In this document: positions 1 to 64,000 of the stretch, piece by piece
How positions within the stretch are numbered: position 1 is the first letter of the stretch
How the letters are laid out: every line of letters begins with the position of its first letter
NCBI RefSeq assembly: GCF_011047135.1
Contig: NZ_CP049255.1
Location: forward strand, 2,480,001 to 2,544,000
DNA: 64,000 nucleotides
Direction: 5' to 3'
DNA from: Microbacterium endophyticum
Lineage (GTDB): Bacteria; Actinomycetota; Actinomycetes; Actinomycetales; Microbacteriaceae
Translations under genes and position numbers: made by a program
The notes under the pieces: generated by a model
Told to the model about the DNA's origin: nothing
Seen by the model: the letters and a program-made list of their open reading frames with translations, nothing else
The model's database searches: none

Positions 1-818
1 TCCTCGGCCTTATCTCCGGCGACATCGAGCCAACAGTTGGTCGGGTCAAGCGAGGCAAGACTGTCCAGGTCGCGACGCTCACGCAGCGGCTGGATGAGCT
101 CGAACAGCACCTCAACGATCCGGTGCGCGTCGTCATCGCGAGTCTTCGAACGACATACGCCTTCGGATCCGGCTCGAAGTCACAAGAACTCACCCCAGGT
201 CAGTTGCTCGAGCGTATGGGTTTCTCGACCGCTCAGTTGTCTACACCCGTGAAAGATCTCTCGGGAGGCCAGAAGCGTCGCCTTCAGCTGCTGCTTATTC
301 TGCTCGAGCAGCCCAACGTGCTGATTCTCGACGAGCCTACAAACGACCTCGACACCGACATGCTCGCTGCCATGGAAGACCTGCTCGACTCCTGGCCGGG
401 AACACTGATCGTGGTCTCTCACGATCGATACTTTCTTGAGCGCGTCACCGATCAGCAGTATGCGATTCTCGGTGGGCGGCTGCGTCACCTCCCCGGAGGT
501 GTCGACGAGTACCTTCGACTTCGCCACCTCGAGCAGACGACAGGCGGTTCGTCCGGATCGACCTCATCGTCGACGCCGAGTGCGACTCCTGCCCTCTCAG
601 GCGCGGATGCTCGCGCAGCACAAAAAGAGGTGTCATCTCTTGAGCGTCGATTGATGAAGATCGACAAACAGGTTTCGGCTGCACGAACAGCGCTTGCTGA
701 CCGCGACCAATCCGACTACGAAGGTCTTGCCGCCGAGATGGCCAGAATCTCGGGCCTTGAGGCTGAACGCGACGACATCGAGGAGCGTTGGTTCGCACTC
801 ACCGAGCAGATCGGCTGA
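1..818 (+). CDS. ABC-F family ATPase, C-terminal part (5' truncated by window edge)
   Basis: The reading frame is open from base 3 with no start in the window, giving the last 271 residues. An ABC signature (LSGGQKRR, near nt 258-281), a Walker B (VLILDEPTNDLD) and an H-loop (SHDRYF) belong to the second ATPase domain of a soluble ABC-F protein; no membrane segment is present. A Ser/Thr/Ala-rich linker and a C-terminal charged coiled coil (about the last 75 residues) resemble the C-terminal extension of Uup. ABC-F proteins act on ribosomes or nucleic acid rather than transport. Assignment to Uup rather than EttA or a resistance ABC-F is an inference from the coiled coil. Confidence 0.9.
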   Translation, partial: LGLISGDIEPTVGRVKRGKTVQVATLTQRLDELEQHLNDPVRVVIASLRTTYAFGSGSKSQELTPGQLLERMGFSTAQLSTPVKDLSGGQKRRLQLLLILLEQPNVLILDEPTNDLDTDMLAAMEDLLDSWPGTLIVVSHDRYFLERVTDQQYAILGGRLRHLPGGVDEYLRLRHLEQTTGGSSGSTSSSTPSATPALSGADARAAQKEVSSLERRLMKIDKQVSAARTALADRDQSDYEGLAAEMARISGLEAERDDIEERWFALTEQIG

Positions 819-824
819 GCGAAA

Positions 825-1355
825 TCAGTGAATCACATACTCCAAGAGAATGATGAACAGTCCGAGTAATGCGGTTCCGGCGGCCCCTAAGAGTCTCACG
901 ACGACGTGTGCGCCACGCTTGGCATAGGCGGAGTATCCCAGCAGCGCGAGCATGGCTACAGCAACCCACATCGACGAGATGTAGGCGTTGTCGGCGGAGG
1001 CACCCTGAATTCCAGCGACGACCAAAACGAGGGTCGTAGGAATTGAGGCGTACAGCATGCCTGAGGCGTGAGCGATCCCGTGACGAATTGCTCGCCACAG
1101 TCCGTGCTCGCCGTGCGACGTGAGCGTATGAGCGAAGACGTGGGCAATAAAGAAAACGATCAGGGTGCCCACCGCGGTGTCGAGCATGTCCCATGCATCG
1201 CGGGCGTGATCTGAAGCGATCGTAATGAACGCCGTAAAAACGATGAGTCCGTACACAGCGGGCGCGCTGCGAAAACGGCTATCGAACCAACGGCCGAAGC
1301 TTCTGGCATCTTTCGCTGGCTTGGGCTCTCTTGAGGGACGATCGCTTGCGCTCAT
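825..1355 (-). CDS. Hypothetical five-helix membrane protein
   Basis: A 176-residue protein with a charged N-terminus (about 30 residues, rich in Arg, Lys and Pro) followed by about five hydrophobic helices. The second helix carries closely spaced histidines (FFIAHVFAHTLTSHGEHG), a feature seen in some metal-binding or ferric-reductase-like membrane proteins, but I do not recognise the family. The start overlaps the stop of the upstream marR-like gene by 4 bp (ATGA), so the two are translationally coupled and the regulator may control this gene. It converges on the ABC-F gene with a 6-bp gap. Function unknown. Confidence 0.75.
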   Translation of the reverse strand: MSASDRPSREPKPAKDARSFGRWFDSRFRSAPAVYGLIVFTAFITIASDHARDAWDMLDTAVGTLIVFFIAHVFAHTLTSHGEHGLWRAIRHGIAHASGMLYASIPTTLVLVVAGIQGASADNAYISSMWVAVAMLALLGYSAYAKRGAHVVVRLLGAAGTALLGLFIILLEYVIH

Positions 1356-1849
1356 GAATCGAAGCCCATACTGAGCTTGCGAAGAAGTCCGGCGAGACGG
1401 TCGCGGTCGCCTCGCGACAGCGCGCCGAGCAACACCGACTCTGCATCGACGAGGCGAGTGATCGCTGCATCGACTCGAGTCCGACCGTTTCCTGTGAGGA
1501 TGACGAGAATACTTCGCCCGTCGACAGGATCTGCTTCGCGCCTGACGAGCCCGCGATCAACGAGCCGGTCGATGCGGTTGGTCATCGTTCCGCTCGAAAC
1601 CAGGGTCTGTTGGAGCAACGACTTGGGGCTCATCTGAAAAGGTTCTCCGGCGCGTCTCAGCGCCGAGAGGACATCCCACTCCCACGGTTCCAACTCGCTC
1701 CGGCGGAATGCGTCACGTCGTGCCCGGTCGAGGTGCCGAGATAGTCGGTCGACACGCGAGAGAACTTCAAGCGGAGAGAAGTCGAGATCGGGCCGTTGGC
1801 GCACCCAGGCACCAACGATTCTGTCGACTTCGTCGGTGTCGTGCGTCAT
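1352..1849 (-). CDS. MarR family transcriptional regulator
   Basis: A 165-residue winged-helix regulator. The central DNA-binding region reads SPKSLLQQTLVSSGTMTNRIDRLVDRGLVRR, followed by the wing with the DPVDGRS motif typical of MarR proteins; helices at both ends would form the dimer interface. MarR proteins bind palindromes near their own promoter and release on ligand binding. It is first in a two-gene operon with the membrane protein, overlapping by 4 bp, and is divergent from tRNA-Gln and glmU. The ligand is unknown. Confidence 0.9.
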   Translation of the reverse strand: MTHDTDEVDRIVGAWVRQRPDLDFSPLEVLSRVDRLSRHLDRARRDAFRRSELEPWEWDVLSALRRAGEPFQMSPKSLLQQTLVSSGTMTNRIDRLVDRGLVRREADPVDGRSILVILTGNGRTRVDAAITRLVDAESVLLGALSRGDRDRLAGLLRKLSMGFDS

Positions 1850-1925
1850 GTCCCTCTTATCGTCGTCGCTGCAACTTCTTCAGATTCTGGCAGACTGGAG
1901 GTAGTGGCGCCCTCGGACGCCGCGG

Positions 1926-1997
1926 TCCGCTGTGGTGTAACGGCAGCACGACAGCCTTTGGAGCTGTTAGGTCTAGGTTCGAATCCTGGCGGCGGAG
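1926..1997 (+). tRNA. tRNA-Gln (anticodon UUG)
   Basis: The 72-nt cloverleaf folds well. The acceptor pairs TCCGCTG with CGGCGGA (one G-U). The anticodon arm is ACAGC-CTTTGGA-GCTGT, giving anticodon TTG; the T-loop is TTCGAAT; the discriminator is G, as usual for glutamine. The CCA end is not encoded: the bases after the discriminator are C-A-T-G, whose last three are the glmU start codon. Confidence 0.95.
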
Positions 1998-1998
1998 C

Positions 1999-3468
1999 AT
2001 GTCCCCAAGCGCTGATAGCCCACTCGCAGTGATCATCCTCGCTGCGGGCCAGGGTACGCGCATGAAGTCACGTTTGCCCAAAGTGTTGCACGAGATCGGC
2101 GGGCGTCCTCTCGTGGGGCACGTCCTAGACACTGCGCGCAGCCTGAATCCCGCCCGGGTCGTCGTGGTCGTTCGCCATGAGCGCGACCTCGTCGAGTCAG
2201 CGATCAAGGCGGACGACCCGAACGTCGACGTCGTTGATCAAGACGAGGTCCCGGGAACAGGCCGCGCCGTAGAACTCGCTTTGCAGGCGCTCACCGACTT
2301 CGACGGCGACGTTCTTGTCCTGAGTGGTGATGTGCCGCTATTGGATGCCGACACGATCTCCCTGCTCGTCGCAGCCCATCGTGCAAGCACCGCTGCCGTC
2401 ACACTGCTCAGCGCTCTCATGGAGGATCCGTTCGGTTATGGCCGCATCCTCCGGAGCGACCGTGGCTCTGTCGAACGTATCGTCGAGCAAAAAGACGCGA
2501 CGAGCGATGAAGCCGCTATCGCTGAAATCAACGCTGGTGTGTACGTTTTTCAGTCGGTTGAACTGCGGAAGCGAATCGGCCTGGTCGGGTCAACGAATGC
2601 CCAGGGCGAGCGTTACCTGACAGACATGGTTGCGCTCCTTCGCGCGGATGGTCTGGCAGCCGAGGCCACGGTCGCCCCGGATGCGACAGCTGTGCTCGGC
2701 GTGAACGATCGCGTCCAACTCAGCGAGGCCGCACGCACGCTCAACGCGCGGACTGTCGACAAATGGCAGCGAGAGGGCGTCACTGTGCTCGATCCCGCCA
2801 CGACGTGGATCGACACCAATGCTGTGCTCGCCGCAGACGTCACGCTATTGCCCAACACCTTCATTCTCGGTGCCACTACCATCGCCGCTGGGGCGACAGT
2901 CGGGCCAGACACGACGCTCCGGGACTGCGAAGTCGCGGAAGACGCCAAAATAACGCGCGCCGACGCGACGCTCGCTGTCATCGGAGAGCGTGTGAATATC
3001 GGTCCGTTCGCCTATCTTCGTCCTGGCACGGTCGTACAGGCGGATGGCAAGGTGGGTACCTTCGTCGAAACCAAGAATTCAACGATCGGCGTTGGCAGTA
3101 AAGTGCCGCATCTTTCCTACGTGGGAGACACGACGATCGGTGCACATGTCAATCTTGGTGCCGGTGCGATCACGGCGAACTACGACGATCTGACCAAGCA
3201 CCGCACCGAGATCGGTGACGAAGTGCACACTGGATCGCACAACGTCTTCGTGGCGCCGGTTAAGATCGGAGACGGCGCGAAAACGGGCGCCGGTGCCGTC
3301 ATCCGAAAGGATGTCCCCGCCGGTGCTCTTGCACTCAGCGTTGCCCCCCAGCGCAATGTCACCGGGTGGGTCGAGACCAACAGGCCGGGTACCAGGGCCG
3401 CAGATGCGGCTGCTGCGAACCGTGCGGCACAGGAAACAGGCAATGGCACGCAAAAAGAAGACAGTTGA
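1999..3468 (+). CDS. glmU: Bifunctional UDP-N-acetylglucosamine pyrophosphorylase / glucosamine-1-phosphate N-acetyltransferase
   Basis: 489 residues. The N-terminal uridyltransferase domain (about 1-230) has LAAGQGTRMKSRLPKVLH near residue 13, the metal/substrate segment LSGDVPLLD, and QDEVPGTG. The C-terminal left-handed beta-helix acetyltransferase domain (about 255-460) contains RPGT, ETKNS and GAGAITANYDD. The enzyme makes UDP-GlcNAc for peptidoglycan. The ATG at 1999 lies one base beyond the tRNA-Gln discriminator, so no Shine-Dalgarno can exist outside the tRNA; no better start precedes the nucleotidyltransferase motif. The 3' end overlaps prs by 26 bp, implying a tRNA-glmU-prs transcript. 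Confidence 0.97.
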   Translation: MSPSADSPLAVIILAAGQGTRMKSRLPKVLHEIGGRPLVGHVLDTARSLNPARVVVVVRHERDLVESAIKADDPNVDVVDQDEVPGTGRAVELALQALTDFDGDVLVLSGDVPLLDADTISLLVAAHRASTAAVTLLSALMEDPFGYGRILRSDRGSVERIVEQKDATSDEAAIAEINAGVYVFQSVELRKRIGLVGSTNAQGERYLTDMVALLRADGLAAEATVAPDATAVLGVNDRVQLSEAARTLNARTVDKWQREGVTVLDPATTWIDTNAVLAADVTLLPNTFILGATTIAAGATVGPDTTLRDCEVAEDAKITRADATLAVIGERVNIGPFAYLRPGTVVQADGKVGTFVETKNSTIGVGSKVPHLSYVGDTTIGAHVNLGAGAITANYDDLTKHRTEIGDEVHTGSHNVFVAPVKIGDGAKTGAGAVIRKDVPAGALALSVAPQRNVTGWVETNRPGTRAADAAAANRAAQETGNGTQKEDS

Positions 3469-4477
3469 CCTCGACCGCGAAAACGGAATCGCCCCAGGAC
3501 TGGTCGCCAAGACCAAGAAGCGGCTGGTTGTTGTTTCGGGGCGATCCCACCTCGACCTCGCGCACGACGTAGCTCTGGGTCTCGGCACCGAGTTAGTACC
3601 GACCGAACACCGAACTTTCGCGAGCGGCGAGATCTACACCCGCTTCGAGGTGTCGATTCGCGGTTGTGACGTCTTCGTGATCCAGTCGTTCGGCCCGCCC
3701 GTCAATGAGTGGTTGATGGAACTGATGATCATGGTCGATGCGCTCAAGCGTGCCTCTGCCAAGCGCATCACTATCGTCGCGCCCTACTACCCGTACTCGC
3801 GTCAAGACAAAAAAGGCCGCGGTCGTGAACCCATCAGCGCCCGCCTCGTTGCCGATCTTCTTCGCACTGCCGGTGCTGACCGCATCATGAGTGTCGACCT
3901 GCACGCTCCCCAGATCCAGGGCTTCTTCGATGGGCCTGTCGACCACTTGTTCGCGAAGCCCGTGCTGCTCGAACACTTCGAACAGAACCTCACAGCGGAA
4001 GACCGTGCCCAGCTCACCGTCGTATCACCCGACATGGGTCGTGTCCGCGTCGCAGATACCTGGTCAGACAGCCTGGGCGCGCCCCTTGCCATCATTCACA
4101 AGCGTCGTGACCCGAAGGTTGCCAACCAGGTCACTGTGCACGACATCGTCGGAGAGGTCGATGGCCGCGTGTGCCTGCTCGTAGACGACATGATCGACAC
4201 CGGTGGCACCATCGTCAAGGCGGCTCAAGCACTCAAGGCGAGCGGCGCGAAGAAGGTCATTGTTGCGGCGACTCACGCGATCTTCAGTGACCCCGCCGTC
4301 GAACGCCTGCAGGACTCCTCGATTGACCAGGTTGTGGTGACAGACACAGTTCCACTGCCGCCGGAGCGTCGCTGGGACGCGCTCGTGGTGCTTCCCATTG
4401 CGCCGCTGCTCGCTCGTGCAATTCATGAGGTCTTCGAAGACGGTTCCGTGACGAGCATGTTTGACGGCGCCGCCTAG
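3443..4477 (+). CDS. prs: Ribose-phosphate pyrophosphokinase
   Basis: 344 residues, a little longer than usual because of a basic N-terminal extension of about 25 residues (MARKKKTVDLDREN). The ATP-binding flexible loop region (YYPYSRQDKKGRGREPISARLVADLL) and the PRPP loop (LVDDMIDTGGT) are present. It makes PRPP from ribose 5-phosphate and ATP for nucleotide, histidine and tryptophan synthesis. The ATG at 3443 is preceded by AGGAAACAGG and lies inside the end of glmU (26-bp overlap), an arrangement that couples the two genes. No clear hairpin terminator follows. Confidence 0.97.
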   Translation: MARKKKTVDLDRENGIAPGLVAKTKKRLVVVSGRSHLDLAHDVALGLGTELVPTEHRTFASGEIYTRFEVSIRGCDVFVIQSFGPPVNEWLMELMIMVDALKRASAKRITIVAPYYPYSRQDKKGRGREPISARLVADLLRTAGADRIMSVDLHAPQIQGFFDGPVDHLFAKPVLLEHFEQNLTAEDRAQLTVVSPDMGRVRVADTWSDSLGAPLAIIHKRRDPKVANQVTVHDIVGEVDGRVCLLVDDMIDTGGTIVKAAQALKASGAKKVIVAATHAIFSDPAVERLQDSSIDQVVVTDTVPLPPERRWDALVVLPIAPLLARAIHEVFEDGSVTSMFDGAA

Positions 4478-4566
4478 ACAGCTCTCGACCTCTGGCATGG
4501 GATCGCTCGGAGTTTATTCATAGCCGCGACCACGACGATGGATTTTCACTACTCAGGAGGATGACC

Positions 4567-5037
4567 ATGATCCGTTCCACCATCGCGCCCCGACCCGTTC
4601 GCGTCGCCGCTGCCCTGGCATCGGTTGCCGGACTCGTCGCTCTCGCCGGTTGCTCGACTACCGACACGTCGGCAACGAGCGATTCGGCGGCCGCTACGCC
4701 AGAAAGCTCTGCTGCGGCGGGGTCCAGCACATCGAGTGGGACGTATAGCGACGGCACCTATACGGCGGAAGGCACCTACCAGACGCCCGAGTCCGTCGAA
4801 ACGATCAGTGTGACTGTCACCCTTGCAGACAACGTCATCACAGATGTCGAGGTCACGGGCGATCCGCAAGCGCGCGAGTCGCAGCAATACCAGTCCGAGT
4901 TCATCGGTGGGATCGCCGATGTCGTCGAGGGCAAAAACATCGACGATATCTCGGTCAGTCGAGTCGCTGGCTCATCCCTCACGAGCTCCGGATTCAACTC
5001 GGCAATCGAAGAAATCAAGTCCGAAGCAGCCGCGTGA
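4567..5037 (+). CDS. FMN-binding domain lipoprotein (ApbE substrate)
   Basis: 156 residues. A signal peptide ends in the lipobox LAGC (Cys about residue 29), then a Ser/Ala/Thr-rich linker to about residue 60, then an FMN-binding domain. Near the C-terminus AGSSLTS aligns with the GATxTS-type flavinylation motif, so the Ser near residue 137 is the likely site of covalent FMN; the usual residue is Thr. AGGAGG at 4555-4560 abuts an ATG at 4561 but sits 6 nt from the ATG at 4567, which I chose. The stop overlaps the GTG of the ApbE gene. It is probably an extracytoplasmic electron carrier fed by the membrane reductase two genes downstream. Confidence 0.85.
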   Translation: MIRSTIAPRPVRVAAALASVAGLVALAGCSTTDTSATSDSAAATPESSAAAGSSTSSGTYSDGTYTAEGTYQTPESVETISVTVTLADNVITDVEVTGDPQARESQQYQSEFIGGIADVVEGKNIDDISVSRVAGSSLTSSGFNSAIEEIKSEAAA

Positions 5038-5909
5038 TTGCGAATGGCGAAGCGTCGATGTGGCGCTTCGCCGCTATCGGTACACAGTGGGAGATCGAGA
5101 CAGCACGCCCACTCACCCGCGACGAGCGTTCCGCGATTAGCGACCTGATTGCTGAATTCGACCTCACCTGGTCACGGTTTCGTGCTGACTCAGCTGTGAC
5201 ACTTCTCGCCGACGGCGGCGGCGTCATCCCTCTCCCGGCTGACGCTGACGACATGTTGACGGTCTACCGCGAACTCACCGCTGCAACTGCTGGTGCCGTC
5301 AACCCACTGGTGGGGCACTCGCTCGCTCAGCGAGGGTATGACGCTCGTATGTCGTTGGTTGACAGCGGGCCCGCACCGGCACCAGAGGTTTGGGAAGACA
5401 TTCTGGCCTGGAACGAGACTCACCTGCGGGTCTCGGAGCCGGGGGCCATGATCGACATCGGGGCGCTCGGAAAAGGCCGCCTCGTCGATCTGGTGTTCGC
5501 CCACGTTGTTGCCCGCGTGGATGGCCCCGTGATCGTTGATGCGAGCGGTGACCTCGCTGTGCAGGGGACGCCGGTACGTGTGGGGCTCGAGCATCCCTTC
5601 GATAGTCGGCGCGTCGTTGGAGTGTACGAACTTCACGATGAGGCGCTGTGCGCGTCGGCGACCAACCGGAGATCATGGGGTGATGGACTGCACCACGTTC
5701 TCGATGCCCGTACAGGCATTCCGGTGCGTACTATTGCGGCAACATGGGCTGTGCATCCGGATGCCATGCACGCGGATGCCGCAGCAACAGCCCTGTTCTT
5801 CGATGGTGGTCCAGAGCTTGCTGCCGCGTGGGGCGTTGACTGGGTACGCATGACAACAGACGGACGGGTGGAATGGTCACCCGGTGGAAGGGCAGAGATT
5901 TTCCGATGA
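5034..5909 (+). CDS. apbE: ApbE family FAD:protein FMN transferase
   Basis: 291 residues. ApbE hallmarks include the GALGKG segment (residues about 146-151) and a C-terminal region HVLDARTGIP followed by DADAAATALF-like sequence (HPDAMHADAAATALFFDG). ApbE transfers FMN from FAD onto Thr/Ser of target proteins in an Mg-dependent reaction. The adjacent FMN-binding lipoprotein is the obvious substrate, and the two genes overlap (GTG inside the upstream TGA). An alternative start is the ATG at 5058. Unlike many ApbE proteins there is no clear signal peptide, which suggests a cytoplasmic form or an unrecognised N-terminus. Confidence 0.92.
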   Translation: MIANGEASMWRFAAIGTQWEIETARPLTRDERSAISDLIAEFDLTWSRFRADSAVTLLADGGGVIPLPADADDMLTVYRELTAATAGAVNPLVGHSLAQRGYDARMSLVDSGPAPAPEVWEDILAWNETHLRVSEPGAMIDIGALGKGRLVDLVFAHVVARVDGPVIVDASGDLAVQGTPVRVGLEHPFDSRRVVGVYELHDEALCASATNRRSWGDGLHHVLDARTGIPVRTIAATWAVHPDAMHADAAATALFFDGGPELAAAWGVDWVRMTTDGRVEWSPGGRAEIFR

Positions 5910-7474
5910 GGACAGCGCTGGTATCTTCCTGGAATCGCGTTTACGCAGCTCTCGGGCGCATCTCGATGTATCGTCTCGTGCTGATCGCGCTGGGGCTTCT
6001 TGCCATCATCGCGTTCGGTGGTTCGTTCTTCGAACTGGTCGTGCCCGCTCCGCTCGAGATGCTGGCGACGCTCGCCGTGCTATCGATCATCTGCGTCGGA
6101 GTTGATGCCGCGGCGCAGCGCATACTGCGGCTGCCTCAGCGCATCGAATCGTCGCTCATTACCGCGTTGATTCTGCTATTCGTGCTGCGTCCGACGCTTG
6201 ATCCAGCAGCACTTCTCGGGATCGCCCTTGCGGCCCTCGTAGCGTCTGCATCAAAGTACCTGTTGGTATGGCGTGGCCGGCATATTTTCAACCCCGCTGC
6301 GACCGGCGCCGCCAGTTTGACGATCCTCTCTAGTTTCCTTCCGTTCGAGGTAGGCCTCGGCAGTGCCGCCTGGTGGGTGGGGACTCCGGTTCTCTTCGGG
6401 CCAGTGGTCTTGCTCGGGATGCTCGTGTTGGCGCGTATCGAGAAGCTTGCTGTTGTTGCGATGTTCTTTGTCGTTGCAACTGTGGTCTCGTTCGGCCGCG
6501 TGGCGTATCAACTTCAAGACGCGGGGCTTGCGTTCGATGTCGGCGCGCAGCTTTCGCAGATCGTCACTGCATCGCCGTTCCTCTTTCTTGGGGCATTCAT
6601 GCTGTCGGAGCCACTCACAATGCCACCGCGCCGATGGCAGCAATACACCGTGGCGATCGTCGTGGGTGTGCTTGCTGGGTGGCCGATAAGCGTTGGTGCG
6701 TTCACGCTCGGGCAAGAACGCGCGCTTTTGATCGGCAATCTTGTCGCGTTTGCGTTCTGCCTGCGCCACGCGATTCGGCTGACCCTCGTAGCACGCGATA
6801 TGCCGACGTCGACCTCTCACGAGCTCATCTTTCGCACGCGCCGTCCGCTCACCTTTGCGGCGGGTCAGTACCTCGAGCTCGACGTGCCGCACCGTCGCCC
6901 CGATGCGCGCGGGACACGAAGAGAGTTCAGCATCGTGTCGGCTCCGGCAGATCTTCCGGAGGTGCGCGTCGCGTATCGCGACGGCACCGGACCCCAGAGC
7001 ACCTACAAACGAGCGCTCGGTGAAGTCGAGCCCGGCGACGCACTGGCTGTCACAGGCGTGTGGGGAGACTTCGTGCTTCCGCGGGATGCGAGTCGACCCC
7101 TGCTGATGGTCGCGGCCGGAATCGGTGTCACGCCCTTCATCTCTCAACTGCGCCAAATGCGTCTCGCTGGACCACGCCGAGACGTGGTGCTGGTCTACGT
7201 CGCGCGCACCGGCGCTGAGCTCGCCTTCCGGGACGAGCTGAAGGCTGCGGGTATTCCTGTGATCATCTACAGCGCCGATCAGCCGGCCGACCTTCCTGCG
7301 GCCTGGCAGTGGACAGGCGGAAAGCGCCTGGACGCGGCGTCCCTCGAGATCGCCGTGCCGGACCTCGCCGCCCGACATGCTTTCATCTCGGGCCCACCGG
7401 CACTTATCGCAGACCTTGCCCCCGCGCTTCGGAAAGCGCGGGGGCTCACAACGGATGCCTTCAGCGGTTACTGA
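5906..7474 (+). CDS. NqrB/RnfD-like membrane domain fused to ferredoxin-NADP reductase domain
   Basis: 522 residues. Residues about 1-295 hold roughly eight to ten hydrophobic helices with two RnfD/NqrB signatures: GRHIFNPAATGA (about 130) and SEPLTMPP (about 245). Residues about 300-522 are an FNR-type module: the FAD-binding RxFS-like motif REFSIVSAP, the NAD-binding segment AAGIGVTPFISQLR, and a C-terminal AFSGY. It should pass electrons from cytoplasmic NAD(P)H across the membrane to the flavinylated lipoprotein. The ATG overlaps the apbE stop (ATGA), and the 3' end converges on the kinase gene with a 7-bp overlap. Terminal acceptor unknown. Confidence 0.87.
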   Translation: MRTALVSSWNRVYAALGRISMYRLVLIALGLLAIIAFGGSFFELVVPAPLEMLATLAVLSIICVGVDAAAQRILRLPQRIESSLITALILLFVLRPTLDPAALLGIALAALVASASKYLLVWRGRHIFNPAATGAASLTILSSFLPFEVGLGSAAWWVGTPVLFGPVVLLGMLVLARIEKLAVVAMFFVVATVVSFGRVAYQLQDAGLAFDVGAQLSQIVTASPFLFLGAFMLSEPLTMPPRRWQQYTVAIVVGVLAGWPISVGAFTLGQERALLIGNLVAFAFCLRHAIRLTLVARDMPTSTSHELIFRTRRPLTFAAGQYLELDVPHRRPDARGTRREFSIVSAPADLPEVRVAYRDGTGPQSTYKRALGEVEPGDALAVTGVWGDFVLPRDASRPLLMVAAGIGVTPFISQLRQMRLAGPRRDVVLVYVARTGAELAFRDELKAAGIPVIIYSADQPADLPAAWQWTGGKRLDAASLEIAVPDLAARHAFISGPPALIADLAPALRKARGLTTDAFSGY

Positions 7475-8952
7475 GCGGGATCTGCCGCGGCGGGTGTATC
7501 TGGGCGCGCTGGCAAACGGACGGTGAAGGTCGTGTCACCTGGAGTTGAGGCCACCGAGATGCTTCCGCTGTGCGCATCGACGATCGCTCGCGCGATCGAA
7601 AGGCCGAGACCCGTACCACCGGTCTTTCGCGCCCGTGAACTGTCGGCGCGCGCGAACCGTTCGAAGAGCTCGTTCATGATCGTGGGATCGACGCCCGGAC
7701 CGTTGTCATGCACGCGCACGACGGCCTCGGTGCCTTCACCGGCTACCGAGAGAGTGACAGTCGTTCCCGCCGGCGTGTGCGTGCGCGCATTCGCCAACAG
7801 GTTGACCACGACCTGGTGCAGACGTGGCTCATCACCGGCGACGACGATGGGCTCGTCACCGAGTTCGATTTCCCACGTGTGGTCACGACCGGCAGCCTGC
7901 GCGTCACCGAGGGTTTCGATGGCCAAGCGGCTGAGATCGACAGCGCCGTAGACGAGCTCTTGCCCCTCTTCGAGGCGTGCGAGCAGGAGGAGATCTTCCA
8001 CGAGAGCCGTCATTCGTAGCGACTGAGCCTGAATGCGCTCGAGCGAGGTTTCGGTGTTGGCGACGGCTTCCGCGCCGTTTCCCTGGTGAATCGCGCGGAG
8101 CGAAAGCTCGGAATAGCCGCGAATAGAAGCCAGGGGAGTGCGCAGCTCATGGCTGGCATCGGCGACAAAGCGTCGCATGCGCTCTTCGTTCCGCTGCCGC
8201 TCCTCAAGGGAAGCATCGACGTGATCGAGAAGAGTGTTGAGGGCATCACCGACACTACCGATTTCGGTATGAGGGTCGGATTGCTCAGGGGGCACGCGCT
8301 CTGAAATACGCACGGAACCTTCGGCGAGCGGCATCCGGGCAACGCGCTGTGCCGTGTCGGCGACTGCCCGCAGCGGACGGAGGCTTCGGCGAATAACCAG
8401 CACGATCACTACGCCGAGCAGTATGAGGCCGCCGACAGTGACGAGCGTCACACTTGTCAGGATCGTGCCGAGCGTCGATGTGACTTCGGAGGTTGGTAGG
8501 CCGTACGCGGCAAAAAGGCCTGAGGGGGAGCCTGTAAAGTCCAGGCGGTATTCCCCAAGCTCTGGAAGATCAATCGTCACAAAACCTGGCGTATCGAGCG
8601 CCGCGACGACCACACTCAGTTGCTCTGAAGTGAGCTCAGCAACGTCGGCGTCCTCCGTGACGTATGCGCCGGTAAGTCCGCTCGGTACCTGCAATATCAG
8701 CAGGTACCCCTGTGTCTGACGTCCGGTATCAAGAACGTCAGCCGCGGTTGAGGTTGCTGTCACTCGGCGCAGATCGGGGGTCTCTTCGACGACTTGCGTA
8801 TTGAGGTTTTCTTGCAGAATGCTCTCAAGAATCGTGGCTGTTGCAAGCCCGGCGCCCACGAAGATGAGGGAGACAATTCCCACGACGGCCGTCATCAATC
8901 TAGCCTGAAGACTCCAATTGCGTCGTCGTGTGGAGGTTTTAGCAGACGTCAC
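7468..8952 (-). CDS. Sensor histidine kinase (MprB/TcrY-like)
   Basis: 494 residues. Two transmembrane helices (about 20-42 and 160-185) flank an extracytoplasmic sensor region of about 115 residues. They are followed by HAMP, the dimerisation helix with the phospho-accepting H-box (ADASHELRTPLASIRGYSE), the N-box region (VVNLLANARTHTPAG) and the G-boxes (HDNGPGVD, TGGTGLGLSI). Its start overlaps the stop of the upstream response regulator by 4 bp. The pair is transcribed divergently from the ABC exporter genes at 9864-12057, a layout typical of cell-envelope-stress systems; the signal itself is unknown. Confidence 0.93.
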   Translation of the reverse strand: MTSAKTSTRRRNWSLQARLMTAVVGIVSLIFVGAGLATATILESILQENLNTQVVEETPDLRRVTATSTAADVLDTGRQTQGYLLILQVPSGLTGAYVTEDADVAELTSEQLSVVVAALDTPGFVTIDLPELGEYRLDFTGSPSGLFAAYGLPTSEVTSTLGTILTSVTLVTVGGLILLGVVIVLVIRRSLRPLRAVADTAQRVARMPLAEGSVRISERVPPEQSDPHTEIGSVGDALNTLLDHVDASLEERQRNEERMRRFVADASHELRTPLASIRGYSELSLRAIHQGNGAEAVANTETSLERIQAQSLRMTALVEDLLLLARLEEGQELVYGAVDLSRLAIETLGDAQAAGRDHTWEIELGDEPIVVAGDEPRLHQVVVNLLANARTHTPAGTTVTLSVAGEGTEAVVRVHDNGPGVDPTIMNELFERFARADSSRARKTGGTGLGLSIARAIVDAHSGSISVASTPGDTTFTVRLPARPDTPAAADPAQ

Positions 8953-9683
8953 TGCGGTGTCTTGATCATGTAGCCCACACCACGCACAGTGTGGATGAGG
9001 GGGTCATGGCCCTGGTCGATCTTTTTCCGTAGGTACGAGATATAGAGTTCGACGACGCTTGAGCGTCCACCGAAATCGTAGTTCCACACCCGATCGAGAA
9101 TCTGCGCCTTCGAGACGACTCGTCGCTGGTTGCGCATAAGGTAGCGCAGCAACTCGAACTCGGTAGCTGTCAGCTCGATTTCAGTTCCGGCTCGTTCCAC
9201 TTCGTGGCTGTCTTCATTGAGGCTGAGGTCTGCCACCCGAAGGATCGGCTCAGCATCACTCGCTTCTGCTGTGCCGGCGCGCCGCATGAGGCCGCGTAGG
9301 CGCGCTACGACCTCTTCAAGGCTGAAGGGCTTCGTCACGTAGTCGTCACCGCCGGCTGTCAGACCCGCAACACGATCACCGACAGCATCCTTAGCTGTCA
9401 GGAAAAGCACCGGGACGTCGTCGCCGGACTGACGCAGCCGCTGTAAGACGGCCATGCCGTCGAGGTCGGGCATCATAATGTCGAGCACCATCGCGTCGGG
9501 ATGGAATTCGCGAGCTGTCTGCAGAGCTTGAAAGCCTGAACCGGCTGTTCGCACATCCCACCCTTCCATGCGCAATGCCATGGAGAGGAGGTCGGTGAGC
9601 ATCTGCTCATCGTCGACGACAAGCACGCGGGGCGCGCTGCCGTCGGCCCGGCGGAGAGAGTGGGTGGGTGCGATCGTGGTCAT
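8949..9683 (-). CDS. OmpR-family response regulator
   Basis: 244 residues. The receiver domain (about 17-130) has the phospho-acceptor Asp in VLDIMMPDLDG and the conserved Lys in LFLTAKD; the C-terminal winged helix (about 150-240) includes LTATEFELLRYLMRNQRRVVSKAQILDRVW and ends VRGVGYMIK. It is the first gene of a regulator-kinase operon with a 4-bp overlap. OmpR proteins bind tandem direct repeats; the 180-bp divergent region towards the ABC permease contains TTAAG (9783) and TCAAG (9792), a weak repeat at about one helical turn that could be part of a binding site. Confidence 0.93.
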   Translation of the reverse strand: MTTIAPTHSLRRADGSAPRVLVVDDEQMLTDLLSMALRMEGWDVRTAGSGFQALQTAREFHPDAMVLDIMMPDLDGMAVLQRLRQSGDDVPVLFLTAKDAVGDRVAGLTAGGDDYVTKPFSLEEVVARLRGLMRRAGTAEASDAEPILRVADLSLNEDSHEVERAGTEIELTATEFELLRYLMRNQRRVVSKAQILDRVWNYDFGGRSSVVELYISYLRKKIDQGHDPLIHTVRGVGYMIKTPQ

Positions 9684-9863
9684 ACTCCGATTGTGTGCGG
9701 CGTTCTATGTGATTCCTATGGATGATGCTATGCGCAGCCTGTGAGTTTTTCTAGGGCATCACTGCGCGTACATAGCTTTCTCTTAAGTTCCTCAAGCACG
9801 GTCCATCAGCGCGACTCCTAGCTTCGGTTCAAATGGCCGGACCCTGCGGCCGAGAGGAGACGA

Positions 9864-11330
9864 ATGTACTGGACATATCTGCGGCGAGAATTAGCGGGTC
9901 GCAAGAAACAAACAGCCATCGTGGCGGCGGGACTCGCAATTGCGATCGCGCTCGTCATCATCGTGAATTCACTATCGACGGGAGTTAGCAACGCGCAGGC
10001 CACGGCGTTGCAATCTGTCTATGGTGTCGGCACCGACCTCACCGTGAGCGGCGCGCAGTCGGAACCGGGGGAGCCGGGAGACCGCGGGCAGTTCGAGTTC
10101 GGTGGGGATGACGGCGAAACATCAGACGGCACAACGACTCTCAGCCAGTCGCGTCTGTCGACCGACATGCAGCGTGGCACGCTGGACGCCACAACAGTAA
10201 ATACAGTGAGCGAGCTCGACGGTGTGTCGGCGGCCTCTGGAGCTCTCAGCCTCACGAACATCACCTTCGACGGTGAGATTCCCGATATGTCGCAGAACGG
10301 CGACACAGCGGGTGGGCCTCCCGGTGATGCTGCCGAAGGCGGAACGGGCGGACCCGGCGGCGACGGCGGGAGTGCCTTCAACGTCGACTCGTTCACGGTT
10401 CTCGGCATCGAATCTGCCGACACCGAAGTCGGGCCGCTCTCGGCGGTCGAAGTCTCGGACGGACGCCTGCTCAGTGAGTCGGATGCCGGCGAGAACGTCG
10501 CGCTTTTGGACTCGACGTATGCCACGACGAACGAACTCGCGGTCGGTGACACGATCGACGTCGGCGGTAGCGACATGGAGATCGTTGGGCTCGTGACATC
10601 GACTTCGGACGAGGCCGACACCGCGGCGAACGTCTACATTCCCATCGACGTCGCACAGAGCTTGGCAGGCGTGGAAGATGTCATCTCAACCATCTACGTG
10701 CAAGCGGATTCTTCTGACAGCATCGGCGCAGTCCAGAGCGAGATCGAGTCGGCGCTGCCCGATGCCACCGTCAGCTCGCAATCTGACTTGGCTTCGACGG
10801 TGTCAAGCTCGCTGTCGAGCGCTTCATCGCTCATCACCAACCTTGGAACGTGGCTCTCAGTGATCCTCCTGATCGTTGCGGTAGCCCTCGCGGTGCTCTT
10901 CACGATCTCAGGAGTCTCGCGACGTACGCGAGAGTTCGGAACGCTGAAGGCCATCGGTTGGTCGAATCGTCGGGTTGTCGGCCAGGTTGCCGGTGAATCG
11001 GTGGTGCAGGGCCTCATCGGTGGCGTTGTGGGTCTTGCCATTGGCCTCGCTGGCGTTGTTGCTATCAACATCATCGGGCCGACCATCTCGACGTCATCAA
11101 CCGCCGATACCGGTGGCATGGGCGGTATGGGTGCCCCGGGTGGCGGTGGAATGCCAGGAATGGATGCTGCAACAAGTTCAGCGGACATCGTCCTCAGCGC
11201 TCCCATCTCGATCACCATGATTCTCATCGCGATCGGACTCTCGATCGTTGGTGGGCTGGTCGCGGGAGCCTTCGGCGGCTGGCGCGCATCCCGCCTCAGC
11301 CCTGCTGAGGCACTTCGGTCAGTCGGCTAA
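9864..11330 (+). CDS. MacB-like ABC transporter permease
   Basis: 488 residues. An N-terminal helix (about 19-40) is followed by a large extracytoplasmic domain and three C-terminal helices, the FtsX/MacB layout. The FtsX-domain signature RTREFGTLKAIGWSNRRVVGQV is near residue 353, and the C-terminus GWRASRLSPAEALRSVG is classic. The extracytoplasmic part is rich in Gly, Asp and Ser, and a Met/Gly-rich stretch (about 415-436) lies between helices, both unusual. Start supported by GAGGAGA upstream. It probably exports a peptide or lipid-like compound with the ATPase downstream; substrate unknown. Confidence 0.9.
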   Translation: MYWTYLRRELAGRKKQTAIVAAGLAIAIALVIIVNSLSTGVSNAQATALQSVYGVGTDLTVSGAQSEPGEPGDRGQFEFGGDDGETSDGTTTLSQSRLSTDMQRGTLDATTVNTVSELDGVSAASGALSLTNITFDGEIPDMSQNGDTAGGPPGDAAEGGTGGPGGDGGSAFNVDSFTVLGIESADTEVGPLSAVEVSDGRLLSESDAGENVALLDSTYATTNELAVGDTIDVGGSDMEIVGLVTSTSDEADTAANVYIPIDVAQSLAGVEDVISTIYVQADSSDSIGAVQSEIESALPDATVSSQSDLASTVSSSLSSASSLITNLGTWLSVILLIVAVALAVLFTISGVSRRTREFGTLKAIGWSNRRVVGQVAGESVVQGLIGGVVGLAIGLAGVVAINIIGPTISTSSTADTGGMGGMGAPGGGGMPGMDAATSSADIVLSAPISITMILIAIGLSIVGGLVAGAFGGWRASRLSPAEALRSVG

Positions 11331-11361
11331 GCGCCGTGATAGTTCAGAACAGGAGACAGGC

Positions 11362-12057
11362 ATGAGCATCGTAGACACCGCAAGCGCCTACCGGATTAAA
11401 GGCGTCACGAAGACCTACCAGCAGAAGGGGCGTGTCGTAAACGCACTGACGGGCGTTGACATCGACATCGCTCAGGGCGATTTCGTGACCATTCAGGGTC
11501 CGACGGGCGGTGGAAAGTCAACATTCCTTCAGTTGCTCGGAGCGCTCGAGCGACCGACGAAAGGCGAGGTGCTGCTGGGCGATACGGATATCGCCAAAGC
11601 GTCGAACGCCGACCTCGGAAAAGTGCGCGCGCACGAGATTGGATTCGTCTTTCAGGGCTTCAACCTCATTCCCACGCTCACGGCTTCGGAAAACGTGGAT
11701 ATGGGCCTTGAGCCCCTGGGCCTGGATAAAGAAGAACGCGCGAAGCGGGTTGCGGAAGCGCTCTTGCGCGTCGGCCTCGAAGAGCGCGGCGATCATCGAC
11801 CGGGAGAGCTTTCAGGTGGCCAGCAGCAGCGTGTCGCCATCGCACGCGCTATTGCAAAGCGGCCGCGCGTTCTTCTTGCGGATGAACCAACGGGAAACCT
11901 CGATGAGAGCATGCGCGACGAGATTCTCGTGGTCCTCGAAGAGCTCAACGCTGAGGGGCTCACACTCATCATGGTGACGCATGACTCAGCCGTTGCACGG
12001 CGCGCGAAGCGCCGACTTCGTCTCGAGAAGGGGACTGTGCGCGACATCACAAAGTGA
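11362..12057 (+). CDS. ABC transporter ATP-binding protein (MacB/LolD type)
   Basis: 231 residues. Walker A is GPTGGGKST (Gly replaces the usual Ser before GKS), with Q-loop FVFQGFNLIPTLT, signature LSGGQQQR, Walker B VLLADEPTGNLDE and H-loop MVTHD. It is the partner of the permease 31 bp upstream; AGGAGACAGG precedes the ATG at 11362. Together they form a one-permease, one-ATPase exporter of the MacB class, probably as a homodimer of each. No outer-membrane or membrane-fusion partner is encoded nearby, as expected in a monoderm. Confidence 0.94.
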   Translation: MSIVDTASAYRIKGVTKTYQQKGRVVNALTGVDIDIAQGDFVTIQGPTGGGKSTFLQLLGALERPTKGEVLLGDTDIAKASNADLGKVRAHEIGFVFQGFNLIPTLTASENVDMGLEPLGLDKEERAKRVAEALLRVGLEERGDHRPGELSGGQQQRVAIARAIAKRPRVLLADEPTGNLDESMRDEILVVLEELNAEGLTLIMVTHDSAVARRAKRRLRLEKGTVRDITK

Positions 12058-12069
12058 ACGCTCAGCATT

Positions 12070-12098
12070 GGGTGCGGACGGCGGTGCTGTCCGCACCC
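12070..12098. terminator. Hairpin between ABC ATPase and corA
   Basis: GGGTGCGGAC (12070-12079) pairs perfectly with GTCCGCACCC (12089-12098) around a 9-nt loop. No T-run follows, so it may be a weak or factor-assisted terminator of the exporter operon. It sits 22 bp before the corA start. Confidence 0.5.
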
Positions 12099-12108
12099 AT
12101 TGCTGCAT

Positions 12109-12114
12109 TACGTT
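12109..12114 (+). promoter_or_regulatory. -10 box for a leaderless corA mRNA
   Basis: TACGTT lies 6 nt before the ATG at 12121, so transcription would begin at or next to the start codon. No Shine-Dalgarno is visible. This also fixes the start downstream of the in-frame ATG at 12100. Confidence 0.5.
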
Positions 12115-12120
12115 TGCGGA

Positions 12121-13134
12121 ATGAGTGTGCTGAGCGCCGAGGTTTATGCTGACGGCCGAAAGATCGCGGATGCGACGACCCTTTCTGACGCGATATCGGA
12201 GGCTCGAGCCTCGAACGGAATGGCGTGGGTGTCTCTACTCGATCCCGATCAGACAGAGCTCGACGAAGCGCTGTCGTTGCTCGATATGCACCCGCTTCTC
12301 ACCGAAGGGGTCTTGCGCCCTGGCCAGCGAACGAAGCTCGCCGCATCGGATGACAAGATCTTCGTTGCGCTGCAACCGGCACGATACGACGATGCCTCCG
12401 AGATGGTGTCGTGCGCCGAAGTCGACGTGTTCGCGGGCGTGCATGACATCGTCACGGTGCAGCACAGCAGCGCAGTCGACATCTCGGCTGCGCGTGAGCG
12501 GTTAGCCGGCCGTCCCGAATACCTGGAGCGGGGGCCGATAGCCGCCTTGACCGCGATAATCGATGAGGTCATCGGTCACTATCACCCCGTACTCGACGGC
12601 ATCGAGCACGACATCGACGAGATCGAAGAGCAGCTGTCGTCGACAGACCCGCATGTGTCAAAGCGGATATTCGCTCTCCAGCGAGAAGTGATCGATCTGC
12701 AGCACGCGACATCGGAACTGCCAGGAATTCTCGAAGACCTCGAGCGAATCGCGATGGAGCGAGCGCACATCACGCGCGCGCCGATTCTGGGCGATCTGGC
12801 CGATCGAGCACGCCACATGGTCGAACGTACTCAAGCTTTCCGCCATGCGCTCGAATCTGCGCTGCAGGTTAACGCGATCTTGGTTGAACAAGAAAACAGC
12901 GTGCAAATGCGGCGGATGACCGAGATTAGTCTCGAGCAAAACGACCAGGTGAAGAAGGTGTCGAGTTGGGCGGCGATCTTGTTCGCCCCAACCCTCGTCG
13001 GAACTGTTTATGGAATGAACTTCAACAACATGCCGGAGTTGCATTGGACCTACGGCTATCCGATGGCAATCGCCCTCATGCTCGGAACCAGCATCACGCT
13101 GTACACGATCTTCAAGCGCAAACAGTGGTTATGA
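12121..13134 (+). CDS. corA: CorA-family magnesium/cobalt transporter
   Basis: 337 residues. A long cytoplasmic alpha/beta and helical-funnel domain (about 1-275) precedes two C-terminal membrane helices; the pore motif GMNFNNMPE (YGMN, the GMN signature) closes the first helix. It works as a homopentameric Mg2+ channel. The last residues are basic (FKRKQWL), the usual cytosolic end. A single-gene unit bounded by hairpins on both sides, with its own leaderless-type promoter. Confidence 0.95.
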   Translation: MSVLSAEVYADGRKIADATTLSDAISEARASNGMAWVSLLDPDQTELDEALSLLDMHPLLTEGVLRPGQRTKLAASDDKIFVALQPARYDDASEMVSCAEVDVFAGVHDIVTVQHSSAVDISAARERLAGRPEYLERGPIAALTAIIDEVIGHYHPVLDGIEHDIDEIEEQLSSTDPHVSKRIFALQREVIDLQHATSELPGILEDLERIAMERAHITRAPILGDLADRARHMVERTQAFRHALESALQVNAILVEQENSVQMRRMTEISLEQNDQVKKVSSWAAILFAPTLVGTVYGMNFNNMPELHWTYGYPMAIALMLGTSITLYTIFKRKQWL

Positions 13135-13138
13135 AAAA

Positions 13139-13180
13139 CGAGGGTGGCCCGGCACATGTACCGGGCCACCCTCGTTTTTT
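13139..13180. terminator. Bidirectional terminator between corA and gnd
   Basis: A perfect 14-bp stem (13139-13152 with 13161-13174) around an 8-nt loop, followed by six T and preceded by five A. It can end transcription of corA on the plus strand and gnd on the minus strand. Confidence 0.93.
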
Positions 13181-13187
13181 CAGACCG

Positions 13188-14636
13188 TCAGTGCGTGTCT
13201 TCAGCTTCGATTTCGGTGCGATCTCCCGACCACAGCGTGTGGAAGGTGCCTTCCTTGTCGATTCGCTTGTACGTGTGCGCGCCAAAGAAATCGCGCTGGC
13301 CCTGAATCAGGGCAGCAGGCAGGCGCTCGGCGCGCAATCCGTCGTAGTACGCGAGTGACGATGAGAACGCGGGGGCGGGAAGCCCCGCGGCGGCGGAGAT
13401 CGAGACAATTCGACGCCAGGCATCCTGAGCGCGACCGAGCGCTTCTACAAAGTACGGCGCTGTCAGCAGGACGGGCAGCTCGGGCGCATCGCTGTACGCG
13501 TCAGCGATGCGATTGAGGAACTGAGCGCGGATGATGCAGCCACCACGCCAGATCTTCGATACCGCGCCGAGGTCGATGTTCCAGTTGTATGCACCCGCAC
13601 CGGCACGAATCTCATCGAAGCCCTGCGAGTACGCCACGATCTTGGAAGCGAACAGCGCAAGGCGCACATCTTCGATGAAGCTATCGGCGTCGTCTACCGT
13701 GAGCGTCTGAGCGGGCCCAGGGAGCTCACGAGATACTGCACGCTGTTCGGCGTGGCTCGAGAGCGAGCGGGCAAATGTTGCTTCGGCGATACCAGATACC
13801 GGAACGCCGAGATCGAGCGCGGTCTGCACTGTCCATGCGCCGGTTCCCTTGGCCCCAGCCTGGTCAACGATGATGTCGACGAGCGGCTTTTCGGTTTCAG
13901 CGTCTACCTGACGAAGTACCTCCGCGGTGATCTCGATGAGGTACGACTCGAGTTCGCCGCTGTTCCACTCCGCGAACACGTCAGCGATCTCTGCTGGTGA
14001 CTTGCCGGTTCCGCGACGGATCAGGTCATACGCTTCCGCGATGAGCTGCATGTCGGCGTATTCGATGCCATTGTGAACCATCTTGACGAAGTGGCCAGCG
14101 CCGTCGTGTCCGATGTGCGTGACGCATGGTTCGCCTTCGGCGACCGCCGCGATGGACTTCAGGATCGGTCCGAGGGTCACCCAGGACTCGTCGGAGCCTC
14201 CGGGCATGATCGACGGGCCGAGCAGCGCGCCTTCTTCGCCGCCGGAAACTCCCATACCGACGAAGTTGATGCCGGTGTCGCGTACTGCCTTCTCGCGGCG
14301 GATCGTGTCGGTGAAGAGCGCGTTGCCGCCGTCGACGATGATGTCGCCCGGCTCGAAAACCTGTACGAGCTCTTCAATGACGGCGTCTGTTCCGCGGCCG
14401 GCTTTCACCATGATGATGGCGGTGCGTGGCTGAGACAGGCTCGCAGCGAACTCTTCGTAAGAAGCCGTCGGGATGAAGCCCGCTTCGGGGTGCGCGGAGA
14501 CGAGGTGCTCGGTCTTGTCGTGGCTGCGGTTGTAGACCGCAACGGTGTTGCCTTCGCGGCTCGCGAGGTTGCGGGCGAGATTTGAGCCCATCACCGCCAG
14601 TCCGACAACACCGATGTTTGCTGTTTTATCGCTCAA
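13188..14636 (-). CDS. gnd: 6-phosphogluconate dehydrogenase, decarboxylating
   Basis: 482 residues, the long-chain form. The Rossmann motif GLAVMGSNLARNLA is at the N-terminus, the catalytic Lys/Asn region GHDGAGHFVKMVHNGIEYADMQ is near residue 185, and the helical dimerisation domain follows with a C-terminal tail. The oxidative pentose phosphate pathway enzyme yields ribulose 5-phosphate, CO2 and NADPH. The start codon is TTG (14636), preceded at good distance by AAGGAGA on the minus strand. Shares a bidirectional terminator with corA. Confidence 0.97.
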   Translation of the reverse strand: MSDKTANIGVVGLAVMGSNLARNLASREGNTVAVYNRSHDKTEHLVSAHPEAGFIPTASYEEFAASLSQPRTAIIMVKAGRGTDAVIEELVQVFEPGDIIVDGGNALFTDTIRREKAVRDTGINFVGMGVSGGEEGALLGPSIMPGGSDESWVTLGPILKSIAAVAEGEPCVTHIGHDGAGHFVKMVHNGIEYADMQLIAEAYDLIRRGTGKSPAEIADVFAEWNSGELESYLIEITAEVLRQVDAETEKPLVDIIVDQAGAKGTGAWTVQTALDLGVPVSGIAEATFARSLSSHAEQRAVSRELPGPAQTLTVDDADSFIEDVRLALFASKIVAYSQGFDEIRAGAGAYNWNIDLGAVSKIWRGGCIIRAQFLNRIADAYSDAPELPVLLTAPYFVEALGRAQDAWRRIVSISAAAGLPAPAFSSSLAYYDGLRAERLPAALIQGQRDFFGAHTYKRIDKEGTFHTLWSGDRTEIEAEDTH

Positions 14637-14728
14637 CTCGTTCTCCTTGGGGTTGAAATACGAAAAGTCTGTCCTGCAAGAAGTCGTGAGGAACAGAGGA
14701 GCAGGTCAGGCGCCCTGCGGCGACGACG

Positions 14729-14851
14729 TCAGTCTTTGCGATACGCCTGACGACCCATTGACCAGAAGGCCAGGACAGTTCCGACGAGCCCCAGGGCGGC
14801 GATTAAACCGACAACGCCGAGCATGATGTCAGAGGAAAGCTGGGCGTCCAT
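14729..14851 (-). CDS. 40-residue single-span membrane protein
   Basis: A short reading frame with a strong AGGAG 10 nt before its ATG (minus strand, 14851). The product has a short acidic N-terminus, one hydrophobic helix (about residues 9-30: IMLGVVGLIAALGLVGTVLA), and a basic tail (GRQAYRKD), so the C-terminus should be cytoplasmic. It lies upstream of gnd on the same strand, with 92 bp between them. Function unknown; the ribosome site and the clean membrane topology are the reasons for calling it. Confidence 0.65.
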   Translation of the reverse strand: MDAQLSSDIMLGVVGLIAALGLVGTVLAFWSMGRQAYRKD

Positions 14852-15070
14852 AATGAGGGCTCCTTCAAAGTCGTTGCGCTATTTATCGTAGCGGGCACGT
14901 ATCCCGGGCGGCACGCTGGTAGACTCACACACTGTACTTCGGCGAGGGATGCTCCATGCATCCGTTATCGACGCAGTGAAGCAGGCTCACGGCTTTCCTC
15001 ACGCACTCGCGTTCGAGTCGAATCCAGACCCCAGACGATACGGGCCCGTGTGCCCGCAAGGAGAATCATC

Positions 15071-15703
15071 ATGGCGACAAAGTCCGCCGATACCAAGATC
15101 ACCGCGGAACTCCGCGACAGCTTCGGCAAGGGCTTCGCCCGCCGCCTTCGTGCTGCAGGCAAGATCCCCGCCGTTATCTATGGACACGGCACCGACCCCG
15201 TGCACGTTGCCCTCCCGGGCCACGAGACTGCGCTGATCGTGCGTCGTGCGAACGTCGTTCTCGAGATCGAGGTTGACGGCTCGCAGGTTCTCGCGCTTGT
15301 CAAAGACATTCAGCGCGACCCGGTACGCCAGATCATCGAGCACATCGACCTGCTCGTCGTCATCAAGGGTGAAAAGGTCGAGGTTGACATTCCTGTCATC
15401 ATCACCGGTGAGCCTGCTGCTGGTATGAACGTGAACGTCGACGCCAACACCGTTCTGCTCGAGGTAGAAGCTACCCACATCCCGCAGTCGGTTGAGGTCA
15501 GTGTTGAGGGCCTCGAAGCCGGAGCGCACATCACCGCAGCAGACATCAAGCTTCCGTCCGGTGCAGTGCTCGTGGTCGACCCCGAGACTCTCATCGTCGC
15601 AATCTCGTCGCCCGCTGGCGACGGCGACATCGACGAGATCGCCGAAGCAGATGCCGCGATTGCCGCTGAGCAGGCCGCAGAGTCAGCTGAAGCTGCCGAA
15701 TAG
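15071..15703 (+). CDS. rplY: 50S ribosomal protein L25/general stress protein Ctc
   Basis: 210 residues: an L25 5S-rRNA-binding domain (about 1-95, including RDSFGKGFARRLRAAGKIPAVIYGHG) and the longer C-terminal TL5/Ctc domain (about 100-190), ending in an Ala/Glu-rich acidic tail (about 190-210). It binds the 5S rRNA in the central protuberance. AAGGAG is 9 nt from the ATG at 15071, which is preferred over the upstream in-frame ATG at 15050. A TAGACT at 14920-14925 is a plausible -10 box. Followed by a strong terminator and pth. Confidence 0.96.
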   Translation: MATKSADTKITAELRDSFGKGFARRLRAAGKIPAVIYGHGTDPVHVALPGHETALIVRRANVVLEIEVDGSQVLALVKDIQRDPVRQIIEHIDLLVVIKGEKVEVDIPVIITGEPAAGMNVNVDANTVLLEVEATHIPQSVEVSVEGLEAGAHITAADIKLPSGAVLVVDPETLIVAISSPAGDGDIDEIAEADAAIAAEQAAESAEAAE

Positions 15704-15719
15704 TCACGACATTGCGATT

Positions 15720-15754
15720 GTGAGGGGGTGCCGATGCGCGCCCCCTCACTTTTT
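15720..15754 (+). terminator. Rho-independent terminator after rplY
   Basis: GTGAGGGGG (15720-15728) pairs with CCCCCTCAC (15741-15749), followed by five T. It lies 18 bp before pth, so pth may depend on read-through or on a promoter inside this region. Confidence 0.88.
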
Positions 15755-15771
15755 GTCGGAGGAGATCTGTC

Positions 15772-16353
15772 ATGGCGACGACCTGGATTGTGCTCGGCCT
15801 CGGAAACCCTGGCGCGCAGTATGAAAAAACACGCCACAACATAGGTCAACTTGTGATCGACGAGCTGGTCACGCGTCGGAGCGAGAAGCTCCGCGCACAC
15901 AAGGCCAACGCGCGCGTCGCGGAGAGCTGGGTTCGTCCCGGCGGTGACCGCTTCGTGCTTGCGAAGCCGAATACGTTCATGAATGTCTCAGGCGGACCCG
16001 CTGCCGCACTCGCTGCGTTTTACGGGGTGACACCCGACCATGTCATCGTTGTGCACGACGAGCTCGACATTCCTTTCGACACGATCAAGCTGAAGGTCGG
16101 CGGTGGGCACGGTGGACACAACGGCGTTCGCGATGTCGCGAAAGCACTGGGAACGCCCGATTTTCCGCGCGTGCGAGTAGGCATCGGGCGCCCTCCGGGG
16201 CGGATGGATGCGGCCGATTGGGTTCTCGACCCCTTCGGAACGACGGAACGCAGCGCCCTCCCATCTCTGGTCGCAGACGCTGCGGATGCAGTGGAAGAGC
16301 TCATCGAAGATGGTCTCGTTTCCGCCCAGCAACGCCACCACGCGCCTCGGTGA
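15772..16353 (+). CDS. pth: Peptidyl-tRNA hydrolase
   Basis: 193 residues. Hallmarks are GLGNPGAQYEKTRHNIGQLV with the catalytic His (about residue 24), KPNTFMNVSGGPA, VHDELDIPF and GGGHGGHNGVRD. It releases peptides from prematurely dropped peptidyl-tRNA. GGAGGAGA precedes the ATG at 15772. The gene follows rplY, a common actinobacterial pairing. Confidence 0.97.
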   Translation: MATTWIVLGLGNPGAQYEKTRHNIGQLVIDELVTRRSEKLRAHKANARVAESWVRPGGDRFVLAKPNTFMNVSGGPAAALAAFYGVTPDHVIVVHDELDIPFDTIKLKVGGGHGGHNGVRDVAKALGTPDFPRVRVGIGRPPGRMDAADWVLDPFGTTERSALPSLVADAADAVEELIEDGLVSAQQRHHAPR

Positions 16354-16387
16354 CGGAACGCTGACCCCGAGTGTCGCGGGGGCGCTC

Positions 16388-16393
16388 TAGACT
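16388..16393 (+). promoter_or_regulatory. -10 box for a leaderless mfd mRNA
   Basis: TAGACT ends 6 nt before the GTG at 16400, and no Shine-Dalgarno is present, so the transcript probably starts at the initiation codon. Confidence 0.6.
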
Positions 16394-16399
16394 TATTCG

Positions 16400-19300
16400 G
16401 TGACAGTTCCCGGGATTTCGCGCGCCCTCGCGTCCACAGATACTTTCCGGGAGGCACTGGAATCAGCATCAGTTGATGCCGACTTCTCGCTCGTAGACGG
16501 GCTCGATGCACCGCTCATAGCGGCGCTCCTCCAGCAACGTCGTGAGAACGGGCGGGTGCCAGCGGTACTCGCGATCACTCCGACGGGCCGACGCGCCGAG
16601 GCGGTAGGACCTGCCATTCAAGCGCTGATTCCCGGTGCCATAGTGCTGCACATCCCGGCATGGGAGACGCTGCCGCATGAGCGGCTGAGCCCCAGCACCG
16701 AGACAGTGGGGCGGCGACTTTGGGCGCTCCGGGCAATCGCGGAGTGGGATCGAACCACTCCGCTCGTCGTAACTTCGTCGGTTCGCGGCGCGCTTCAGCC
16801 GCTCGCGGCGGGGCTTGCGGATGTAGCGAGTCTTCGTGTTCGCAGAGGCGCACGCGGTTACGACCTCGGTGAAATCAGCGCTGCCCTCGTCGAGCGCGCG
16901 TACCTCAGGGTTGACATGGTCTCTCGGCGGGGAGAATTCGCAGTGCGCGGCGGCATTCTCGATGTGTTCCCGCCCATTGCTGACCACCCCTATCGTGTGG
17001 AGTTTTTCGGTGACGAGGTAGATCAGATTCGTTCGTTTTCGGTGGCCGATCAGCGATCGCTCCCCGAAGAGATCACCGAAGTCGACTTTCTCCCGAGCCG
17101 CGAGCTCCTTCTGACGGACGCCGTCCGCACCCGCGCACTGGAGCTTCAAGACAGATTTCCCGGCGTGCGAGGCATGCTTGAGAAGATGAGTGAAGGCATC
17201 CCGGTAGAGGGTATGGAATCGCTCCTTCCCGTGCTTGCTGACCGGCTTGTGACTCTCGCGGATTACCTACCTGACGGTGCCGCGATTGCGCTTGTCGACC
17301 CCGTCCGTGCCGCATCGCGTGCCAAGACCCTTGGCGACACGAACCGTGAATTCTTGGAGGCAGCGTGGTCAGTGGCGACCGCGGGCGGTGAGAGTCCCGT
17401 TGACCTCGGCTCTGGCGACTTCGTCACGCTGGGAGAATTGAAGGAAGCTGTCCACGACCGTCATGGCGCATGGTGGACTTTTAGTGCCTTTGATTCCGGC
17501 GCTGCAGACGCCGCAGATGAGGGACTCACCGCCGGTGACGATGTTGTGCGTATCGCGGCGAACGCTGTTCCCTCTTTTCAGGGGATGGTTGATGGCGCCA
17601 TCGACCATGTCGCGCGCCTCGTCGCTGACGGCTGGAGCGTCGTTGTCGCGGCATCAGGAGTCGGGCTCGCCGACAGAGCACGCGATGTGCTCGCTGAACG
17701 TGGTGTGGCCGCACGTCGCGTTGACGACATCGATGCGGCGCCACCGGTGGGAGTCGTACTTGTTGTTCCCGCAGCTCTAGAGCGGGGATTCGAAGCGCCG
17801 GCGGCGCAGTTCGCGGTGTTGACCGAGACGGAGTTCTACGGGCGGACGATCGGCAGCGATCAGCGGGTCGTGAAGAAGCTCGCTTCGCGTCGTCGCAATG
17901 TCGTTGACCCGATGCAGCTGAAGCCCGGTGACGTGGTGGTGCACGCCACCCACGGCATTGGAAAGTTCGTCGAGCTCGTGCAGCGTGAAGTGTCCAGTGG
18001 CGGGCGCAACCCTGTCAAAAGCAAGCGGGAGTATCTGCTGCTCGAGTATGCGCCGACCAAGCGCGGCTATCCCGGCGACAAGCTTTTCGTTCCGACCGAT
18101 CAGCTCGATCTACTCTCTCGCTACGTCGGCGGCGAAACTCCGACGCTCTCAAAAATGGGCGGCAGCGACTGGGCGCAGGCCAAGGGTCGTGCGCGGAAGG
18201 CCGTGCGAGACATTGCCGTTGAGCTCGTCAAGCTCTATTCGGCGCGCATGGCGTCGAAGGGATACGCATTCGGCCCCGACACTCCGTGGCAGCGCGAACT
18301 CGAAGAAGCTTTTCCGTTCGCGGAGACCCCAGACCAGTTGCAGACGATCGATGAGATCAAAGCAGACATGGAGAAACCGATTCCCATGGACCGGCTGCTT
18401 TCGGGTGATGTCGGTTTCGGCAAGACCGAGGTTGCCGTTCGTGCCGCGTTCAAAGCGATCCAGGATGGCAAGCAAGTTGCCATGCTTGTGCCGACGACGC
18501 TGCTCGTGAAACAGCACCTTGAGACATTCACCGAACGCTTTGCCGGTTTCCCGGTCAAGGTGCATGCGCTGTCGCGATTCCAAACCGACAAGCAGGCGCG
18601 TGAGACGCTCGCGGGCATCACCGATGGCACCGTCGACATGGTGATCGGTACACACCGCATCCTGACTGAGAAGGTCATCTTCAAAGACCTCGGCCTCATG
18701 ATCATCGACGAGGAGCAGCGATTCGGCGTTGAGCACAAAGACTCGCTGAAAAAGCTCAAGACCAACGTCGACATCCTCTCGATGAGCGCGACGCCGATTC
18801 CGCGCACGCTCGAGATGGCTGTCACGGGGATCCGCGAGATGTCGACGCTCCAGACTCCACCGGAGGACCGGCATCCGATTTTGTCGTACGTCGGACCACG
18901 CAACGACAAGCAGATCGCGGCAGCTATCCGGCGAGAACTCCTCCGCGAGGGGCAGGTTTTCTACGTACACAACCGCGTGCAGTCCATTCAGCGCGTGGCA
19001 GCCCATCTGGCGGAACTTATTCCGGAGGCCCGTGTCGCGGTCGCTCACGGTCAGATGGGGGAGCACGCGCTCGAGCAGGTTGTTGACGACTTCTGGGAGC
19101 GTCGTGCTGACGTTTTGGTGTCGACCACGATCGTCGAAACGGGCCTCGACATCTCGAATGCCAACACGATCATCATCGATCGTGCCGACAAATACGGACT
19201 CTCTCAGCTGCACCAGTTGCGTGGGCGGGTGGGGCGCGCTCGCGAGCGTGCCTATGCCTACTTCCTCTACGACGACGTGAAGCCGCTGTCTGAGACCGCG

Positions 19301-20023
19301 GCAGACCGCCTCGAGACCATCGCGGTCAACAATGAACTCGGAAGCGGAATGCAGGTTGCGCTGAAAGACCTCGAGTTGCGTGGCGCTGGAAACCTTCTCG
19401 GGGCTGAGCAGGCGGGCCACATCGCCGGGGTCGGTTTCGACCTGTACTTGCGCATGATCGGTGAGGCAGTGTCGGCTTTCCGGGGCGATGACACCGAGGG
19501 GCCGGCCGAACTGCGGTTGGAGTTGCCGGTACAAGCGCGTATTCCCGAGTCATACATCGACAGCGAGCGGCTGCGCCTTGAGGCGTACCAGAAGCTCTCC
19601 GCTGCGGCATCCGCAACCGCCAAAGACGATGCGCTGGATGCCGTCATTGATGAACTCCGCGACCGCTATGGCGAGCCGCCCGCCGATGTCGACGGCCTTG
19701 TCGCAGTCGCCCAACTCCGCCGTCGTGCCGCGCGTGCAGGTCTCGCTGACGTCGTCGCTATGGGGCCCAACTTACGCATTGCGCCCGCGCATTTGGCGGA
19801 TTCCATGCGCATTCGGTTGCAGCGCCTTTACCCCAAAGCGAAGTTGATTTCAGGCGGAGACGCGATGGTCGTGCCGCTACCGACGGCCTCTGACGGAGCG
19901 GTATCGGATGCCGCCCTGTTGCAGTGGGTGGCAACGCTCCTTGATCAGCTTTTCCCGGCTCCGGTCGCTGAGAGTGCGCCGCAGCCGACGTCCGATGGGG
20001 GCGCCAAGGCGACTTCCGCCTAG
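16400..20023 (+). CDS. mfd: Transcription-repair coupling factor
   Basis: 1207 residues, full family length. In order: UvrB-like domains 1-2 (about 1-350), the RNA-polymerase-interacting domain (about 490-570, GDVVVHATHGIGKFVELVQRE), RecG-like translocase motifs (Walker A SGDVGFGKTEV near 675, DEEQ box IIDEEQRFGVEHKD near 775, SMSATPIPRTLEMA, and the TRG region), and the C-terminal UvrA-binding D7 domain. Mfd removes stalled RNA polymerase and recruits UvrA. The GTG start fits the leaderless promoter. It converges on ppc with a 19-bp gap and no obvious terminator. Confidence 0.97.
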   Translation: MTVPGISRALASTDTFREALESASVDADFSLVDGLDAPLIAALLQQRRENGRVPAVLAITPTGRRAEAVGPAIQALIPGAIVLHIPAWETLPHERLSPSTETVGRRLWALRAIAEWDRTTPLVVTSSVRGALQPLAAGLADVASLRVRRGARGYDLGEISAALVERAYLRVDMVSRRGEFAVRGGILDVFPPIADHPYRVEFFGDEVDQIRSFSVADQRSLPEEITEVDFLPSRELLLTDAVRTRALELQDRFPGVRGMLEKMSEGIPVEGMESLLPVLADRLVTLADYLPDGAAIALVDPVRAASRAKTLGDTNREFLEAAWSVATAGGESPVDLGSGDFVTLGELKEAVHDRHGAWWTFSAFDSGAADAADEGLTAGDDVVRIAANAVPSFQGMVDGAIDHVARLVADGWSVVVAASGVGLADRARDVLAERGVAARRVDDIDAAPPVGVVLVVPAALERGFEAPAAQFAVLTETEFYGRTIGSDQRVVKKLASRRRNVVDPMQLKPGDVVVHATHGIGKFVELVQREVSSGGRNPVKSKREYLLLEYAPTKRGYPGDKLFVPTDQLDLLSRYVGGETPTLSKMGGSDWAQAKGRARKAVRDIAVELVKLYSARMASKGYAFGPDTPWQRELEEAFPFAETPDQLQTIDEIKADMEKPIPMDRLLSGDVGFGKTEVAVRAAFKAIQDGKQVAMLVPTTLLVKQHLETFTERFAGFPVKVHALSRFQTDKQARETLAGITDGTVDMVIGTHRILTEKVIFKDLGLMIIDEEQRFGVEHKDSLKKLKTNVDILSMSATPIPRTLEMAVTGIREMSTLQTPPEDRHPILSYVGPRNDKQIAAAIRRELLREGQVFYVHNRVQSIQRVAAHLAELIPEARVAVAHGQMGEHALEQVVDDFWERRADVLVSTTIVETGLDISNANTIIIDRADKYGLSQLHQLRGRVGRARERAYAYFLYDDVKPLSETAADRLETIAVNNELGSGMQVALKDLELRGAGNLLGAEQAGHIAGVGFDLYLRMIGEAVSAFRGDDTEGPAELRLELPVQARIPESYIDSERLRLEAYQKLSAAASATAKDDALDAVIDELRDRYGEPPADVDGLVAVAQLRRRAARAGLADVVAMGPNLRIAPAHLADSMRIRLQRLYPKAKLISGGDAMVVPLPTASDGAVSDAALLQWVATLLDQLFPAPVAESAPQPTSDGGAKATSA

Positions 20024-20042
20024 GAGCCCCTACCGGTTCGTG

Positions 20043-22715
20043 TCAACCGGTGTTCTGAAGCCCAGCGGCGACCCCGCTGACCGAAAGCAGCAGGAGCCGC
20101 TGAAGGTCGGGATCGGGCGTTGGCTGATCGGCAGGTGCATCCCGCAGAGCTCTGAGCGCTCGCAGCTGCAGCAGTGACAGCGCATCGACGTAAGGACTGC
20201 GAAGCTTGACGGCACGCTGCAAGACGGGCTTGTTCTCGAGCAGACCCGTGCCTCCGGCAATCCGGATGACCCAAGACTGCGTGAGGGTCATCTCGTCCAT
20301 GACCAGGTCAGCAAGATCTTGCCGATCACCGAGTTCGAGATAGCGTCGCGCGATACGGTCGTCGGCCTTGGCAAGGCTCATACCGACGTTGTCGATCATC
20401 GTGCGAAACAGTGGCCACTCGGCGTAAGCCTTCTTGAGCCGCTCTTCGTCGCCGACGGCTTCGAGCGCTGTACCGAGGCCGAACCAGCCGGCGAGGTTGA
20501 TACGTGCCTGAGTCCATGCGAAAACCCACGGAATGGCGCGGAGATCTTCGAGCGACTCAACCGAGAGCCCGCGACGAGCGGGACGTGAACCGAGCGCGAG
20601 CAGACCCACTTCTTCCATGGGTGTGACTGTTGCAAACCACGGAGCGAAGCCGGGCGCCTTGACGAGGCTGAAGAATCGTTCGCGCGATGCCGAATCCATC
20701 GTCGCTGCGATGTCTGCGTAGGTTTCGGCAGCCGAGGAGTTCCGTGTTTCGTTCGACGGCGATGATGCCTGCAAAATTGCGGCCGCCACCTGGTCGATGT
20801 GACGCTTCGCAATCGTTGCGTCACCGTAGCGAGCGAAAATGACTTCGCCCTGCTCGGTGAGTTTGAATCGACCGTCAACGGAGTGCGGGGGCTGGGCAAG
20901 GATTGCGCTGTTGGCCGGTCCGCCGCCGCGGCCCAGAGCGCCGCCACGCCCGTGGAACAGGGTCAATTCGATGTTCTCGTCCTTGGCCCACGCCGCGATT
21001 TTTGCCTGCGCCTCATACAGCGCGAGGGTCGCCGCGACCGGTCCGACATCCTTCGATGAGTCGGAGTAGCCGAGCATCACTTCAAGGCGTCGCTCCGTCG
21101 CCGTAAGACGCGCGGCAAACGTGGGATGGTCGATGATCTCGGCCAGAATGCCGGGTGCAGCCTGGAGATCGGCAAAAGTCTCGAAGAGTGGCACGACATC
21201 GAGCACCGGCACAGCCGAGTCAGCACCCATCGCGAACCGCGCCAGTTTGTGCACGTTCTCGAGGTCTTCTGCCGACTGCGTGAACGAGACGATGTAGCGA
21301 CCCGCGGCCCGCGGCCCGAAGCGCTCCTGAATGAATGCAATCGAGCGGAACACCTCGAGAACTTCTTCCGTCTGCTCGCTGCGCGCCCCGCCTGCTTCGA
21401 GTTCCTCGAGTACCTTCTTGTGCACCGCGGAGTGCTGTCGCACTTCGAGCTCGGCCAGGTGGAAACCGTAGGTCTCGACCTGCCAGATCAGCTCTTGCAG
21501 ATTGCCATATGCCTGGCGGGCAGCACCGGCGGCTACCAACGAATCCTGCACGATACGCAGATCGGCGAGCAGCTCTTCGGGGTCGCCGTATGCAAGATCG
21601 GCGTTACGTGTTCGGGTGGCCGCGATCTTTCGGGCGACGAGCAGCACGATGCGACGGTGCGGCTCGTCGGGTGAGCGCTTGGCGATGTCGGCAGCAGCTT
21701 CTTCGTCGGACGCGCGAAGCTGACGCCACAGCGACATCAGTTCGTCGCTGGGCGGAGTCGACGTGCCGTCGAGGGTCAGCCCCCGGCCGATCCGGCTCGT
21801 GGCGCGCTCGAGTCCGAGCAGCACGTGTTCGCTCGCAATTCCCGCGGCTTTACGAGTGATGGATGCGGTGACAAACGGGTTTCCGTCGCGGTCACCTGCG
21901 ACCCAGGAACCGACACGCACGAAGGGGCGCACAACCGGCGCCGCGTGGCCCGAAAGTCCGGGCTGCAGCGTGTCATCGATGCGGCGGTACACCTGCGGGA
22001 CAGATGTGAAGAGGGTGTCGTCGAAGACCGCCATGACCGCGCGAACTTCGTCGGTGGGCGAGGGCTTTTCCGGGCGAAGGGGAGCGGTGCGCCACAGCGT
22101 GTCGATTTCTTCGAGCATCTGGCGCTGGCGTCGACGCTTGTCGCCACCGTGGGTTGCGGCATCCTGCTCGTCCAGAAGCACCGACAGCCGGCGGATGCCG
22201 GTAGACACGGCGCGGCGGCGAGCCTCGGTGGGGTGCGCGGTGAATACCGGGTGGAAGCGCAGCGCCTGAAGGCGCTCGAGTGCCTTTTCGCTACCGATCT
22301 CGGCGGTAAGGCTCGTGAAAGCGCCGCCGACGGAATCCGTGGCATCGGCGCGTTCGGGCTGTCCGTCACGGTCACGAAGAATGCGCACGCGCTGGTGTTC
22401 TTCGGCGAGGTTCACGAGGTGGAAGTACGCCGTGAATGCTCGCGCGACTTCGTCGGCCCTCGCGACAGAGAACGAGTCGGCAACAGCTGTTGCCCGCTCG
22501 AAAGCTTCCGGGGTTTCATCGGTATAGGCCTGAATCGTTGCGATTCGAAGCCGCTCGACGTCTTCGTAGAGGCCGGGAGATCCGCTTTCACGAAGTACTC
22601 GCCCGAGAAGGGAGCCGAGTAGACGCACGTCGCCGCGCATGTTTTCAGGGATTTCTTGACCAGCCTCGAAGCGTCCGACGAGGTCGACGGCTTCCGTGGG
22701 GGTGGGTTCACGCAT
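20043..22715 (-). CDS. ppc: Phosphoenolpyruvate carboxylase
   Basis: 890 residues. Catalytic His motif FTAHPTEARRRAVS (near 158), LGYSDSSKDVG (near 550), the glycine loop FHGRGGALGRGGGP (near 595), and the C-terminus SVSGVAAGLQNTG match the family. It carboxylates PEP to oxaloacetate, replenishing the TCA cycle. On the minus strand TAGCGT lies 6 nt before the ATG, so the mRNA is probably leaderless. Divergent from the nhaA operon. Confidence 0.97.
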   Translation of the reverse strand: MREPTPTEAVDLVGRFEAGQEIPENMRGDVRLLGSLLGRVLRESGSPGLYEDVERLRIATIQAYTDETPEAFERATAVADSFSVARADEVARAFTAYFHLVNLAEEHQRVRILRDRDGQPERADATDSVGGAFTSLTAEIGSEKALERLQALRFHPVFTAHPTEARRRAVSTGIRRLSVLLDEQDAATHGGDKRRRQRQMLEEIDTLWRTAPLRPEKPSPTDEVRAVMAVFDDTLFTSVPQVYRRIDDTLQPGLSGHAAPVVRPFVRVGSWVAGDRDGNPFVTASITRKAAGIASEHVLLGLERATSRIGRGLTLDGTSTPPSDELMSLWRQLRASDEEAAADIAKRSPDEPHRRIVLLVARKIAATRTRNADLAYGDPEELLADLRIVQDSLVAAGAARQAYGNLQELIWQVETYGFHLAELEVRQHSAVHKKVLEELEAGGARSEQTEEVLEVFRSIAFIQERFGPRAAGRYIVSFTQSAEDLENVHKLARFAMGADSAVPVLDVVPLFETFADLQAAPGILAEIIDHPTFAARLTATERRLEVMLGYSDSSKDVGPVAATLALYEAQAKIAAWAKDENIELTLFHGRGGALGRGGGPANSAILAQPPHSVDGRFKLTEQGEVIFARYGDATIAKRHIDQVAAAILQASSPSNETRNSSAAETYADIAATMDSASRERFFSLVKAPGFAPWFATVTPMEEVGLLALGSRPARRGLSVESLEDLRAIPWVFAWTQARINLAGWFGLGTALEAVGDEERLKKAYAEWPLFRTMIDNVGMSLAKADDRIARRYLELGDRQDLADLVMDEMTLTQSWVIRIAGGTGLLENKPVLQRAVKLRSPYVDALSLLQLRALRALRDAPADQPTPDPDLQRLLLLSVSGVAAGLQNTG

Positions 22716-22721
22716 ATACCC

Positions 22722-22727
22722 ACGCTA
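22722..22727 (-). promoter_or_regulatory. -10 box for a leaderless ppc mRNA
   Basis: Read on the minus strand, TAGCGT is followed by 6 nt and the ATG at 22715. No ribosome binding site is visible. Confidence 0.5.
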
Positions 22728-22842
22728 GCGGGCCTGTGTTTCTTCTTCGTCACGCCATCACCGGTAGGCTGGTATCTGGTGTGCCGGGAAGTCTGGTCGG
22801 CGATGTTTCTGTGACCCCCCTGCTTCCTACGGAAGGAAATCC

Positions 22843-24015
22843 GTGTCTCTTTTGCGCTCAGATCGTTTTCCCGCGATTGTGCTGCTCGCCGCTGCCGCTC
22901 TCGGCCTCATTCTCGCCAATTCGGCGGCGGGACCGTTCGCACAGGATGTGCAACACGCCTATATCGGTATCCCCGGCATTTTTGAACTTTCTGTCGGGCA
23001 CTGGATCGCCGACGGACTGCTTGTCTTCTTTTTCTTCGTCGTGGCTGTCGAGTTGCAGTACGAACTCACGAAAGGCCAGCTTGCCTCGGCACGGAAGGCT
23101 CTCCAGCCAGCGATCGCCGCCGCCGGTGGTGTCATCGTTCCGATCATCGTCTTTCTGATTTTCACAGCGGGAAGCGATGTAACCTCGGGCTGGCCCATCC
23201 CGACTGCAACCGACATCGCGTTCGCTCTCGGGGTACTTGCGGTCTTCGGCCGTGGCCTGCCCTCGGGTGTTCGGATCTTTCTGCTTGCGCTCGCGATCCT
23301 GGACGACATCGTCGGAATCGTCTTCATCGCGGTGCTTTTCACCTCGGATGTCAACTACGCGCTTCTCGGTCTTGCTGTGCTGACCGTGGCGGCCTTCGGT
23401 TTTGTGAGTCGGATGCTGGATAGCCGCGCCAAGGGCCTCATCATCACGATTCTCATCGTGTTGGCAATTGCGACATGGGTGCTCGTTTATCTTTCCGGTG
23501 TGCACGCCACGATCGCTGGCGTCGCGCTCGGACTGGTGATGGCGCAGCAGCCGGCTTTGCGGGTTCGTCATGAGATGGAGCCGTGGGTCAACGGGATCGT
23601 GCTACCGCTCTTCGCGTTCTCGTCTGCGCTCGTGATCATTCCCAACGTTCCGCTGGCTGAGCTTTCTCCGGCTTTCTGGGGAATCCTGGTCGCACTGCCT
23701 GTCGGCAAGATCATCGGAATCACGATTTTCGGGTGGATTTCACAGCGCGTCGTGCAGGGCGGGGGCAAGCGGCTTCCGATCGGCGACCTCCTGGCCGCGG
23801 GAGCTCTGGGCGGAATCGGGTTCACGGTTTCGCTGCTGCTTTCTGAGCTTGCCTTCGCGAGCAACGATGAGGTTCGTGACGAGGCCACACTCGGTGTGCT
23901 TGCCGGGTCAGGTATCGCCGTCATTCTGGCGGCCGTGATCGTGTCGTGGCGCGCACGTTACTACCGCCGGATCGCCGCCGCCGAGGGGTCGACCGAAAGC
24001 GCAGCAACAGCGTGA
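22843..24015 (+). CDS. nhaA: Na+/H+ antiporter NhaA
   Basis: 390 residues, eleven or twelve hydrophobic helices. The essential Asp pair is seen in LAILDDIVGIVFIA (near residue 155), and the PTATDIAFALGVLAVFGRGLP segment (near 122) is a NhaA signature. It exports Na+ for H+ and helps alkaline and salt tolerance. The GTG at 22843 follows GGAAGGAAATCC. The stop overlaps the GTG of mazG, so nhaA, mazG and hisS form an operon. Confidence 0.95.
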   Translation: MSLLRSDRFPAIVLLAAAALGLILANSAAGPFAQDVQHAYIGIPGIFELSVGHWIADGLLVFFFFVVAVELQYELTKGQLASARKALQPAIAAAGGVIVPIIVFLIFTAGSDVTSGWPIPTATDIAFALGVLAVFGRGLPSGVRIFLLALAILDDIVGIVFIAVLFTSDVNYALLGLAVLTVAAFGFVSRMLDSRAKGLIITILIVLAIATWVLVYLSGVHATIAGVALGLVMAQQPALRVRHEMEPWVNGIVLPLFAFSSALVIIPNVPLAELSPAFWGILVALPVGKIIGITIFGWISQRVVQGGGKRLPIGDLLAAGALGGIGFTVSLLLSELAFASNDEVRDEATLGVLAGSGIAVILAAVIVSWRARYYRRIAAAEGSTESAATA

Positions 24016-24680
24016 GGAACGATCCCCTGCGCGACGCAGTGAGAGCGATGCACGACATCCGTGATCGCTGCGTGTGGACGCAGGGGATCGACCACCGTGA
24101 CCTTGTTCCTTACTTGATCGAAGAGAGCGCTGAGCTCGTCGATGCTGTGGAAACCGGCACGCGTGCCGATCTGCGCGAAGAGCTCGGTGATGTGCTCTGG
24201 CAGGTGCTTTTTCATGCCGAGATCGCTTCGCGCGACATCGCCGATCCGTTCGACATAGACGACGTTGCGCGCGGTCTCACCGAAAAAATGGTGCGACGGC
24301 ATCCCCACGTCTTCGCGGGGGAGACGGCGCGTACCCCCGAAGAGGTGCTCGTGCTGTGGAACGCGGCAAAGGCCGCAGAAAAGCATGAGCGCCGCAGCGT
24401 GCTCGACGGCGTTTCACCGCACATGCCGTCGCTCGCTCTCGCGCAAAAAGTGCTCGGTAAAGCCGCGCAAGTCGGCGTCGTGCCGCAAAAAGCTGAGTCG
24501 AAAATTGTCGACGAGGCAGACCTCGGTGACGCGTTGCTGAACCTTGTCGCTACGGCCAGAGCGCATGGGCTCGACGCCGAAAGAGCCCTGCGTGAACGGC
24601 TGCGTCAACTTCAGGACGACGTTCGCGGCGCTGAACAAAGTACCGCCGCGTCGGATGCGTCTGACAAACTGAAAGAATAG
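24012..24680 (+). CDS. mazG: MazG-type nucleoside triphosphate pyrophosphohydrolase
   Basis: 222 residues. The MazG metal-binding motif is seen as EESAELVDAVETG...EELGDVLWQVLFHAEIA (Glu-rich EEXXE followed by EXXD), then EKMVRRHPHVFAG and a shorter second half (about 130-210). The enzyme hydrolyses canonical and damaged NTPs. The GTG at 24012 overlaps the nhaA TGA (GTGA), and the stop is 4 bp before hisS. Confidence 0.92.
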   Translation: MRNDPLRDAVRAMHDIRDRCVWTQGIDHRDLVPYLIEESAELVDAVETGTRADLREELGDVLWQVLFHAEIASRDIADPFDIDDVARGLTEKMVRRHPHVFAGETARTPEEVLVLWNAAKAAEKHERRSVLDGVSPHMPSLALAQKVLGKAAQVGVVPQKAESKIVDEADLGDALLNLVATARAHGLDAERALRERLRQLQDDVRGAEQSTAASDASDKLKE

Positions 24681-24684
24681 GCAC

Positions 24685-25968
24685 GTGCCCTCGGTCAATC
24701 CTCCGCGCGGAATGCGCGACATCCTGCCCGCCGAAAAGAGCCGCCGTGAACGCGTGCTCTCTGTCATCCGCGATCGCTACAGCGCGCACGGTTTCGACGA
24801 GATCGAAACCCCGGTCATGGAGGAGTACGCGCGCCTGCACGCCGGTATCGGCGGAGACAACGAAAAACTCGCCTTCAACGTCATGAAGCGCGGACTCGAT
24901 GCTGAGGCCATTCGTGCTGCAGCCGACGACCCAGCGTCTCTGACGGACTTGGGCCTTCGCTACGACCTCACAGTTCCATTGGCGCGCTTCTACGCGACTC
25001 ACCGTGCGGAACTACCCACTGTGTTTCGCGCGATTCAGATCGCGCCGGTCTGGCGTGCGGAGCGTCCACAAAAGGGGCGCTATCGCCAGTTCATGCAGTG
25101 CGATATCGATATCATCGGCGACGCCTCATCTCGAGCAGAAGCCGAACTCATCGTCGCGAGCCTCGACGCTCTCGACGCTCTTCAGCTCACTGGCGCGAGC
25201 GTGCGTATCAATGACCGACGTGCACTCGATTGGATGCTCGAAGCTTTCGGTTTCAGCGAAGCAGAGCGCCCTGGCGTGCTCATCACAATCGACAAGCTCG
25301 ACAAAGTCGGCGCGCAAGGCGTGATCGCCGAGCTTCGTTCGCGAGACGCGACAGTTTCGGCAGTGGATGCTTTCGAGCTCTTCTTGACCGGCGAACATCC
25401 GTCGGTCGCCGAGATCTTCGGCGGAGAGCAGATTCGTGGCATGCTCCCGGACGGTGCGCCCGACGAGATCGTTGAGCACCTCGTGTCTCTCGGTACCGCG
25501 GTCGCTGCTGCCCGCGATGGCGCTGCGGTTCCCCTCGTTTTCGACCCTTTTCTCGTACGCGGGATGGGCTACTACACCGGGACCATTTTCGAGCTGGCAC
25601 ACCCATCGGTGAGTTATTCGCTCGGCGGTGGCGGGCGCTATGACGGCATGATCGGCCGTTTCCTGGGTCAAGAAGTGCCGGCGGTGGGCTTTTCCATCGG
25701 CTTCGAGCGCATTGTCGATCTCGTCGATGCCCAAGACCTCAGTGAAGCGGCGGCAGTTGTCATCGTCCACGACAGGGATGTGCCAATGGTCGAGTTGCTC
25801 GCAGCCAAGAGTGCTTTCGTCGCCGAGGGTGCGCGGGTACGCCTCGAGCAGCGCACGAAGAACGTGAAGGGGCTGCTTGAGCGTGCGGCATCCGATGGCT
25901 ACCGCCAGTTCGCGATGCTGCAGGCCGGTCAATCCGCTGAATCTCTCGAGTTGAAGCCGCTCGCGTAA
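24685..25968 (+). CDS. hisS: Histidyl-tRNA synthetase
   Basis: 427 residues, class II synthetase. Motif 1 (PPRGMRDILPAE, then FDEIETPVME), the motif 2 region (FRAIQIAPVWRAERPQKGRYRQFMQCDIDIIG), the HisA-type motif VRGMGYYTGTIFEL and motif 3 (PAVGFSIGFERI) are in order, followed by an anticodon-binding domain (about 330-425). Motif RYDLTVPLARF is present. HisZ is less likely because the anticodon-binding domain is complete. The GTG start lies 4 bp after mazG. Confidence 0.93.
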   Translation: MPSVNPPRGMRDILPAEKSRRERVLSVIRDRYSAHGFDEIETPVMEEYARLHAGIGGDNEKLAFNVMKRGLDAEAIRAAADDPASLTDLGLRYDLTVPLARFYATHRAELPTVFRAIQIAPVWRAERPQKGRYRQFMQCDIDIIGDASSRAEAELIVASLDALDALQLTGASVRINDRRALDWMLEAFGFSEAERPGVLITIDKLDKVGAQGVIAELRSRDATVSAVDAFELFLTGEHPSVAEIFGGEQIRGMLPDGAPDEIVEHLVSLGTAVAAARDGAAVPLVFDPFLVRGMGYYTGTIFELAHPSVSYSLGGGGRYDGMIGRFLGQEVPAVGFSIGFERIVDLVDAQDLSEAAAVVIVHDRDVPMVELLAAKSAFVAEGARVRLEQRTKNVKGLLERAASDGYRQFAMLQAGQSAESLELKPLA

Positions 25969-25980
25969 GTCGCCAATTCT

Positions 25981-26009
25981 CCGCTGCACGGCGTGACCCC
26001 TGGCAGCGG
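25981..26009 (+). terminator. Hairpin after hisS
   Basis: CCGCTGC (25981-25987) pairs with GCAGCGG (26003-26009) around a 15-nt loop; no T-run follows. A TAGACT at 26023-26028 just beyond is a plausible -10 box for eno. Confidence 0.4.
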
Positions 26010-26055
26010 CGGCTCAGATCGCTAGACTCGGGAGAGGACCGACGTTGCTCCGTGA

Positions 26056-27366
<1,311 letters not shown>

Positions 27367-27402
27367 GCACTAAGTACGGCAAGTAGTAAGGAAGGGGGAG
27401 TC

Positions 27403-27927
27403 ATGTCGAAACCGACGGCTCCCCCTTCTGCTTTGTCCGGAAAGACGCCGCGGCGGCCGGGCGGGTCGGCACGTCAAGTCGATGCGCGTGAGTGGCTCGG
27501 TGGCATCCGGCTCTCGGGCTTCATGGTCATCATGTTGGGCCTCGTCGTGCTGGGTGTTTTCGTTCTTGTGCCGACATTCGGCACCTATCTCGATCAGCGT
27601 CAGCAGATCGACGCGCTCGAGAATTCGATCCAGCTGACCAAAGATGACGTCGCTGACCTGGAAGCACAGCGTGATCGCTGGAGCGATCCGGCTTACATCA
27701 CCACTCAGGCGAGAGAGCGCCTGTACTACTTCAACCCGGGCGAGGTCGGCTACCTCATCGACAATGACCTGCCAGAGTCGGCGATTCCGCAAGAAGAAGC
27801 CCCGATCAGCACTGATGTCGAGCAGGCAAAAACTGACTGGATGACGCAGATGGTCCGGTCGGTCACGGCCGCTGGCCTCGCGCAAACTGCGACTGAAGTA
27901 GACGACGACGGTACTCTGTCGCAGTGA
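27403..27927 (+). CDS. Septum formation initiator, FtsB/DivIC family
   Basis: 174 residues. A basic proline-rich cytoplasmic N-terminus (about 1-38) precedes one membrane helix (about 40-62) and a coiled coil (about 65-95, QRQQIDALENSIQLTKDDVADLEAQRDRW). It continues with the DivIC signature YITTQARERLYYFNPGEVGYLI. It should work with FtsL and FtsQ in the divisome. AAGGAAGGGGGAG precedes the ATG. The GTG of the DUF501 gene overlaps its stop; the order eno-ftsB-DUF501 is the actinobacterial standard. Confidence 0.92.
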   Translation: MSKPTAPPSALSGKTPRRPGGSARQVDAREWLGGIRLSGFMVIMLGLVVLGVFVLVPTFGTYLDQRQQIDALENSIQLTKDDVADLEAQRDRWSDPAYITTQARERLYYFNPGEVGYLIDNDLPESAIPQEEAPISTDVEQAKTDWMTQMVRSVTAAGLAQTATEVDDDGTLSQ

Positions 27928-28454
27928 CTACTCCGCCTTTTGCGCCCGTAACCGATGCAGAGTTGGCGGTCGTACGCGCCCAACTCGGACGCCCCGCCCG
28001 GGGAGTCGTGGGGATCGCTGCGCGCTGCGTGTGCGGCAATCCGACGGTTGTCGCAACGACCCCGCGACTCGACGACGGAACGCCGTTCCCGACGTTCTAC
28101 TACTTGACCCACCCCGGGGCGACAGCCGCGATGTCGGTGCTCGAGGCTGAGCACATCATGCGTGAGCTGCAGGATTCTCTCGCTGAAGATGACGAGATCG
28201 CTGCCGCGTACACGCGTGCACATGAGGCATATCTCGCAGATCGTGCGCACTACGGCGACGTCGAGGAGATTAAGGGGATTTCGGCCGGCGGCATGCCAGT
28301 ACGAGTGAAATGTCTGCATGCTCTTGCGGGGCATGCGCTCGCAGCCGGACCCGGCGTCAACCCCATCGGCGACGAGGCCCTCGCTCGGAGCACGTGGTCG
28401 CCTGAGCGTTGCACATGCGCTGAACCGAACGCCACGAGTGCCGGGGCGCAATGA
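27924..28454 (+). CDS. DUF501 family protein
   Basis: 176 residues, soluble. The DUF501 core shows GRPARGVVGIAARCVCGNP, FPTFYYLTHPGATAAMSVLEAEHIMRELQ, and a C-terminal region with GMPVRVKCLHALAGHALAAGPGVNPIGDEAL. Conserved Cys and His residues (CVCG, CLHALAGH) suggest metal binding. Function unknown; it is regularly found next to ftsB/divIC. Overlaps both neighbours by 4 bp. Confidence 0.9.
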   Translation: MTTPPFAPVTDAELAVVRAQLGRPARGVVGIAARCVCGNPTVVATTPRLDDGTPFPTFYYLTHPGATAAMSVLEAEHIMRELQDSLAEDDEIAAAYTRAHEAYLADRAHYGDVEEIKGISAGGMPVRVKCLHALAGHALAAGPGVNPIGDEALARSTWSPERCTCAEPNATSAGAQ

Positions 28455-29731
28455 GGCGGCCTTTTCTTGCCGCAGCGACGGGCGCGCTTGTGGCGGCTCT
28501 CGCTCTCATTCTTACTGCCGGCGCTGCAGTACCCGCGACTCCTAATGTTGACCCGGTTCGTCAAGCCGAATATTGGCTAGATGACTACGGGGTGAGCGCG
28601 GCATGGCAGACGACGCGTGGCGTGGGCACGCGCATCGCGATCATTGACACCGGTATCGGCTACGCGCCCGAGTTCGATGGTGCCGTCGTGGGCGGGACTG
28701 ACATGTCAGGGCTCGGTTCGCCCGACGGCCGCACGCCCGTTGGTGGAGCGGACTCGAATCACGGCAGTTGGGTAGCGTCCCTCGCAGCATCCCGTGGGCT
28801 ACCAGATGGCACCGGGATGCTGGGGGTCGCCCCGCAAGCGGAGCTCCTGTCGGTGTCGGTAGGTTTCGGTGTGGAGTCATCGGTACCGTTCGTGACACAG
28901 GTGGCCGACGGCATCCGCTGGGCCGTTGACAACGGCGCAGATGTCATCAACATGTCGTTTACGACGAACACTTTGGATTGGGACCCCAGCTGGGACGACG
29001 CATTCCTGTACGCATTTGACCACGACGTCGTTGTCGTTGTTGCGGCGGGCAACCGCGGAGCCGGCACCGATCAGATCGGCGCACCGGCGACGATTCCGGG
29101 CGTACTGGTAGTCGGTGGTGTCGACCCGGAAGGGAACGCGAGTCAAGAAGCATCAACGCAGGGTGTCACGATCGGTGTCTCGGCGCCGAGTGAACGACTA
29201 CTCGGGGTCTCGGCCGACGGTAACGTCGTGCTGTGGAACGGGACGAGCGGTGCTGCGCCCATAGTGTCGGCCGTCGCTGCCCTCGTGCGCTCCGCCAACC
29301 CGGGTATGAGCGCAGCCGATGTCATCAACCACATCGTGTCGACAGCAACGCCCGCAGCCGCGGCCACATCGGTACCCGATGTGCTTTACGGCTACGGGCT
29401 GGTCAATGCTGAGGCGGCAGTGACGACATGGCTCCCATCGGTGACGGAGAACCCGATGGGAAGCCTCTCTGAGTGGATTCGCCTCTACCGTCGGGCAGAC
29501 GCGGGAAGCGACCCCGAGCCAAGCGCGAACCCCGTGACGATTGCTCCGCTCGAGCCGCCCGAGGAAGCGATAAACGACGCGTCAGCGCTCATTCCGACCG
29601 CTGCGTCACTGACGTACGGGACTCTTCCGCTCGTTGCCGTGACGGTCCCGGCTATACTGGGAGCGCTCGGCGTCACCGCTGCTGTCCGACGTATCCGTTC
29701 GGCGCGCCACTCTCGTACGCCAACCCGTTAA
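28451..29731 (+). CDS. Membrane-anchored S8 (subtilisin-like, mycosin-type) serine protease
   Basis: 426 residues. N-terminal signal peptide (about 1-28, Ala-rich), then a subtilase domain with the triad Asp in IAIIDTGIG (about 64), His in NHGSWVASLAAS (about 101) and Ser in NGTSGAAPIVSAV (about 265), and the oxyanion region VAAGNRGAG. A Pro/Glu-rich linker leads to a C-terminal helix (about 388-408) and a basic tail, as in mycosins. No ESX genes are near, so a role in type VII secretion is not supported. Translationally coupled to DUF501 (ATGA), placing it in the ftsB operon. Confidence 0.9.
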   Translation: MRRPFLAAATGALVAALALILTAGAAVPATPNVDPVRQAEYWLDDYGVSAAWQTTRGVGTRIAIIDTGIGYAPEFDGAVVGGTDMSGLGSPDGRTPVGGADSNHGSWVASLAASRGLPDGTGMLGVAPQAELLSVSVGFGVESSVPFVTQVADGIRWAVDNGADVINMSFTTNTLDWDPSWDDAFLYAFDHDVVVVVAAGNRGAGTDQIGAPATIPGVLVVGGVDPEGNASQEASTQGVTIGVSAPSERLLGVSADGNVVLWNGTSGAAPIVSAVAALVRSANPGMSAADVINHIVSTATPAAAATSVPDVLYGYGLVNAEAAVTTWLPSVTENPMGSLSEWIRLYRRADAGSDPEPSANPVTIAPLEPPEEAINDASALIPTAASLTYGTLPLVAVTVPAILGALGVTAAVRRIRSARHSRTPTR

Positions 29732-29752
29732 CTGTCTAGGAGTAATTCCACT

Positions 29753-31201
29753 GTGACTAGCACTGTGCCCAAGATCCTTATCGTCGGTGGCGGATACGCC
29801 GGTTTCTACACCGCATGGAAGCTTGAAAAGCACTTGCGCAAGGGTGAAGCCATGGTCACCATGGTCGACCCGCTGCCCTACATGACCTACCAGCCGTTCC
29901 TTCCCGAGGTCGCTGCTGGCGAGATCGAACCGCGTAATGCGGTTGTCGGTCACCGTCGCCACCTCAAGACCACCAAGGTGGTCGGCGCGAAGGTGACCGG
30001 CATCAACCACGCGACGAAGACGGCAACGATTACGCCGCCCGTGGGTGAGCCGTGGACCGAGACATACGACCAGATCGTTGTCACAGCCGGCGCGGTTTCG
30101 CGTACCTTCCCGATCCCCGGTATCGCCGACAATGCGATCGGACTCAAGTCGATCGAAGAAGCTGTTGCGATCCGTGACCGCATCATCACGAACTTCAACA
30201 AGGCCGAGAACCTGCCCGCAGGTCCCGAGCGCGACCGTCTCCTGACTGTCGTCGTCGTCGGCGGTGGCTTCGCTGGTATCGAGGTTTTCGCCGAGCTGCG
30301 GGCGATGGCATCGTCGCTGCTGAAGGATCGCCCCGGCATCCGTTTCGAAGACACGCACTTCCACCTCATCGAGGCCATGGGTCGCATCATGCCCGAGGTT
30401 TCGCTGAAAACGTCGGAGTGGGTCTTGAAAGACCTCGCCAAGCGTGGTGCTCACGTCCACCTCGACACTCAGGTCAAGGGTGCCGTCGACGGCAACGTCG
30501 AGCTCTCGACCGGTGAAGTACTGCCAACCGACGTCATCGTCTGGACCGCTGGCGTGATGGCCAACCCCACCGTCGTTCGTGGCGGAGACCTTCCTGTTGA
30601 AGAGCGTGGGCGCATTCAGACCCGCGCAGATTTGCGCGTCGGTACTGCCGAGGAGCCCCTGGAGGGCGCCTGGGCCGCTGGCGACGTCGCCGCAGTTCCT
30701 GACCTCAGCGGTGGCGGTGTCGGCGGCTTCTGCGTGCCGAACGCTCAGCACGCTGTGCGTCAGGCGAAGCTCATGGCCAAGAACGTCGTCGCGGTGCTTC
30801 GCGGCGAGCTGCCCCGCGAATACAAGCACAAGAACCTCGGTGCCGTTGCTGGCCTCGGGCTCTACAACGGTGTGTTCCAGTCGGGCAACATCGCGCTCAA
30901 GGGCTTCATCGCCTGGTGCGCCCACCGCGGTTACCACGGTCTGGCAATGCCGTCGTGGGAGCGCAAGTGGCGCGTCATCGGAGACTGGTGGCTCAACTTC
31001 TGGATGGGGCGCGACAACGTTTCGCTGATCGCCGTGCAGACGCCCCGCCACTACTTCGAGGAGTTTGCTACTCGTCCCCGTCCCGCTGAAGCTGAGGCGA
31101 AGCCTGCCGCAGAGAAGGCTCCGGCCGCAAAGAAGCCGGCTGCGAAGAAGCCCGCCGTAAAGAAGGCAGCAACGCCGAAGACTGACGCCGTCGAAAGCTG
31201 A
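29753..31201 (+). CDS. Type II NADH dehydrogenase (NAD(P)/FAD-dependent oxidoreductase) with Lys/Ala/Pro tail
   Basis: 482 residues. FAD-binding GGGYAGFYTAWKLEKHL (about 10-27) and NAD-binding VVVGGGFAGIEVFAELRAMA (about 165) dinucleotide folds, AAGDVAAVPD near 305, and a C-terminal amphipathic/hydrophobic segment (WWLNFWMGRDNVSLIAVQTP) for membrane attachment. It passes electrons from NADH to quinone without proton pumping. After about residue 445 comes a low-complexity tail of repeated A-K-K-P-A units, resembling histone-H1-like extensions. GTG start with TAGGAG upstream. Confidence 0.92.
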   Translation: MTSTVPKILIVGGGYAGFYTAWKLEKHLRKGEAMVTMVDPLPYMTYQPFLPEVAAGEIEPRNAVVGHRRHLKTTKVVGAKVTGINHATKTATITPPVGEPWTETYDQIVVTAGAVSRTFPIPGIADNAIGLKSIEEAVAIRDRIITNFNKAENLPAGPERDRLLTVVVVGGGFAGIEVFAELRAMASSLLKDRPGIRFEDTHFHLIEAMGRIMPEVSLKTSEWVLKDLAKRGAHVHLDTQVKGAVDGNVELSTGEVLPTDVIVWTAGVMANPTVVRGGDLPVEERGRIQTRADLRVGTAEEPLEGAWAAGDVAAVPDLSGGGVGGFCVPNAQHAVRQAKLMAKNVVAVLRGELPREYKHKNLGAVAGLGLYNGVFQSGNIALKGFIAWCAHRGYHGLAMPSWERKWRVIGDWWLNFWMGRDNVSLIAVQTPRHYFEEFATRPRPAEAEAKPAAEKAPAAKKPAAKKPAVKKAATPKTDAVES

Positions 31202-31236
31202 AGTCGCGTTACGGTGGACTCGCCGTAATTGGCGAT

Positions 31237-31309
31237 GCCCCCGTAGCCCAATGGCAGAGGCAGGCGACTTAAAATCGCTCCAGTGTGGGTTCGAGTCCCA
31301 CCGGGGGTA
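31237..31309 (+). tRNA. tRNA with anticodon UAA (Leu), class I shape
   Basis: 73 nt. Acceptor GCCCCCG pairs with CGGGGGT (first pair G-U); D stem GCC/GGC; anticodon arm GGCGA-CTTAAAA-TCGCT gives anticodon TAA; T arm GTGGG-TTCGAGT-CCCAC; discriminator A, no encoded CCA. The variable region is only 5 nt (CCAGT), whereas leucine tRNAs normally have a long variable arm. Leucine identity rests on the anticodon and A73. Confidence 0.88.
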
Positions 31310-31316
31310 CTGCTTT

Positions 31317-31360
31317 AAAAAGCCCGTTTCTCTTGATTCGTTGAGAGAAGCGGGCTTTTT
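31317..31360 (+). terminator. Rho-independent terminator after tRNA
   Basis: AAAAAGCCCG and the following TTTCTC pair with GAGAGAA and CGGGCTTTTT across the loop, with a T-run at 31356-31360 that continues into GTTTC. Confidence 0.85.
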
Positions 31361-31441
31361 GTTTCTCGCTTTTTGCCTGCCGCTCGCAGTACATCGCCGT
31401 AGGGTGATCAGACAACCGTCTCGACGAGGAAGCGTGGTGGT

Positions 31442-32674
31442 ATGAGCATCGACCTACTGGCATCGGCCCAGGGCGCGGCAGAACCGTGGCGTCGCCCCGA
31501 CGAATACTGGGGGTCGCTGAGCACTGCAGTGGCCGACGTCTCGGGTCCGGTTGCGGTGCTCGATCTCGGCGCTTTGCGCTACAACGCGCTCGACATGGTG
31601 GTGCGCTCAAGCGGCGTGCCTATCCGTGTCGCGAGCAAGTCGGTGCGGGTACGCGAGGTTGTCGATTCAACGCTGCGTGTGCCCGGGTACCACGGCATCC
31701 TGGCTTTCACTCTGCCCGAAGCGCTCTGGCTCGCGGAGGACCACGACGATGTCGTTCTGGGTTATCCCACCGTCGACAGGGGAGCGCTGCGGGTGCTTAT
31801 CGCCGACGAGCATGCCGCCGCGCGCATCACGCTCATGGTCGATGACGTAGCACAGCTCGACCTCATCGACTCGCTCGCGGCACCGGGCACTCGGGCCGCA
31901 GTAAGGCTCGCTATCGACGCCGACGCTTCGTGGCGCTCCAGCGCGATGGGGCACGTGGGTGTGCGTCGATCGCCGCTACATGAACCGCACGAGGTCGCCG
32001 CGTTCGCCCGCAAGATCGCAGGACGCGACGGCTTTCACCTCGTGGGCCTCATGATGTACGAAGCGCAGATCGCCGGGCAACCGGACGCTGCGGGCCCGGC
32101 GGACCCGGTCATCAGATGGATGCAGCGGCGCTCCGGCGCGGAACTGCTCGAGCGACGCGCGGCCATCGTCGAAGCTGTGTCTTCCGTCTCGCCCCTTGAG
32201 TTCGTGAACGGTGGCGGAACGGGCTCGCTCGAGTTGACGTCATCCGATCACGCGGTAACCGAAGTCACCGCAGGCAGTGGACTGTTCGCGGGACACCTGT
32301 TCGATCACTACCGGGTGTTTTCACCGGCGCCCGCCGCGGCATTCTCCCTCGAAGTCGTGCGAAAACCGACAGACGACATCGCGACCGTGCTCGGCGGTGG
32401 GTGGATTGCGTCGGGCCCGCCTGTGGCCTCCCGCCAGCCGATTCCAGCGTGGCCCGAGGGGCTTCATACGCTGGGGCGCGAGGGTGCGGGCGAAGTGCAG
32501 ACCCCACTGCAAGGTCAGGCAGCGCGCTCACTTCGAGTGGGAGATCGGGTGTGGTTTCGACACGCGAAGAGCGGTGAGCTCGCGGAGCGGGTCGATCGCT
32601 ATCAGCTCGTTGAGAACGGAGCGATCGTGGGAGAAACACCGACGTATCGCGGCGAGGGAAAGGCGTTCCTGTGA
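31442..32674 (+). CDS. PLP-dependent amino acid deaminase/aldolase (alanine-racemase-like fold type III)
   Basis: 410 residues. The N-terminal barrel begins VAVLDLGALRYNALDM, and the PLP-binding Lys is in RVASKSVRV (about 60). GGGTGSLE and AGSGLFAGHLFD lie in the phosphate-binding region, and a C-terminal beta domain (about 300-400) includes LRVGDRVWFRHAKSGELAERVD. The closest known families are D-threonine/D-serine aldolase or dehydratase types; the substrate cannot be read from sequence. The stop overlaps the GTG of the oxidase gene, an association I recall from other actinobacteria. Confidence 0.85.
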   Translation: MSIDLLASAQGAAEPWRRPDEYWGSLSTAVADVSGPVAVLDLGALRYNALDMVVRSSGVPIRVASKSVRVREVVDSTLRVPGYHGILAFTLPEALWLAEDHDDVVLGYPTVDRGALRVLIADEHAAARITLMVDDVAQLDLIDSLAAPGTRAAVRLAIDADASWRSSAMGHVGVRRSPLHEPHEVAAFARKIAGRDGFHLVGLMMYEAQIAGQPDAAGPADPVIRWMQRRSGAELLERRAAIVEAVSSVSPLEFVNGGGTGSLELTSSDHAVTEVTAGSGLFAGHLFDHYRVFSPAPAAAFSLEVVRKPTDDIATVLGGGWIASGPPVASRQPIPAWPEGLHTLGREGAGEVQTPLQGQAARSLRVGDRVWFRHAKSGELAERVDRYQLVENGAIVGETPTYRGEGKAFL

Positions 32675-33984
32675 CCCGGCCCGGGGGAGTATGGCGTAAT
32701 TGGGCGCGCACCGCCGCGGCTCGCCCACAGCGCGTTGAATATCCCACCAGTATCGGTGCAGTTCAACGTGCTGTGCGAGCGGCGGCCACGCGAGGACTTC
32801 TCATTAAAGCCGTAGGCGCCGGTCACAGCTTCACCGATATCGCAGCGACTACCGGAGTGCTCCTCGACCTCGCGGACCTCACCGGTCTGGTCGCGATCGA
32901 CCGCGAGCGCGGTCGTGCAAGTTTTCGCGCGGGCACGCGACTGCATCAGATTCCGCGTCTCCTTGCTCCCTACGGGCTCGCGATGGCAAATCTCGGTGAC
33001 ATCGACCGGCAGACTATCGCTGGTGCAATATCGACCGGAACTCACGGCACGGGAGCCGACTTCGGCGGTATTTCGACTCAGGTGGTCGGCCTCAAAGTCG
33101 TGACCGCGGATGGTGAGCTCCTCACTATCGACGAAGAGCAGAACGCTGAGCTGCTACCGGCCTTCGCCCTGAGCCTTGGTGCCCTCGGCGTGCTCGTCGA
33201 GATCACACTGCAGTGCGTTCCGGCATTCGTACTGCACGCTCTCGAGGCGCGGGAACCATTGGAAACGGTAGCGAACAGCATCGAGCAGCGCGCGCTGGCG
33301 GCAGACCACTTCGAGTTGTATTGGTTTCCGCACACCGATATCGCTCACACGAAGACAAATACTCGGCTGCCGGAGAGCGCACCGCGACGTCCACTGCGAA
33401 AAGTGTCGAAATGGCTTGACGAAGAAGTGCTCTCCAACGGTGTGTGGGGACTGGCGTGCGCCGCGGGCACGGCTGCGCCGCCGATAGTTCCTCGCCTCAC
33501 CCGATTCGCCGCGGCATCCACTGGATCTCGTGAATATACCGATGCCTCCACTCGCGTCTTCACTCAACACCGGGGTGTCCGGTTCGTGGAAATGGAGTAT
33601 GCCGTTGCGCGATCATCGCTCGACGCAGTGTTCGCGGAGGTGCGTGCCACGATCACACAGAGCTCGTGGCGCATATCGTTCCCTCTCGAAGTTCGGGTTG
33701 CCCGCGCCGATGATCTTTGGCTGTCGACAGCTCACGCGCAAGACACTGGGTACATCGCGGTGCATCGCTATTGGCGCGAACGCCCGGGCCCGTACTTTCG
33801 CGCGATGGAGGAAATCTTTCTCGCGCACGGTGGGCGTCCGCACTGGGGCAAGCTGCACACCACGGGCCGAGAGCTGTTGCAGAGTCGTTACCCCCGGTTT
33901 ACTGACTTTGTTAGCCTGCGTGACAGGCTCGATCCACAGCGACGCTTTCAGAACGCCTATCTCGCGCGCGTCTTGGGTGAGTAG
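32671..33984 (+). CDS. FAD-linked D-arabinono-1,4-lactone oxidase family protein
   Basis: 437 residues. The PP-type FAD domain covers about 15-190: IKAVGAGHSFTDIAATTGVLLDL contains the His used for covalent FAD in the aldonolactone oxidase family, and GAISTGTHGTGADFGGIS follows. The C-terminal ALO domain (about 195-435) has FVEMEYAV, and HWGKLHT near the end matches the HWGK signature of the family. Coupled by a 4-bp overlap to the PLP enzyme upstream. It oxidises a sugar-lactone or polyol; the real substrate is unknown. Confidence 0.88.
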   Translation: MTRPGGVWRNWARTAAARPQRVEYPTSIGAVQRAVRAAATRGLLIKAVGAGHSFTDIAATTGVLLDLADLTGLVAIDRERGRASFRAGTRLHQIPRLLAPYGLAMANLGDIDRQTIAGAISTGTHGTGADFGGISTQVVGLKVVTADGELLTIDEEQNAELLPAFALSLGALGVLVEITLQCVPAFVLHALEAREPLETVANSIEQRALAADHFELYWFPHTDIAHTKTNTRLPESAPRRPLRKVSKWLDEEVLSNGVWGLACAAGTAAPPIVPRLTRFAAASTGSREYTDASTRVFTQHRGVRFVEMEYAVARSSLDAVFAEVRATITQSSWRISFPLEVRVARADDLWLSTAHAQDTGYIAVHRYWRERPGPYFRAMEEIFLAHGGRPHWGKLHTTGRELLQSRYPRFTDFVSLRDRLDPQRRFQNAYLARVLGE

Positions 33985-34067
33985 TGACTGAGAGTACTGG
34001 CTCTGATCGACGTCTCGGCGGGACCGCTCGATAGAATAAATCTCTATTGTGAACGGAGTTTCAAGCT

Positions 34068-34637
34068 ATGTGGGAATGGCTTATCCCGGTCCTCATTGTT
34101 GTTGTACTGCTGGTTTTGGTCGGCGTATATCTCTGGGCCAGCTACAGATCGCTCGTGCAGCTCAACGCGCGCGTCGACGAAGCGTGGAACGACATCACGG
34201 TGCAGTTGTCTCATCGCGCCGAAGCGGTGAACAGTCTCGTCGATGCCGTTCGCGAATATGCGCCGCACGAACGAGTTGTGCTCGCGCAGGCGGCTGATGC
34301 GAGCGCAGAGGCGTCGACAACGCTCACGCCCGCTCAGGCCGGCATCGTCGAGGGAAAGCTCCAACGCACTGTCGTGCCGCTGTTTCAGGCGGCAGAAGCG
34401 TATCCACAACTCCATTCAAGCCACAATTTCTTGCAACTGCAGCAGTCCATCGCTGAAGTCGAAGACAAGATTCACGCATCGCGCCGTTTTTACAACGGCG
34501 GCGTGCGCGAACTCAACACCAAAATGAACGTGTTCCCGGCGAGCATGTTTGCTCGTCGACTGGGAATGAACTCACGAGAGTTCTTCGAGGTCGTCGGCGG
34601 TGCGAACGTCTCAGAGCCGCCGCGCGTCCAGTTCTAG
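34068..34637 (+). CDS. lemA: LemA family protein
   Basis: 189 residues. One N-terminal membrane helix (about 3-25), then a helical domain with the LemA signature NARVDEAWNDITVQLSHRAEAVNSLVDAVREYAPHE. Near the C-terminus lie FYNGGVRELNTKMNVFPASMFARRLG and a conserved aromatic end (EFFEVVG). The N-terminus faces outside in characterised relatives; function remains unclear. GGAG lies about 10 nt before the ATG. It converges on the glycosylase gene with a 22-bp gap. Confidence 0.93.
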   Translation: MWEWLIPVLIVVVLLVLVGVYLWASYRSLVQLNARVDEAWNDITVQLSHRAEAVNSLVDAVREYAPHERVVLAQAADASAEASTTLTPAQAGIVEGKLQRTVVPLFQAAEAYPQLHSSHNFLQLQQSIAEVEDKIHASRRFYNGGVRELNTKMNVFPASMFARRLGMNSREFFEVVGGANVSEPPRVQF

Positions 34638-34659
34638 AATCGCCCTGGCTTTCACCGAT

Positions 34660-35889
34660 TCAGCCGTGGCGTAATGCGCGAGGCAGCGCACCGGCAACAC
34701 TGTCGGTTGCGTCACCCCAGCGGGAGATCGAGACACTTTCGAGACGCTGCCACGATGCGGCATCCAACAGCACCTGCGCGACGCGTTCGATCCAATTCGG
34801 CTGTGGTTCGCCCTCCCACCAGGCGGACTGCACGAGCAGCGTCGAGCGCTGACGATCTGCTTTGAGGTCAATGCGCGCCACGATACGGTCGTCGACGAGC
34901 ACCGGCAACGAGTAATAGCCATAGCGGCGCTTATGGGCGGGCGTGTAGATCTCGATGCGGTAGTCGAAGCCGAAGAGTCGTGATGCACGGTCACGAAACC
35001 ACACCATCGGGTCAAACGGCGTCAGGAGGGCTGCAGTATCGATTCGCCGCGGCACCGAAGCGCCAGCATCCATCCAAGCTGCAGTTGGTTTATCGCGGGA
35101 TTGCCAGCCCTCGACCGTCACAGGAGTTATCGACCCGATATCTACGAGCGCATCGAGTGAAGCTGTGATTGCTCGACGGTCTCGCACTCGCCAGTAGTCG
35201 GCGATGTCTGCTGCTGTCGCAACGCCGAGCGCTCGCGTTGCTCGTTCTACAAGTCGCAGTAGCGCCTCGGCGCGGGGGACGGGTGCGTCCAGCACCGAGC
35301 GCGGGATGACGTGCTCTACAAGGGCGTAGCGGCGCTCGAACCCGCGTCGGCCTGCGATAGCCACATCGCCGCAGAGCCAGAGAAGCTCCAGGGCGCGTTT
35401 TACGTCACTCCACCCCCACCAGCTGCTCTGTCGAGAACGCGCGACGTCGTACTCGATCTCGGCTGGGCGCAGCGGACCTCGTGCCGACAGCTCGCGGTAA
35501 ACCCACTCGACCACGTCGGGCTTCCCAGAGAGCCATGCATCAGGGCCGTCGCGGTAGCGAGAGCGCATATCGCGCATACGAAAGTCGAATAGCGCCCAGT
35601 CATCGATGGCAATGAAGGCGGCCATGTGCGCCCAGTATTCAACGTACGGCGCGCGCTTTTCAAAAAGCAGCTCGTCGAGCTGAGTGCGGTCGTAGGCGCC
35701 GAGCCGTGAATACAACGGCATGTAGTGAGATCGCGAAAATACATTGACAGAATCGATCTGCAGCGCAGCCATGCGTTCGAACGCGCGGCGAAGGTGTTGC
35801 TTCGACACGACGTCAGGACGAGTTCGGCCGAAGCCTTGAGCCGCTAATGCGAGGCGTCGGGCTTCTGCTGCACTGAGGGTCTGTCTCAC
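34660..35889 (-). CDS. Winged-helix DNA glycosylase, YcaQ/AlkZ-like (HTH_42 family)
   Basis: 409 residues. The family opening RQTLSAAEARRLALAAQGF is followed by the catalytic QxD motif in AALQIDSVNVFSRSHY (about 44). Winged-helix modules fill the middle (for example SRQSSWWGWSDVKRALELLWLCGDV), and the C-terminus has FDPMVWFRDRASRLFGFDYRIEIYTP. Characterised members unhook interstrand DNA crosslinks or excise alkylated bases. TAGTCT lies 6 nt before the GTG start on the minus strand, so the mRNA is probably leaderless. Divergent from the AI-2E transporter. Confidence 0.87.
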   Translation of the reverse strand: MRQTLSAAEARRLALAAQGFGRTRPDVVSKQHLRRAFERMAALQIDSVNVFSRSHYMPLYSRLGAYDRTQLDELLFEKRAPYVEYWAHMAAFIAIDDWALFDFRMRDMRSRYRDGPDAWLSGKPDVVEWVYRELSARGPLRPAEIEYDVARSRQSSWWGWSDVKRALELLWLCGDVAIAGRRGFERRYALVEHVIPRSVLDAPVPRAEALLRLVERATRALGVATAADIADYWRVRDRRAITASLDALVDIGSITPVTVEGWQSRDKPTAAWMDAGASVPRRIDTAALLTPFDPMVWFRDRASRLFGFDYRIEIYTPAHKRRYGYYSLPVLVDDRIVARIDLKADRQRSTLLVQSAWWEGEPQPNWIERVAQVLLDAASWQRLESVSISRWGDATDSVAGALPRALRHG

Positions 35890-35895
35890 CCCGGC

Positions 35896-35901
35896 AGACT
35901 A
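35896..35901 (-). promoter_or_regulatory. -10 box for a leaderless glycosylase mRNA
   Basis: TAGTCT (minus strand) is followed by 6 nt and the GTG at 35889. It faces away from the AI-2E transporter promoter 36 bp to the right. Confidence 0.5.
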
Positions 35902-35937
35902 CGGGTGAGCGCCGACACCGTGGGTCATCGCCGCAAC

Positions 35938-35943
35938 TAGACT
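35938..35943 (+). promoter_or_regulatory. -10 box for a leaderless AI-2E transporter mRNA
   Basis: TAGACT followed by exactly 6 nt and the GTG at 35950; no Shine-Dalgarno. Confidence 0.6.
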
Positions 35944-35949
35944 GAGCGG

Positions 35950-37137
35950 GTGACCGGTTCTGACGATAAGCCGCGCAACGCTCTCATCGAAGCGCTGCGT
36001 AGCAGAATCGTGAGCACCGAAAGCTCCGAGGTTGTTCCGCACAGCATGCGGGTAGCGACCGCTTTTGCGTGGCGATTGCTTGTCATAGCGGCTGCGGTCG
36101 GAGTCGGAATCTGGCTGATTATTCAGCTCAAGCTTCTCGTCATTCCACTGTTGGTCGCGATTCTTGTCACTGCCCTGCTGTGGCCGGGATTCACCTGGAT
36201 GCTGCGTCACCGAGTGCCGCGATGGCTTGCCATCGTCATAGCGCTCGTCGGCACGCTTTCGGTTGTCTCGGGATTGCTGTGGCTGGCTGGCTGGCAGGTG
36301 GCCCGTCAATGGTCTTCGGTGCAGGATCGAACGGTCGAGGCGACATCTCAGTTTCGCGACTACTTGATTCAGGGTCCGCTTCACCTCACGACTCAAGACA
36401 TCGACGGCATCCTCAACCAAGTGGTCAGCCTGGTGCAAGAGCAGGCGCAATTGTTGCTTTCGGGCGCACTCGCGATTGGCAGCACCGTGGGGCACGTCGC
36501 CACCGGTTTTCTTCTCGCGATCTTTATTCTTCTCTGCATCCTCGCTGACGGCGGGGGCATCTGGCGCTGGACGACGCGGATTTTTCCGCGCGCTGCGCGA
36601 CCGGCGATCGACCACGCTTCGCGTGCGGGCTGGGTCACTGTTGTGAACTACGCGCGCACGCAGATGCTGGTCGCAACGATCGATGCGGTCGGAATCGGAT
36701 TGGGCGCTTTCTTCCTCGGCGTACCGCTTGCTATCCCCGTCGCGATCCTCGTCTTCCTCGGCGCGTTCGTGCCGATTGTCGGTGCGGTTGTCACAGGTGC
36801 GGTCGCTGTCTTTCTCGCCCTCGTGTACAACGGGCCGTGGATTGCGCTCTGGATGCTCGTTGTCGTGCTCGCGGTGCAACAGATCGAAGGTCATATCCTG
36901 CAGCCGATTCTCATGGGCTCGGCTGTGAAGGTTCACCCGCTCGCCGTCGTTCTCGTGGTGACAGGCGGCGCGATGATCGCGGGCATTCCCGGTGCCCTGT
37001 TTGCCGTGCCGCTGGCTGCGTTTGTGAACGTGGTCGCGGTATCTCTCTCGACTAAATCGTGGAAAACGGGGCAAGATCCTGCAGCTGCCGACCTCATTTG
37101 GATCACTGTTCCCCGGCAAAGGAGGCCCAAGCGATGA
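35950..37137 (+). CDS. AI-2E family transporter (PerM/YdiK-like)
   Basis: 395 residues with about eight hydrophobic helices. Residues 1-35 are cytoplasmic; helices cluster at about 38-115, a large loop follows (about 118-165), then the C-terminal helices carry LGVPLAIPVAILVFLGAFVPIVGAVVTGAVAVFLAL and QQIEGHILQPILMGSAVKVHPLAV, both family signatures. The family ranges from Na+(Li+)/H+ antiporters to proposed AI-2 exporters, so the substrate is open. The stop overlaps the ilvA ATG. Confidence 0.92.
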   Translation: MTGSDDKPRNALIEALRSRIVSTESSEVVPHSMRVATAFAWRLLVIAAAVGVGIWLIIQLKLLVIPLLVAILVTALLWPGFTWMLRHRVPRWLAIVIALVGTLSVVSGLLWLAGWQVARQWSSVQDRTVEATSQFRDYLIQGPLHLTTQDIDGILNQVVSLVQEQAQLLLSGALAIGSTVGHVATGFLLAIFILLCILADGGGIWRWTTRIFPRAARPAIDHASRAGWVTVVNYARTQMLVATIDAVGIGLGAFFLGVPLAIPVAILVFLGAFVPIVGAVVTGAVAVFLALVYNGPWIALWMLVVVLAVQQIEGHILQPILMGSAVKVHPLAVVLVVTGGAMIAGIPGALFAVPLAAFVNVVAVSLSTKSWKTGQDPAAADLIWITVPRQRRPKR

Positions 37138-38360
37138 CGATTCCCACACTTGCTGATTTCGAGGATGCCGCGGCCACGCTCCGCGGCATCATTACGCGAA
37201 CCCCACTCGATGAGTCTCTGCACCTGACCGAGGTGCTCGGTGTGCCAGTACATCTCAAGCTCGAAAACCTGCAGCGCACGGGCTCATTCAAGATCCGCGG
37301 CGCCACCTATCGGCTATCGCGCCTGACCGCGGAAGAAAGAGCTCGCGGAGTTGTCGCGGCTTCCGCCGGCAACCATGCTCAGGGCGTCGCGCTCGCAGCG
37401 CAACGCCTCGGCATCGCTGCCACGATTTTCATGCCCCTAGGCGTCCCCGTGCCGAAGCTGCTGGCCACAAGAGGTTACGGTGCCGAGGTCATTCTCGAGG
37501 GTGCCACTGTCGAAACGCCGCTGCGCCTCGCTGCGGAGTTTGCTGAACGCACGGGTGCCGTCCTCATCCACCCCTTCGACCACCGCGATATCATCGTCGG
37601 CCAAGGAACACTGGGCCTTGAGCTGTTCGAAGACCTTCCAGACATCGACACTGTCGTCATGGGCATCGGCGGGGGAGGCCTGATTGCAGGCGTGACAGCC
37701 GCTATCAAGGCCCGCGCTGCGGCGGTGGGCCGCACAGTGCGAGTCATCGGCGTACAGGCAGAGAATTCCGCGCCTTACCCATCCTCGCTCGCTGCAGGGT
37801 CTCCACTGCAAATCGATACCCTCCCAACCATTGCGGACGGCATCGCTGTCGCTCGCCCCGGCAATATCCCGTTCGAGATCATCAAAGAGCTCGTCGACGA
37901 GGTCGTCACCGTCACTGAAGATGACATCGCGCGCGCATTGCTCGTATTGCTCGAGCGCGCAAAACAGGTCGTCGAACCAGCTGGCGCTGTGGGGGTTGCT
38001 GCGATGCTTGCGGGCAAAGTGGTGCCCCAGGGGCGAACGGTCACTGTGCTTTCAGGCGGCAACATCGACCCGCTACTTCTGCAGCGTGTCGTGGCACATG
38101 GACTTGCGGCATCCGGTCGCTATATGTCATTGCGTATTCCGTTGCCTGATCGCCCCGGGCAGCTGGCGCGGGTCTCGGAGCTGTTGGCTCTGGTGGGAGC
38201 GAACGTCACCGAAGTGCTGCACACTCGTCACGGTCAGGGTATGCAGATAAGTGAAGTCGTGCTTCAGCTCAGCGTGGAGACACGCGGCGAGGAACATCGT
38301 GCTCTCGTCATCACCACTCTGAAAGAGGCAGGGTTCTTCCCGACGGTTGTTGCAGACTGA
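37134..38360 (+). CDS. ilvA: Threonine ammonia-lyase (threonine dehydratase)
   Basis: 408 residues. The PLP-binding Lys is in LQRTGSFKIRGATYRL (about 53), the phosphate loop is IGGGGLIAGV (about 178), and SAGNHAQGVALAAQ is present. A C-terminal ACT domain (about 330-405, SLRIPLPDRPGQLARVSELLALVGANV) makes it the allosterically tuned short form. It converts threonine to 2-oxobutanoate. The ATG overlaps the transporter stop (ATGA), with AAAGGAGG 9 nt upstream. It converges on greA. Confidence 0.93.
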   Translation: MTIPTLADFEDAAATLRGIITRTPLDESLHLTEVLGVPVHLKLENLQRTGSFKIRGATYRLSRLTAEERARGVVAASAGNHAQGVALAAQRLGIAATIFMPLGVPVPKLLATRGYGAEVILEGATVETPLRLAAEFAERTGAVLIHPFDHRDIIVGQGTLGLELFEDLPDIDTVVMGIGGGGLIAGVTAAIKARAAAVGRTVRVIGVQAENSAPYPSSLAAGSPLQIDTLPTIADGIAVARPGNIPFEIIKELVDEVVTVTEDDIARALLVLLERAKQVVEPAGAVGVAAMLAGKVVPQGRTVTVLSGGNIDPLLLQRVVAHGLAASGRYMSLRIPLPDRPGQLARVSELLALVGANVTEVLHTRHGQGMQISEVVLQLSVETRGEEHRALVITTLKEAGFFPTVVAD

Positions 38361-38383
38361 GCGGTGATGACGCGAGCGGCCGA

Positions 38384-38875
38384 CTACTGGCCCGTGTACG
38401 TCTCAACCTTGATGATCTCAACGGGGATATCGCGGCCGTTGGGTGCCGTATAGCTGGTCTTTGCACCTTCACGCTGTCCCATGATCGCGGCACCCAGGGG
38501 TGACGCCTCGCTGTAGACGTCGAGTTCGCTGTTCGCTGCGATTTCGCGGTTTCCGAGCAGGAAGACCTCTTCGCCGCCGGCAACAATTGCCGTAATGACC
38601 GTGCCCGACTCGACCACGCCTGAGCTTTCCGGAGCCTTGCCCACTTTGGCATCCTTGAGAAAACTCGTGAGCGTGCGAATGCGCGCCTCTTGCTTTCCCT
38701 GCTCGTCTTTAGCGGCGTGGTATCCGCCGTTCTCTTTCAGGTCTCCCTCTTCGCGAGCGGCTTCAATACGCTTGGCGATTTCTTCGCGGCCCGTCGTCGA
38801 GAGGTACTCAAGCTCGTTCACGAGACGGTCGTAAGCGTCTTGAGTGAGGAACGTTTCAGGTGCGTCGGCAGACAC
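38384..38875 (-). CDS. greA: Transcription elongation factor GreA
   Basis: 163 residues. The N-terminal coiled coil (about 8-85) includes LTQDAYDRLVNELEYLSTTGREEIAKRIEAAREEGDLKENGGYHAAKDEQ, with the acidic tip residues (EEGD). The C-terminal FKBP-like domain has EASPLGAAIMGQREGAKTSYTAPNG. It stimulates transcript cleavage by backtracked RNA polymerase. The start is GTG (38875) with AAGGAGA upstream. The greA-DUF4307 order is standard in actinobacteria. Confidence 0.96.
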   Translation of the reverse strand: MSADAPETFLTQDAYDRLVNELEYLSTTGREEIAKRIEAAREEGDLKENGGYHAAKDEQGKQEARIRTLTSFLKDAKVGKAPESSGVVESGTVITAIVAGGEEVFLLGNREIAANSELDVYSEASPLGAAIMGQREGAKTSYTAPNGRDIPVEIIKVETYTGQ

Positions 38876-38911
38876 GGCTGTCTCCTTCTTTGGGTACGTC
38901 GGCTAAAGATA

Positions 38912-38937
38912 AACGCCCCGGCTCTTGCCAGGGCGTT
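38912..38937. terminator. Hairpin between DUF4307 gene and greA
   Basis: AACGCCC (38912-38918) pairs with GGGCGTT (38931-38937). On the minus strand the stem is followed by TTATCTTT, so it may end the DUF4307 transcript before greA. Confidence 0.5.
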
Positions 38938-38959
38938 CGTCGACTTCTTTCCCGCTAGA

Positions 38960-39355
38960 TTACGACACCCAGCATGAGTTGACAAACCCGGTCGTAGCTT
39001 GGTCGAGAGTGGGAATGGACTCCGTGTAGGAATGAGTCGCATCAGTGGATGCTTCGTACTCGACGATGCGCCATCCCACGATTCCGTGGTCTTCATCTTG
39101 TGCTTCGATCGCGCATGCAACGGTGGCACCGACCTGAGCGGTCACCTGAAATCGCACATCTACCTGATGTTCGCTCACGAGGCTATATCCGGTGTCAACA
39201 GCGTCGACCGTGTAGAAAATGTCGCTCACTGCGCCCCATGCAAGATAGCCCAGCGCAGCGATAAGGACGACGCTCCCCGAGATATAGGCGCTTCTCCTGC
39301 GCGCAGACAGGCGACCGCGCCCGTATCGAACGTCGAGTTTTTCTTGCGTCGTCAT
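38960..39355 (-). CDS. DUF4307 family membrane protein
   Basis: 131 residues from the ATG at 39355 (an in-frame start at 39367 is less likely). A basic N-terminus with ERLDxRYGR-like sequence (EKLDVRYGRGRLSARRRSA) leads into one membrane helix (about 27-47) and an extracytoplasmic domain with two cysteines (VACAIEAQ and NSCWVS) that could form a disulfide. This layout is typical of DUF4307, found next to greA. Function unknown. Confidence 0.88.
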   Translation of the reverse strand: MTTQEKLDVRYGRGRLSARRRSAYISGSVVLIAALGYLAWGAVSDIFYTVDAVDTGYSLVSEHQVDVRFQVTAQVGATVACAIEAQDEDHGIVGWRIVEYEASTDATHSYTESIPTLDQATTGFVNSCWVS

Positions 39356-39422
39356 ACTGTCTCTCACAGGGGGAATAAGCTGTAACTCTAGGCTATGCGC
39401 TTACGCGCGAAACGAGGACAAC

Positions 39423-39725
39423 ATGCACTTCGCGGTCGCCGCGGTACTCGCGGCTGCGACGCCGAGTCCGTCATCCACTCTGGACCCGGACCTCGTCACC
39501 CCAGGGCCTTGGGGCTTTGGAGTCATTGCATTCGTGGCCATCGCCGTGATGCTTCTGGTGTGGGACATGCTGCGGCGGATACGTCGTGCTCGCTACCGCT
39601 TCGAGATCGGTGAGGATCTTGATGCCGAAGAGGCTGCGGCACGGGCAAAGGCCGACGCGGATGGCGCGACGAGACAAGACCCCTCCGCGCCCGAGGACGA
39701 TCCCTCGAAGCCGCGCGACAGTTAG
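39423..39725 (+). CDS. Small single-helix membrane protein (Rv1083-like position)
   Basis: 100 residues. A weak N-terminal signal-like Ala stretch, then a clear membrane helix (about 32-50, FGVIAFVAIAVMLLVWDML), a basic stop-transfer segment (RRIRRARYRFEIGEDLD) and an acidic, Pro/Asp-rich tail. GAGGA is 5 nt before the ATG. In M. tuberculosis a small membrane protein holds the same place between mca and the hemolysin III gene. Its 3' end overlaps the trhA stop by 4 bp (convergent). Confidence 0.75.
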   Translation: MHFAVAAVLAAATPSPSSTLDPDLVTPGPWGFGVIAFVAIAVMLLVWDMLRRIRRARYRFEIGEDLDAEEAAARAKADADGATRQDPSAPEDDPSKPRDS

Positions 39726-40444
39726 CCGTTATATGCGGGGTGCAGCGCGATCAAGAGGCACGCTGTCCAATGGCAGAGAAATGCCAGCACTGTGCACACA
39801 TGGAAAATCTCGTGGAATCCGAATTTTCCGGGCCACGGGTTCGGCTTCTTCAGCGCGTACACGATTGCTCCACCGGTGTACAAGAGTCCGCCGACGATAA
39901 CGAGCACCATCATGGCGGGGTTCGCGTCGAACAGGTCGACCATATACATGACGGCGGCCCACCCGAGCACAAGGTAAAGCGCAACATAGAGCCACCGAGG
40001 TGCGTTGATCCAGAACACGCGGAAGAGGATCCCGAGTAGTGCCCCCGACCACACGAGGCTGAGGAGCAGCACGGACTTGCCGGGCGGCAGCGCGAGTACC
40101 GCGATCGGAGTGTAGGTTCCCGCGATCAGCAGCAAGATGTTTGCGTGATCTATTCGCTTGAGCACTGCCCGAGTTTTGGCGCCCCAGTTGAAGCGGTGGT
40201 AGAGCGCGGAGTTGCCGAAAAGTAGCAGCGACGTTGCCATGAAGATGGCGGACGCCCATTTTGCTGCCGCGCCGTCGGCAAGCACGATCAGCACGATTCC
40301 CGCAGCTATTGCAACCGGGAACGTTCCCGCGTGAATCCATCCGCGCCAAGTGGGCTTGACTTCGACGATGGCATCGACGTGGGCTGCCTCCATAAGAGGG
40401 AGCTCAGGAACCGGGATGTCTGACCGGCGATTTTTGGGGGACAC
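39722..40444 (-). CDS. Hemolysin III/TrhA family membrane protein
   Basis: 240 residues with about seven hydrophobic helices in the second to last three quarters. Family features include PTWRGWIHAGTFPVAIAAGI, SALYHRFNW, RIDHANILLLIAGTYTPIAVLAL and a C-terminal FGFHEIFHVCTVLAFLCHW. The His residues of these motifs are the metal site of the PAQR-like family. Relatives tune membrane lipid fluidity; haemolytic activity is not implied. GTG start with a leaderless-type TAGGCT upstream. Confidence 0.92.
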   Translation of the reverse strand: MSPKNRRSDIPVPELPLMEAAHVDAIVEVKPTWRGWIHAGTFPVAIAAGIVLIVLADGAAAKWASAIFMATSLLLFGNSALYHRFNWGAKTRAVLKRIDHANILLLIAGTYTPIAVLALPPGKSVLLLSLVWSGALLGILFRVFWINAPRWLYVALYLVLGWAAVMYMVDLFDANPAMMVLVIVGGLLYTGGAIVYALKKPNPWPGKFGFHEIFHVCTVLAFLCHWTACLLIALHPAYNG

Positions 40445-40448
40445 ACAG

Positions 40449-40454
40449 CGAGCC
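40449..40454 (-). promoter_or_regulatory. -10 box for a leaderless trhA mRNA
   Basis: TAGGCT on the minus strand, 4-nt remainder plus start giving a 4-to-6-nt gap before the GTG at 40444. Divergent from the uppS promoter. Confidence 0.45.
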
Positions 40455-40539
40455 TACGACCCGATGTATGCCGCGTCGTTCACGTGAGCCGTGAGAGTGC
40501 CCAACACACGTGTCTTCCGGCATTGATAGAAGCAGGCGG

Positions 40540-40545
40540 TAGCGT
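40540..40545 (+). promoter_or_regulatory. -10 box for a leaderless isoprenyl transferase mRNA
   Basis: TAGCGT followed by 7 nt and the GTG at 40553. It supports this start over the upstream in-frame codon at 40484. Confidence 0.45.
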
Positions 40546-40552
40546 AGTGATC

Positions 40553-41338
40553 GTGAAAACCGGCTGGTCAAGTGAGGGGAGAGGCCCCCTCTACCGCGTG
40601 TACATCGCGCGGTTGCGGCGAAGCCTCACCCGCGAGACAGTTCCTCGCCATGTCGCGATGATGATCGACGGAAACCGTCGGTGGGCTCGGCAGCTTGGAT
40701 TCGATTCCGCAGCCCACGGCCACAGAGCAGGCGCCGCCAAGATGCGGGAATTTCTGCGGTGGTGCGACGATATCGGAGTAAAGGTCGTCTCGCTCTACCT
40801 GCTCTCAAACGACAATCTGCGTAAACGCGACACTCGAGAACTTGCTGATCTCCTGCAGATCATCGCTGAGCTCGCCAACGAGCTCTCGCACGAGAGTAAC
40901 TGGCGAGTGCACCACATGGGGCGCTCCGACCTGTTGCCGCCAGATCTGGCCGAGGTCGTCTCGGAAGCTGCGGAACGCACCAAGGGCCATACCGGCCTGC
41001 ATGTGAACCTTGCAATTGGTTACGGTGGGCGCAGCGAAATCGTCGATGCGGTGCGAAGCATCATCGCCGAGCATGACGGCGTGGGGGGCTCTCTCGAAGA
41101 GCTCGCAGAAAACCTGACGCCCGAGCAAATCGGTGAACACCTCTACACCGGTGGCCAGCCCGACCCTGATCTCGTCATTCGGACGTCGGGCGAGCAACGA
41201 CTTAGCGACTTCTTGCTCTGGCAGAGCGCGCACAGCGAGTTCTACTTCGTTGAGGCGCTGGGGCCAGACCTTCGTGAAGTCGACTTTTTGCGAGCAATTC
41301 GCGACTATGCCACGCGAGACAGACGCTACGGCAGCTAG
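40553..41338 (+). CDS. uppS: Isoprenyl diphosphate synthase, cis-prenyltransferase family
   Basis: 261 residues from the GTG at 40553. The catalytic segment HVAMMIDGNRRWARQLG (Asp about 42), GHRAGAAKMREFLRWCDDIGVKVVSLYLLSNDNLRK, the LNLAIGYGGRSEIVDA-type motif, and the C-terminal DLVIRTSGEQRLSDFLLWQSAHSEFYF are all present. The N-terminal PLYRVYIARLRRSL resembles the Rv1086-type short-chain Z-prenyl synthase rather than the decaprenyl enzyme, and trhA is the expected neighbour of that type. GTG at 40598 is an alternative start. Confidence 0.9.
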   Translation: MKTGWSSEGRGPLYRVYIARLRRSLTRETVPRHVAMMIDGNRRWARQLGFDSAAHGHRAGAAKMREFLRWCDDIGVKVVSLYLLSNDNLRKRDTRELADLLQIIAELANELSHESNWRVHHMGRSDLLPPDLAEVVSEAAERTKGHTGLHVNLAIGYGGRSEIVDAVRSIIAEHDGVGGSLEELAENLTPEQIGEHLYTGGQPDPDLVIRTSGEQRLSDFLLWQSAHSEFYFVEALGPDLREVDFLRAIRDYATRDRRYGS

Positions 41339-41821
41339 ATGTCTCGCCTTCGCGCCGAATCCGTTGATGCACCAGCGGCAATCGCCCTTCTGAACGAATA
41401 CATGGCGTTTCGCGCCGATGGTTTTCCTGGCGGTGGCTATCAGCGATCACCAGCAGATGCAAGCGCGTTCGTGCCACCAGTGGGGGTGTTCCTGGTGTTC
41501 ACGGACGATGATGGGGTCGACGTTGGGTGCGGTGGTGTGCGCCGCATCGAAGCGCCAGCGGGAACCGGCGTCGTGCGGTTCGAGGTGAAGCATCTCTACA
41601 TGCGTGCCTCTGCGCGCGGGAGCGGAGGCGGTAGTGCGCTACTTGCTGGCCTCGAAGAACGCGCACGAGGCTTTGGCGCGACCGAACTCGTGCTCGATAC
41701 CCATCACTCGTTGGACGCCGCGGGACGCCTCTACGCGCGCGCCGGGTTTACAGCGATCGCGGCGTACAACGACAACCCCAACGCGACCGTCTGGTTACGA
41801 AAGAGCCTTAAGCGCGACTGA
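41339..41821 (+). CDS. GNAT family N-acetyltransferase
   Basis: 160 residues. The acetyl-CoA-binding motif is MRASARGSGGGSALLAGLEERARGFG (about 86-111), preceded by VRFEVKHLYM and followed by LDTHHSLDAAGRLYARAGFTAI, a GNAT layout. A motif for adjacent gene coupling exists: the ATG directly follows the uppS stop with no gap. Substrate unknown. Confidence 0.88.
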   Translation: MSRLRAESVDAPAAIALLNEYMAFRADGFPGGGYQRSPADASAFVPPVGVFLVFTDDDGVDVGCGGVRRIEAPAGTGVVRFEVKHLYMRASARGSGGGSALLAGLEERARGFGATELVLDTHHSLDAAGRLYARAGFTAIAAYNDNPNATVWLRKSLKRD

Positions 41822-41935
41822 TACGCGACCGCTGAACGCTCGTCAGCCGTCTCGACGCCCGGAGTTAACGGAGCTGTAACCCGCGAAAGGGCGTGTCGGT
41901 ATCCCTCCGTGACAATTGCGGCGTAGTTTCTGTTT

Positions 41936-42030
41936 CATCGGGCAAGGAGCCCGGTCGGGTCGGCCTTCAGGACCGCGACTCGTGGCCCCAGGTCGACTTG
42001 CGATAACCGGGATCGTGTCCCGGGTCGGGA
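41936..42030 (+). promoter_or_regulatory. Candidate structured 5' leader of phoH
   Basis: The 216-bp gap before phoH contains several stems: CGGGC/GCCCG (41939-41953), CGAC/GTCG (41976-41979 with 41992-41995) and CCGGGA/TCCCGG (42007-42012 with 42018-42023), then GGGAGCGA as ribosome site. I do not recognise a named riboswitch class. High GC alone can create such stems, so this is tentative. Confidence 0.3.
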
Positions 42031-42037
42031 GCGAGTT

Positions 42038-43393
42038 GTGACCACACAAGCAGCACAGCAGCGACAGTACGAAGCCGTTCACGAGAGCGCGGATCTTGAC
42101 CAAGATCTGCGCTCTTATGTTTTGGATACTTCGGTTCTCCTCAGCGATCCGCGGGCCTTCTTCCGCTTCGCGGAGCACTCCGTTGTCATCCCGGTCGTCG
42201 TGATCACCGAACTCGAAGCAAAACGGCACGACGCCGAACTCGGCTACTTCGCCCGGCAGGCGCTCCGCCACCTCGACGAATTACGCATTGAACACGGTCG
42301 GCTCGACTTTCCGGTTCCTGTAGGAAGCGGCGGCACGCTGCGCGTCGAGCTGAACAACACGGATGTCTCGGTGTTGCCGTCGGGAATGCGCCTCGGCGAT
42401 AACGACACCCGCATCCTCGCTATCGCCATGCACCTCATGAACGGCGGTCAAGAAGTCACGATTGTGTCGAAAGACCTCCCCATGCGCGTCAAGGCGGCCT
42501 CCCTCGGAATCACGGCCGAAGAGTATTTGGCCGAGCAGGCCGTCGACTCCGGGTGGACCGGTATTGCGACCATCGACGTCGCGGGGGATGAGATCAGCGA
42601 TCTCTACGAGACGGAGATCGGCACGAGCGAGTCGGTACGTGGACTTCCGATCAACACCGGCCTCGTCATCCACTCCGAACGTGGCTCGGCTCTTGGCCGT
42701 GTCACCGGTGATGGCGAATATTCGCTTGTCCGCGGGGACCGAGAGGCATTCGGCCTGCATGGTCGTTCAGCGGAACAGCGCATTGCGATCGATCTCCTGC
42801 TCGACCCTGAGGTCGGAATAGTGTCGCTCGGCGGCCGCGCGGGAACCGGAAAATCGGCGCTCGCGCTGTGCGCGGGGCTCGAAGCGGTACTGGAGCGCCA
42901 ACAGCAGCGCAGGATCATCGTGTTTCGTCCGCTCTTCGCTGTAGGCGGGCAGGAGCTTGGATACCTGCCAGGCGATGCTCAAGAAAAAATGAATCCGTGG
43001 GGTCAGGCGGTATTCGACACTCTCGGCTCGATCGTCTCGCCCAATGTTGTCGAAGAAGTCATCGAGCGGGGGCTTCTCGAGGTGCTGCCACTCACTCACA
43101 TTCGCGGGCGTTCGCTTCATGATGCTTTTGTCATCGTTGATGAGGCTCAATCGCTGGAGCGCAACGTTCTCCTTACCGTGCTGAGCCGAATCGGTCAGAA
43201 CTCACGCGTTGTGCTGACACACGACGTCGCGCAGCGCGACAACTTGCGCGTGGGCCGCCACGACGGTGTCGCGTCGGTGATCGAGACGCTGAAGGGTCAC
43301 GGGCTGTTTGGACACGTCACGCTGTCGCGTTCGGAACGCTCAGCGATTGCCGCGCTCGTTACTGATCTGCTCGAGGCTGGCGAGCTCAGCTAG
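42038..43393 (+). CDS. phoH: PhoH family protein with N-terminal PIN domain (PhoH2)
   Basis: 451 residues. The PIN ribonuclease-like domain (about 20-160) begins [22 protein letters not shown] with acidic residues at TELEAKRHD and [10 protein letters not shown]. The PhoH ATPase domain (about 240-445) has Walker [13 protein letters not shown], Walker [13 protein letters not shown] and [11 protein letters not shown]. PhoH2 proteins are described as RNA helicase/RNase enzymes. The GTG at 42038 is preceded by GGGAGCGA. A strong terminator follows. Confidence 0.94.
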
Positions 43394-43400
43394 CCGATGC

Positions 43401-43446
43401 AAAAGCGAGTGCCGGATGAGAGGTTTCTCATCCGGCACTCGCTTTT
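43401..43446. terminator. Terminator after phoH
   Basis: A perfect 20-bp stem (43401-43420 with 43427-43446) around a 6-nt loop, ending in CTTTT and starting AAAAG, so it can work in both directions. Confidence 0.92.
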
Positions 43447-43590
43447 GTCTCATAAAAGTGATTCAGGATCTAACTGTGGCGAAAGCCGCACTCCTCTGAT
43501 GTTTCCCCCAAGTACATCGGAGAAGTTCTTGAGAGGAAGACCGTTTGCCCCGGTAGCGGTCGCGAAGCCTCGGTTTCGCAACTCTCATCA

Positions 43591-43618
43591 GCCCCCGACG
43601 TCCCCCAGCGTCGGGGGC
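43591..43618. terminator. GC-rich hairpin downstream of response regulator
   Basis: GCCCCCGACG (43591-43600) pairs perfectly with CGTCGGGGGC (43609-43618), 11 bp beyond the minus-strand regulator gene. No T-run follows on that strand. The rest of 43447-43629 holds a second small stem (GCGAA/TTCGC near 43562-43579) and no gene. Confidence 0.5.
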
Positions 43619-43629
43619 ATCCACATTTT

Positions 43630-44286
43630 CTATTCCCAGCGGTATCCGGCCCCGCGGACTGTCGTGATGACGCTCGTGCCGAATTTATTGCGCAAATACC
43701 GCACATATACGTCGACAACATTCGATCCTGGGTCGAAATCCAAGCCCCAGACGCGACTCAAGAGTTGTTCACGGCTCAGTACCTGACCGGGGTGCCTCAG
43801 AAAGTATTCGGCGAGTGAAAACTCCCGCGCTGAAAGCTCGATATCTCGTCCTGCCGAGGTCGCCCGTCGGCTCAGCGGATCCAGAGTGACATCGCCTCGC
43901 ACAAGAGCCGTGGTTTCGGTGGGGCCCGGGTCGCGCAATCGAGTTCTCACGCGAGCGAGCAGTTCGTCGAACCGGAACGGCTTTGCGATGTAGTCATTCG
44001 CACCAGCATCGAGACCGTCGACAGTGTCGCGGATGCTCGATCGCGCCGTCAACATGATGATCGGAAGCGTGAAGCCTTGGCCCCGTAGCTGATGAAGCAC
44101 CTCGAAGCCGTCGATAGAGGGAAGCCCCACGTCGAGCAACACAAGGTCGAATGCGCCATCGAACACGCGCTGAAGAGCGAGTGCGCCGTCGTCGACGACT
44201 TCAGTTTCATATCCGGCGACGATCAGCCCGCGGCTCACGAAGGATGAAATTCGGGGCTCATCCTCGACGATGAGTATGCGAGTCAT
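43630..44286 (-). CDS. OmpR-family response regulator
   Basis: 218 residues. Receiver domain (about 1-115): acidic pocket VEDEP, phospho-acceptor in LVLLDVGLPSIDG (about 51), Lys in MLTARS region; winged helix (about 125-215): LSAREFSLAEYFLRHPGQVLSREQLLSRVWG and VRGAGYRW. Its start overlaps the kinase stop by 4 bp. The gene is last in the minus-strand operon that begins with xseA. Confidence 0.93.
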   Translation of the reverse strand: MTRILIVEDEPRISSFVSRGLIVAGYETEVVDDGALALQRVFDGAFDLVLLDVGLPSIDGFEVLHQLRGQGFTLPIIMLTARSSIRDTVDGLDAGANDYIAKPFRFDELLARVRTRLRDPGPTETTALVRGDVTLDPLSRRATSAGRDIELSAREFSLAEYFLRHPGQVLSREQLLSRVWGLDFDPGSNVVDVYVRYLRNKFGTSVITTVRGAGYRWE

Positions 44287-45419
44287 CCTGTAGCTTCCCG
44301 TTGCGTCACGACATCCTCAGCTCGTACTGGTGCGGGAGCCGCAGGTTGGTAGTCGTGAAGCGGTATTTCGATGGTGAAGGTGGCACCACCGCCCGCGGTG
44401 TCTGTAATCGCACATGTTCCCCCGTGTGCTTTTGCGATGGCGTCAACGATTGCCAACCCCAGCCCCGAACCACCAACGCTACGCTGTCCGTTCGCCCGAT
44501 CGAAACGCCGGAATACTCGGTGACGAGCTGCCGGTGGAATTCCCGACCCGTGGTCCCGGATCCAAAGAGATGCGCGGACATCGTCGACAGCACTCCCGAT
44601 TTCAATGGGACTCCCGGACGGCGTGTACTTCGCTGCGTTGTCTGCAAGCTGCAACCACGCCTGAAGCAGTCGGTCGAAGTCTCCGTGGACGTGCCCACGG
44701 GCGCGTGACTCGACTCGCCACGCGTGCCCGGGAATGACAGCTGCGCGCTGCGCGACAGATTGTGTAAGCGCGCGAAGGTCGACAACATCCATCGAAAGCT
44801 GGCCGCCGCCCTCGACGGTCGCCAAGAGGTCGATGTCGTCTATCAAGCGGCTCATTCTGTCAAGCTCCGACATGGCGACTTCTCGCGCGCTTGCGACGTC
44901 GAGGGGGTCGGTGGTGTTCATGATCTCGAGGTGGCCGCGAACAATCGTCAGCGGAGTTTTCAACTCGTGGCGGATATCGTCAAGCAGCTGCCGCTGCACG
45001 TCGACCGATCCCTCGAGCCGCTCGAACATCTCGTTTATGGTGCGGTTCAGCGAACTGAAATCGTCTTTTCCGCGGTCTGGCAGCCGAGCGCCGAGGTCGG
45101 CCAGCGTGACCTGCGCAGCCGTTTCCTCCAGATTCCGAAGCGGCGAATACACCCGGCGACTGACATACCAACCGGCCGCCGCAATCGCACCGAGCACAAT
45201 GATTCCGGCTGCGGCATATGTCAGGCTCGACGTCAGCACGGGGTCGAGCGCCGCATCGATATCGGCTCGACTGGCGTTGCGCGGAAGCGCCGCGAGAATC
45301 CGCGCTCGTTGCAGCGCAAACACCGAGATTCCAGTGACGGCGAGGCCGATACCCGCCGCAGCAAGCACCGGTCCGAGCACGGTTGCGCGCCCAGCTAGCG
45401 GGTTGCGCACCGTGAACAC
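44283..45419 (-). CDS. Sensor histidine kinase
   Basis: 378 residues. Two membrane helices (about 13-34 and 66-87) flank a short extracytoplasmic loop of about 30 residues, too small for a classical ligand domain. HAMP follows, then the H-box DDIRHELKTPLTIVRGHLE, the N-box LADNAAKYTPSG and the G-box VGGSGLGLAI. The kinase precedes its regulator, the reverse of the usual order, and starts 36 bp after fumC on the same strand, which suggests co-transcription with fumC. Confidence 0.92.
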   Translation of the reverse strand: MFTVRNPLAGRATVLGPVLAAAGIGLAVTGISVFALQRARILAALPRNASRADIDAALDPVLTSSLTYAAAGIIVLGAIAAAGWYVSRRVYSPLRNLEETAAQVTLADLGARLPDRGKDDFSSLNRTINEMFERLEGSVDVQRQLLDDIRHELKTPLTIVRGHLEIMNTTDPLDVASAREVAMSELDRMSRLIDDIDLLATVEGGGQLSMDVVDLRALTQSVAQRAAVIPGHAWRVESRARGHVHGDFDRLLQAWLQLADNAAKYTPSGSPIEIGSAVDDVRASLWIRDHGSGIPPAARHRVFRRFDRANGQRSVGGSGLGLAIVDAIAKAHGGTCAITDTAGGGATFTIEIPLHDYQPAAPAPVRAEDVVTQREATG

Positions 45420-45455
45420 GTATCGATTATGGCGTGGAGCCGGCCGATTGTCGTC

Positions 45456-46850
45456 TTAGCCGGGGTGAGTCATCGAGAGGAGGTCGAGCTTCGCATCGAG
45501 CTGCTCCAGGGTGAGTTCGCCGCGATCGACGTAGCCGAGGTCCAACACTGCTTCACGAACTGTGACGCCCTTGGCGACCGAGTGCTTGGCGATCTTGGCA
45601 GCGGCCTCGTATCCGATGAGCTTGTTGAGCGGTGTCACGATCGAGGGGGACATTCCGGCGAACGCTGTGGCGCGTTCGATGTTGGCTTCCAGGCCGTCAA
45701 CCGTCTTGTCGGCGAGCACACGCATCGCGTTGGAGAGCAGACGGATCGATTCGAGCAGCGCTGTGCCCATCACGGGAATGGCGACGTTCAGCTCGAAGGA
45801 GCCCGACGCGCCGGCCCATGCCACTGTCGCGTCGTTACCGATGACGCGCGCGCAGACCATGAGAGTGGCTTCGGGGACGACCGGGTTGACTTTTCCGGGC
45901 ATGATCGAAGAGCCGGGCTGCAGGTCAGGAATGTGGAGCTCGCCGAGACCTGTGTTCGGGCCTGAACCCATCCAGCGAATGTCGTTGTTGATTTTCGTCA
46001 GCGATACTGCGATCGTGCGAAGTGCACCGGATGCCTCAACGAGAGCGTCACGGTTTGCCTGTGCTTCGAAGTGGTCCTTCGCCTCGGTGATCGGTAACTC
46101 GGTCTCACTCGCGAGAAGCTCAATGACTTTCTGCGGAAAGCCCAGGGGAGTATTGATCCCGGTGCCAACGGCGGTTCCGCCGAGCGGAACTTCGCTCACG
46201 TGAGGGATGACCGCCTGCACGCGTTCGATACCGAGCCGGATCTGTCGCGCGTATCCGCCGAATTCCTGGCCCATCGTCACGGGCGTGGCATCCATCAGGT
46301 GCGTGCGGCCCGCCTTCACGACATCTTTCCACTCGACCGACTTCGCCTCCAACGCGACAGCGAGATGGTCGAGCGCGGGGATGAGGTCGTCGATCAGGGC
46401 CTGCGTCACGGCGATGTGGACGGAAGTCGGGAACACGTCGTTCGAGGACTGTGAAGCATTGACGTGGTCGTTCGGGTGAACACTTGCGCCGAGGATGCGG
46501 GTGGCGAGGGCCGCGAGCACCTCGTTCATGTTCATGTTCGACGAAGTGCCGCTACCTGTCTGGTAGGTGTCGACCGGGAACTGTCCGTCGTGACTCCCCG
46601 TGACAACGTCATCGGCCGCGGCTGCAATGGCATCGGCGATGGCGCCATCGAGGACGTTCAGCTCTTTGTTCGCGAGCGCCGCCGCCTTCTTGATGCGGGC
46701 AAGTGCGGCGATCTGAGTCGACTCCAGGCCGTGGCCCGAGATCGGAAAGTTCTCTACCGCACGTTGCGTTTGCGCACCGTAGAGCGCGTTGATGGGTACG
46801 CGGACTTCGCCCATGGTGTCGTGTTCGATGCGGTATTCAGTGTCGGTCAC
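45456..46850 (-). CDS. fumC: Class II fumarate hydratase
   Basis: 464 residues from the GTG at 46850 (AAGGA upstream); longer in-frame starts give a non-homologous N-terminus. Family marks: TGEVRVP-like opening ([29 protein letters not shown]), [34 protein letters not shown] and the signature [15 protein letters not shown]. It hydrates fumarate to malate. Carbonic anhydrase lies 37 bp upstream on the same strand. Confidence 0.96.
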
Positions 46851-46887
46851 GTCGTTGTTCCTTCTGTGCTGAGTGTGTTGTGGAAGA

Positions 46888-47538
46888 TTAGTTGGGAGCC
46901 ATCTCGCCGACGCCGACGAGGACGTCGGGGACCGCGGTGCCTTCGCCGAGGCGGTAGTTGGCGCCGACAATGCCCAAGCGGCCCTCGGCTATCGCCTCGC
47001 TGATGAGCTCGGATGAACGAAGCAGCTCAGCGACGGTGTCACGCAGGTGCTCTTTGCCGACGTGCTCGGCATCGACGTCTGCGGTGGGTGCTTTATCTGC
47101 CGCCATCACTCGGCGAACTGCCGGGACAATTGGTGAGATGAGTCGCCAAATGTGCGTCGGCAGCGGCGGCGCATCGTTGCTTGTGCTGTCGATCGCGGCG
47201 CGTACAGCACCACACTCGTCATGCCCGAGCACAACGATGAGCGGTACATTCAGCACAGCGACGGCGTATTCGAGACTGCCGATGACAGAGTCCGAAATGA
47301 CTTGACCAGCATTTCGCACGACGAACAAGTCGCCGAGGCCCTTGTCGAAGATGATCTCAGCGGCCAGGCGTGAGTCGGAGCACCCGAAAAGCGCGGCGCG
47401 GGGAGTCTGCGCGGCCTCGAGCTCGTGGCGTCGCTCAACGTCTTGGCGAGGATGCCGTGGCTCACCCGCCACGAAACGCGCATTTCCGCGCTGCATCTCG
47501 TTCCACACTTGCTGTGGTGCAGACTGCGTATCGCTCAT
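46888..47538 (-). CDS. Beta-class carbonic anhydrase
   Basis: 216 residues. Zinc ligands: Cys in [13 protein letters not shown] (about 53), His and Cys in [14 protein letters not shown] (about 105-108). [22 protein letters not shown] is a family signature. It supplies bicarbonate, which would also feed phosphoenolpyruvate carboxylase. Its start overlaps the DUF4245 stop by 4 bp, inside the xseA-fumC operon. Confidence 0.94.
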
Positions 47539-48179
47539 GAGGCTGATTCCTCCTGCATTGTTTGGATGTCTGTTGTCAGCGACGCGGCAACGGCAGCCGT
47601 CGTATCGTGATCGGCTGTGCCGTACACGAGAATATGGTCGGTTCCCGCTTGAGTGCCGAGAGCATAGGTGATGTTGCCCGTTGAACTAGGGTTGGCAATT
47701 TCGTACTCGTCCCACACGATGCCGTTGATCGTGGTCGTGCCTGTTGGCGCACTGCCCTTGAGCTCGGTGCGTGCCCAGGCGTCGTCGGCGTCGAATGCTT
47801 GAGCAACGACCAGGAACGATGAATCCTGGGGAACGTAGGAAACCGTCCATGCCGGAACCGAGTCACCCTTGACCACAGCAGAATTTACGCGCCAGGTCGA
47901 CGAGACATCGGCGACGACGATGTCTCGTCCGTATCCGGCTTCAGCGTCGGCCGCGAGTGAGACCACATCGATGGCTGGATCATCAGGAATCTCACCGCGC
48001 GGAACGGCGAAGATCACGATTGCGACGATGACGAGAGTGACCCCGAGCGCCGTTAAGAGGTTACGAAAGGTTTGGCTGCCGCGGTAGGCGCGCGAAGAAG
48101 CGGCCTTCCGTGCTGCGGTTTCGTCAGGCGTTTCTGGGCGCCCAAGCTCTGCCACAACACGTGGTTCTTTCTGGCTCAC
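47535..48179 (-). CDS. DUF4245 family membrane-anchored protein
   Basis: 214 residues. A cytoplasmic N-terminus (about 1-38), one membrane helix (about 40-60, [20 protein letters not shown]) and an extracytoplasmic beta-rich domain (about 75-205) with [35 protein letters not shown], all DUF4245 features. Function unknown. It overlaps xseB and the carbonic anhydrase gene by 4 bp each. DUF4245 near fum and glpX is the order I recall in M. tuberculosis. Confidence 0.9.
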
Positions 48180-48400
48180 GAAGTAGCCTCGTCGTCACGC
48201 GAGGGCGCATCGAGACGCTGTTTTGCTCCCAACAGCCACTGCTCGCAGCGGGAAGCAAGTGCCTCGCCGCGTTCCCAGAGTGCGAGCGACTCCTCCAGAG
48301 TGGGGGCGCCCTGTTCGAGCTCCGAAACGACGCGGATCAGCTCGTCTCGCGCCTTTTCAAACGAAAGCGATGCCACATCCCGGGTGCTCTCGTCGGTCAT
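48176..48400 (-). CDS. xseB: Exodeoxyribonuclease VII small subunit
   Basis: 74 residues, normal family length. [45 protein letters not shown] is the XseB pattern, two helices with a conserved GxxxLEESLxLWERG turn. It forms exonuclease VII with XseA. Four-base overlaps on both sides make it part of a tight operon. Confidence 0.95.
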
Positions 48401-49713
48401 GATTCCATCCTACGTGTGGGTGCTGCCTGCTGCGGTTCAGCGGACTCTGCTACTTCACCTTCAGAGACAGCAGCGAACGAGCCGCGTTCGACCGTGACGA
48501 CAATTTGTGCTCCGGCAGGTGCGTCGGCGGCATCCCGCAGCACTTTTCCACCATCGTGGTGCGCAATCGCGTACCCGCGAGCCAGGGTCGCACCCGGTGA
48601 GAGAGCGCGCAGTGAAGCGCGTAGTTCAGAGACTGTGCGCTCAGCTTGAGCATGATGTCGATCGACTACGTCACGTGCTCGTGAGGAGAGAAGGTGCACC
48701 TCCTGGCTGCGCGAATTGAGCATCGCATCCGGGTCGCGTAGCGAGGGGCGCGAGCGCAACTGCTCGAGTTGGGCGATGTCGTGATTGACGCGCAGGGTGA
48801 GCCGGCCCGTTAGCCGCGCTCGCAGCTGTTGCACGAGGGCATGCTGCTCGCTGACGTCGGGAACCACTCGCTTTGCGGCATCAGTCGGCGTCGATGCCCG
48901 AAGATCGGCGACGTCATCAAGAAGCGGGTGATCGTTTTCGTGCCCGATCGCACTCACGACCGGCGTCTCGGCCGCCGCGACAGCGCGGACCAACCGTTCA
49001 TCGCTGAAGCCGAGCAGATGCTGCGGATCGCCACCGCCGCGAGCGATGATGATGACATCGACGTCGGGATCGGCGTCCAGGCGAGCAAGAGCCGCGAGCA
49101 CGTCGGGAACCGAGCGGTCGCCCTGGACCGCCGCGTACTCGTTGCGAAAGCGCACGCGCGGCCAGCGCAGTTCGGCATTGCGATGTACATCACGTTCCGC
49201 GTCTGATTTCTCGCCCGTGATGAGCCCGATCGTCTGGGGGAGAAAGGGCAGTACTTTTTTACGATCAGCATCGAAAAGGCCTTCGCGACGCAACTGGGCC
49301 CGGAGTTTTTCGAGTTTTTCAAGCTGTTCACCCAGACCAACGTGCTTCATGGCTGAGACGATGAAACTGAAGTCGCCACCGCGCACAAAATAGTCAGCTT
49401 TCACGCACGCGATCACGTGATCGCCCACCGAAAGATCATCAGGTAATCGACGCGTGGTGGATGACCACACGCGGAACGCAATCGTCGCGTCGGTATCGAG
49501 ATCTTTCAGTCGTCCAAAGACGTTGCCGCCTCGAACGTTCCATGAGGTGATCTCGCCTTCAACCCAGATCGTGCCCCAACGCTCGATGAAACCGCGGATC
49601 GTCTCGCCGAGGCGGCCGACAGAGGTAGGAGTGTCTTTCGACGAGTCACGGGGGTGCACGGTGCCCGCCGGGATCGGCTCGTCGGCTGTCGCATCGGGTT
49701 CAAAAATAGTCAT
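48397..49713 (-). CDS. xseA: Exodeoxyribonuclease VII large subunit
   Basis: 438 residues. An OB-fold (about 25-125, [24 protein letters not shown]), the catalytic core with [85 protein letters not shown], and a C-terminal coiled coil. The enzyme degrades single-stranded DNA from both ends. First gene of the operon; divergent from ispH with a 70-bp gap. Confidence 0.96.
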
Positions 49714-49771
49714 GAAGAGCTTTCTCGCAAGCGTTATCGGCCGTCCACGGCCCGCATCCAGCGCACGCCCA

Positions 49772-49777
49772 TAGAAT
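49772..49777 (+). promoter_or_regulatory. -10 box for a leaderless ispH mRNA
   Basis: TAGAAT followed by 6 nt and the GTG at 49784. This agrees with the chosen start. Confidence 0.55.
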
Positions 49778-49783
49778 CAAGGT

Positions 49784-50824
49784 GTGACTTCCCCCGCCGT
49801 GCATCTGCCCGTGCCCCGTGTCCCAGGACGACGAGGCAGCCTTCAGGATATGCCCGTTGCTGGACACAAACGAGTGTTACTGGCAGCACCCCGTGGTTAT
49901 TGTGCCGGCGTTGACCGCGCTGTGATCGCTGTGGAGAAAGCGCTAGAGCGCTACGGGTCGCCCGTTTACGTCCGTAAGCAGATCGTGCACAACACACATG
50001 TTGTGAGTGAACTCGAATCTCTCGGCGCCATTTTCGTCGAAGAGGTCGACGAGGTCCCCTCGGGCTCTCACGTCGTGTTCAGCGCGCACGGGGTTTCGCC
50101 GGCGGTTGTTTCAGCGGCATCCGATCGTGGTCTCCAGGCCATAGACGCGACGTGTCCCCTCGTCACCAAGGTGCACCGTGAAGCCGTGCGTTTTGCCCGT
50201 GACGACTTTGAGATTCTGCTCATCGGTCACGAGGGCCACGAAGAAGTCGAAGGCACAGCGGGCGAAGCGCCTGAGCACGTGACCGTCGTCAATTCACCCG
50301 AGCACGCCGACACCGTCGAGGTGCGCGACCCGGAGAAAGTCGTTTGGCTCTCACAGACCACGCTTTCGGTCGACGAGACCATGGAGACCGTACGCCGCTT
50401 GCGGCTTCGTTTTCCGCACTTGCAGGACCCGCCCTCGGACGACATCTGCTACGCGACGCAGAACCGTCAGGTGGCCATCAAGAAGGTTGCCACTGGCGCT
50501 GACCTCGTGATCGTTGTCGGATCCGCAAACTCTTCAAACAGCGTGCGCCTCGTCGAGGTTGCCCTCGAACACGGCGCCAAGGCTGCGTACCGGGTCGACT
50601 ACGCCGATGAGGTCAAACAAGAATGGCTCGACGGCGTCGAAACCGTCGGCGTCACAAGTGGCGCCTCGGTGCCGGAGGTACTGGTGCAGCAAGTGCTCGA
50701 AGACCTCGCCGGTGCTGGCTACCGCGACATTGAAGAGATTCGAACCGCGGAAGAGGACCTCATCTTCTCTCTGCCCAAGGAACTGCGCGAAGGGCGCGGA
50801 ACCGGCGGGCGGGCAAGCGCGTGA
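49784..50824 (+). CDS. ispH: 4-hydroxy-3-methylbut-2-enyl diphosphate reductase
   Basis: 346 residues. The three cluster cysteines are visible in [25 protein letters not shown] and [11 protein letters not shown]; catalytic residues lie in HNTHVV and FSAHGV. The [4Fe-4S] enzyme makes IPP and DMAPP in the non-mevalonate pathway. The N-terminus has about 25 residues more than the core; a start at the ATG 49850 would remove them, but the leaderless promoter supports GTG 49784. The stop overlaps the next GTG. Confidence 0.96.
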
Positions 50825-51399
50825 GTGACGACCGCGCCAACGCGGATAGCCGCCCGGCACCGCAGTACGGCGAGTACGCAACGCCCGAAGAACAGCGCGC
50901 ACGCATTCAGCAGCCCGACGCGACTTTCGCTCTCGATACCGGACAAGCGGTAGAGGCGCCAGTCGAAGAGGCCGCACCGGCCGCACCCTCGAAACCGGTC
51001 GTACCTGTGCTTGCGGCACCCACACGGGGTCGCGTGACTGACCGCATCATCACTTATGCGCTCCTGGGATACGGGCTGTTTTCAACGATCACCGCGATTC
51101 CGACCATGACCGACTACTCGACGTTCGCGTCGAACCTCTTCTCCGTGATGGGCGTGGATGCCACGCTCAGCGATCCTGCTGCAGGCAACGGATGGGCGCT
51201 CGCCGCCGCCATTTTTCTGGGTCTCGGGTGGTTGGCGACGGCAACACTGTCGTGGGCGAATCTTCGCGCTGGACGCTACTCCTGGTGGATTCCGCTCGTC
51301 GGAGGCATCGTCTTTAACTTCATCACCGGCATTCTGATCATCATCCCGATCATGAATGACCCGAGCGTGCTTGACGCGCTGATGGCAACAGCCGGATAA
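50821..51399 (+). CDS. DUF6264-like membrane protein
   Basis: 192 residues. A polar, Pro/Ala-rich cytoplasmic region (about 1-70, with [14 protein letters not shown]) precedes four hydrophobic helices (about 75-96, 118-142, 150-172, and a short one). [29 protein letters not shown] near the end is characteristic of this Microbacteriaceae family. Function unknown. Coupled to ispH by a 4-bp overlap. Confidence 0.8.
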
Positions 51400-51428
51400 C
51401 CAAGCTGTGTCTCTGGCACACTCTGTCT

Positions 51429-51977
51429 ATGGCAAGTGTGCTCGCGGTATGCCGCGTTTTTGAACTGAGACCCGACTCTGGCACCAACGGGGTAACAGCG
51501 ATCGATAAGCGTCCGGTCTCGGGAGAGATCAAAATCGGACCATATGGCGTTTACGGCGATGTGCAGGCGAACCGAAAGCACCACGGCGGGCTCGATAAAG
51601 CCGTCTACGCCTACAGTCAGGATGACGCGGACTTCTGGTCCACGGAACTTGACCGCGACATCGTTCCCGGACTCTTTGGTGAGAATCTGCGCATCGAAGG
51701 GTACGACGTCAACGATGCCCGCATTGGTGAACGCTGGCAGATCGGGGAACGGCTCGTGCTGGAAGTCACCATGCCTCGCGAGCCCTGTCAGACCTTCGCG
51801 CGTCGGATGGGCGGAACCACGGCGCGCGGCTGGGTGAAGCGCTTTGCCGAGGAACGCAGGCTTGGTACCTACTTGAGGGTCGTGCGCTCGGGCAGTGTCG
51901 CGGCCGGAGACGCGCTCGACATCGTTCCGGCTGCGGCAGGTGCCCCGACGGTGAGGGAGATCTTTCGGATGTCGTGA
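51429..51977 (+). CDS. MOSC domain protein (YiiM-like)
   Basis: 182 residues. The MOSC core has KHHGGLDKAVYAYSQDDADFW, GLFGENLRIEG, WQIGERLVLEVTMPREPCQTFARRMG with the conserved Cys, and a C-terminal VRSGSVAAGDALDIV. MOSC domains carry activated sulfur or bind molybdenum cofactor; YiiM-type proteins reduce N-hydroxylated compounds. The specific role here is not shown. It converges on fbaA across a strong bidirectional terminator. Confidence 0.9.
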   Translation: MASVLAVCRVFELRPDSGTNGVTAIDKRPVSGEIKIGPYGVYGDVQANRKHHGGLDKAVYAYSQDDADFWSTELDRDIVPGLFGENLRIEGYDVNDARIGERWQIGERLVLEVTMPREPCQTFARRMGGTTARGWVKRFAEERRLGTYLRVVRSGSVAAGDALDIVPAAAGAPTVREIFRMS

Positions 51978-51996
51978 GCTCCGGCATCCGAAAATA

Positions 51997-52031
51997 CGAA
52001 AACGCCCAGTCGCGCTGACTGGGCGTTTTCG
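51997..52031. terminator. Bidirectional terminator between MOSC gene and fbaA
   Basis: A perfect 15-bp stem (51997-52011 with 52017-52031), loop GCGCT, with A-run on the left arm and T-run on the right, so it serves both convergent genes. Confidence 0.93.
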
Positions 52032-52047
52032 TGATCGTGCGTGGAGA

Positions 52048-53076
52048 CTAGCTCTGCGACTTGCCCGCGGAACCCAGCTGCTGCGTTGCCTCGACAACGC
52101 GGGCCGCCATGGCCGATTCGGCAACCTTGCCCCAGGCGCGGGGGTCATAGGCCTTCTTGTTGCCCACTTCACCGTCGACCTTGAGGACGCCGTCGTACTT
52201 GCTGAACATGTAGCCAGCGACTGCGCGCGTGAATGCGTACTGCGTGTCGGTGTCGATGTTCATCTTGACGACACCGTTGGCGACTGCCAGCGCGATTTCG
52301 TCTGCGGTCGAGCCGCTACCGCCGTGGAAGACCAGGTCGAGGGGCTTGGCTGCGGTGCCGAACTTCTCGGAGATACCAGCCTGGATCTCACCGAGCAGCT
52401 CGGGGCGAAGCTTGACGCCACCGGGCTTGTACACGCCGTGCACGTTGCCGAAGGTGAGGGCAGCGATCCAGCGGCCCTGATCGCCGAGTCCGAGAGCTTC
52501 GACAGCCTTCGCGACGTCAGCGGTGGTCGTGTAGAGGGCTTCGTTTGAACCCTCGTGCTGAACTCCGTCTTCTTCGCCGCCGACGACGCCGATCTCGACC
52601 TCGAGGATCGAGTTGATCGCCTTCATGCGGGGGAGGAGGCTCTTTGCGATCTCGATGTTCTCGTCGAGGGGAACGGCCGAGCCGTCCCACATGTGCGACT
52701 GGAAGATCGGTTGGCCGCCGTCTGCGACGACCTTTTCGCTCTCTGAGATGAGGGGGAGGAGGAAGTCGTCGAGAGCCGGCTTCGGGCAGTGATCGGTGTG
52801 GAGCGCGACCGTGATGGGGTAGCTCTTCGCAACCTCGTGGGCAAACTTCGCGAACGCCAAAGCACCGGTTGCGCGGCCCTTGACAGTGTGGCCGGCGAAG
52901 TAGTCTGCGCCACCGGTCGTGACCTGGATGATGCCGTCTGAGCCGGCTTCGGTGAGTCCCTGCAGGATGGCGTTGATGCTCTGCGAGCTGGAGGCGTTGA
53001 ACGCCGGGTAGGCAAAGCCACCGGACTTCGCACGGTCCAGCATTTCGGCGTACTGTTCGGGGGTTGCGATTGGCAT
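52048..53076 (-). CDS. fbaA: Class II fructose-bisphosphate aldolase
   Basis: 342 residues. Zinc ligands and active site: ALHTDHCPKPALDDF (about 97), LEVEIGVVGGEEDGV, ALTFGNVHGVYKPG, LVFHGGSGSTADEI and MNIDTDTQYAF. It splits fructose 1,6-bisphosphate in glycolysis and joins trioses in gluconeogenesis. GAAGGAGC lies before the ATG, so the mRNA has a leader. TACAAT at 53114-53119 (minus strand) is a plausible -10 box. Divergent from glpX. Confidence 0.97.
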   Translation of the reverse strand: MPIATPEQYAEMLDRAKSGGFAYPAFNASSSQSINAILQGLTEAGSDGIIQVTTGGADYFAGHTVKGRATGALAFAKFAHEVAKSYPITVALHTDHCPKPALDDFLLPLISESEKVVADGGQPIFQSHMWDGSAVPLDENIEIAKSLLPRMKAINSILEVEIGVVGGEEDGVQHEGSNEALYTTTADVAKAVEALGLGDQGRWIAALTFGNVHGVYKPGGVKLRPELLGEIQAGISEKFGTAAKPLDLVFHGGSGSTADEIALAVANGVVKMNIDTDTQYAFTRAVAGYMFSKYDGVLKVDGEVGNKKAYDPRAWGKVAESAMAARVVEATQQLGSAGKSQS

Positions 53077-53170
53077 TCGCGGGCTCCTTCGATGATGACG
53101 GATGTCTTATTCGATTGTACCGACCGGGCCCGTCGCGCCATTGCGCCGATGTCGGGATCGCTGCGCACTC

Positions 53171-53204
53171 AAGGTTTCGCTGGTGATAAATACCGCGAAA
53201 CCTT
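53171..53204. promoter_or_regulatory. Perfect inverted repeat between fbaA and glpX (possible operator)
   Basis: AAGGTTTCGC (53171-53180) and GCGAAACCTT (53195-53204) are perfect 10-bp arms around a 14-bp spacer. The centre (53187) lies about midway between the two presumed -10 boxes (53119 for fbaA, 53251 for glpX), which suits shared control of opposing glycolytic and gluconeogenic genes. No regulator is identified. Confidence 0.5.
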
Positions 53205-53250
53205 CGTCTCTGAGCGCGCCTGATCGGCAAGATTCGGCAATCTTCCTGCC

Positions 53251-53256
53251 TAGGCT
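53251..53256 (+). promoter_or_regulatory. -10 box for a leaderless glpX mRNA
   Basis: TAGGCT followed by 6 nt and the ATG at 53263; no Shine-Dalgarno. Confidence 0.5.
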
Positions 53257-53262
53257 GGCGCC

Positions 53263-54252
53263 ATGGTGAGTATTACGGGGGACATGAGCCCTCTGCATCC
53301 CGACCGAAACCTCGCTCTTGAACTGGTGCGCGCGACGGAAGCGGCATCGATCCGCTCTGTGCCGTTCATCGGGCGCGGACAAAAAGAAGTCGCCGACGGT
53401 GCCGCCGTCGACGCGATGCGTGCCTTCTTGACGACAGTGAACTTTGATGGCGTCATCGTTATCGGTGAAGGCGAAAAAGACAACGCGCCCATGCTCTTCA
53501 ACGGTGAGCACGTCGGCACGGGCCGTGGACCGAAGTGCGACATCGCCGTCGACCCGATTGACGGTACGTCGCTCACCGCAGCAGGCCGAAACAACGCGTT
53601 GTCGGTGATCGCGGTTGCCGATCACGGCGCGATGCTGGATGCCTCCACGGTGTTCTACATGGACAAACTCGTTACCGGCCCTGCCGGCGTGGGAGTCGTC
53701 GATATCCGCCTGCCCATTGGCGAAAACATCAGGTTGCTGGCCAAGGCGCTGGGTAAGCCGGTCGACGAGATTGTTGTCTCGGTGCTTCACCGGCCCCGCC
53801 ATGAACAGCTCATCCAAGAGATTCGGGATGCAGGCGCCGGCACACGCCTCATGAGCGATGGCGACGTCGCAGGCGGCATCAACGCGGCCCGCCACAACGC
53901 GCGCACCGACATGTGTGTCGGCATCGGTGGCAGCCCTGAAGGCATCGTGACAGCGTGCGCAATCAAGGCGCTCGGCGGGCACATTCAGGGGCGTCTTGTT
54001 CCCGGCAACGATGACGAGATGCAGCGGGGCCGTGACGCCGGGCTCAAGGTTGACGGTGAGGTTTACGAAGCTGATGGGCTCGTCAAGGGCAGCAACACGT
54101 TCTTCGTCGCCACGGGCGTGACCGATGGCCAGCTGGTCGCCGGCGTGCGTCGCGAAGGGAACTTCATCTATACCGAGAGTGTTGTGCTGCGCGGTTCTTC
54201 GGGAACGCTTCGCCGCATTACGTCGGAGCACCTCGCGTCGAAGTGGCTGTGA
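53263..54252 (+). CDS. glpX: Class II fructose-1,6-bisphosphatase
   Basis: 329 residues. Metal and substrate motifs: GRGQKEVADGAAVDAMR, VIGEGEKDNAPMLFNGEHVG and CDIAVDPIDGTSLTAAG (about 85-101), SDGDVAGGINAAR and GGSPEGIVTACAIKALGG. This lithium-sensitive-type enzyme performs the committed step of gluconeogenesis. Divergent from fbaA with an inverted repeat in between. Confidence 0.96.
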   Translation: MVSITGDMSPLHPDRNLALELVRATEAASIRSVPFIGRGQKEVADGAAVDAMRAFLTTVNFDGVIVIGEGEKDNAPMLFNGEHVGTGRGPKCDIAVDPIDGTSLTAAGRNNALSVIAVADHGAMLDASTVFYMDKLVTGPAGVGVVDIRLPIGENIRLLAKALGKPVDEIVVSVLHRPRHEQLIQEIRDAGAGTRLMSDGDVAGGINAARHNARTDMCVGIGGSPEGIVTACAIKALGGHIQGRLVPGNDDEMQRGRDAGLKVDGEVYEADGLVKGSNTFFVATGVTDGQLVAGVRREGNFIYTESVVLRGSSGTLRRITSEHLASKWL

Positions 54253-54370
54253 ACTGAGGGGTCGATCCGCAATGGTGGGTTGATCGCAGACGTTCAGGAG
54301 CCGTCTGGCAGAATCGGTAGCGATCAGCCGCATTCGCGCGCGATCGAAAGCTACCTGCGGAGGCATCTCA

Positions 54371-54580
54371 ATGAACGCACCTGCGACTGGACCGAGTCCA
54401 CGCACCGGCGCAGAGGCTGTTGTGGCGAACGCTGTCGATCCCGCTCGGCGCCCCGATGTGCTGTTGCGAAAGCGTCGTGAAGATGGTCACGAAGTGAGCG
54501 CATGGTGGCTTATCGGCGCTTTTGTGTTCGTCTCTGGCGCAGTGATTGCGCTATTGAGCTTCGTTCCCGGCGGCGCGTGA
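54371..54580 (+). CDS. Small single-helix membrane protein
   Basis: 69 residues. A polar N-terminus ending in basic RKRREDG (about 33-39) leads to one hydrophobic helix (about 45-64, WWLIGAFVFVSGAVIALLSF). GGAGG sits 8 nt before the ATG. The 3' end overlaps the convergent rmuC gene by 30 bp. Function unknown. Confidence 0.7.
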   Translation: MNAPATGPSPRTGAEAVVANAVDPARRPDVLLRKRREDGHEVSAWWLIGAFVFVSGAVIALLSFVPGGA

Positions 54581-55837
54581 GTCAGAGTCGGTAGCGTCGT
54601 CGGTTTCTGTCTCGGACGATTCGAGAAGTTCTGGCGCTGTCCATCGCCGCGGCGATGACTCGACAACGGCGGCTTCGCCGAGCGCATCGAGTTTGGTCTG
54701 ATCGATGCCGGGGAAACGTCGCGCTGTCACGAGTACGCGGCTCTCAAGAGAGCCGGCGAACTTGTTGTAGCTGTCAACCGTGCGCTCGATGGCGCGACGA
54801 AGGTCGTCGGCATGGCCCGCGAGGGCACCGAGCCGGTTGTACAACTCAGTTCCGAGTTCGAACAGCCGGCGTGCTTCTTGCGAGACCTCTTGCTGTGTCC
54901 AGGTGTACGCCACTGTTTTCAGTACCGCCCAGAGGTTGACCGGGGAAGCCAACGCCACACGTTTTCCGAAGGCGTAGTCGAGGAGCGAAGCGTCTTCTTC
55001 GAGCGCGGAAGAGAATAGCGATTCGCTGGGCAGAAAACAGATGACGAATTCGGGACTCGAGTCGAGCCCGCTCCAGTAGGTCTTTTTCGCGAGCGCGTCG
55101 ATGTGTGAGCGCACAGCCTTCACGTGTCGCGTGAGAAGCGCGGCGCGGCGCGCGCCTTCTTCTCCCTGGGCTGTGACGGGGATCGCACTCGCCTCGAGAT
55201 AGGCGTCAAGTGGTGCCTTCGCATCGACCGCCAGCGTCTTGTTGCCCGGAAGGCGAATGACCATGTCGGGGCGGCCAGCTCCCGCATCCGATGTGATGGA
55301 TGATTGCGTGTCGAAGTCGACGTAGCGCGTGAGGCCTGCTGCCTCAACAACCCGGCGAAGTTGCGTCTCTCCCCAGACCCCGCGCGTCGTTCCGGAGCGA
55401 AGGGCGCCAGCGAGAGACTCTGTCGTGGCGCGCAACGCTTCGTCGGACTCTTGTGCGCGGCGCAGCTGCTCGGCGAGCGAACCGTACTGGTTGTGTCGGT
55501 CGCGCTCAAGATCGGTGACCTTGATCTGCATCTTTTCGAGCGCATCGCGCACCGGGTCTAATGCTCGGAGTACCGCCTGATCGCGCCTCTCACGCTCTTC
55601 CCTCTGGGCGAGATCGTGCCGCGCGGATGCCGCGAGCTCACGCTGCAGGTCTCGTTGGCGTTCGAGCTCGGTATTTGCCGCCATCGCCGAGGCCTCCGCC
55701 GAAGCGAGGCGGGCAGTCAAGGAGTTCTGCGCTTCAGAGTGCGCGGCTCGAGAGCGCGCGGAGCCGACGTAGATGCCAACGACGACACCGATCGCGAGAA
55801 ACAGAACTGCTATCAGAAGCGCCGGGACTAGATCCAT
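54551..55837 (-). CDS. rmuC: DNA recombination protein RmuC
   Basis: 428 residues. An N-terminal membrane helix (about 4-26) and coiled coil (about 28-130) precede the RmuC core: GTTRGVWGETQLRRVVEAAGL (about 150), RPDMVIRLPGNKTLAVDAKAPLDAYLEA, and PEFVICFLPSESLFSSALEEDASLLDYAFGKRVALASPVNLWAVLKTVAYTW. RmuC restrains inversions and is PD-(D/E)xK-nuclease-like. The C-terminal about 25 residues are acidic and not conserved. Confidence 0.93.
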   Translation of the reverse strand: MDLVPALLIAVLFLAIGVVVGIYVGSARSRAAHSEAQNSLTARLASAEASAMAANTELERQRDLQRELAASARHDLAQREERERRDQAVLRALDPVRDALEKMQIKVTDLERDRHNQYGSLAEQLRRAQESDEALRATTESLAGALRSGTTRGVWGETQLRRVVEAAGLTRYVDFDTQSSITSDAGAGRPDMVIRLPGNKTLAVDAKAPLDAYLEASAIPVTAQGEEGARRAALLTRHVKAVRSHIDALAKKTYWSGLDSSPEFVICFLPSESLFSSALEEDASLLDYAFGKRVALASPVNLWAVLKTVAYTWTQQEVSQEARRLFELGTELYNRLGALAGHADDLRRAIERTVDSYNKFAGSLESRVLVTARRFPGIDQTKLDALGEAAVVESSPRRWTAPELLESSETETDDATDSDSRAAGNEAQ

Positions 55838-55879
55838 GCCCTTAGTCTGCTGCGAGCATCGGACATTGTTCGGGAGTCG

Positions 55880-56467
55880 CTACGCCGTGGCGGCGACCGG
55901 TTGCCCCACGCGCGACATATTCACTCCGACGGCGCGGGTGAGGTCAGCAATCGAAGTGACGCTGTAGCGACGCGCGGCATCGATCATGATGTGGGCGCAC
56001 GCGAGCGCATCGGCGGTCGCGTCGTGGTGCGCGAAGTCGTGGAACCCGGCTTCAGCTGCGGCAAACGGCAGACGATACGACGGAATGTCGTAGGCCTTGC
56101 GTGCCACCTGCAGGCTGCATGCGTATTCGAACGAGGGGCAGACGGCATCCGTCGCTTCGCAAGCGCGTCGGAGTACTGCCATGTCGAAGCCAGCATTGTG
56201 TGCCACGAGCACGTCAGTGCCGGCAAAGGCGGCGAGATCTTCGAGCTGCGCGACCCAGGTCTTAGCGTCGAGCACGTCGTCGGCACGAATGCCGTGGATG
56301 CCGATATTGAGCTCGAAGAACGCGTCGTGACCGGGCGGCGGCTTGATGAGCCATCCGGTCGTTTCGACGATTTGGCCGTCGCGAACGCGGGCAAGACCCA
56401 CACTGCACGCCGACGCACTACTGGAGTTGGCAGTCTCGAAGTCGATTGCGGTGAAGTCCAGTGGCAC
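55880..56467 (-). CDS. DnaQ-type 3'-5' exonuclease (DEDDh family)
   Basis: 195 residues. ExoI acidic pair in FTAIDFETANS (Asp about 9, Glu about 11), ExoII VLVAHNAGFDMAVLRRA (Asp about 95), ExoIII HHDATADALACAH with the His and Asp of DEDDh enzymes. It resembles stand-alone DNA polymerase III epsilon-like proteins that act in DNA or RNA trimming. The GTG start has GGTGGAAGG directly upstream. Divergent from ychF. Confidence 0.92.
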   Translation of the reverse strand: MPLDFTAIDFETANSSSASACSVGLARVRDGQIVETTGWLIKPPPGHDAFFELNIGIHGIRADDVLDAKTWVAQLEDLAAFAGTDVLVAHNAGFDMAVLRRACEATDAVCPSFEYACSLQVARKAYDIPSYRLPFAAAEAGFHDFAHHDATADALACAHIMIDAARRYSVTSIADLTRAVGVNMSRVGQPVAATA

Positions 56468-56542
56468 CCTTCCACCTTCTCACGCGTGATTGTCGGCGGC
56501 GGCCGCACTCGCCGCTGGAGCGGGGGATGTGCGTCGGCAACG

Positions 56543-56548
56543 TAGACT
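56543..56548 (+). promoter_or_regulatory. -10 box for a near-leaderless ychF mRNA
   Basis: TAGACT followed by 8 nt and the GTG at 56557; no ribosome binding site visible. Confidence 0.5.
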
Positions 56549-56556
56549 GGACTCCC

Positions 56557-57630
56557 GTGGCTCTCAGCATTGGAATCGTCGGACTGCCCAACGTTGGCAA
56601 GTCAACTCTCTTTAACGCGCTCACCAAGAATCAGGTTCTCGCGGCGAACTACCCCTTCGCCACGATCGAACCCAACGTGGGTGTCGTCAACCTGCCAGAT
56701 TCTCGGCTGAACAAGCTCGCCGAAATCTTCGGTAGCGAGCGCATCTTGCCCGCAGTCGTCTCGTTCGTCGACATCGCCGGCATCGTTCGTGGCGCGAGTG
56801 AAGGCGAGGGCTTGGGTAACCAGTTCCTCGCGAACATTCGTGAAGCGGATGCGATCGCCCAGGTCGTGCGAGGGTTCGCTGATTCGGACGTCGTTCACGT
56901 CGAAGGTGCGGTCAATCCGCAAAACGACATGGAGACGATCAACGCTGAGCTGCAGCTCGCTGATCTTCAGACCCTCGAAAAGGCGATCCCGCGCTTCGAA
57001 AAGGAGATCAAGGGCAAGAAGCTTGACCCTTCGGTTCTTGAAGCGGCCGTTGCCGCCAAAGACGCTCTTGAGCGTGGCATCGTGCTGTCGGGCTCGGGCA
57101 TCGACCTGGCACCGATTCGCGAACTGGGCCTGCTGACGGCAAAGCCCTTCATCTTCGTCTTCAACGTCGACGAAGCCGTGCTGACGGATGCTGCTCGCAC
57201 TGCCGAGCTCGCGGCCCTTGTTGCTCCGGCCAAGGCTGTTTTCCTCGACGCGAAGATCGAGTCAGAACTCATCGAGCTTGACCCCGAAGATGCCGCTGAG
57301 CTTCTCGCCTCGACAGGTCAGGAAGAGTCGGGCCTTGACCAGCTCGCTCGTATCGGCTTCGACACCCTCGGCCTCCAGACCTATCTCACCGCTGGCCCCA
57401 AAGAAGCCCGCGCGTGGACGATCGGCAAGGGCTGGAAGGCTCCGCAGGCAGCCGGTGTGATTCACACCGACTTTGAAAAGGGCTTCATCAAGGCCGAGGT
57501 CATCTCGTTCGATGACCTGGTCGAGACCGGCTCCGTGCTCGAAGCTCGCTCGAAGGGCAAAGCGCGCCTCGAAGGCAAAGAATATGTGATGCAAGACGGC
57601 GACGTCGTGGAGTTCCGCTTCAACAACTGA
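56557..57630 (+). CDS. ychF: Redox-regulated ATPase/GTPase YchF (Obg family)
   Basis: 357 residues from the GTG at 56557. G1 GLPNVGKSTLFNALT, G3 FVDIAGIVRGASEGEGLGNQFLANIREADAI, and the ATP-specifying FVFNVDE region replace the usual NKxD. The C-terminal TGS-like domain includes GPKEARAWTIGKGWKAPQAAGVIHTDFEKGFIKAEVISFDDL and ends V-E-F-R-F-N-N. YchF binds ribosomes and hydrolyses ATP. Its last codons are the first copy of a repeat found five more times downstream, marking it as an integration site. No terminator directly follows it. Confidence 0.96.
   Translation: MALSIGIVGLPNVGKSTLFNALTKNQVLAANYPFATIEPNVGVVNLPDSRLNKLAEIFGSERILPAVVSFVDIAGIVRGASEGEGLGNQFLANIREADAIAQVVRGFADSDVVHVEGAVNPQNDMETINAELQLADLQTLEKAIPRFEKEIKGKKLDPSVLEAAVAAKDALERGIVLSGSGIDLAPIRELGLLTAKPFIFVFNVDEAVLTDAARTAELAALVAPAKAVFLDAKIESELIELDPEDAAELLASTGQEESGLDQLARIGFDTLGLQTYLTAGPKEARAWTIGKGWKAPQAAGVIHTDFEKGFIKAEVISFDDLVETGSVLEARSKGKARLEGKEYVMQDGDVVEFRFNN
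57601..57630 (+). repeat. Repeat R1: 3' end of ychF, presumed primary attachment site
   Basis: The last codons of ychF read V-E-F-R-F-N-N-stop; the core is GTTCCGCTTCAACAAC. Later copies use GGTTT where ychF uses GCTTC, both encoding Arg-Phe. The left arm of the recombination-like motif is poorly conserved here. Confidence 0.8.
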
Positions 57631-57769
57631 GGGTCGCTCGGCCGACGGTTCTGAGCAACTGAACTCGCACGCTTGATAGGGGCCTGCGGGGCTCGTTTCT
57701 CATCTGCTCACCACATCGATCAGTAGAGTATCCATGTCGTGATCGAGAGTGGATCGAAGGAGATCTCTG

Positions 57770-58411
57770 ATGGCTGATGATGCGAGCAGCAAAGTTCCGT
57801 ACCTGCAGGCGCATGGCAACCTGAAAAAGGCGCTGGAGAAAATCATCAATGCGACTGTGCCGCCGAAGTTCACACAGGACTTTCTCGCGACGACTCTCGA
57901 CTTGCCAGGCGGAGGTGCACGGCCGGTCATTCCGTTCCTCAAGCGAGCCGGATTCCTAGGCTCTGATGGCACTCCGACGGAAGTGTACAAGCAGTTCAGG
58001 AATCCGTCATTGCGTGGTGGCGCGGCGGCGCAGGGTCTAAGGAACGCGTACGCCGACCTTTACACGGCCAACGAGTACGTCCATGACGCTAACGACAAGG
58101 ATCTGAAGGGCCTCATCGTGCAGGTCACAGGTCTGAATGCCGACTCCAAGTTGATCCCGTCGATGGTTGCTTCTTTCAAGACTCTGAGGGAATATGCTGA
58201 CTTTAATGGGGGCAATGGGGCCCCGAGCCAAAGCAGCACCGAGGGGGAAGGCCCCAATGCTGAAATTCCACTCCATCTTGGAAATGGAGCGGAGTCTGGC
58301 CACGGGAATGAAATCCAGTTGGGCTATACGATCCACCTAAATCTGCCCGCGACCAGCGATATTGCAGTCTTCAATGCGATCTTCAAAAGCCTGAAGGAAA
58401 ACTTGCTGTGA
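57770..58411 (+). CDS. DUF5343 family protein (cassette 1)
   Basis: 213 residues from the ATG at 57770, with AAGGAG 6 nt upstream. The DUF5343 pattern is clear: PYLQAHGNLKKALEKIINATVPPKFTQDFL (about 9-40), then PFLKRAGFLGSDGTPTEVYKQFRN, a winged-helix-like layout. The final half contains GLIVQVTGLNADSKLIPSMVASFKTLREYADF, a Gly/Ser/Glu linker (about 150-175) and a beta-rich end. The base composition looks less GC-rich than the backbone. The next gene starts inside its stop (GTGA), so the two products likely act together. Function unknown; DNA binding is an inference. Confidence 0.82.
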   Translation: MADDASSKVPYLQAHGNLKKALEKIINATVPPKFTQDFLATTLDLPGGGARPVIPFLKRAGFLGSDGTPTEVYKQFRNPSLRGGAAAQGLRNAYADLYTANEYVHDANDKDLKGLIVQVTGLNADSKLIPSMVASFKTLREYADFNGGNGAPSQSSTEGEGPNAEIPLHLGNGAESGHGNEIQLGYTIHLNLPATSDIAVFNAIFKSLKENLL

Positions 58412-58998
58412 CGTCCATGGATGATTCTCTCAAAATCTTCCTGATGACGGCTCAACTCATCGAAGAAGATCTTGATGAGGTCGAACAGACTCTTGCCCTC
58501 GATCTCGGACGGAAGCGCAAGGCTGGGGCGGGTGAAGCAGCCGATTATTATCCGCAGATCGAGCATGCGTTTCGGGCCGAGGCGAAGGAGATGGCCCCCC
58601 ACTATGAGGTTTTTTACTCCCTCGAACGAACTATACGAACCCTAGTTGCAGATTCGCTTGAGGCATCGGACGGCGCAGGGTGGTGGCTTAATCCGGACCG
58701 CGTCCCTTCGAAGATCAAGGACGATTGTGAGTCTCGTCTGAAGAAAGAAGAGGACACCGGTGTCACCCTTCGCTCGGAGGACCCCTTAGACTTTTCCACA
58801 TTTGGCGAACTTGGCCAGATAATTACGAGCAATTGGGATGTATTCGGCGCCTTTTTCAAGAGCGAGAAAGCTGTTATCCGAATCATGGCGAATCTGAACA
58901 CGCTCCGCGGCCCAATAGCTCACTGTACGCTCCTTGCTGAAGACGAAGTCGTTCGACTGCGCCTGTCGGTGAGGGACTGGTTCCGTCAGATGGAGTAA
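58408..58998 (+). CDS. Swt1-like HEPN domain protein (cassette 1)
   Basis: 196 residues, starting at a GTG overlapping the DUF5343 stop. An acidic helical N-terminus (about 1-60) is followed by a HEPN-type domain: FYSLERTIRTLVADSLE, DFSTFGELGQIITSNWDVFGAFF, and LRGPIAHCTLLAEDEVVRLRLSVRDWFR, which contains an R-x4-H motif. HEPN R-x4-6-H sites are ribonuclease centres in many toxins and defence proteins. The Gly after Arg replaces the usual Asn. Paired expression with DUF5343 suggests a toxin-antitoxin or defence pair, not demonstrated. Confidence 0.75.
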   Translation: MTSMDDSLKIFLMTAQLIEEDLDEVEQTLALDLGRKRKAGAGEAADYYPQIEHAFRAEAKEMAPHYEVFYSLERTIRTLVADSLEASDGAGWWLNPDRVPSKIKDDCESRLKKEEDTGVTLRSEDPLDFSTFGELGQIITSNWDVFGAFFKSEKAVIRIMANLNTLRGPIAHCTLLAEDEVVRLRLSVRDWFRQME

Positions 58999-59116
58999 GC
59001 CTTGCGGCGCCCCAAGCTGCGTCCTGGAGAATGTGCGCGCACATGGCGGCGTGACTGCGCGCACCTTTTCAGAGCGCCATCGGCCGCTGTCTCTCTGACA
59101 AATGGCTGTCTGTAAA

Positions 59117-59149
59117 GTAACCCGGGTGGAGTTCGGTTTTGGCAGCTAG
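59117..59149 (+). repeat. Repeat R2: degenerate copy of the ychF 3' end
   Basis: GTGGAGTTC is identical to R1; the following 15 bp are diverged but still read as V-E-F-G-F-G-S-stop in the same frame. Its left side GTAACCCGGGTGG closely matches R4 (GTAACCGGGTGG). It separates the HEPN pair from the membrane-protein gene. Confidence 0.55.
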
Positions 59150-59186
59150 AGAACGTCCCAGCGCGGGGGAATCGGTTGTGTTGTCA

Positions 59187-59220
59187 CACGCGCAGACGTA
59201 CGTCAACACGCCTGCGCGTG
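59187..59220. repeat. Inverted repeat in cassette spacer
   Basis: CACGCGCAG (59187-59195) and CTGCGCGTG (59212-59220), perfect 9-bp arms with a 16-bp loop that itself contains GACGTACGTC. No T-run. It may be an operator or a folded recombination feature near R2. Confidence 0.4.
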
Positions 59221-59326
59221 ACCGACGGACCTACTTTGACGTAGCACTGAGCAACCGTCAACTCCGCCGCAGTCGACGAAGGGCGTGGTCCAAAGCGTCT
59301 GATTGATCGTGGTGGACGACGGATTT

Positions 59327-60232
59327 CTATCGGGCGAAAGTACGGATCCGATGAGACTCGTTCAAGTCAAATTTTTGACCGTCGATCGTGATGTTCCCCT
59401 GTGGCCAACTGCCGGTGCCGGTGCCGGTGCCGACGCCCCGGGCATCCGGTGCGCTCGCGTACATGTGCCCCTCGAGGCGACCGTCGGCGAGCAACTCTGT
59501 CCCGAGCCACAATTGAACCCGTTGTGAAGGGATACCTTGGGCAAGAACATGTGGGGAAATTTCATCAACTTCGCGAGGGTATCGATCCTGAATTCTCTGC
59601 TCCGATGGAGGAACGCCGCCGTTCGCCCGAGAAAGTTCCAATTGAATCGCGGCAGGCAAGTTTTCCGGATCCATGGACAAGAGGTCCTGGCTGACACGGC
59701 GTGCTCGACGGCCACGAAGCTCGATTTGTGGTTGCCCGAACATGAAAATTAGTGCTCGACGTCGGCGTCTCCACGGGATCACGGCATTGCGCCAGGTCAA
59801 GACTATGACTGCGCCGTCGGCGCTCGAAGAGGAGGCCATTCGAAGCTCATTGGCTCGCTCGTCACCGGACCACGAGATATCCTCGGAGTCGAATATTTCA
59901 ATGCGAAAGCTCTCACCCGGGTACAGCGCCTGCACCAGCGGTATCGTTCCATCCCCCGCGACTGGGCGCCCAGTTCGTGTAATCCATGCTGGATGGTAGG
60001 CAATCTGCCGCACGGGGCTCGACCCCATATTTGACAGCGTCCACGTGAACGATCGGGAAGGCGGCGCAGTGAATATGGAGCTGCGTAGGCGTCCGCGAGT
60101 GAGGAACGCGGAAAGTAATCCGATCAGCGTGATCGTGAACGCCCCGAGGGTCACCCAGTCGGCAACGTTACCGACTGTACGCTCCCAATCGACGCGTGTG
60201 AGTATCGGGGCGACCGAGTAGGCGAAGCTCAT
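59327..60232 (-). CDS. Single-span membrane protein of unknown function (cassette 2)
   Basis: 301 residues from the ATG at 60232; a GTG at 60238 is in frame but TAACCT sits exactly 6 nt before the ATG. The N-terminus (about 1-25) is followed by one hydrophobic helix (about 27-47, WVTLGAFTITLIGLLSAFL). A predicted soluble domain contains SIFTAPPSRSFTWTLSNMGSSPVRQIAYHPAWI and YPGESFRIEIFDSED, suggesting a beta-sandwich, then an Arg-rich stretch (WRRRRRALIF). A Gly-Thr repeat (GTGTGTGSW) lies near the C-terminus. No recognised family. Opposite in direction to the other modules except the Abi gene. Confidence 0.6.
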   Translation of the reverse strand: MSFAYSVAPILTRVDWERTVGNVADWVTLGAFTITLIGLLSAFLTRGRLRSSIFTAPPSRSFTWTLSNMGSSPVRQIAYHPAWITRTGRPVAGDGTIPLVQALYPGESFRIEIFDSEDISWSGDERANELRMASSSSADGAVIVLTWRNAVIPWRRRRRALIFMFGQPQIELRGRRARRVSQDLLSMDPENLPAAIQLELSRANGGVPPSEQRIQDRYPREVDEISPHVLAQGIPSQRVQLWLGTELLADGRLEGHMYASAPDARGVGTGTGTGSWPQGNITIDGQKFDLNESHRIRTFAR

Positions 60233-60238
60233 GATCAC

Positions 60239-60244
60239 AGGTTA
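60239..60244 (-). promoter_or_regulatory. -10 box for the cassette 2 membrane protein
   Basis: TAACCT on the minus strand, 6 nt before the ATG at 60232: a leaderless-type promoter inside the cassette. Confidence 0.4.
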
Positions 60245-60340
60245 GAGGTCCGCGTATCCAGTCCGAGAACGACTGCCCAACCTTCATACGAGTGCGGGCC
60301 GGTGTGCCGCGAATCCGGCGATCCTATGACGCTACTCGGT

Positions 60341-60374
60341 TACGGAACGTCGTGGAGTTCCGGTTTAACAACTG
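60341..60374 (+). repeat. Repeat R3: copy of the ychF 3' end
   Basis: Encodes V-E-F-R-F-N-N-stop. Core GTTCCGGTTTAACAAC. It shows perfect inverted arms CGGAAC (60343-60348) and GTTCCG (60357-60362) around an 8-bp spacer, like a tyrosine-recombinase core site. It matches R6 at 31 of 32 positions from TACGGAACG onwards. Confidence 0.8.
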
Positions 60375-60376
60375 AG

Positions 60377-60394
60377 CCTGCGGCGAGCCGCAGG
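60377..60394. repeat. Hairpin adjoining repeat R3
   Basis: CCTGCGGC (60377-60384) and GCCGCAGG (60387-60394) are perfect complements starting 2 bp after R3 and ending 3 bp before the Abi-like gene stop. It could end that minus-strand transcript, though no T-run follows. Confidence 0.5.
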
Positions 60395-60397
60395 TCG

Positions 60398-61201
60398 CTA
60401 TCTCATGGATCGCGAAATTCGGATTCGAGGAGAGCGGAGCTTCTCGCGTCTGCCGTCCGGACGCGACTCTAGGAGCATTGGTACATTCGACGAGCGTTCC
60501 AGCCATGTGGCGAGGTCTCTGTCGAGCATGCGGGCGAGTCTTAGACAAGCTTCGTGTCCCTGTTTCGCGGTCAAACGTTGCTGTTGTTGACCCGGGAGCG
60601 GGAAGCCTCGCACGAGTGGCTCGTGGTGTCCGACGCGGTTTCGCAGAGCATGAACTTCCGTGACTTGGCGTAGCGCCCACACGCGAGAATACTGGGCGCT
60701 GAGGTTCCGCGCGACAGCCCTGCCGCCGGGAAAGACTCGATGTAGCGTCCGTCGCCAATTGTCTTCGTAATCGACGTGTAGCCGGCGGGGTTCCTTCCCT
60801 GCATAGCCTCCAGCGTCGAACAAATCCTTCCAGAACCCGAACATAAGTCGCGCGATGAGACGACCGGAGAACTCCGGCGCTTGCACGTTTTGCCTGATGT
60901 GGCCGGGTAGATCTTCCCAAGCTCGGCCGAGCGCGTTTAGCGATCGTCCATCGAGCGGCATCCCGCCTGTTTCGAACCAGCGAACCCCGTGCTCGGAGCT
61001 CGCCTCTCGATGAATAGCGTTCCTCAGTGCCACCTCGAGGATCGCTATGTCGGCGAACAGTGCGACCGAGAGGTCCCGGTCCCAAACGTAGAGTTCCCGG
61101 GCGAGTCGACGGTTTCCCCCGGACTCGCTCAGATACGTCGCCATGCGGTCTGACGAAATCGCCCGATCGATCGAATGGGCCTCCTTGAACAACAAGCGCA
61201 T
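60398..61201 (-). CDS. Abi_2-like (AbiD/AbiF) HEPN protein (cassette 3)
   Basis: 267 residues. The Abi_2 pattern is seen in LARELYVWDRDLSVALFADIAILEVALRNAIHRE (about 33-66), RLIARLMFGFWKDLF and EVHALRNRVGHHEPL (about 183), where R-N-R-V-G-H is the HEPN R-x4-H site. Lactococcal homologues AbiD/AbiF give phage resistance by abortive infection, and HEPN proteins of this kind often cleave RNA. TAGCAT lies 7 nt before the ATG, suggesting leaderless expression. The last about 25 residues are Arg/Ser-rich. It sits alone between repeats R3 and R4. Confidence 0.82.
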   Translation of the reverse strand: MRLLFKEAHSIDRAISSDRMATYLSESGGNRRLARELYVWDRDLSVALFADIAILEVALRNAIHREASSEHGVRWFETGGMPLDGRSLNALGRAWEDLPGHIRQNVQAPEFSGRLIARLMFGFWKDLFDAGGYAGKEPRRLHVDYEDNWRRTLHRVFPGGRAVARNLSAQYSRVWALRQVTEVHALRNRVGHHEPLVRGFPLPGQQQQRLTAKQGHEACLRLARMLDRDLATWLERSSNVPMLLESRPDGRREKLRSPRIRISRSMR

Positions 61202-61208
61202 GGGGCAT

Positions 61209-61214
61209 ATGCTA
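61209..61214 (-). promoter_or_regulatory. -10 box for the Abi-like gene
   Basis: TAGCAT on the minus strand, 7 nt before the ATG at 61201, inside the cassette. Confidence 0.4.
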
Positions 61215-61329
61215 ACGGTGTAGTCCCCGGATCTGGCCTCTCCCGACTTGAGCGGTGAAGCCTCCGGGGTCCTCTTTTTCCTTTCGTCGGCACGTAGCGC
61301 TTCCTGCTGTCAGCGTGATGTCTTCCGTG

Positions 61330-61363
61330 ACGTAACCGGGTGGCGTTCCGGTTCAACAACTAG
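61330..61363 (+). repeat. Repeat R4: copy of the ychF 3' end
   Basis: Encodes V-A-F-R-F-N-N-stop (TAG). Arms CGTAAC (61331-61336) and GTTCCG (61345-61350) match at five of six positions around an 8-bp spacer. Left side GTAACCGGGTGG resembles R2. Confidence 0.75.
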
Positions 61364-61396
61364 GTATCTGTCGGGGTGCACGGAAGGGTGGAGCCG

Positions 61397-61732
61397 ATGA
61401 GCGGTTTGGTTCCCGAGCGGCGTGTGATCCGTCTCTTCCCCGAATACAGCCGGGACTGGCCACTGTGGGAGAACTCGACACCTACGTGGGACGTGGGCTA
61501 CACAACCACGCCAAAGATGTACGGACTGTCAGAGGCTCTGACACGAGACATGGCCAAGTGGAATGCACTCTGGGAAGCGAACTTCGACCCGTTCGAAGGT
61601 TGGAAGAGTGACGAGGCACGCGAGCAGTGGCGCGAAGAAGGCTTGAGCATCGTGACACGTCTCCGCGCTGAAGTCGCTGACTTCGCCGATGTGAAATATG
61701 AACCATGGCCGCTCGGTAGCTGGGACGAGTAG
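61397..61732 (+). CDS. Hypothetical 111-residue protein (cassette 4)
   Basis: Start chosen at the ATG 61397 with GGAAGGGTGG upstream; an in-frame ATG at 61376 is less likely. The protein is small, acidic and Trp-rich (YSRDWPLWENS, MAKWNALWEANFDPFEGW, REQWREE), with a PEYSRDWPLW start and a GLSEALTRDMAKW helix. I recall similar small actinobacterial proteins with no assigned function; an immunity-type role is possible but unsupported. Its stop lies 2 bp before repeat R5, so the whole cassette is essentially this gene. Confidence 0.72.
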   Translation: MSGLVPERRVIRLFPEYSRDWPLWENSTPTWDVGYTTTPKMYGLSEALTRDMAKWNALWEANFDPFEGWKSDEAREQWREEGLSIVTRLRAEVADFADVKYEPWPLGSWDE

Positions 61733-61734
61733 TG

Positions 61735-61758
61735 GTCGAGTTCCGGTTTAACAACTGA
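61735..61758 (+). repeat. Repeat R5: copy of the ychF 3' end
   Basis: Encodes V-E-F-R-F-N-N-stop with core GTTCCGGTTTAACAAC identical to R3. The left inverted arm is absent or diverged, and the end of the 111-residue gene occupies that side. Confidence 0.78.
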
Positions 61759-61905
61759 AAGTTCTCCTCGTCAGGTCTCCTTCCGCATCCACTCCACGCT
61801 CATCCGTGGCGAGTATCAGCGCTTCGGTCGGCTTCCTTCTCGCTTGACATTCGCTGCTCCGCCAGCGTGCTAGCGTTGCGGCCGCGAAGATTCAGTGGAG
61901 GCAAA

Positions 61906-62301
61906 ATGCGCAATCTCGACGGTGCTCACATGCGGGTGGCACGCCCGACGCGAGACATGGATGCCGCAGTTCGGTTCTGGGTGGATGGCTTGGGCATGAC
62001 GCTCGAGGGCCGCAAGCTTGAGGACGGCGCGCCGTATGAGGAGCTGGCGTTCGTGGGATGGCCGGAAGCTGCTTGGCATCTTGAACTCGTCAAGGACGCG
62101 ATGGTTACGCCGAACCCCACGGAAGAAGATCTCCTGGTGCTTTACCTGGCGGAACCCATCGATGACGCGCTGGTTGTTCGCATCGAGGCCGCTGGTGGTG
62201 TTGCTGTCGATGCGCGCAACCCGTACTGGAACGAACATGGCGTCACGGTCGAGGATCCTGACGGGTATCGGCTGGTTCTCTCGACTCGCGGTTGGTCGTG
62301 A
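61906..62301 (+). CDS. VOC family protein (glyoxalase/dioxygenase fold, cassette 5)
   Basis: 131 residues from the ATG at 61906 with GTGGAGG 5 nt upstream. Two beta-alpha-beta-beta-beta modules: HMRVARPTRDMDAAVRFWVDGLGMTLEGR (about 7-35), LAFVGWPEAAWHLELV, then a second half ending NPYWNEHGVTVEDPDGYRLVLSTRGW, the usual metal-side VxxPDGxxxxL motif. Possible metal ligands are H7, E59 (HLELV) and a late acidic residue, so an enzyme of glyoxalase or isomerase type, or a drug-binding protein, is possible. It is the only gene between R5 and R6. Confidence 0.85.
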   Translation: MRNLDGAHMRVARPTRDMDAAVRFWVDGLGMTLEGRKLEDGAPYEELAFVGWPEAAWHLELVKDAMVTPNPTEEDLLVLYLAEPIDDALVVRIEAAGGVAVDARNPYWNEHGVTVEDPDGYRLVLSTRGWS

Positions 62302-62384
62302 GGCTCACGCCGGAGATCTGCTTCAACCTCTGACCTCTGGCCGCTGACAGGGTGCGGCTGCTGGTCACTTAGACTTTATTCGGC

Positions 62385-62419
62385 TACGGAACGTTGTGGA
62401 GTTCCGGTTTAACAACGGA
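62385..62419 (+). repeat. Repeat R6: distal copy of the ychF 3' end
   Basis: Arms CGGAAC (62387-62392) and GTTCCG (62401-62406) around an 8-bp spacer, near-identical to R3. It encodes V-E-F-R-F-N-N, but the stop TGA is GGA here. It marks the far end of the array. Confidence 0.8.
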
Positions 62420-62435
62420 CCCCCGTCCGGTCGGT

Positions 62436-62463
62436 GTGCACGCGGTTCTCCGCGTGCACATTT
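62436..62463 (+). terminator. Terminator-like hairpin just beyond the array
   Basis: A perfect 10-bp stem GTGCACGCGG (62436-62445) with CCGCGTGCAC (62450-62459), loop TTCT, then ATTT. It lies 20 bp after R6, where a terminator for ychF would be expected before the insertions separated them. Confidence 0.7.
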
Positions 62464-62499
62464 ACGTGAAACGACCACACCCCGAGAGGACTCGAGACC

Positions 62500-63162
62500 A
62501 TGGCCGATACTCAGATTTTCGAACCCGATGGCCGGGCCATTCCCTATGCCATTGAAGGGAACGGGGCTGCGGTCGTGCTGATCGCGGGGCAGGGGCTCAA
62601 CATCGATTCGCTCGGTACGCTCGCGCACTCGGTTGCGGCCGAAGACTTCACGCTCGTGCGGATCGGCTCGCGCCGACCAGCGGATGCCGCAGTCTCAATG
62701 CGAGACATCGCACAAGACGTGATCGACGTTATGGACCACCTCGAGGTTGCAGATGCCTGGGTCGGTGGCCACGGCTTCGGCGGCTCTGTCGCGCGCGAAG
62801 TTGCCGTTGACTACGCGGACCGCGTCAATGGTCTGCTGCTCCTCGGTGTCGAGTCTGCGGATCAGGCCGGTGGGCTTGAAGTCGCGCAGATTCCCGAGCA
62901 CCTGCGCGACGCAGATGTTGCAGAGCTCCAGGGCGCCGCGCGCGAGGCATCCGATCTTGCACCGTTGGCCGAAGGCATCCCGGTGCTCGTCATTCAGGCA
63001 ACGGAAGACCCCATCACGCCCGCCGCGAATGGCGATGCGCTGCAGGCTGCCGCGCCCGACCGGGTGAGCGTTGTGCGTGTGGAGGGCGCTGCGCATATGT
63101 TCCCTGTGACGCATATTGGTGAGGCATCCTGGGCCATCGAGGACTACCTCGACTGGGACTAG
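62500..63162 (+). CDS. Alpha/beta-hydrolase fold protein lacking the nucleophile serine
   Basis: 220 residues, with GAGAGGA upstream of the ATG. The fold is recognisable: VVLIAGQGLNIDSLG (oxyanion region, usual HG altered to AG), the nucleophile elbow VGGHGFGGSVARE (about 86-98) in which G-H-G-F-G replaces G-x-S-x-G, an acid in VIQATEDPITP and a His in VEGAAHMFPVT. With Gly in place of Ser a classical esterase mechanism is unlikely. It may be a non-catalytic or cofactor-free relative. First gene after the array. Confidence 0.8.
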   Translation: MADTQIFEPDGRAIPYAIEGNGAAVVLIAGQGLNIDSLGTLAHSVAAEDFTLVRIGSRRPADAAVSMRDIAQDVIDVMDHLEVADAWVGGHGFGGSVAREVAVDYADRVNGLLLLGVESADQAGGLEVAQIPEHLRDADVAELQGAAREASDLAPLAEGIPVLVIQATEDPITPAANGDALQAAAPDRVSVVRVEGAAHMFPVTHIGEASWAIEDYLDWD

Positions 63163-63253
63163 CGTTTTTGCGCGAGACTGAACGCATGGGCCACTCAGCA
63201 CACACAGCAGCTCGTATGCTGCGCGCTTTCCATATGTCTGGAAGGGCCGACTC

Positions 63254-63793
63254 ATGAGCGAAAGCCAAGAAGCACTGATCGTGCGTTATTCGCTGGAAGC
63301 GCGTGGAAGGTACGAGGAAACGCTCGCCCCGTTGGTGCGGAAGCAATCGGTTCTGCTCATCGTCGTGGGGTGCCTGTTTGCTTTCATGGCGGTGGTCGTT
63401 CCGGCGATCGCGTTATCTATGGACGGCACGGCTGAACCTCTCCGTGTAGTTATCGGCTTGGGCATACTCAGTCTGATCCCGATCGTCCTGATCGTGTTAG
63501 GCGTTCGGCGGCTCCGCTTGCGCCCCACGCTTCCTGATATCGCGTTCACGATTTCTTCCGACTCAGTGGTCTTTTCTCGGCGCGAGAAGACCACGCTGTT
63601 GAGCCGCACGCGCCCAGAGCTGCGGTGGGATCGACGAGCAACGACGGTGCGAGCCGACACGGTGGGCCCGAAGGCTGATGAGGTCCTGATTTTCACGACG
63701 AAAGTCGGCGGCGCCACCCGAAGCGAGCGACAAACAACCGACGTTTTGGACACACCCGTTGCCGAGATCGTGGCGGCTGTTCAAGCGCCGTAG
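63254..63793 (+). CDS. Hypothetical two-helix membrane protein
   Basis: 179 residues. GGAAGGGC precedes the ATG. A cytoplasmic segment (about 1-30) leads to two hydrophobic helices (about 33-56 and 66-86), then a charged C-terminal domain (about 90-179) with PDIAFTISSDSVVFSRREKTTLLSRTRPELRWDRR, resembling a PH-like or beta domain. Family not recognised. Confidence 0.7.
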   Translation: MSESQEALIVRYSLEARGRYEETLAPLVRKQSVLLIVVGCLFAFMAVVVPAIALSMDGTAEPLRVVIGLGILSLIPIVLIVLGVRRLRLRPTLPDIAFTISSDSVVFSRREKTTLLSRTRPELRWDRRATTVRADTVGPKADEVLIFTTKVGGATRSERQTTDVLDTPVAEIVAAVQAP

Positions 63794-63879
63794 GCCAGGT
63801 GCGATCGCCGAGTGAAGTTAGTCTCGAGGGTGACGAGTTTGTCGCTGCAACTCGCAGCGCCGTGAAGTTTTGGGGATAG

Positions 63880-64000
63880 ATGTCTACTGTTTTGCCGCCG
63901 TGCCCTGCGTGTGCCAGCGAATACGCGTACGAGTCAGGTGCAATGCTCGTTTGCCCGATGTGCGGACATGAGTGGACGCCAGCAGTCGAAGACAGCACCG
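63880..64000 (+). CDS. PhnA/YjdM-type zinc-ribbon protein, N-terminal part (truncated by window edge)
   Basis: The frame opens at the ATG 63880 and runs off the window after 40 codons. CPACASEYAYESGAMLVCPMCGHEW shows the paired cysteines (CxxC...CxxC) of the PhnA N-terminal zinc ribbon. GGGGA lies 4-8 nt upstream. The family was once linked to phosphonate use, but that role is doubtful. Confidence 0.85.
   Translation, partial: MSTVLPPCPACASEYAYESGAMLVCPMCGHEWTPAVEDST

Follow-up and report, generated by a model that had tools for sequence, protein, structure and literature searches.

Downstream of ychF in the 64-kb window, by which we mean the whole stretch of DNA analyzed here, we identified an array of small gene cassettes that are separated by copies of the same repeat in a single orientation, and that are located between ychF and a gene that in other genomes directly follows it. 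We consider it probable, at roughly three chances in four, that these cassettes are non-autonomous and that a serine recombinase acting in trans inserted them at ychF, giving an integron-like array without IntI and attC. Literature searches listed no description of such a cassette array at ychF. The features of the array, all given in window coordinates, are as follows.

56557..57630, + strand: ychF, whose last codons serve as the attachment site (attB/attL); 148 of the 149 genus members, the window genome among those counted, have a homolog
57583..57633, + strand: junction 1, the ychF 3' end, with the B-left half and a right half from the first cassette; central GT at 57607-57608
57770..58411, + strand: cassette M1 gene a, DUF5343, candidate phage-defence gene PDC-M34A (PF17278, 7e-44; PADLOC PDC-M34A, 6e-49)
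58408..58998, + strand: cassette M1 gene b, Swt1-like HEPN, candidate phage-defence gene PDC-M34B (PF18731, 1e-8; PADLOC PDC-M34B, 3e-36)
59105..59147, + strand: junction 2, a decayed site (GTAACCCGGGTGGAGTTCGG) in direct repeat, with 6 mismatches and apparently 1 base longer than the other sites
59327..60238, - strand: cassette M2 gene, 303 amino acids, no family found in Pfam or PADLOC
60328..60378, + strand: junction 3, matrix score 56.9
60398..61201, - strand: cassette M3 gene, 267 amino acids, Abi_2/PD-T4-5-like (PF07751, 0.0036, below cut-off; PADLOC PD-T4-5, 8e-12)
61316..61366, + strand: junction 4, matrix score 47.7
61376..61732, + strand: cassette M4 gene, 118 amino acids, homologs in G071, G053 and G094
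61711..61761, + strand: junction 5, matrix score 39.5
61906..62301, + strand: cassette M5 gene, glyoxalase/YycE-like (PF22659, 2e-17; PF00903, 6e-10)
62372..62422, + strand: junction 6, the array end, with a drifted stop codon (AACAACGGA), matrix score 45.8
62500..63162, + strand: alpha/beta hydrolase outside the array, the ychF neighbor at empty sites, following ychF in 24 regions

Across the genome (2,916,114 bp), exact matches to TTCCGSTTYAACAAC numbered 5, all of which were in forward orientation and confined to the array, and the same pattern read backwards gave no match in this genome. The GTGGAG motif within the repeat was located at positions 57607 (the ychF end itself), 60352, 61340, 61735, and 62396, with a decayed copy at 59126. 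A weight matrix, the training set of which included the window's own copies, identified 5 sites on the forward strand of the window with scores of 39.5 to 56.9, as compared to a best score of 4.5 on the reverse strand; the decayed copy scored below the reporting limit of 4. The first-pass annotation had placed copies of the ychF end at these positions in one orientation, separating modules of 1.5, 1.2, 1.0, 0.4 and 0.66 kb, and the positions, orientation, and sizes were all found to be correct. Its description of the repeat as the last codons of ychF holds in part: the ychF end does recur, but the repeat is longer, and ychF sequence does not account for its left half (consensus TCnGTGnCGnAACGTG). 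No tyrosine or serine recombinase was encoded in the window, in agreement with the first-pass annotation, since all 4 matches to PF00589 and all 3 matches to PF00239 in the genome were located outside it.

An empty version of the site was identified in related genomes, where the alpha/beta hydrolase gene started 26 to 224 bp after ychF in 24 regions from 23 genomes, none of which contained array sites. In the window, this hydrolase gene is located just past the last copy of the repeat. All of the 141 ychF ends examined reached an in-frame stop codon within 12 codons after the DVVEF motif, with 12 different C-termini, showing that insertion restores the end of the target gene.

The arrays varied across the genus. 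At least one extra site was found in 48 of 140 regions (window included) and at least 2 in 26, while 92 regions contained none. The remaining 9 of the 149 genomes provided no region, either because no ychF match was found (G016) or because ychF was partial or near a contig end (G011, G023, G030, G044, G103, G108, G123, and G132), and contig ends shortened 12 of the 140 relatives' regions. In total, 112 modules were identified in the genus, with a median size of 1,092 bp (about 1.1 to 1.2 kb). At a score of at least 18, the 141 regions contained 98 sites downstream of ychF in forward orientation and none in reverse. A strict version of the site gave 30 matches in 19 of the 149 genomes, all of which were downstream of ychF and on the ychF strand, while the backward control gave no match in the same genomes; a looser 15-mer also matched contigs other than that of ychF in G064, G111, G115, and G129. 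Thus, the relatives differ in module number, length, and content while sharing the same repeat at the module borders, and the strict matches are concentrated at ychF rather than dispersed at random, both of which agree with the earlier proposal of accretion.

The cassette system is spread over Actinomycetota. The same site was found at ychF in many actinobacterial genera. A scan of named genomes recovered 119 stretches; among these, L342 corresponds to the end of ychF itself, L346 and L361 appear to be chance matches in coding sequence, and L336 is a metagenome-assembled genome (MAG) labeled Proteobacteria. A match on a Nocardia farcinica plasmid was dropped, as it had no annotated features. 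In a class-wide draw, the strict pattern was found in 8 of 296 genomes and the backward control in 3.

Evidence that the cassette units are mobile was obtained from 6 groups of whole cassettes of 0.8 to 3.8 kb, which different species or genera and, in one instance, different orders had in common at 96.5% to 99.5% identity. These were shared by G021, Thermocrispum, and Brachybacterium; by module 2 of G038, a Brevibacterium MAG, and Brachybacterium; by module 1 of G038 and Timonella; by G026 and G148; by G148 and G057; and by 2 Arthrobacter genomes. The shared cassettes had borders on the sites and unrelated flanks, with the switch at GTGGAG within the site. No flank matches were found for the 6 groups in the flanks searched; the left flank in Thermocrispum was too short to search, and its letters differ. 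No serine recombinase was found in the shared cassettes with a profile search. The module comparison comprised 104 rows, from which we excluded reciprocal rows, those with matching flanks, and pairs below 96% identity (for example, G036 with Janibacter, 90%), as well as loci from a single genome present in 2 collections (L340, L266, L291, L343, L280, L274, L323, and L292). None of the 104 rows contained a whole-module nucleotide match to a cassette of the window. In G071 (71%) and G053 (66%), homologs of the M4 gene start 84 and 19 bp, respectively, past the end of the ychF coding sequence, and in G094 (71% to 75%, in two pieces) the homolog starts about 75 bp past the last array site.

These patterns bear on 2 alternative explanations. 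The first, also mentioned in the first-pass annotation, is that the array is a row of decayed integrative elements that were once autonomous and lost their recombinases in place, in line with the degeneration of junction 2, the loss of the stop at junction 6, and the larger modules in G043 (12 kb) and G036 (10 kb). However, modules without a recombinase were 96.5% to 99.5% alike between species and genera with different flanks and must therefore have moved after any loss of a recombinase, the median module is only about 1.1 to 1.2 kb, and G033 contains a tandem cassette that is 99.9% identical. Decay leaves these recently moved cassettes unexplained, and we consider it improbable. The second is that homologous recombination or transposition, and no site-specific process, has distributed the repeats and cassettes. 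Whole arrays could pass by homologous exchange across ychF between close relatives, such as G126 and G135, which have 2 modules in common and flanks that are 95% to 99% identical. However, the switch inside GTGGAG in the aligned shared cassettes, the lack of reverse sites at a score of 18, and the location of all 30 strict sites at ychF make this explanation very improbable. The evidence instead supports a build-up of small cassettes at ychF through a recombinase encoded outside the window: there is an empty site in relatives, the modules bounded by the repeat vary in number and content, and whole cassettes have been transferred with exact borders.

Several lines of evidence suggest that the cassettes are moved by another kind of enzyme than that of the classical integron, and that this is likely a large serine recombinase. 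In 4 of 9 viral contigs, serine recombinase genes (PF00239 and PF07508) started 35 to 45 bp from a like site, while tyrosine integrase genes were found in 3 and neither kind in 2 of the others. Among the 119 named loci, which were searched for serine recombinases, similar genes started beside the site in 4 (the start in L341 was called past the site, and L301 is truncated where the locus stops), and recombinase fragments were located far from the site in L260 and L290. A serine recombinase HMM matched only G081 among the 141 ychF regions, where the gene starts beside ychF, and one record contained a complete element of 9,754 bp with attL at ychF, a serine recombinase gene, and attR. On a tree, the site-adjacent serine recombinases clustered (3 changes, as compared to a mean of 8.1 in shuffled data; none of 500 shuffles was as low), and the putative helper recombinases matched solved serine integrases such as TP901-1.

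Against this reading, the window genome encodes a single serine recombinase of the large kind (at genome position 2,266,640), which fell outside the ychF group on the tree. With the best 11 candidates per genome scored, a serine recombinase was found at an E-value of 1e-40 in 48 of 149 genomes, whereas none was found in the array-bearing G004 and G005; G148, G129, G118, G043, and G126 were also absent from the 48. Such a gene was present in 21 of 48 genomes with array sites, 15 of 26 with at least 2 sites, and 26 of 92 without array sites; the association is weak and not significant (Fisher P = 0.09).

The half-sites extend about 24 bp outward from the central GT, and some are mirror images of each other. 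The right halves of ychF ends mirrored left arms at 13 of 15 positions in G124 and 12 of 13 in G081, a likeness of 12 positions or more not being seen in any of 200,000 random draws for either one; 141 ends were looked at. The att sites measure about 50 bp with dyad symmetry, which was modest in the complete 9,754-bp element (13/26; 0.0046 in shuffles). The left arms of phage sites resembled the cassette matrix to unequal degrees, with random fractions of 2e-5 for L202, 1e-4 for L205, and 0.002 for L203 and L200. The 2 kinds of left arms were described by reading the arms and by the mirror-image test alone; sorting them with regular expressions was abandoned, as 347 of 512 arms fell into the class "other".

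A third possibility is that the same mobile cassettes are moved by a tyrosine recombinase, either a phage integrase that targets ychF or the host XerC/XerD. Tyrosine integrases at ychF do exist, as seen in 3 of the 9 viral contigs, in the Mulchroom satellite, in L205, where a tyrosine integrase gene also adjoins the site, and near ychF in G085, G070, and G082 only, according to phmmer searches with the genome's own tyrosine recombinases as queries. Furthermore, the array-bearing G119 contains only 2 PF00589 genes, with scores like those of the presumed XerC and XerD of other genomes, and the inner arms CGGAAC...GTTCCG, which are 8 bp apart, also resemble a tyrosine core. However, the copies in G085 and G082 have only the right part of the repeat in common (TCCGCTTCAACAACTGA or TTCCGCTTCAACGTCTGA), indicating a different crossover, and the Mulchroom-type sites have a long likeness to ychF without the left arm of the cassettes. 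The elements with a cassette-type left arm carry adjacent serine recombinase genes, and the half-sites, conserved over about 24 bp along a palindromic axis, agree with the attP sites of serine integrases, which are described as having 25-bp half-sites (PMC3783163). We therefore regard a tyrosine recombinase as unlikely and a serine recombinase acting in trans as the probable mover.

The modules encode varied functions. A frequent toxin-antitoxin cassette in the arrays was higBA; a recurring block of 634 bp at module starts resembled a structural part of the element but read as higB-higA genes, which were named by reading the block and by the HTH_3 and HigB Pfam matches. The Pfam scan covered 183 of 190 proposed ORFs, the other 7 being the 6 of the window, which were scanned separately with Pfam and PADLOC, and a 96-amino-acid ORF in G022; PADLOC covered one half of the module genes (87 of 183) in addition to the 6 of the window. 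No integrase was among the 25 commonest Pfam families in either half of the module genes, in which 56 and 86 families were matched. The cargo may be adaptive.

We propose that each cassette is a minimal integrative element with 1 to 2 genes between the two halves of a palindromic attachment site of about 50 bp. The cassette circle would carry attP, consisting of a left arm such as GAGGTTATTCGGYTACGGAACKYG, the central GT, which is the predicted crossover, and a right arm starting with GGAGTTCCG. Phages or larger elements that target ychF would provide, in trans, a large serine recombinase to join this attP to attB, which is formed by the final ychF codons (GGCGACGTSGTGGAGTTCCGCTTCAAC), and the ychF end would be restored, with a stop codon, by the right arm. 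Repeated insertion, either at ychF or at existing junctions, would yield an array in a single orientation. Since serine integrases are described as not normally acting on hybrid attL or attR junctions unless a directionality factor is present (PMC3783163), growth of the array would require attP x attP recombination or looser rules, such as a relaxed attL x attP reaction.

The textbook means of acquiring single genes in bacteria is the integron. The ychF arrays resemble integrons and CALINs, the latter being attC clusters that lack an integrase, in that small cassettes of 1 to 2 genes with varied cargo, including higBA, form recombinase-less arrays in the same orientation from which single cassettes move. 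They differ in having ychF as a fixed address instead of attI, palindromic att sites, and a probable serine recombinase. IntI (TIGR02249) exceeded the curated cut-off of 265 bits in none of the 149 genomes; weak matches occurred in all of them, the best of 91.6 bits and mostly to positions 245 to 301. The attC boxes (RYYYAAC and GTTRRRY around an imperfect palindrome) were found near 2 of 507 sites, ychF ends included, as compared to 1 of 507 random windows, and thus did not exceed the background. Actinobacteria have been reported to be without complete integrons in one account (PMC9024848).

The phages and satellites of the Mulchroom and G085 type share the target gene end with the cassettes but differ in the crossover or extent of identity of the att site, and carry their own tyrosine integrase. 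The helper recombinases belong with the phiC31, Bxb1, and TP901-1 type of actinobacterial elements by domain content and their match to solved integrases; unlike these elements, the cassettes have no recombinase gene and would use the sites in trans. Pseudo-SCC elements are likewise without recombinase genes and can occur in tandem. The SCC and ECC elements of staphylococci and enterococci are described as using CcrAB large serine recombinases to target the 3' end of rlmH, and share with the ychF arrays the probable kind of recombinase, a conserved-gene 3' end, att sites of about 50 bp with inverted repeats, and a remnant beside a new insertion, although the ECC described there is 32 kb with its own ccrAB (PMC6222049). 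The target here is instead ychF and the enzymes differ; no ccr-type recombinase was seen, with PF00239 and PF00589 lacking in the window and the serine profile matching only G081 of the 141 regions. Moreover, the ychF units have a median size of about 1.1 kb and 1 to 2 genes, are mostly recombinase-less, form arrays with as many as 11 or 12 extra sites, and are exchanged across genera.

Taken further, we lean slightly towards the broader view that an equivalent of the integron arose independently in Actinomycetota, in which mobile cassettes of 1 to 2 genes form a pool that extends over the phylum. These would be partly stabilized by toxin-antitoxin cassettes, arrayed at ychF, and moved by large serine recombinases that phages and islands provide in trans, with palindromic double-stranded att sites in place of IntI and attC. 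If so, the different enzyme class would mean that cassette arrays have evolved more than once. The site would provide a simple motif for finding mobile single-gene units for defence, toxin-antitoxin functions, and small-molecule enzymes, as well as new pairs of serine integrases and att sites with a predictable chromosomal target, and the use of a helper's recombinase by non-autonomous cassettes becomes testable.

The first-pass annotation had claimed that the last codons of ychF recur downstream of the gene, and the core motif GTGGAG was indeed found at positions 60352, 61340, 61735 and 62396 of the window. The degenerate copy that it also proposed was recovered as a decayed site, with GTGGAG at position 59126. 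The window covers positions 2,480,001-2,544,000 of the genome (2,916,114 bp, a single contig). The whole genome was searched for the same repeat elsewhere, but TTCCGSTTYAACAAC was found 5 times, every time inside the array and on a single strand, with 0 matches to the backward pattern used as a control.

Genes of the ychF region (positions of the window)
56557-57630: ychF, with the cassette array downstream
57770-58998: cassette genes for DUF5343 and Swt1-HEPN proteins, labelled PDC-M34A/B by PADLOC, candidate anti-phage function
Within the array: cassette gene for a 303-amino-acid protein without a family match
60398-61201: cassette gene, Abi_2/PD-T4-5-like, candidate anti-phage function
Within the array: cassette gene for a 118-amino-acid protein
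Within the array: cassette gene for a glyoxalase-like protein

Judged by database label, 2 of the 5 cassettes look like phage defence systems. G071 and G053 carry a homolog of the gene for the 118-amino-acid protein immediately downstream of ychF, and G094 carries one beyond its last site (G-numbers refer to the 149 genomes of the genus, including the window genome). An alpha/beta hydrolase gene begins about 80 bp beyond the last site copy in the window. A homolog of this gene was located 26 to 224 bp after ychF in 24 regions from 23 genomes, none of which contained array sites. Since the identity across these homologs spans 38% to 61%, the homologs in G049, G052, G101, and G130 are the likeliest strict orthologs (58% to 61% identity, 67 to 71 bp from ychF).

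The site extends beyond the ychF sequence. Its right half is the end of ychF, whereas an alignment of 76 downstream copies revealed a conserved left half that is not derived from ychF, with the consensus TCnGTGnCGnAACGTGGTGGAG. Many named actinobacterial genomes have a left arm that reaches about 24 nucleotides before the centre, as in GAGGTTATTCGGCTACGGAACGTG. If the sites are attP and attB sites of a serine recombinase, the cassette arms are expected to be mirror images about the central GT. Among 141 ychF ends, right halves mirroring one kind of left arm were found in G124 (13 of 15 positions), G043 (11 of 15), and G127 (10 of 15), and right halves mirroring the other kind in G081 (12 of 13), G027 and G025 (11 of 13), and G067 and G138 (10 of 13), while the remaining ends were mostly like plain ychF at the mirror positions. 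It was also noted that the C-termini of YchF are polymorphic in these 141 sequences (loci L039 to L178), with RFNV in 65, RFNN in 61, and 10 other endings in 15; the varied C-termini are apparently supplied by inserted elements.

To survey the genus, we collected 140 regions located downstream of ychF in 139 relatives, one of which contributed 2 regions; 12 regions were shortened by contig ends, and 9 of the 149 genomes were left out. A weight matrix built from the aligned downstream copies identified 98 sites with scores of at least 18 on the forward strand and 0 on the reverse strand in the 141 regions that include the window, a strand contrast that serves as the control because some of the scored regions had also served to train the matrix. 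With 13 regions extended, at least 1 extra site was present in 48 of 140 regions and at least 2 in 26 (these counts include the window and omit the second copy of G105). The longest arrays were those of G148 with 11 sites and G026 with 12, although the last site of G026 is weak and lies at a distance of 40 kb; the 4 sites of G118 include an overlapping pair. The strict pattern GNAACNNNGTGGAGTTCCG gave 30 matches in 19 of the 149 genomes. Every match lay on the strand of ychF and downstream of it, at most 22.5 kb away; compared with the matrix result of 48 of 140, strict counts are underestimates. The looser 15-mer TTCCGGTTCAACAAC also occurred on contigs without ychF in 4 genomes (G064:C77, G111:C2, G115:C4, and G129:C21). 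Contig C80 of G105 contained 2 ychF copies of equal score that point in opposite directions and are separated by 43 kb (147238-148305 and 191164-192231), possibly an assembly artefact.

A scan of named genomes yielded at least 119 stretches matching the site. Among those listed, 116 were Actinomycetota by record title, including ychF's own end in locus L342, and one was a metagenome-assembled genome labelled Proteobacteria. Two further stretches resemble chance matches. The ychF gene was present in 40 of the 119 listed loci, counting L342, and in each case had the orientation of the site. In a class-wide draw, the strict pattern gave 11 matches in 8 of 296 genomes and 6 of 114 genera, against 3 matches in 3 genomes for the backward control, and some single matches may be due to chance at that depth.

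Six groups of whole modules were common to different genomes; their borders coincide with the sites, and the flanks that were searched showed no similarity.

Shared cassettes (nucleotide identity)
G021, Thermocrispum municipale (99.1%, 1.9 kb) and Brachybacterium massiliense (98.9%)
G038 module 2, Brevibacterium metagenome-assembled genome (99.5%) and B. massiliense (99.0%, 1.3 kb)
G038 module 1 and Timonella senegalensis (97.6%)
G026 and G148 (97.7%, 3.8 kb)
G148 and G057 (97.1%)
Arthrobacter humicola and Arthrobacter sp. ov407 (96.5%)

For the Thermocrispum copy, the left flank offered too little sequence for a search, but its letters differ. Since Thermocrispum belongs to Pseudonocardiales and the other genera looked up to Micrococcales, 1 of the 6 groups spans orders. 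In the alignments, identity switched immediately before or inside GTGGAG on both sides of the cassettes, and G033 contained one 1.25-kb cassette twice in tandem with 99.9% identity. These comparisons indicate that the cassettes move. A higB-higA toxin-antitoxin pair was frequent cargo, with 66 matches, some partial, in 58 sequences after removal of same-genome duplicates; 36 of the matches begin at a site.

The best explanation, to which we assign a probability of roughly three in four, is that non-autonomous cassettes are moved at ychF by a serine recombinase acting in trans. In 4 of 9 viral contigs with the site (L200, L202, L203, and L205), a serine recombinase of 449 to 475 amino acids with domains PF00239 and PF07508 starts 35 to 45 bp away, and solved serine integrases are matched by its profile. 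A point against the explanation is that L200 and L203 have left arms that match the matrix only moderately. Similar arrangements were seen in Nonomuraea (L297), Serinicoccus (L301, partial), Frigoribacterium (L305), and Brevibacterium (L341, with the predicted recombinase start lying beyond the site). A serine recombinase also directly follows ychF in G081. An IMG/VR record contains a 9,754-bp element with attL at ychF, and with the recombinase beside attR. On a tree of 38 serine recombinases, the 9 ychF-type enzymes, 2 of which are partial sequences, clustered with 3 changes (a value that 0 of 500 shuffles reached), which is compatible with a single origin. Serine attP half-sites are described in PMC3783163 as pseudo-palindromic and 25 bp long, and the same source mentions recombination between 2 attP sites for A118 and CcrA/CcrB, which offers a possible route for array growth.

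That the same cassettes are instead moved by a tyrosine recombinase seems unlikely, although 3 of the 9 viral contigs (L199, L201, and L207) encode a Mulchroom-type tyrosine integrase; neither type of recombinase was found in L204 and L206. This split of 4 serine to 3 tyrosine enzymes raised the weight of the tyrosine alternative and slightly lowered that of the serine recombinase. In L205 (1386-4007), an element with a tyrosine integrase directly adjoins one with a serine recombinase at a single ychF-type site, which demonstrates the stacking of elements by unrelated enzymes at this address. Tyrosine integrases were also located 24 to 175 bp after ychF in G085 (L059), G082 (L052), and G070 (L118); the distal repeat in G085 and G082 matches the ychF end in its right part alone, which implies a different crossover. 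In Mulchroom, a Streptomyces satellite (L208:6162-7027), a tyrosine integrase of about 250 amino acids lies beside a long stretch resembling the ychF end, apparently its attP.

The distribution of the enzyme counts against the serine recombinase explanation: serine recombinases of this kind were found in 48 of the 149 genomes, and in 21 of 48 genomes with arrays versus 26 of 92 without, a weak association (P = 0.09). The search of the 149 genomes found none in the array-bearing G004 and G005, and the only one in the window genome is located elsewhere and falls outside the ychF-type group. Three genomes, G121, G022, and G115 (L211, L212, and L217), have serine recombinases at a distance of 3 to 5 kb from a gene resembling XerC, a pattern that points to a further attachment site at this location. 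Under the serine recombinase explanation, transient helpers would supply the enzyme in trans, although a patchy presence is equally expected if the assignment to a serine enzyme is wrong.

Among the top-ranked results of searches in a library of open-access papers, preprints excluded, none described cassette arrays at ychF; a passage in a paper on pneumococci, which belong to a different phylum, mentions ychF next to a phage attB. No IntI scored above the cut-off in the 149 genomes, and attC boxes were at background level around the sites. The target of SCC elements is rlmH rather than ychF, and no recombinase was found among the cassettes of the window. The ychF array is neither an integron nor an SCC element: it resembles integrons in the storage of single genes and SCC and ECC elements probably in the chemistry of insertion, and array genomes poor in recombinases would be the counterpart of integrase-less clusters.
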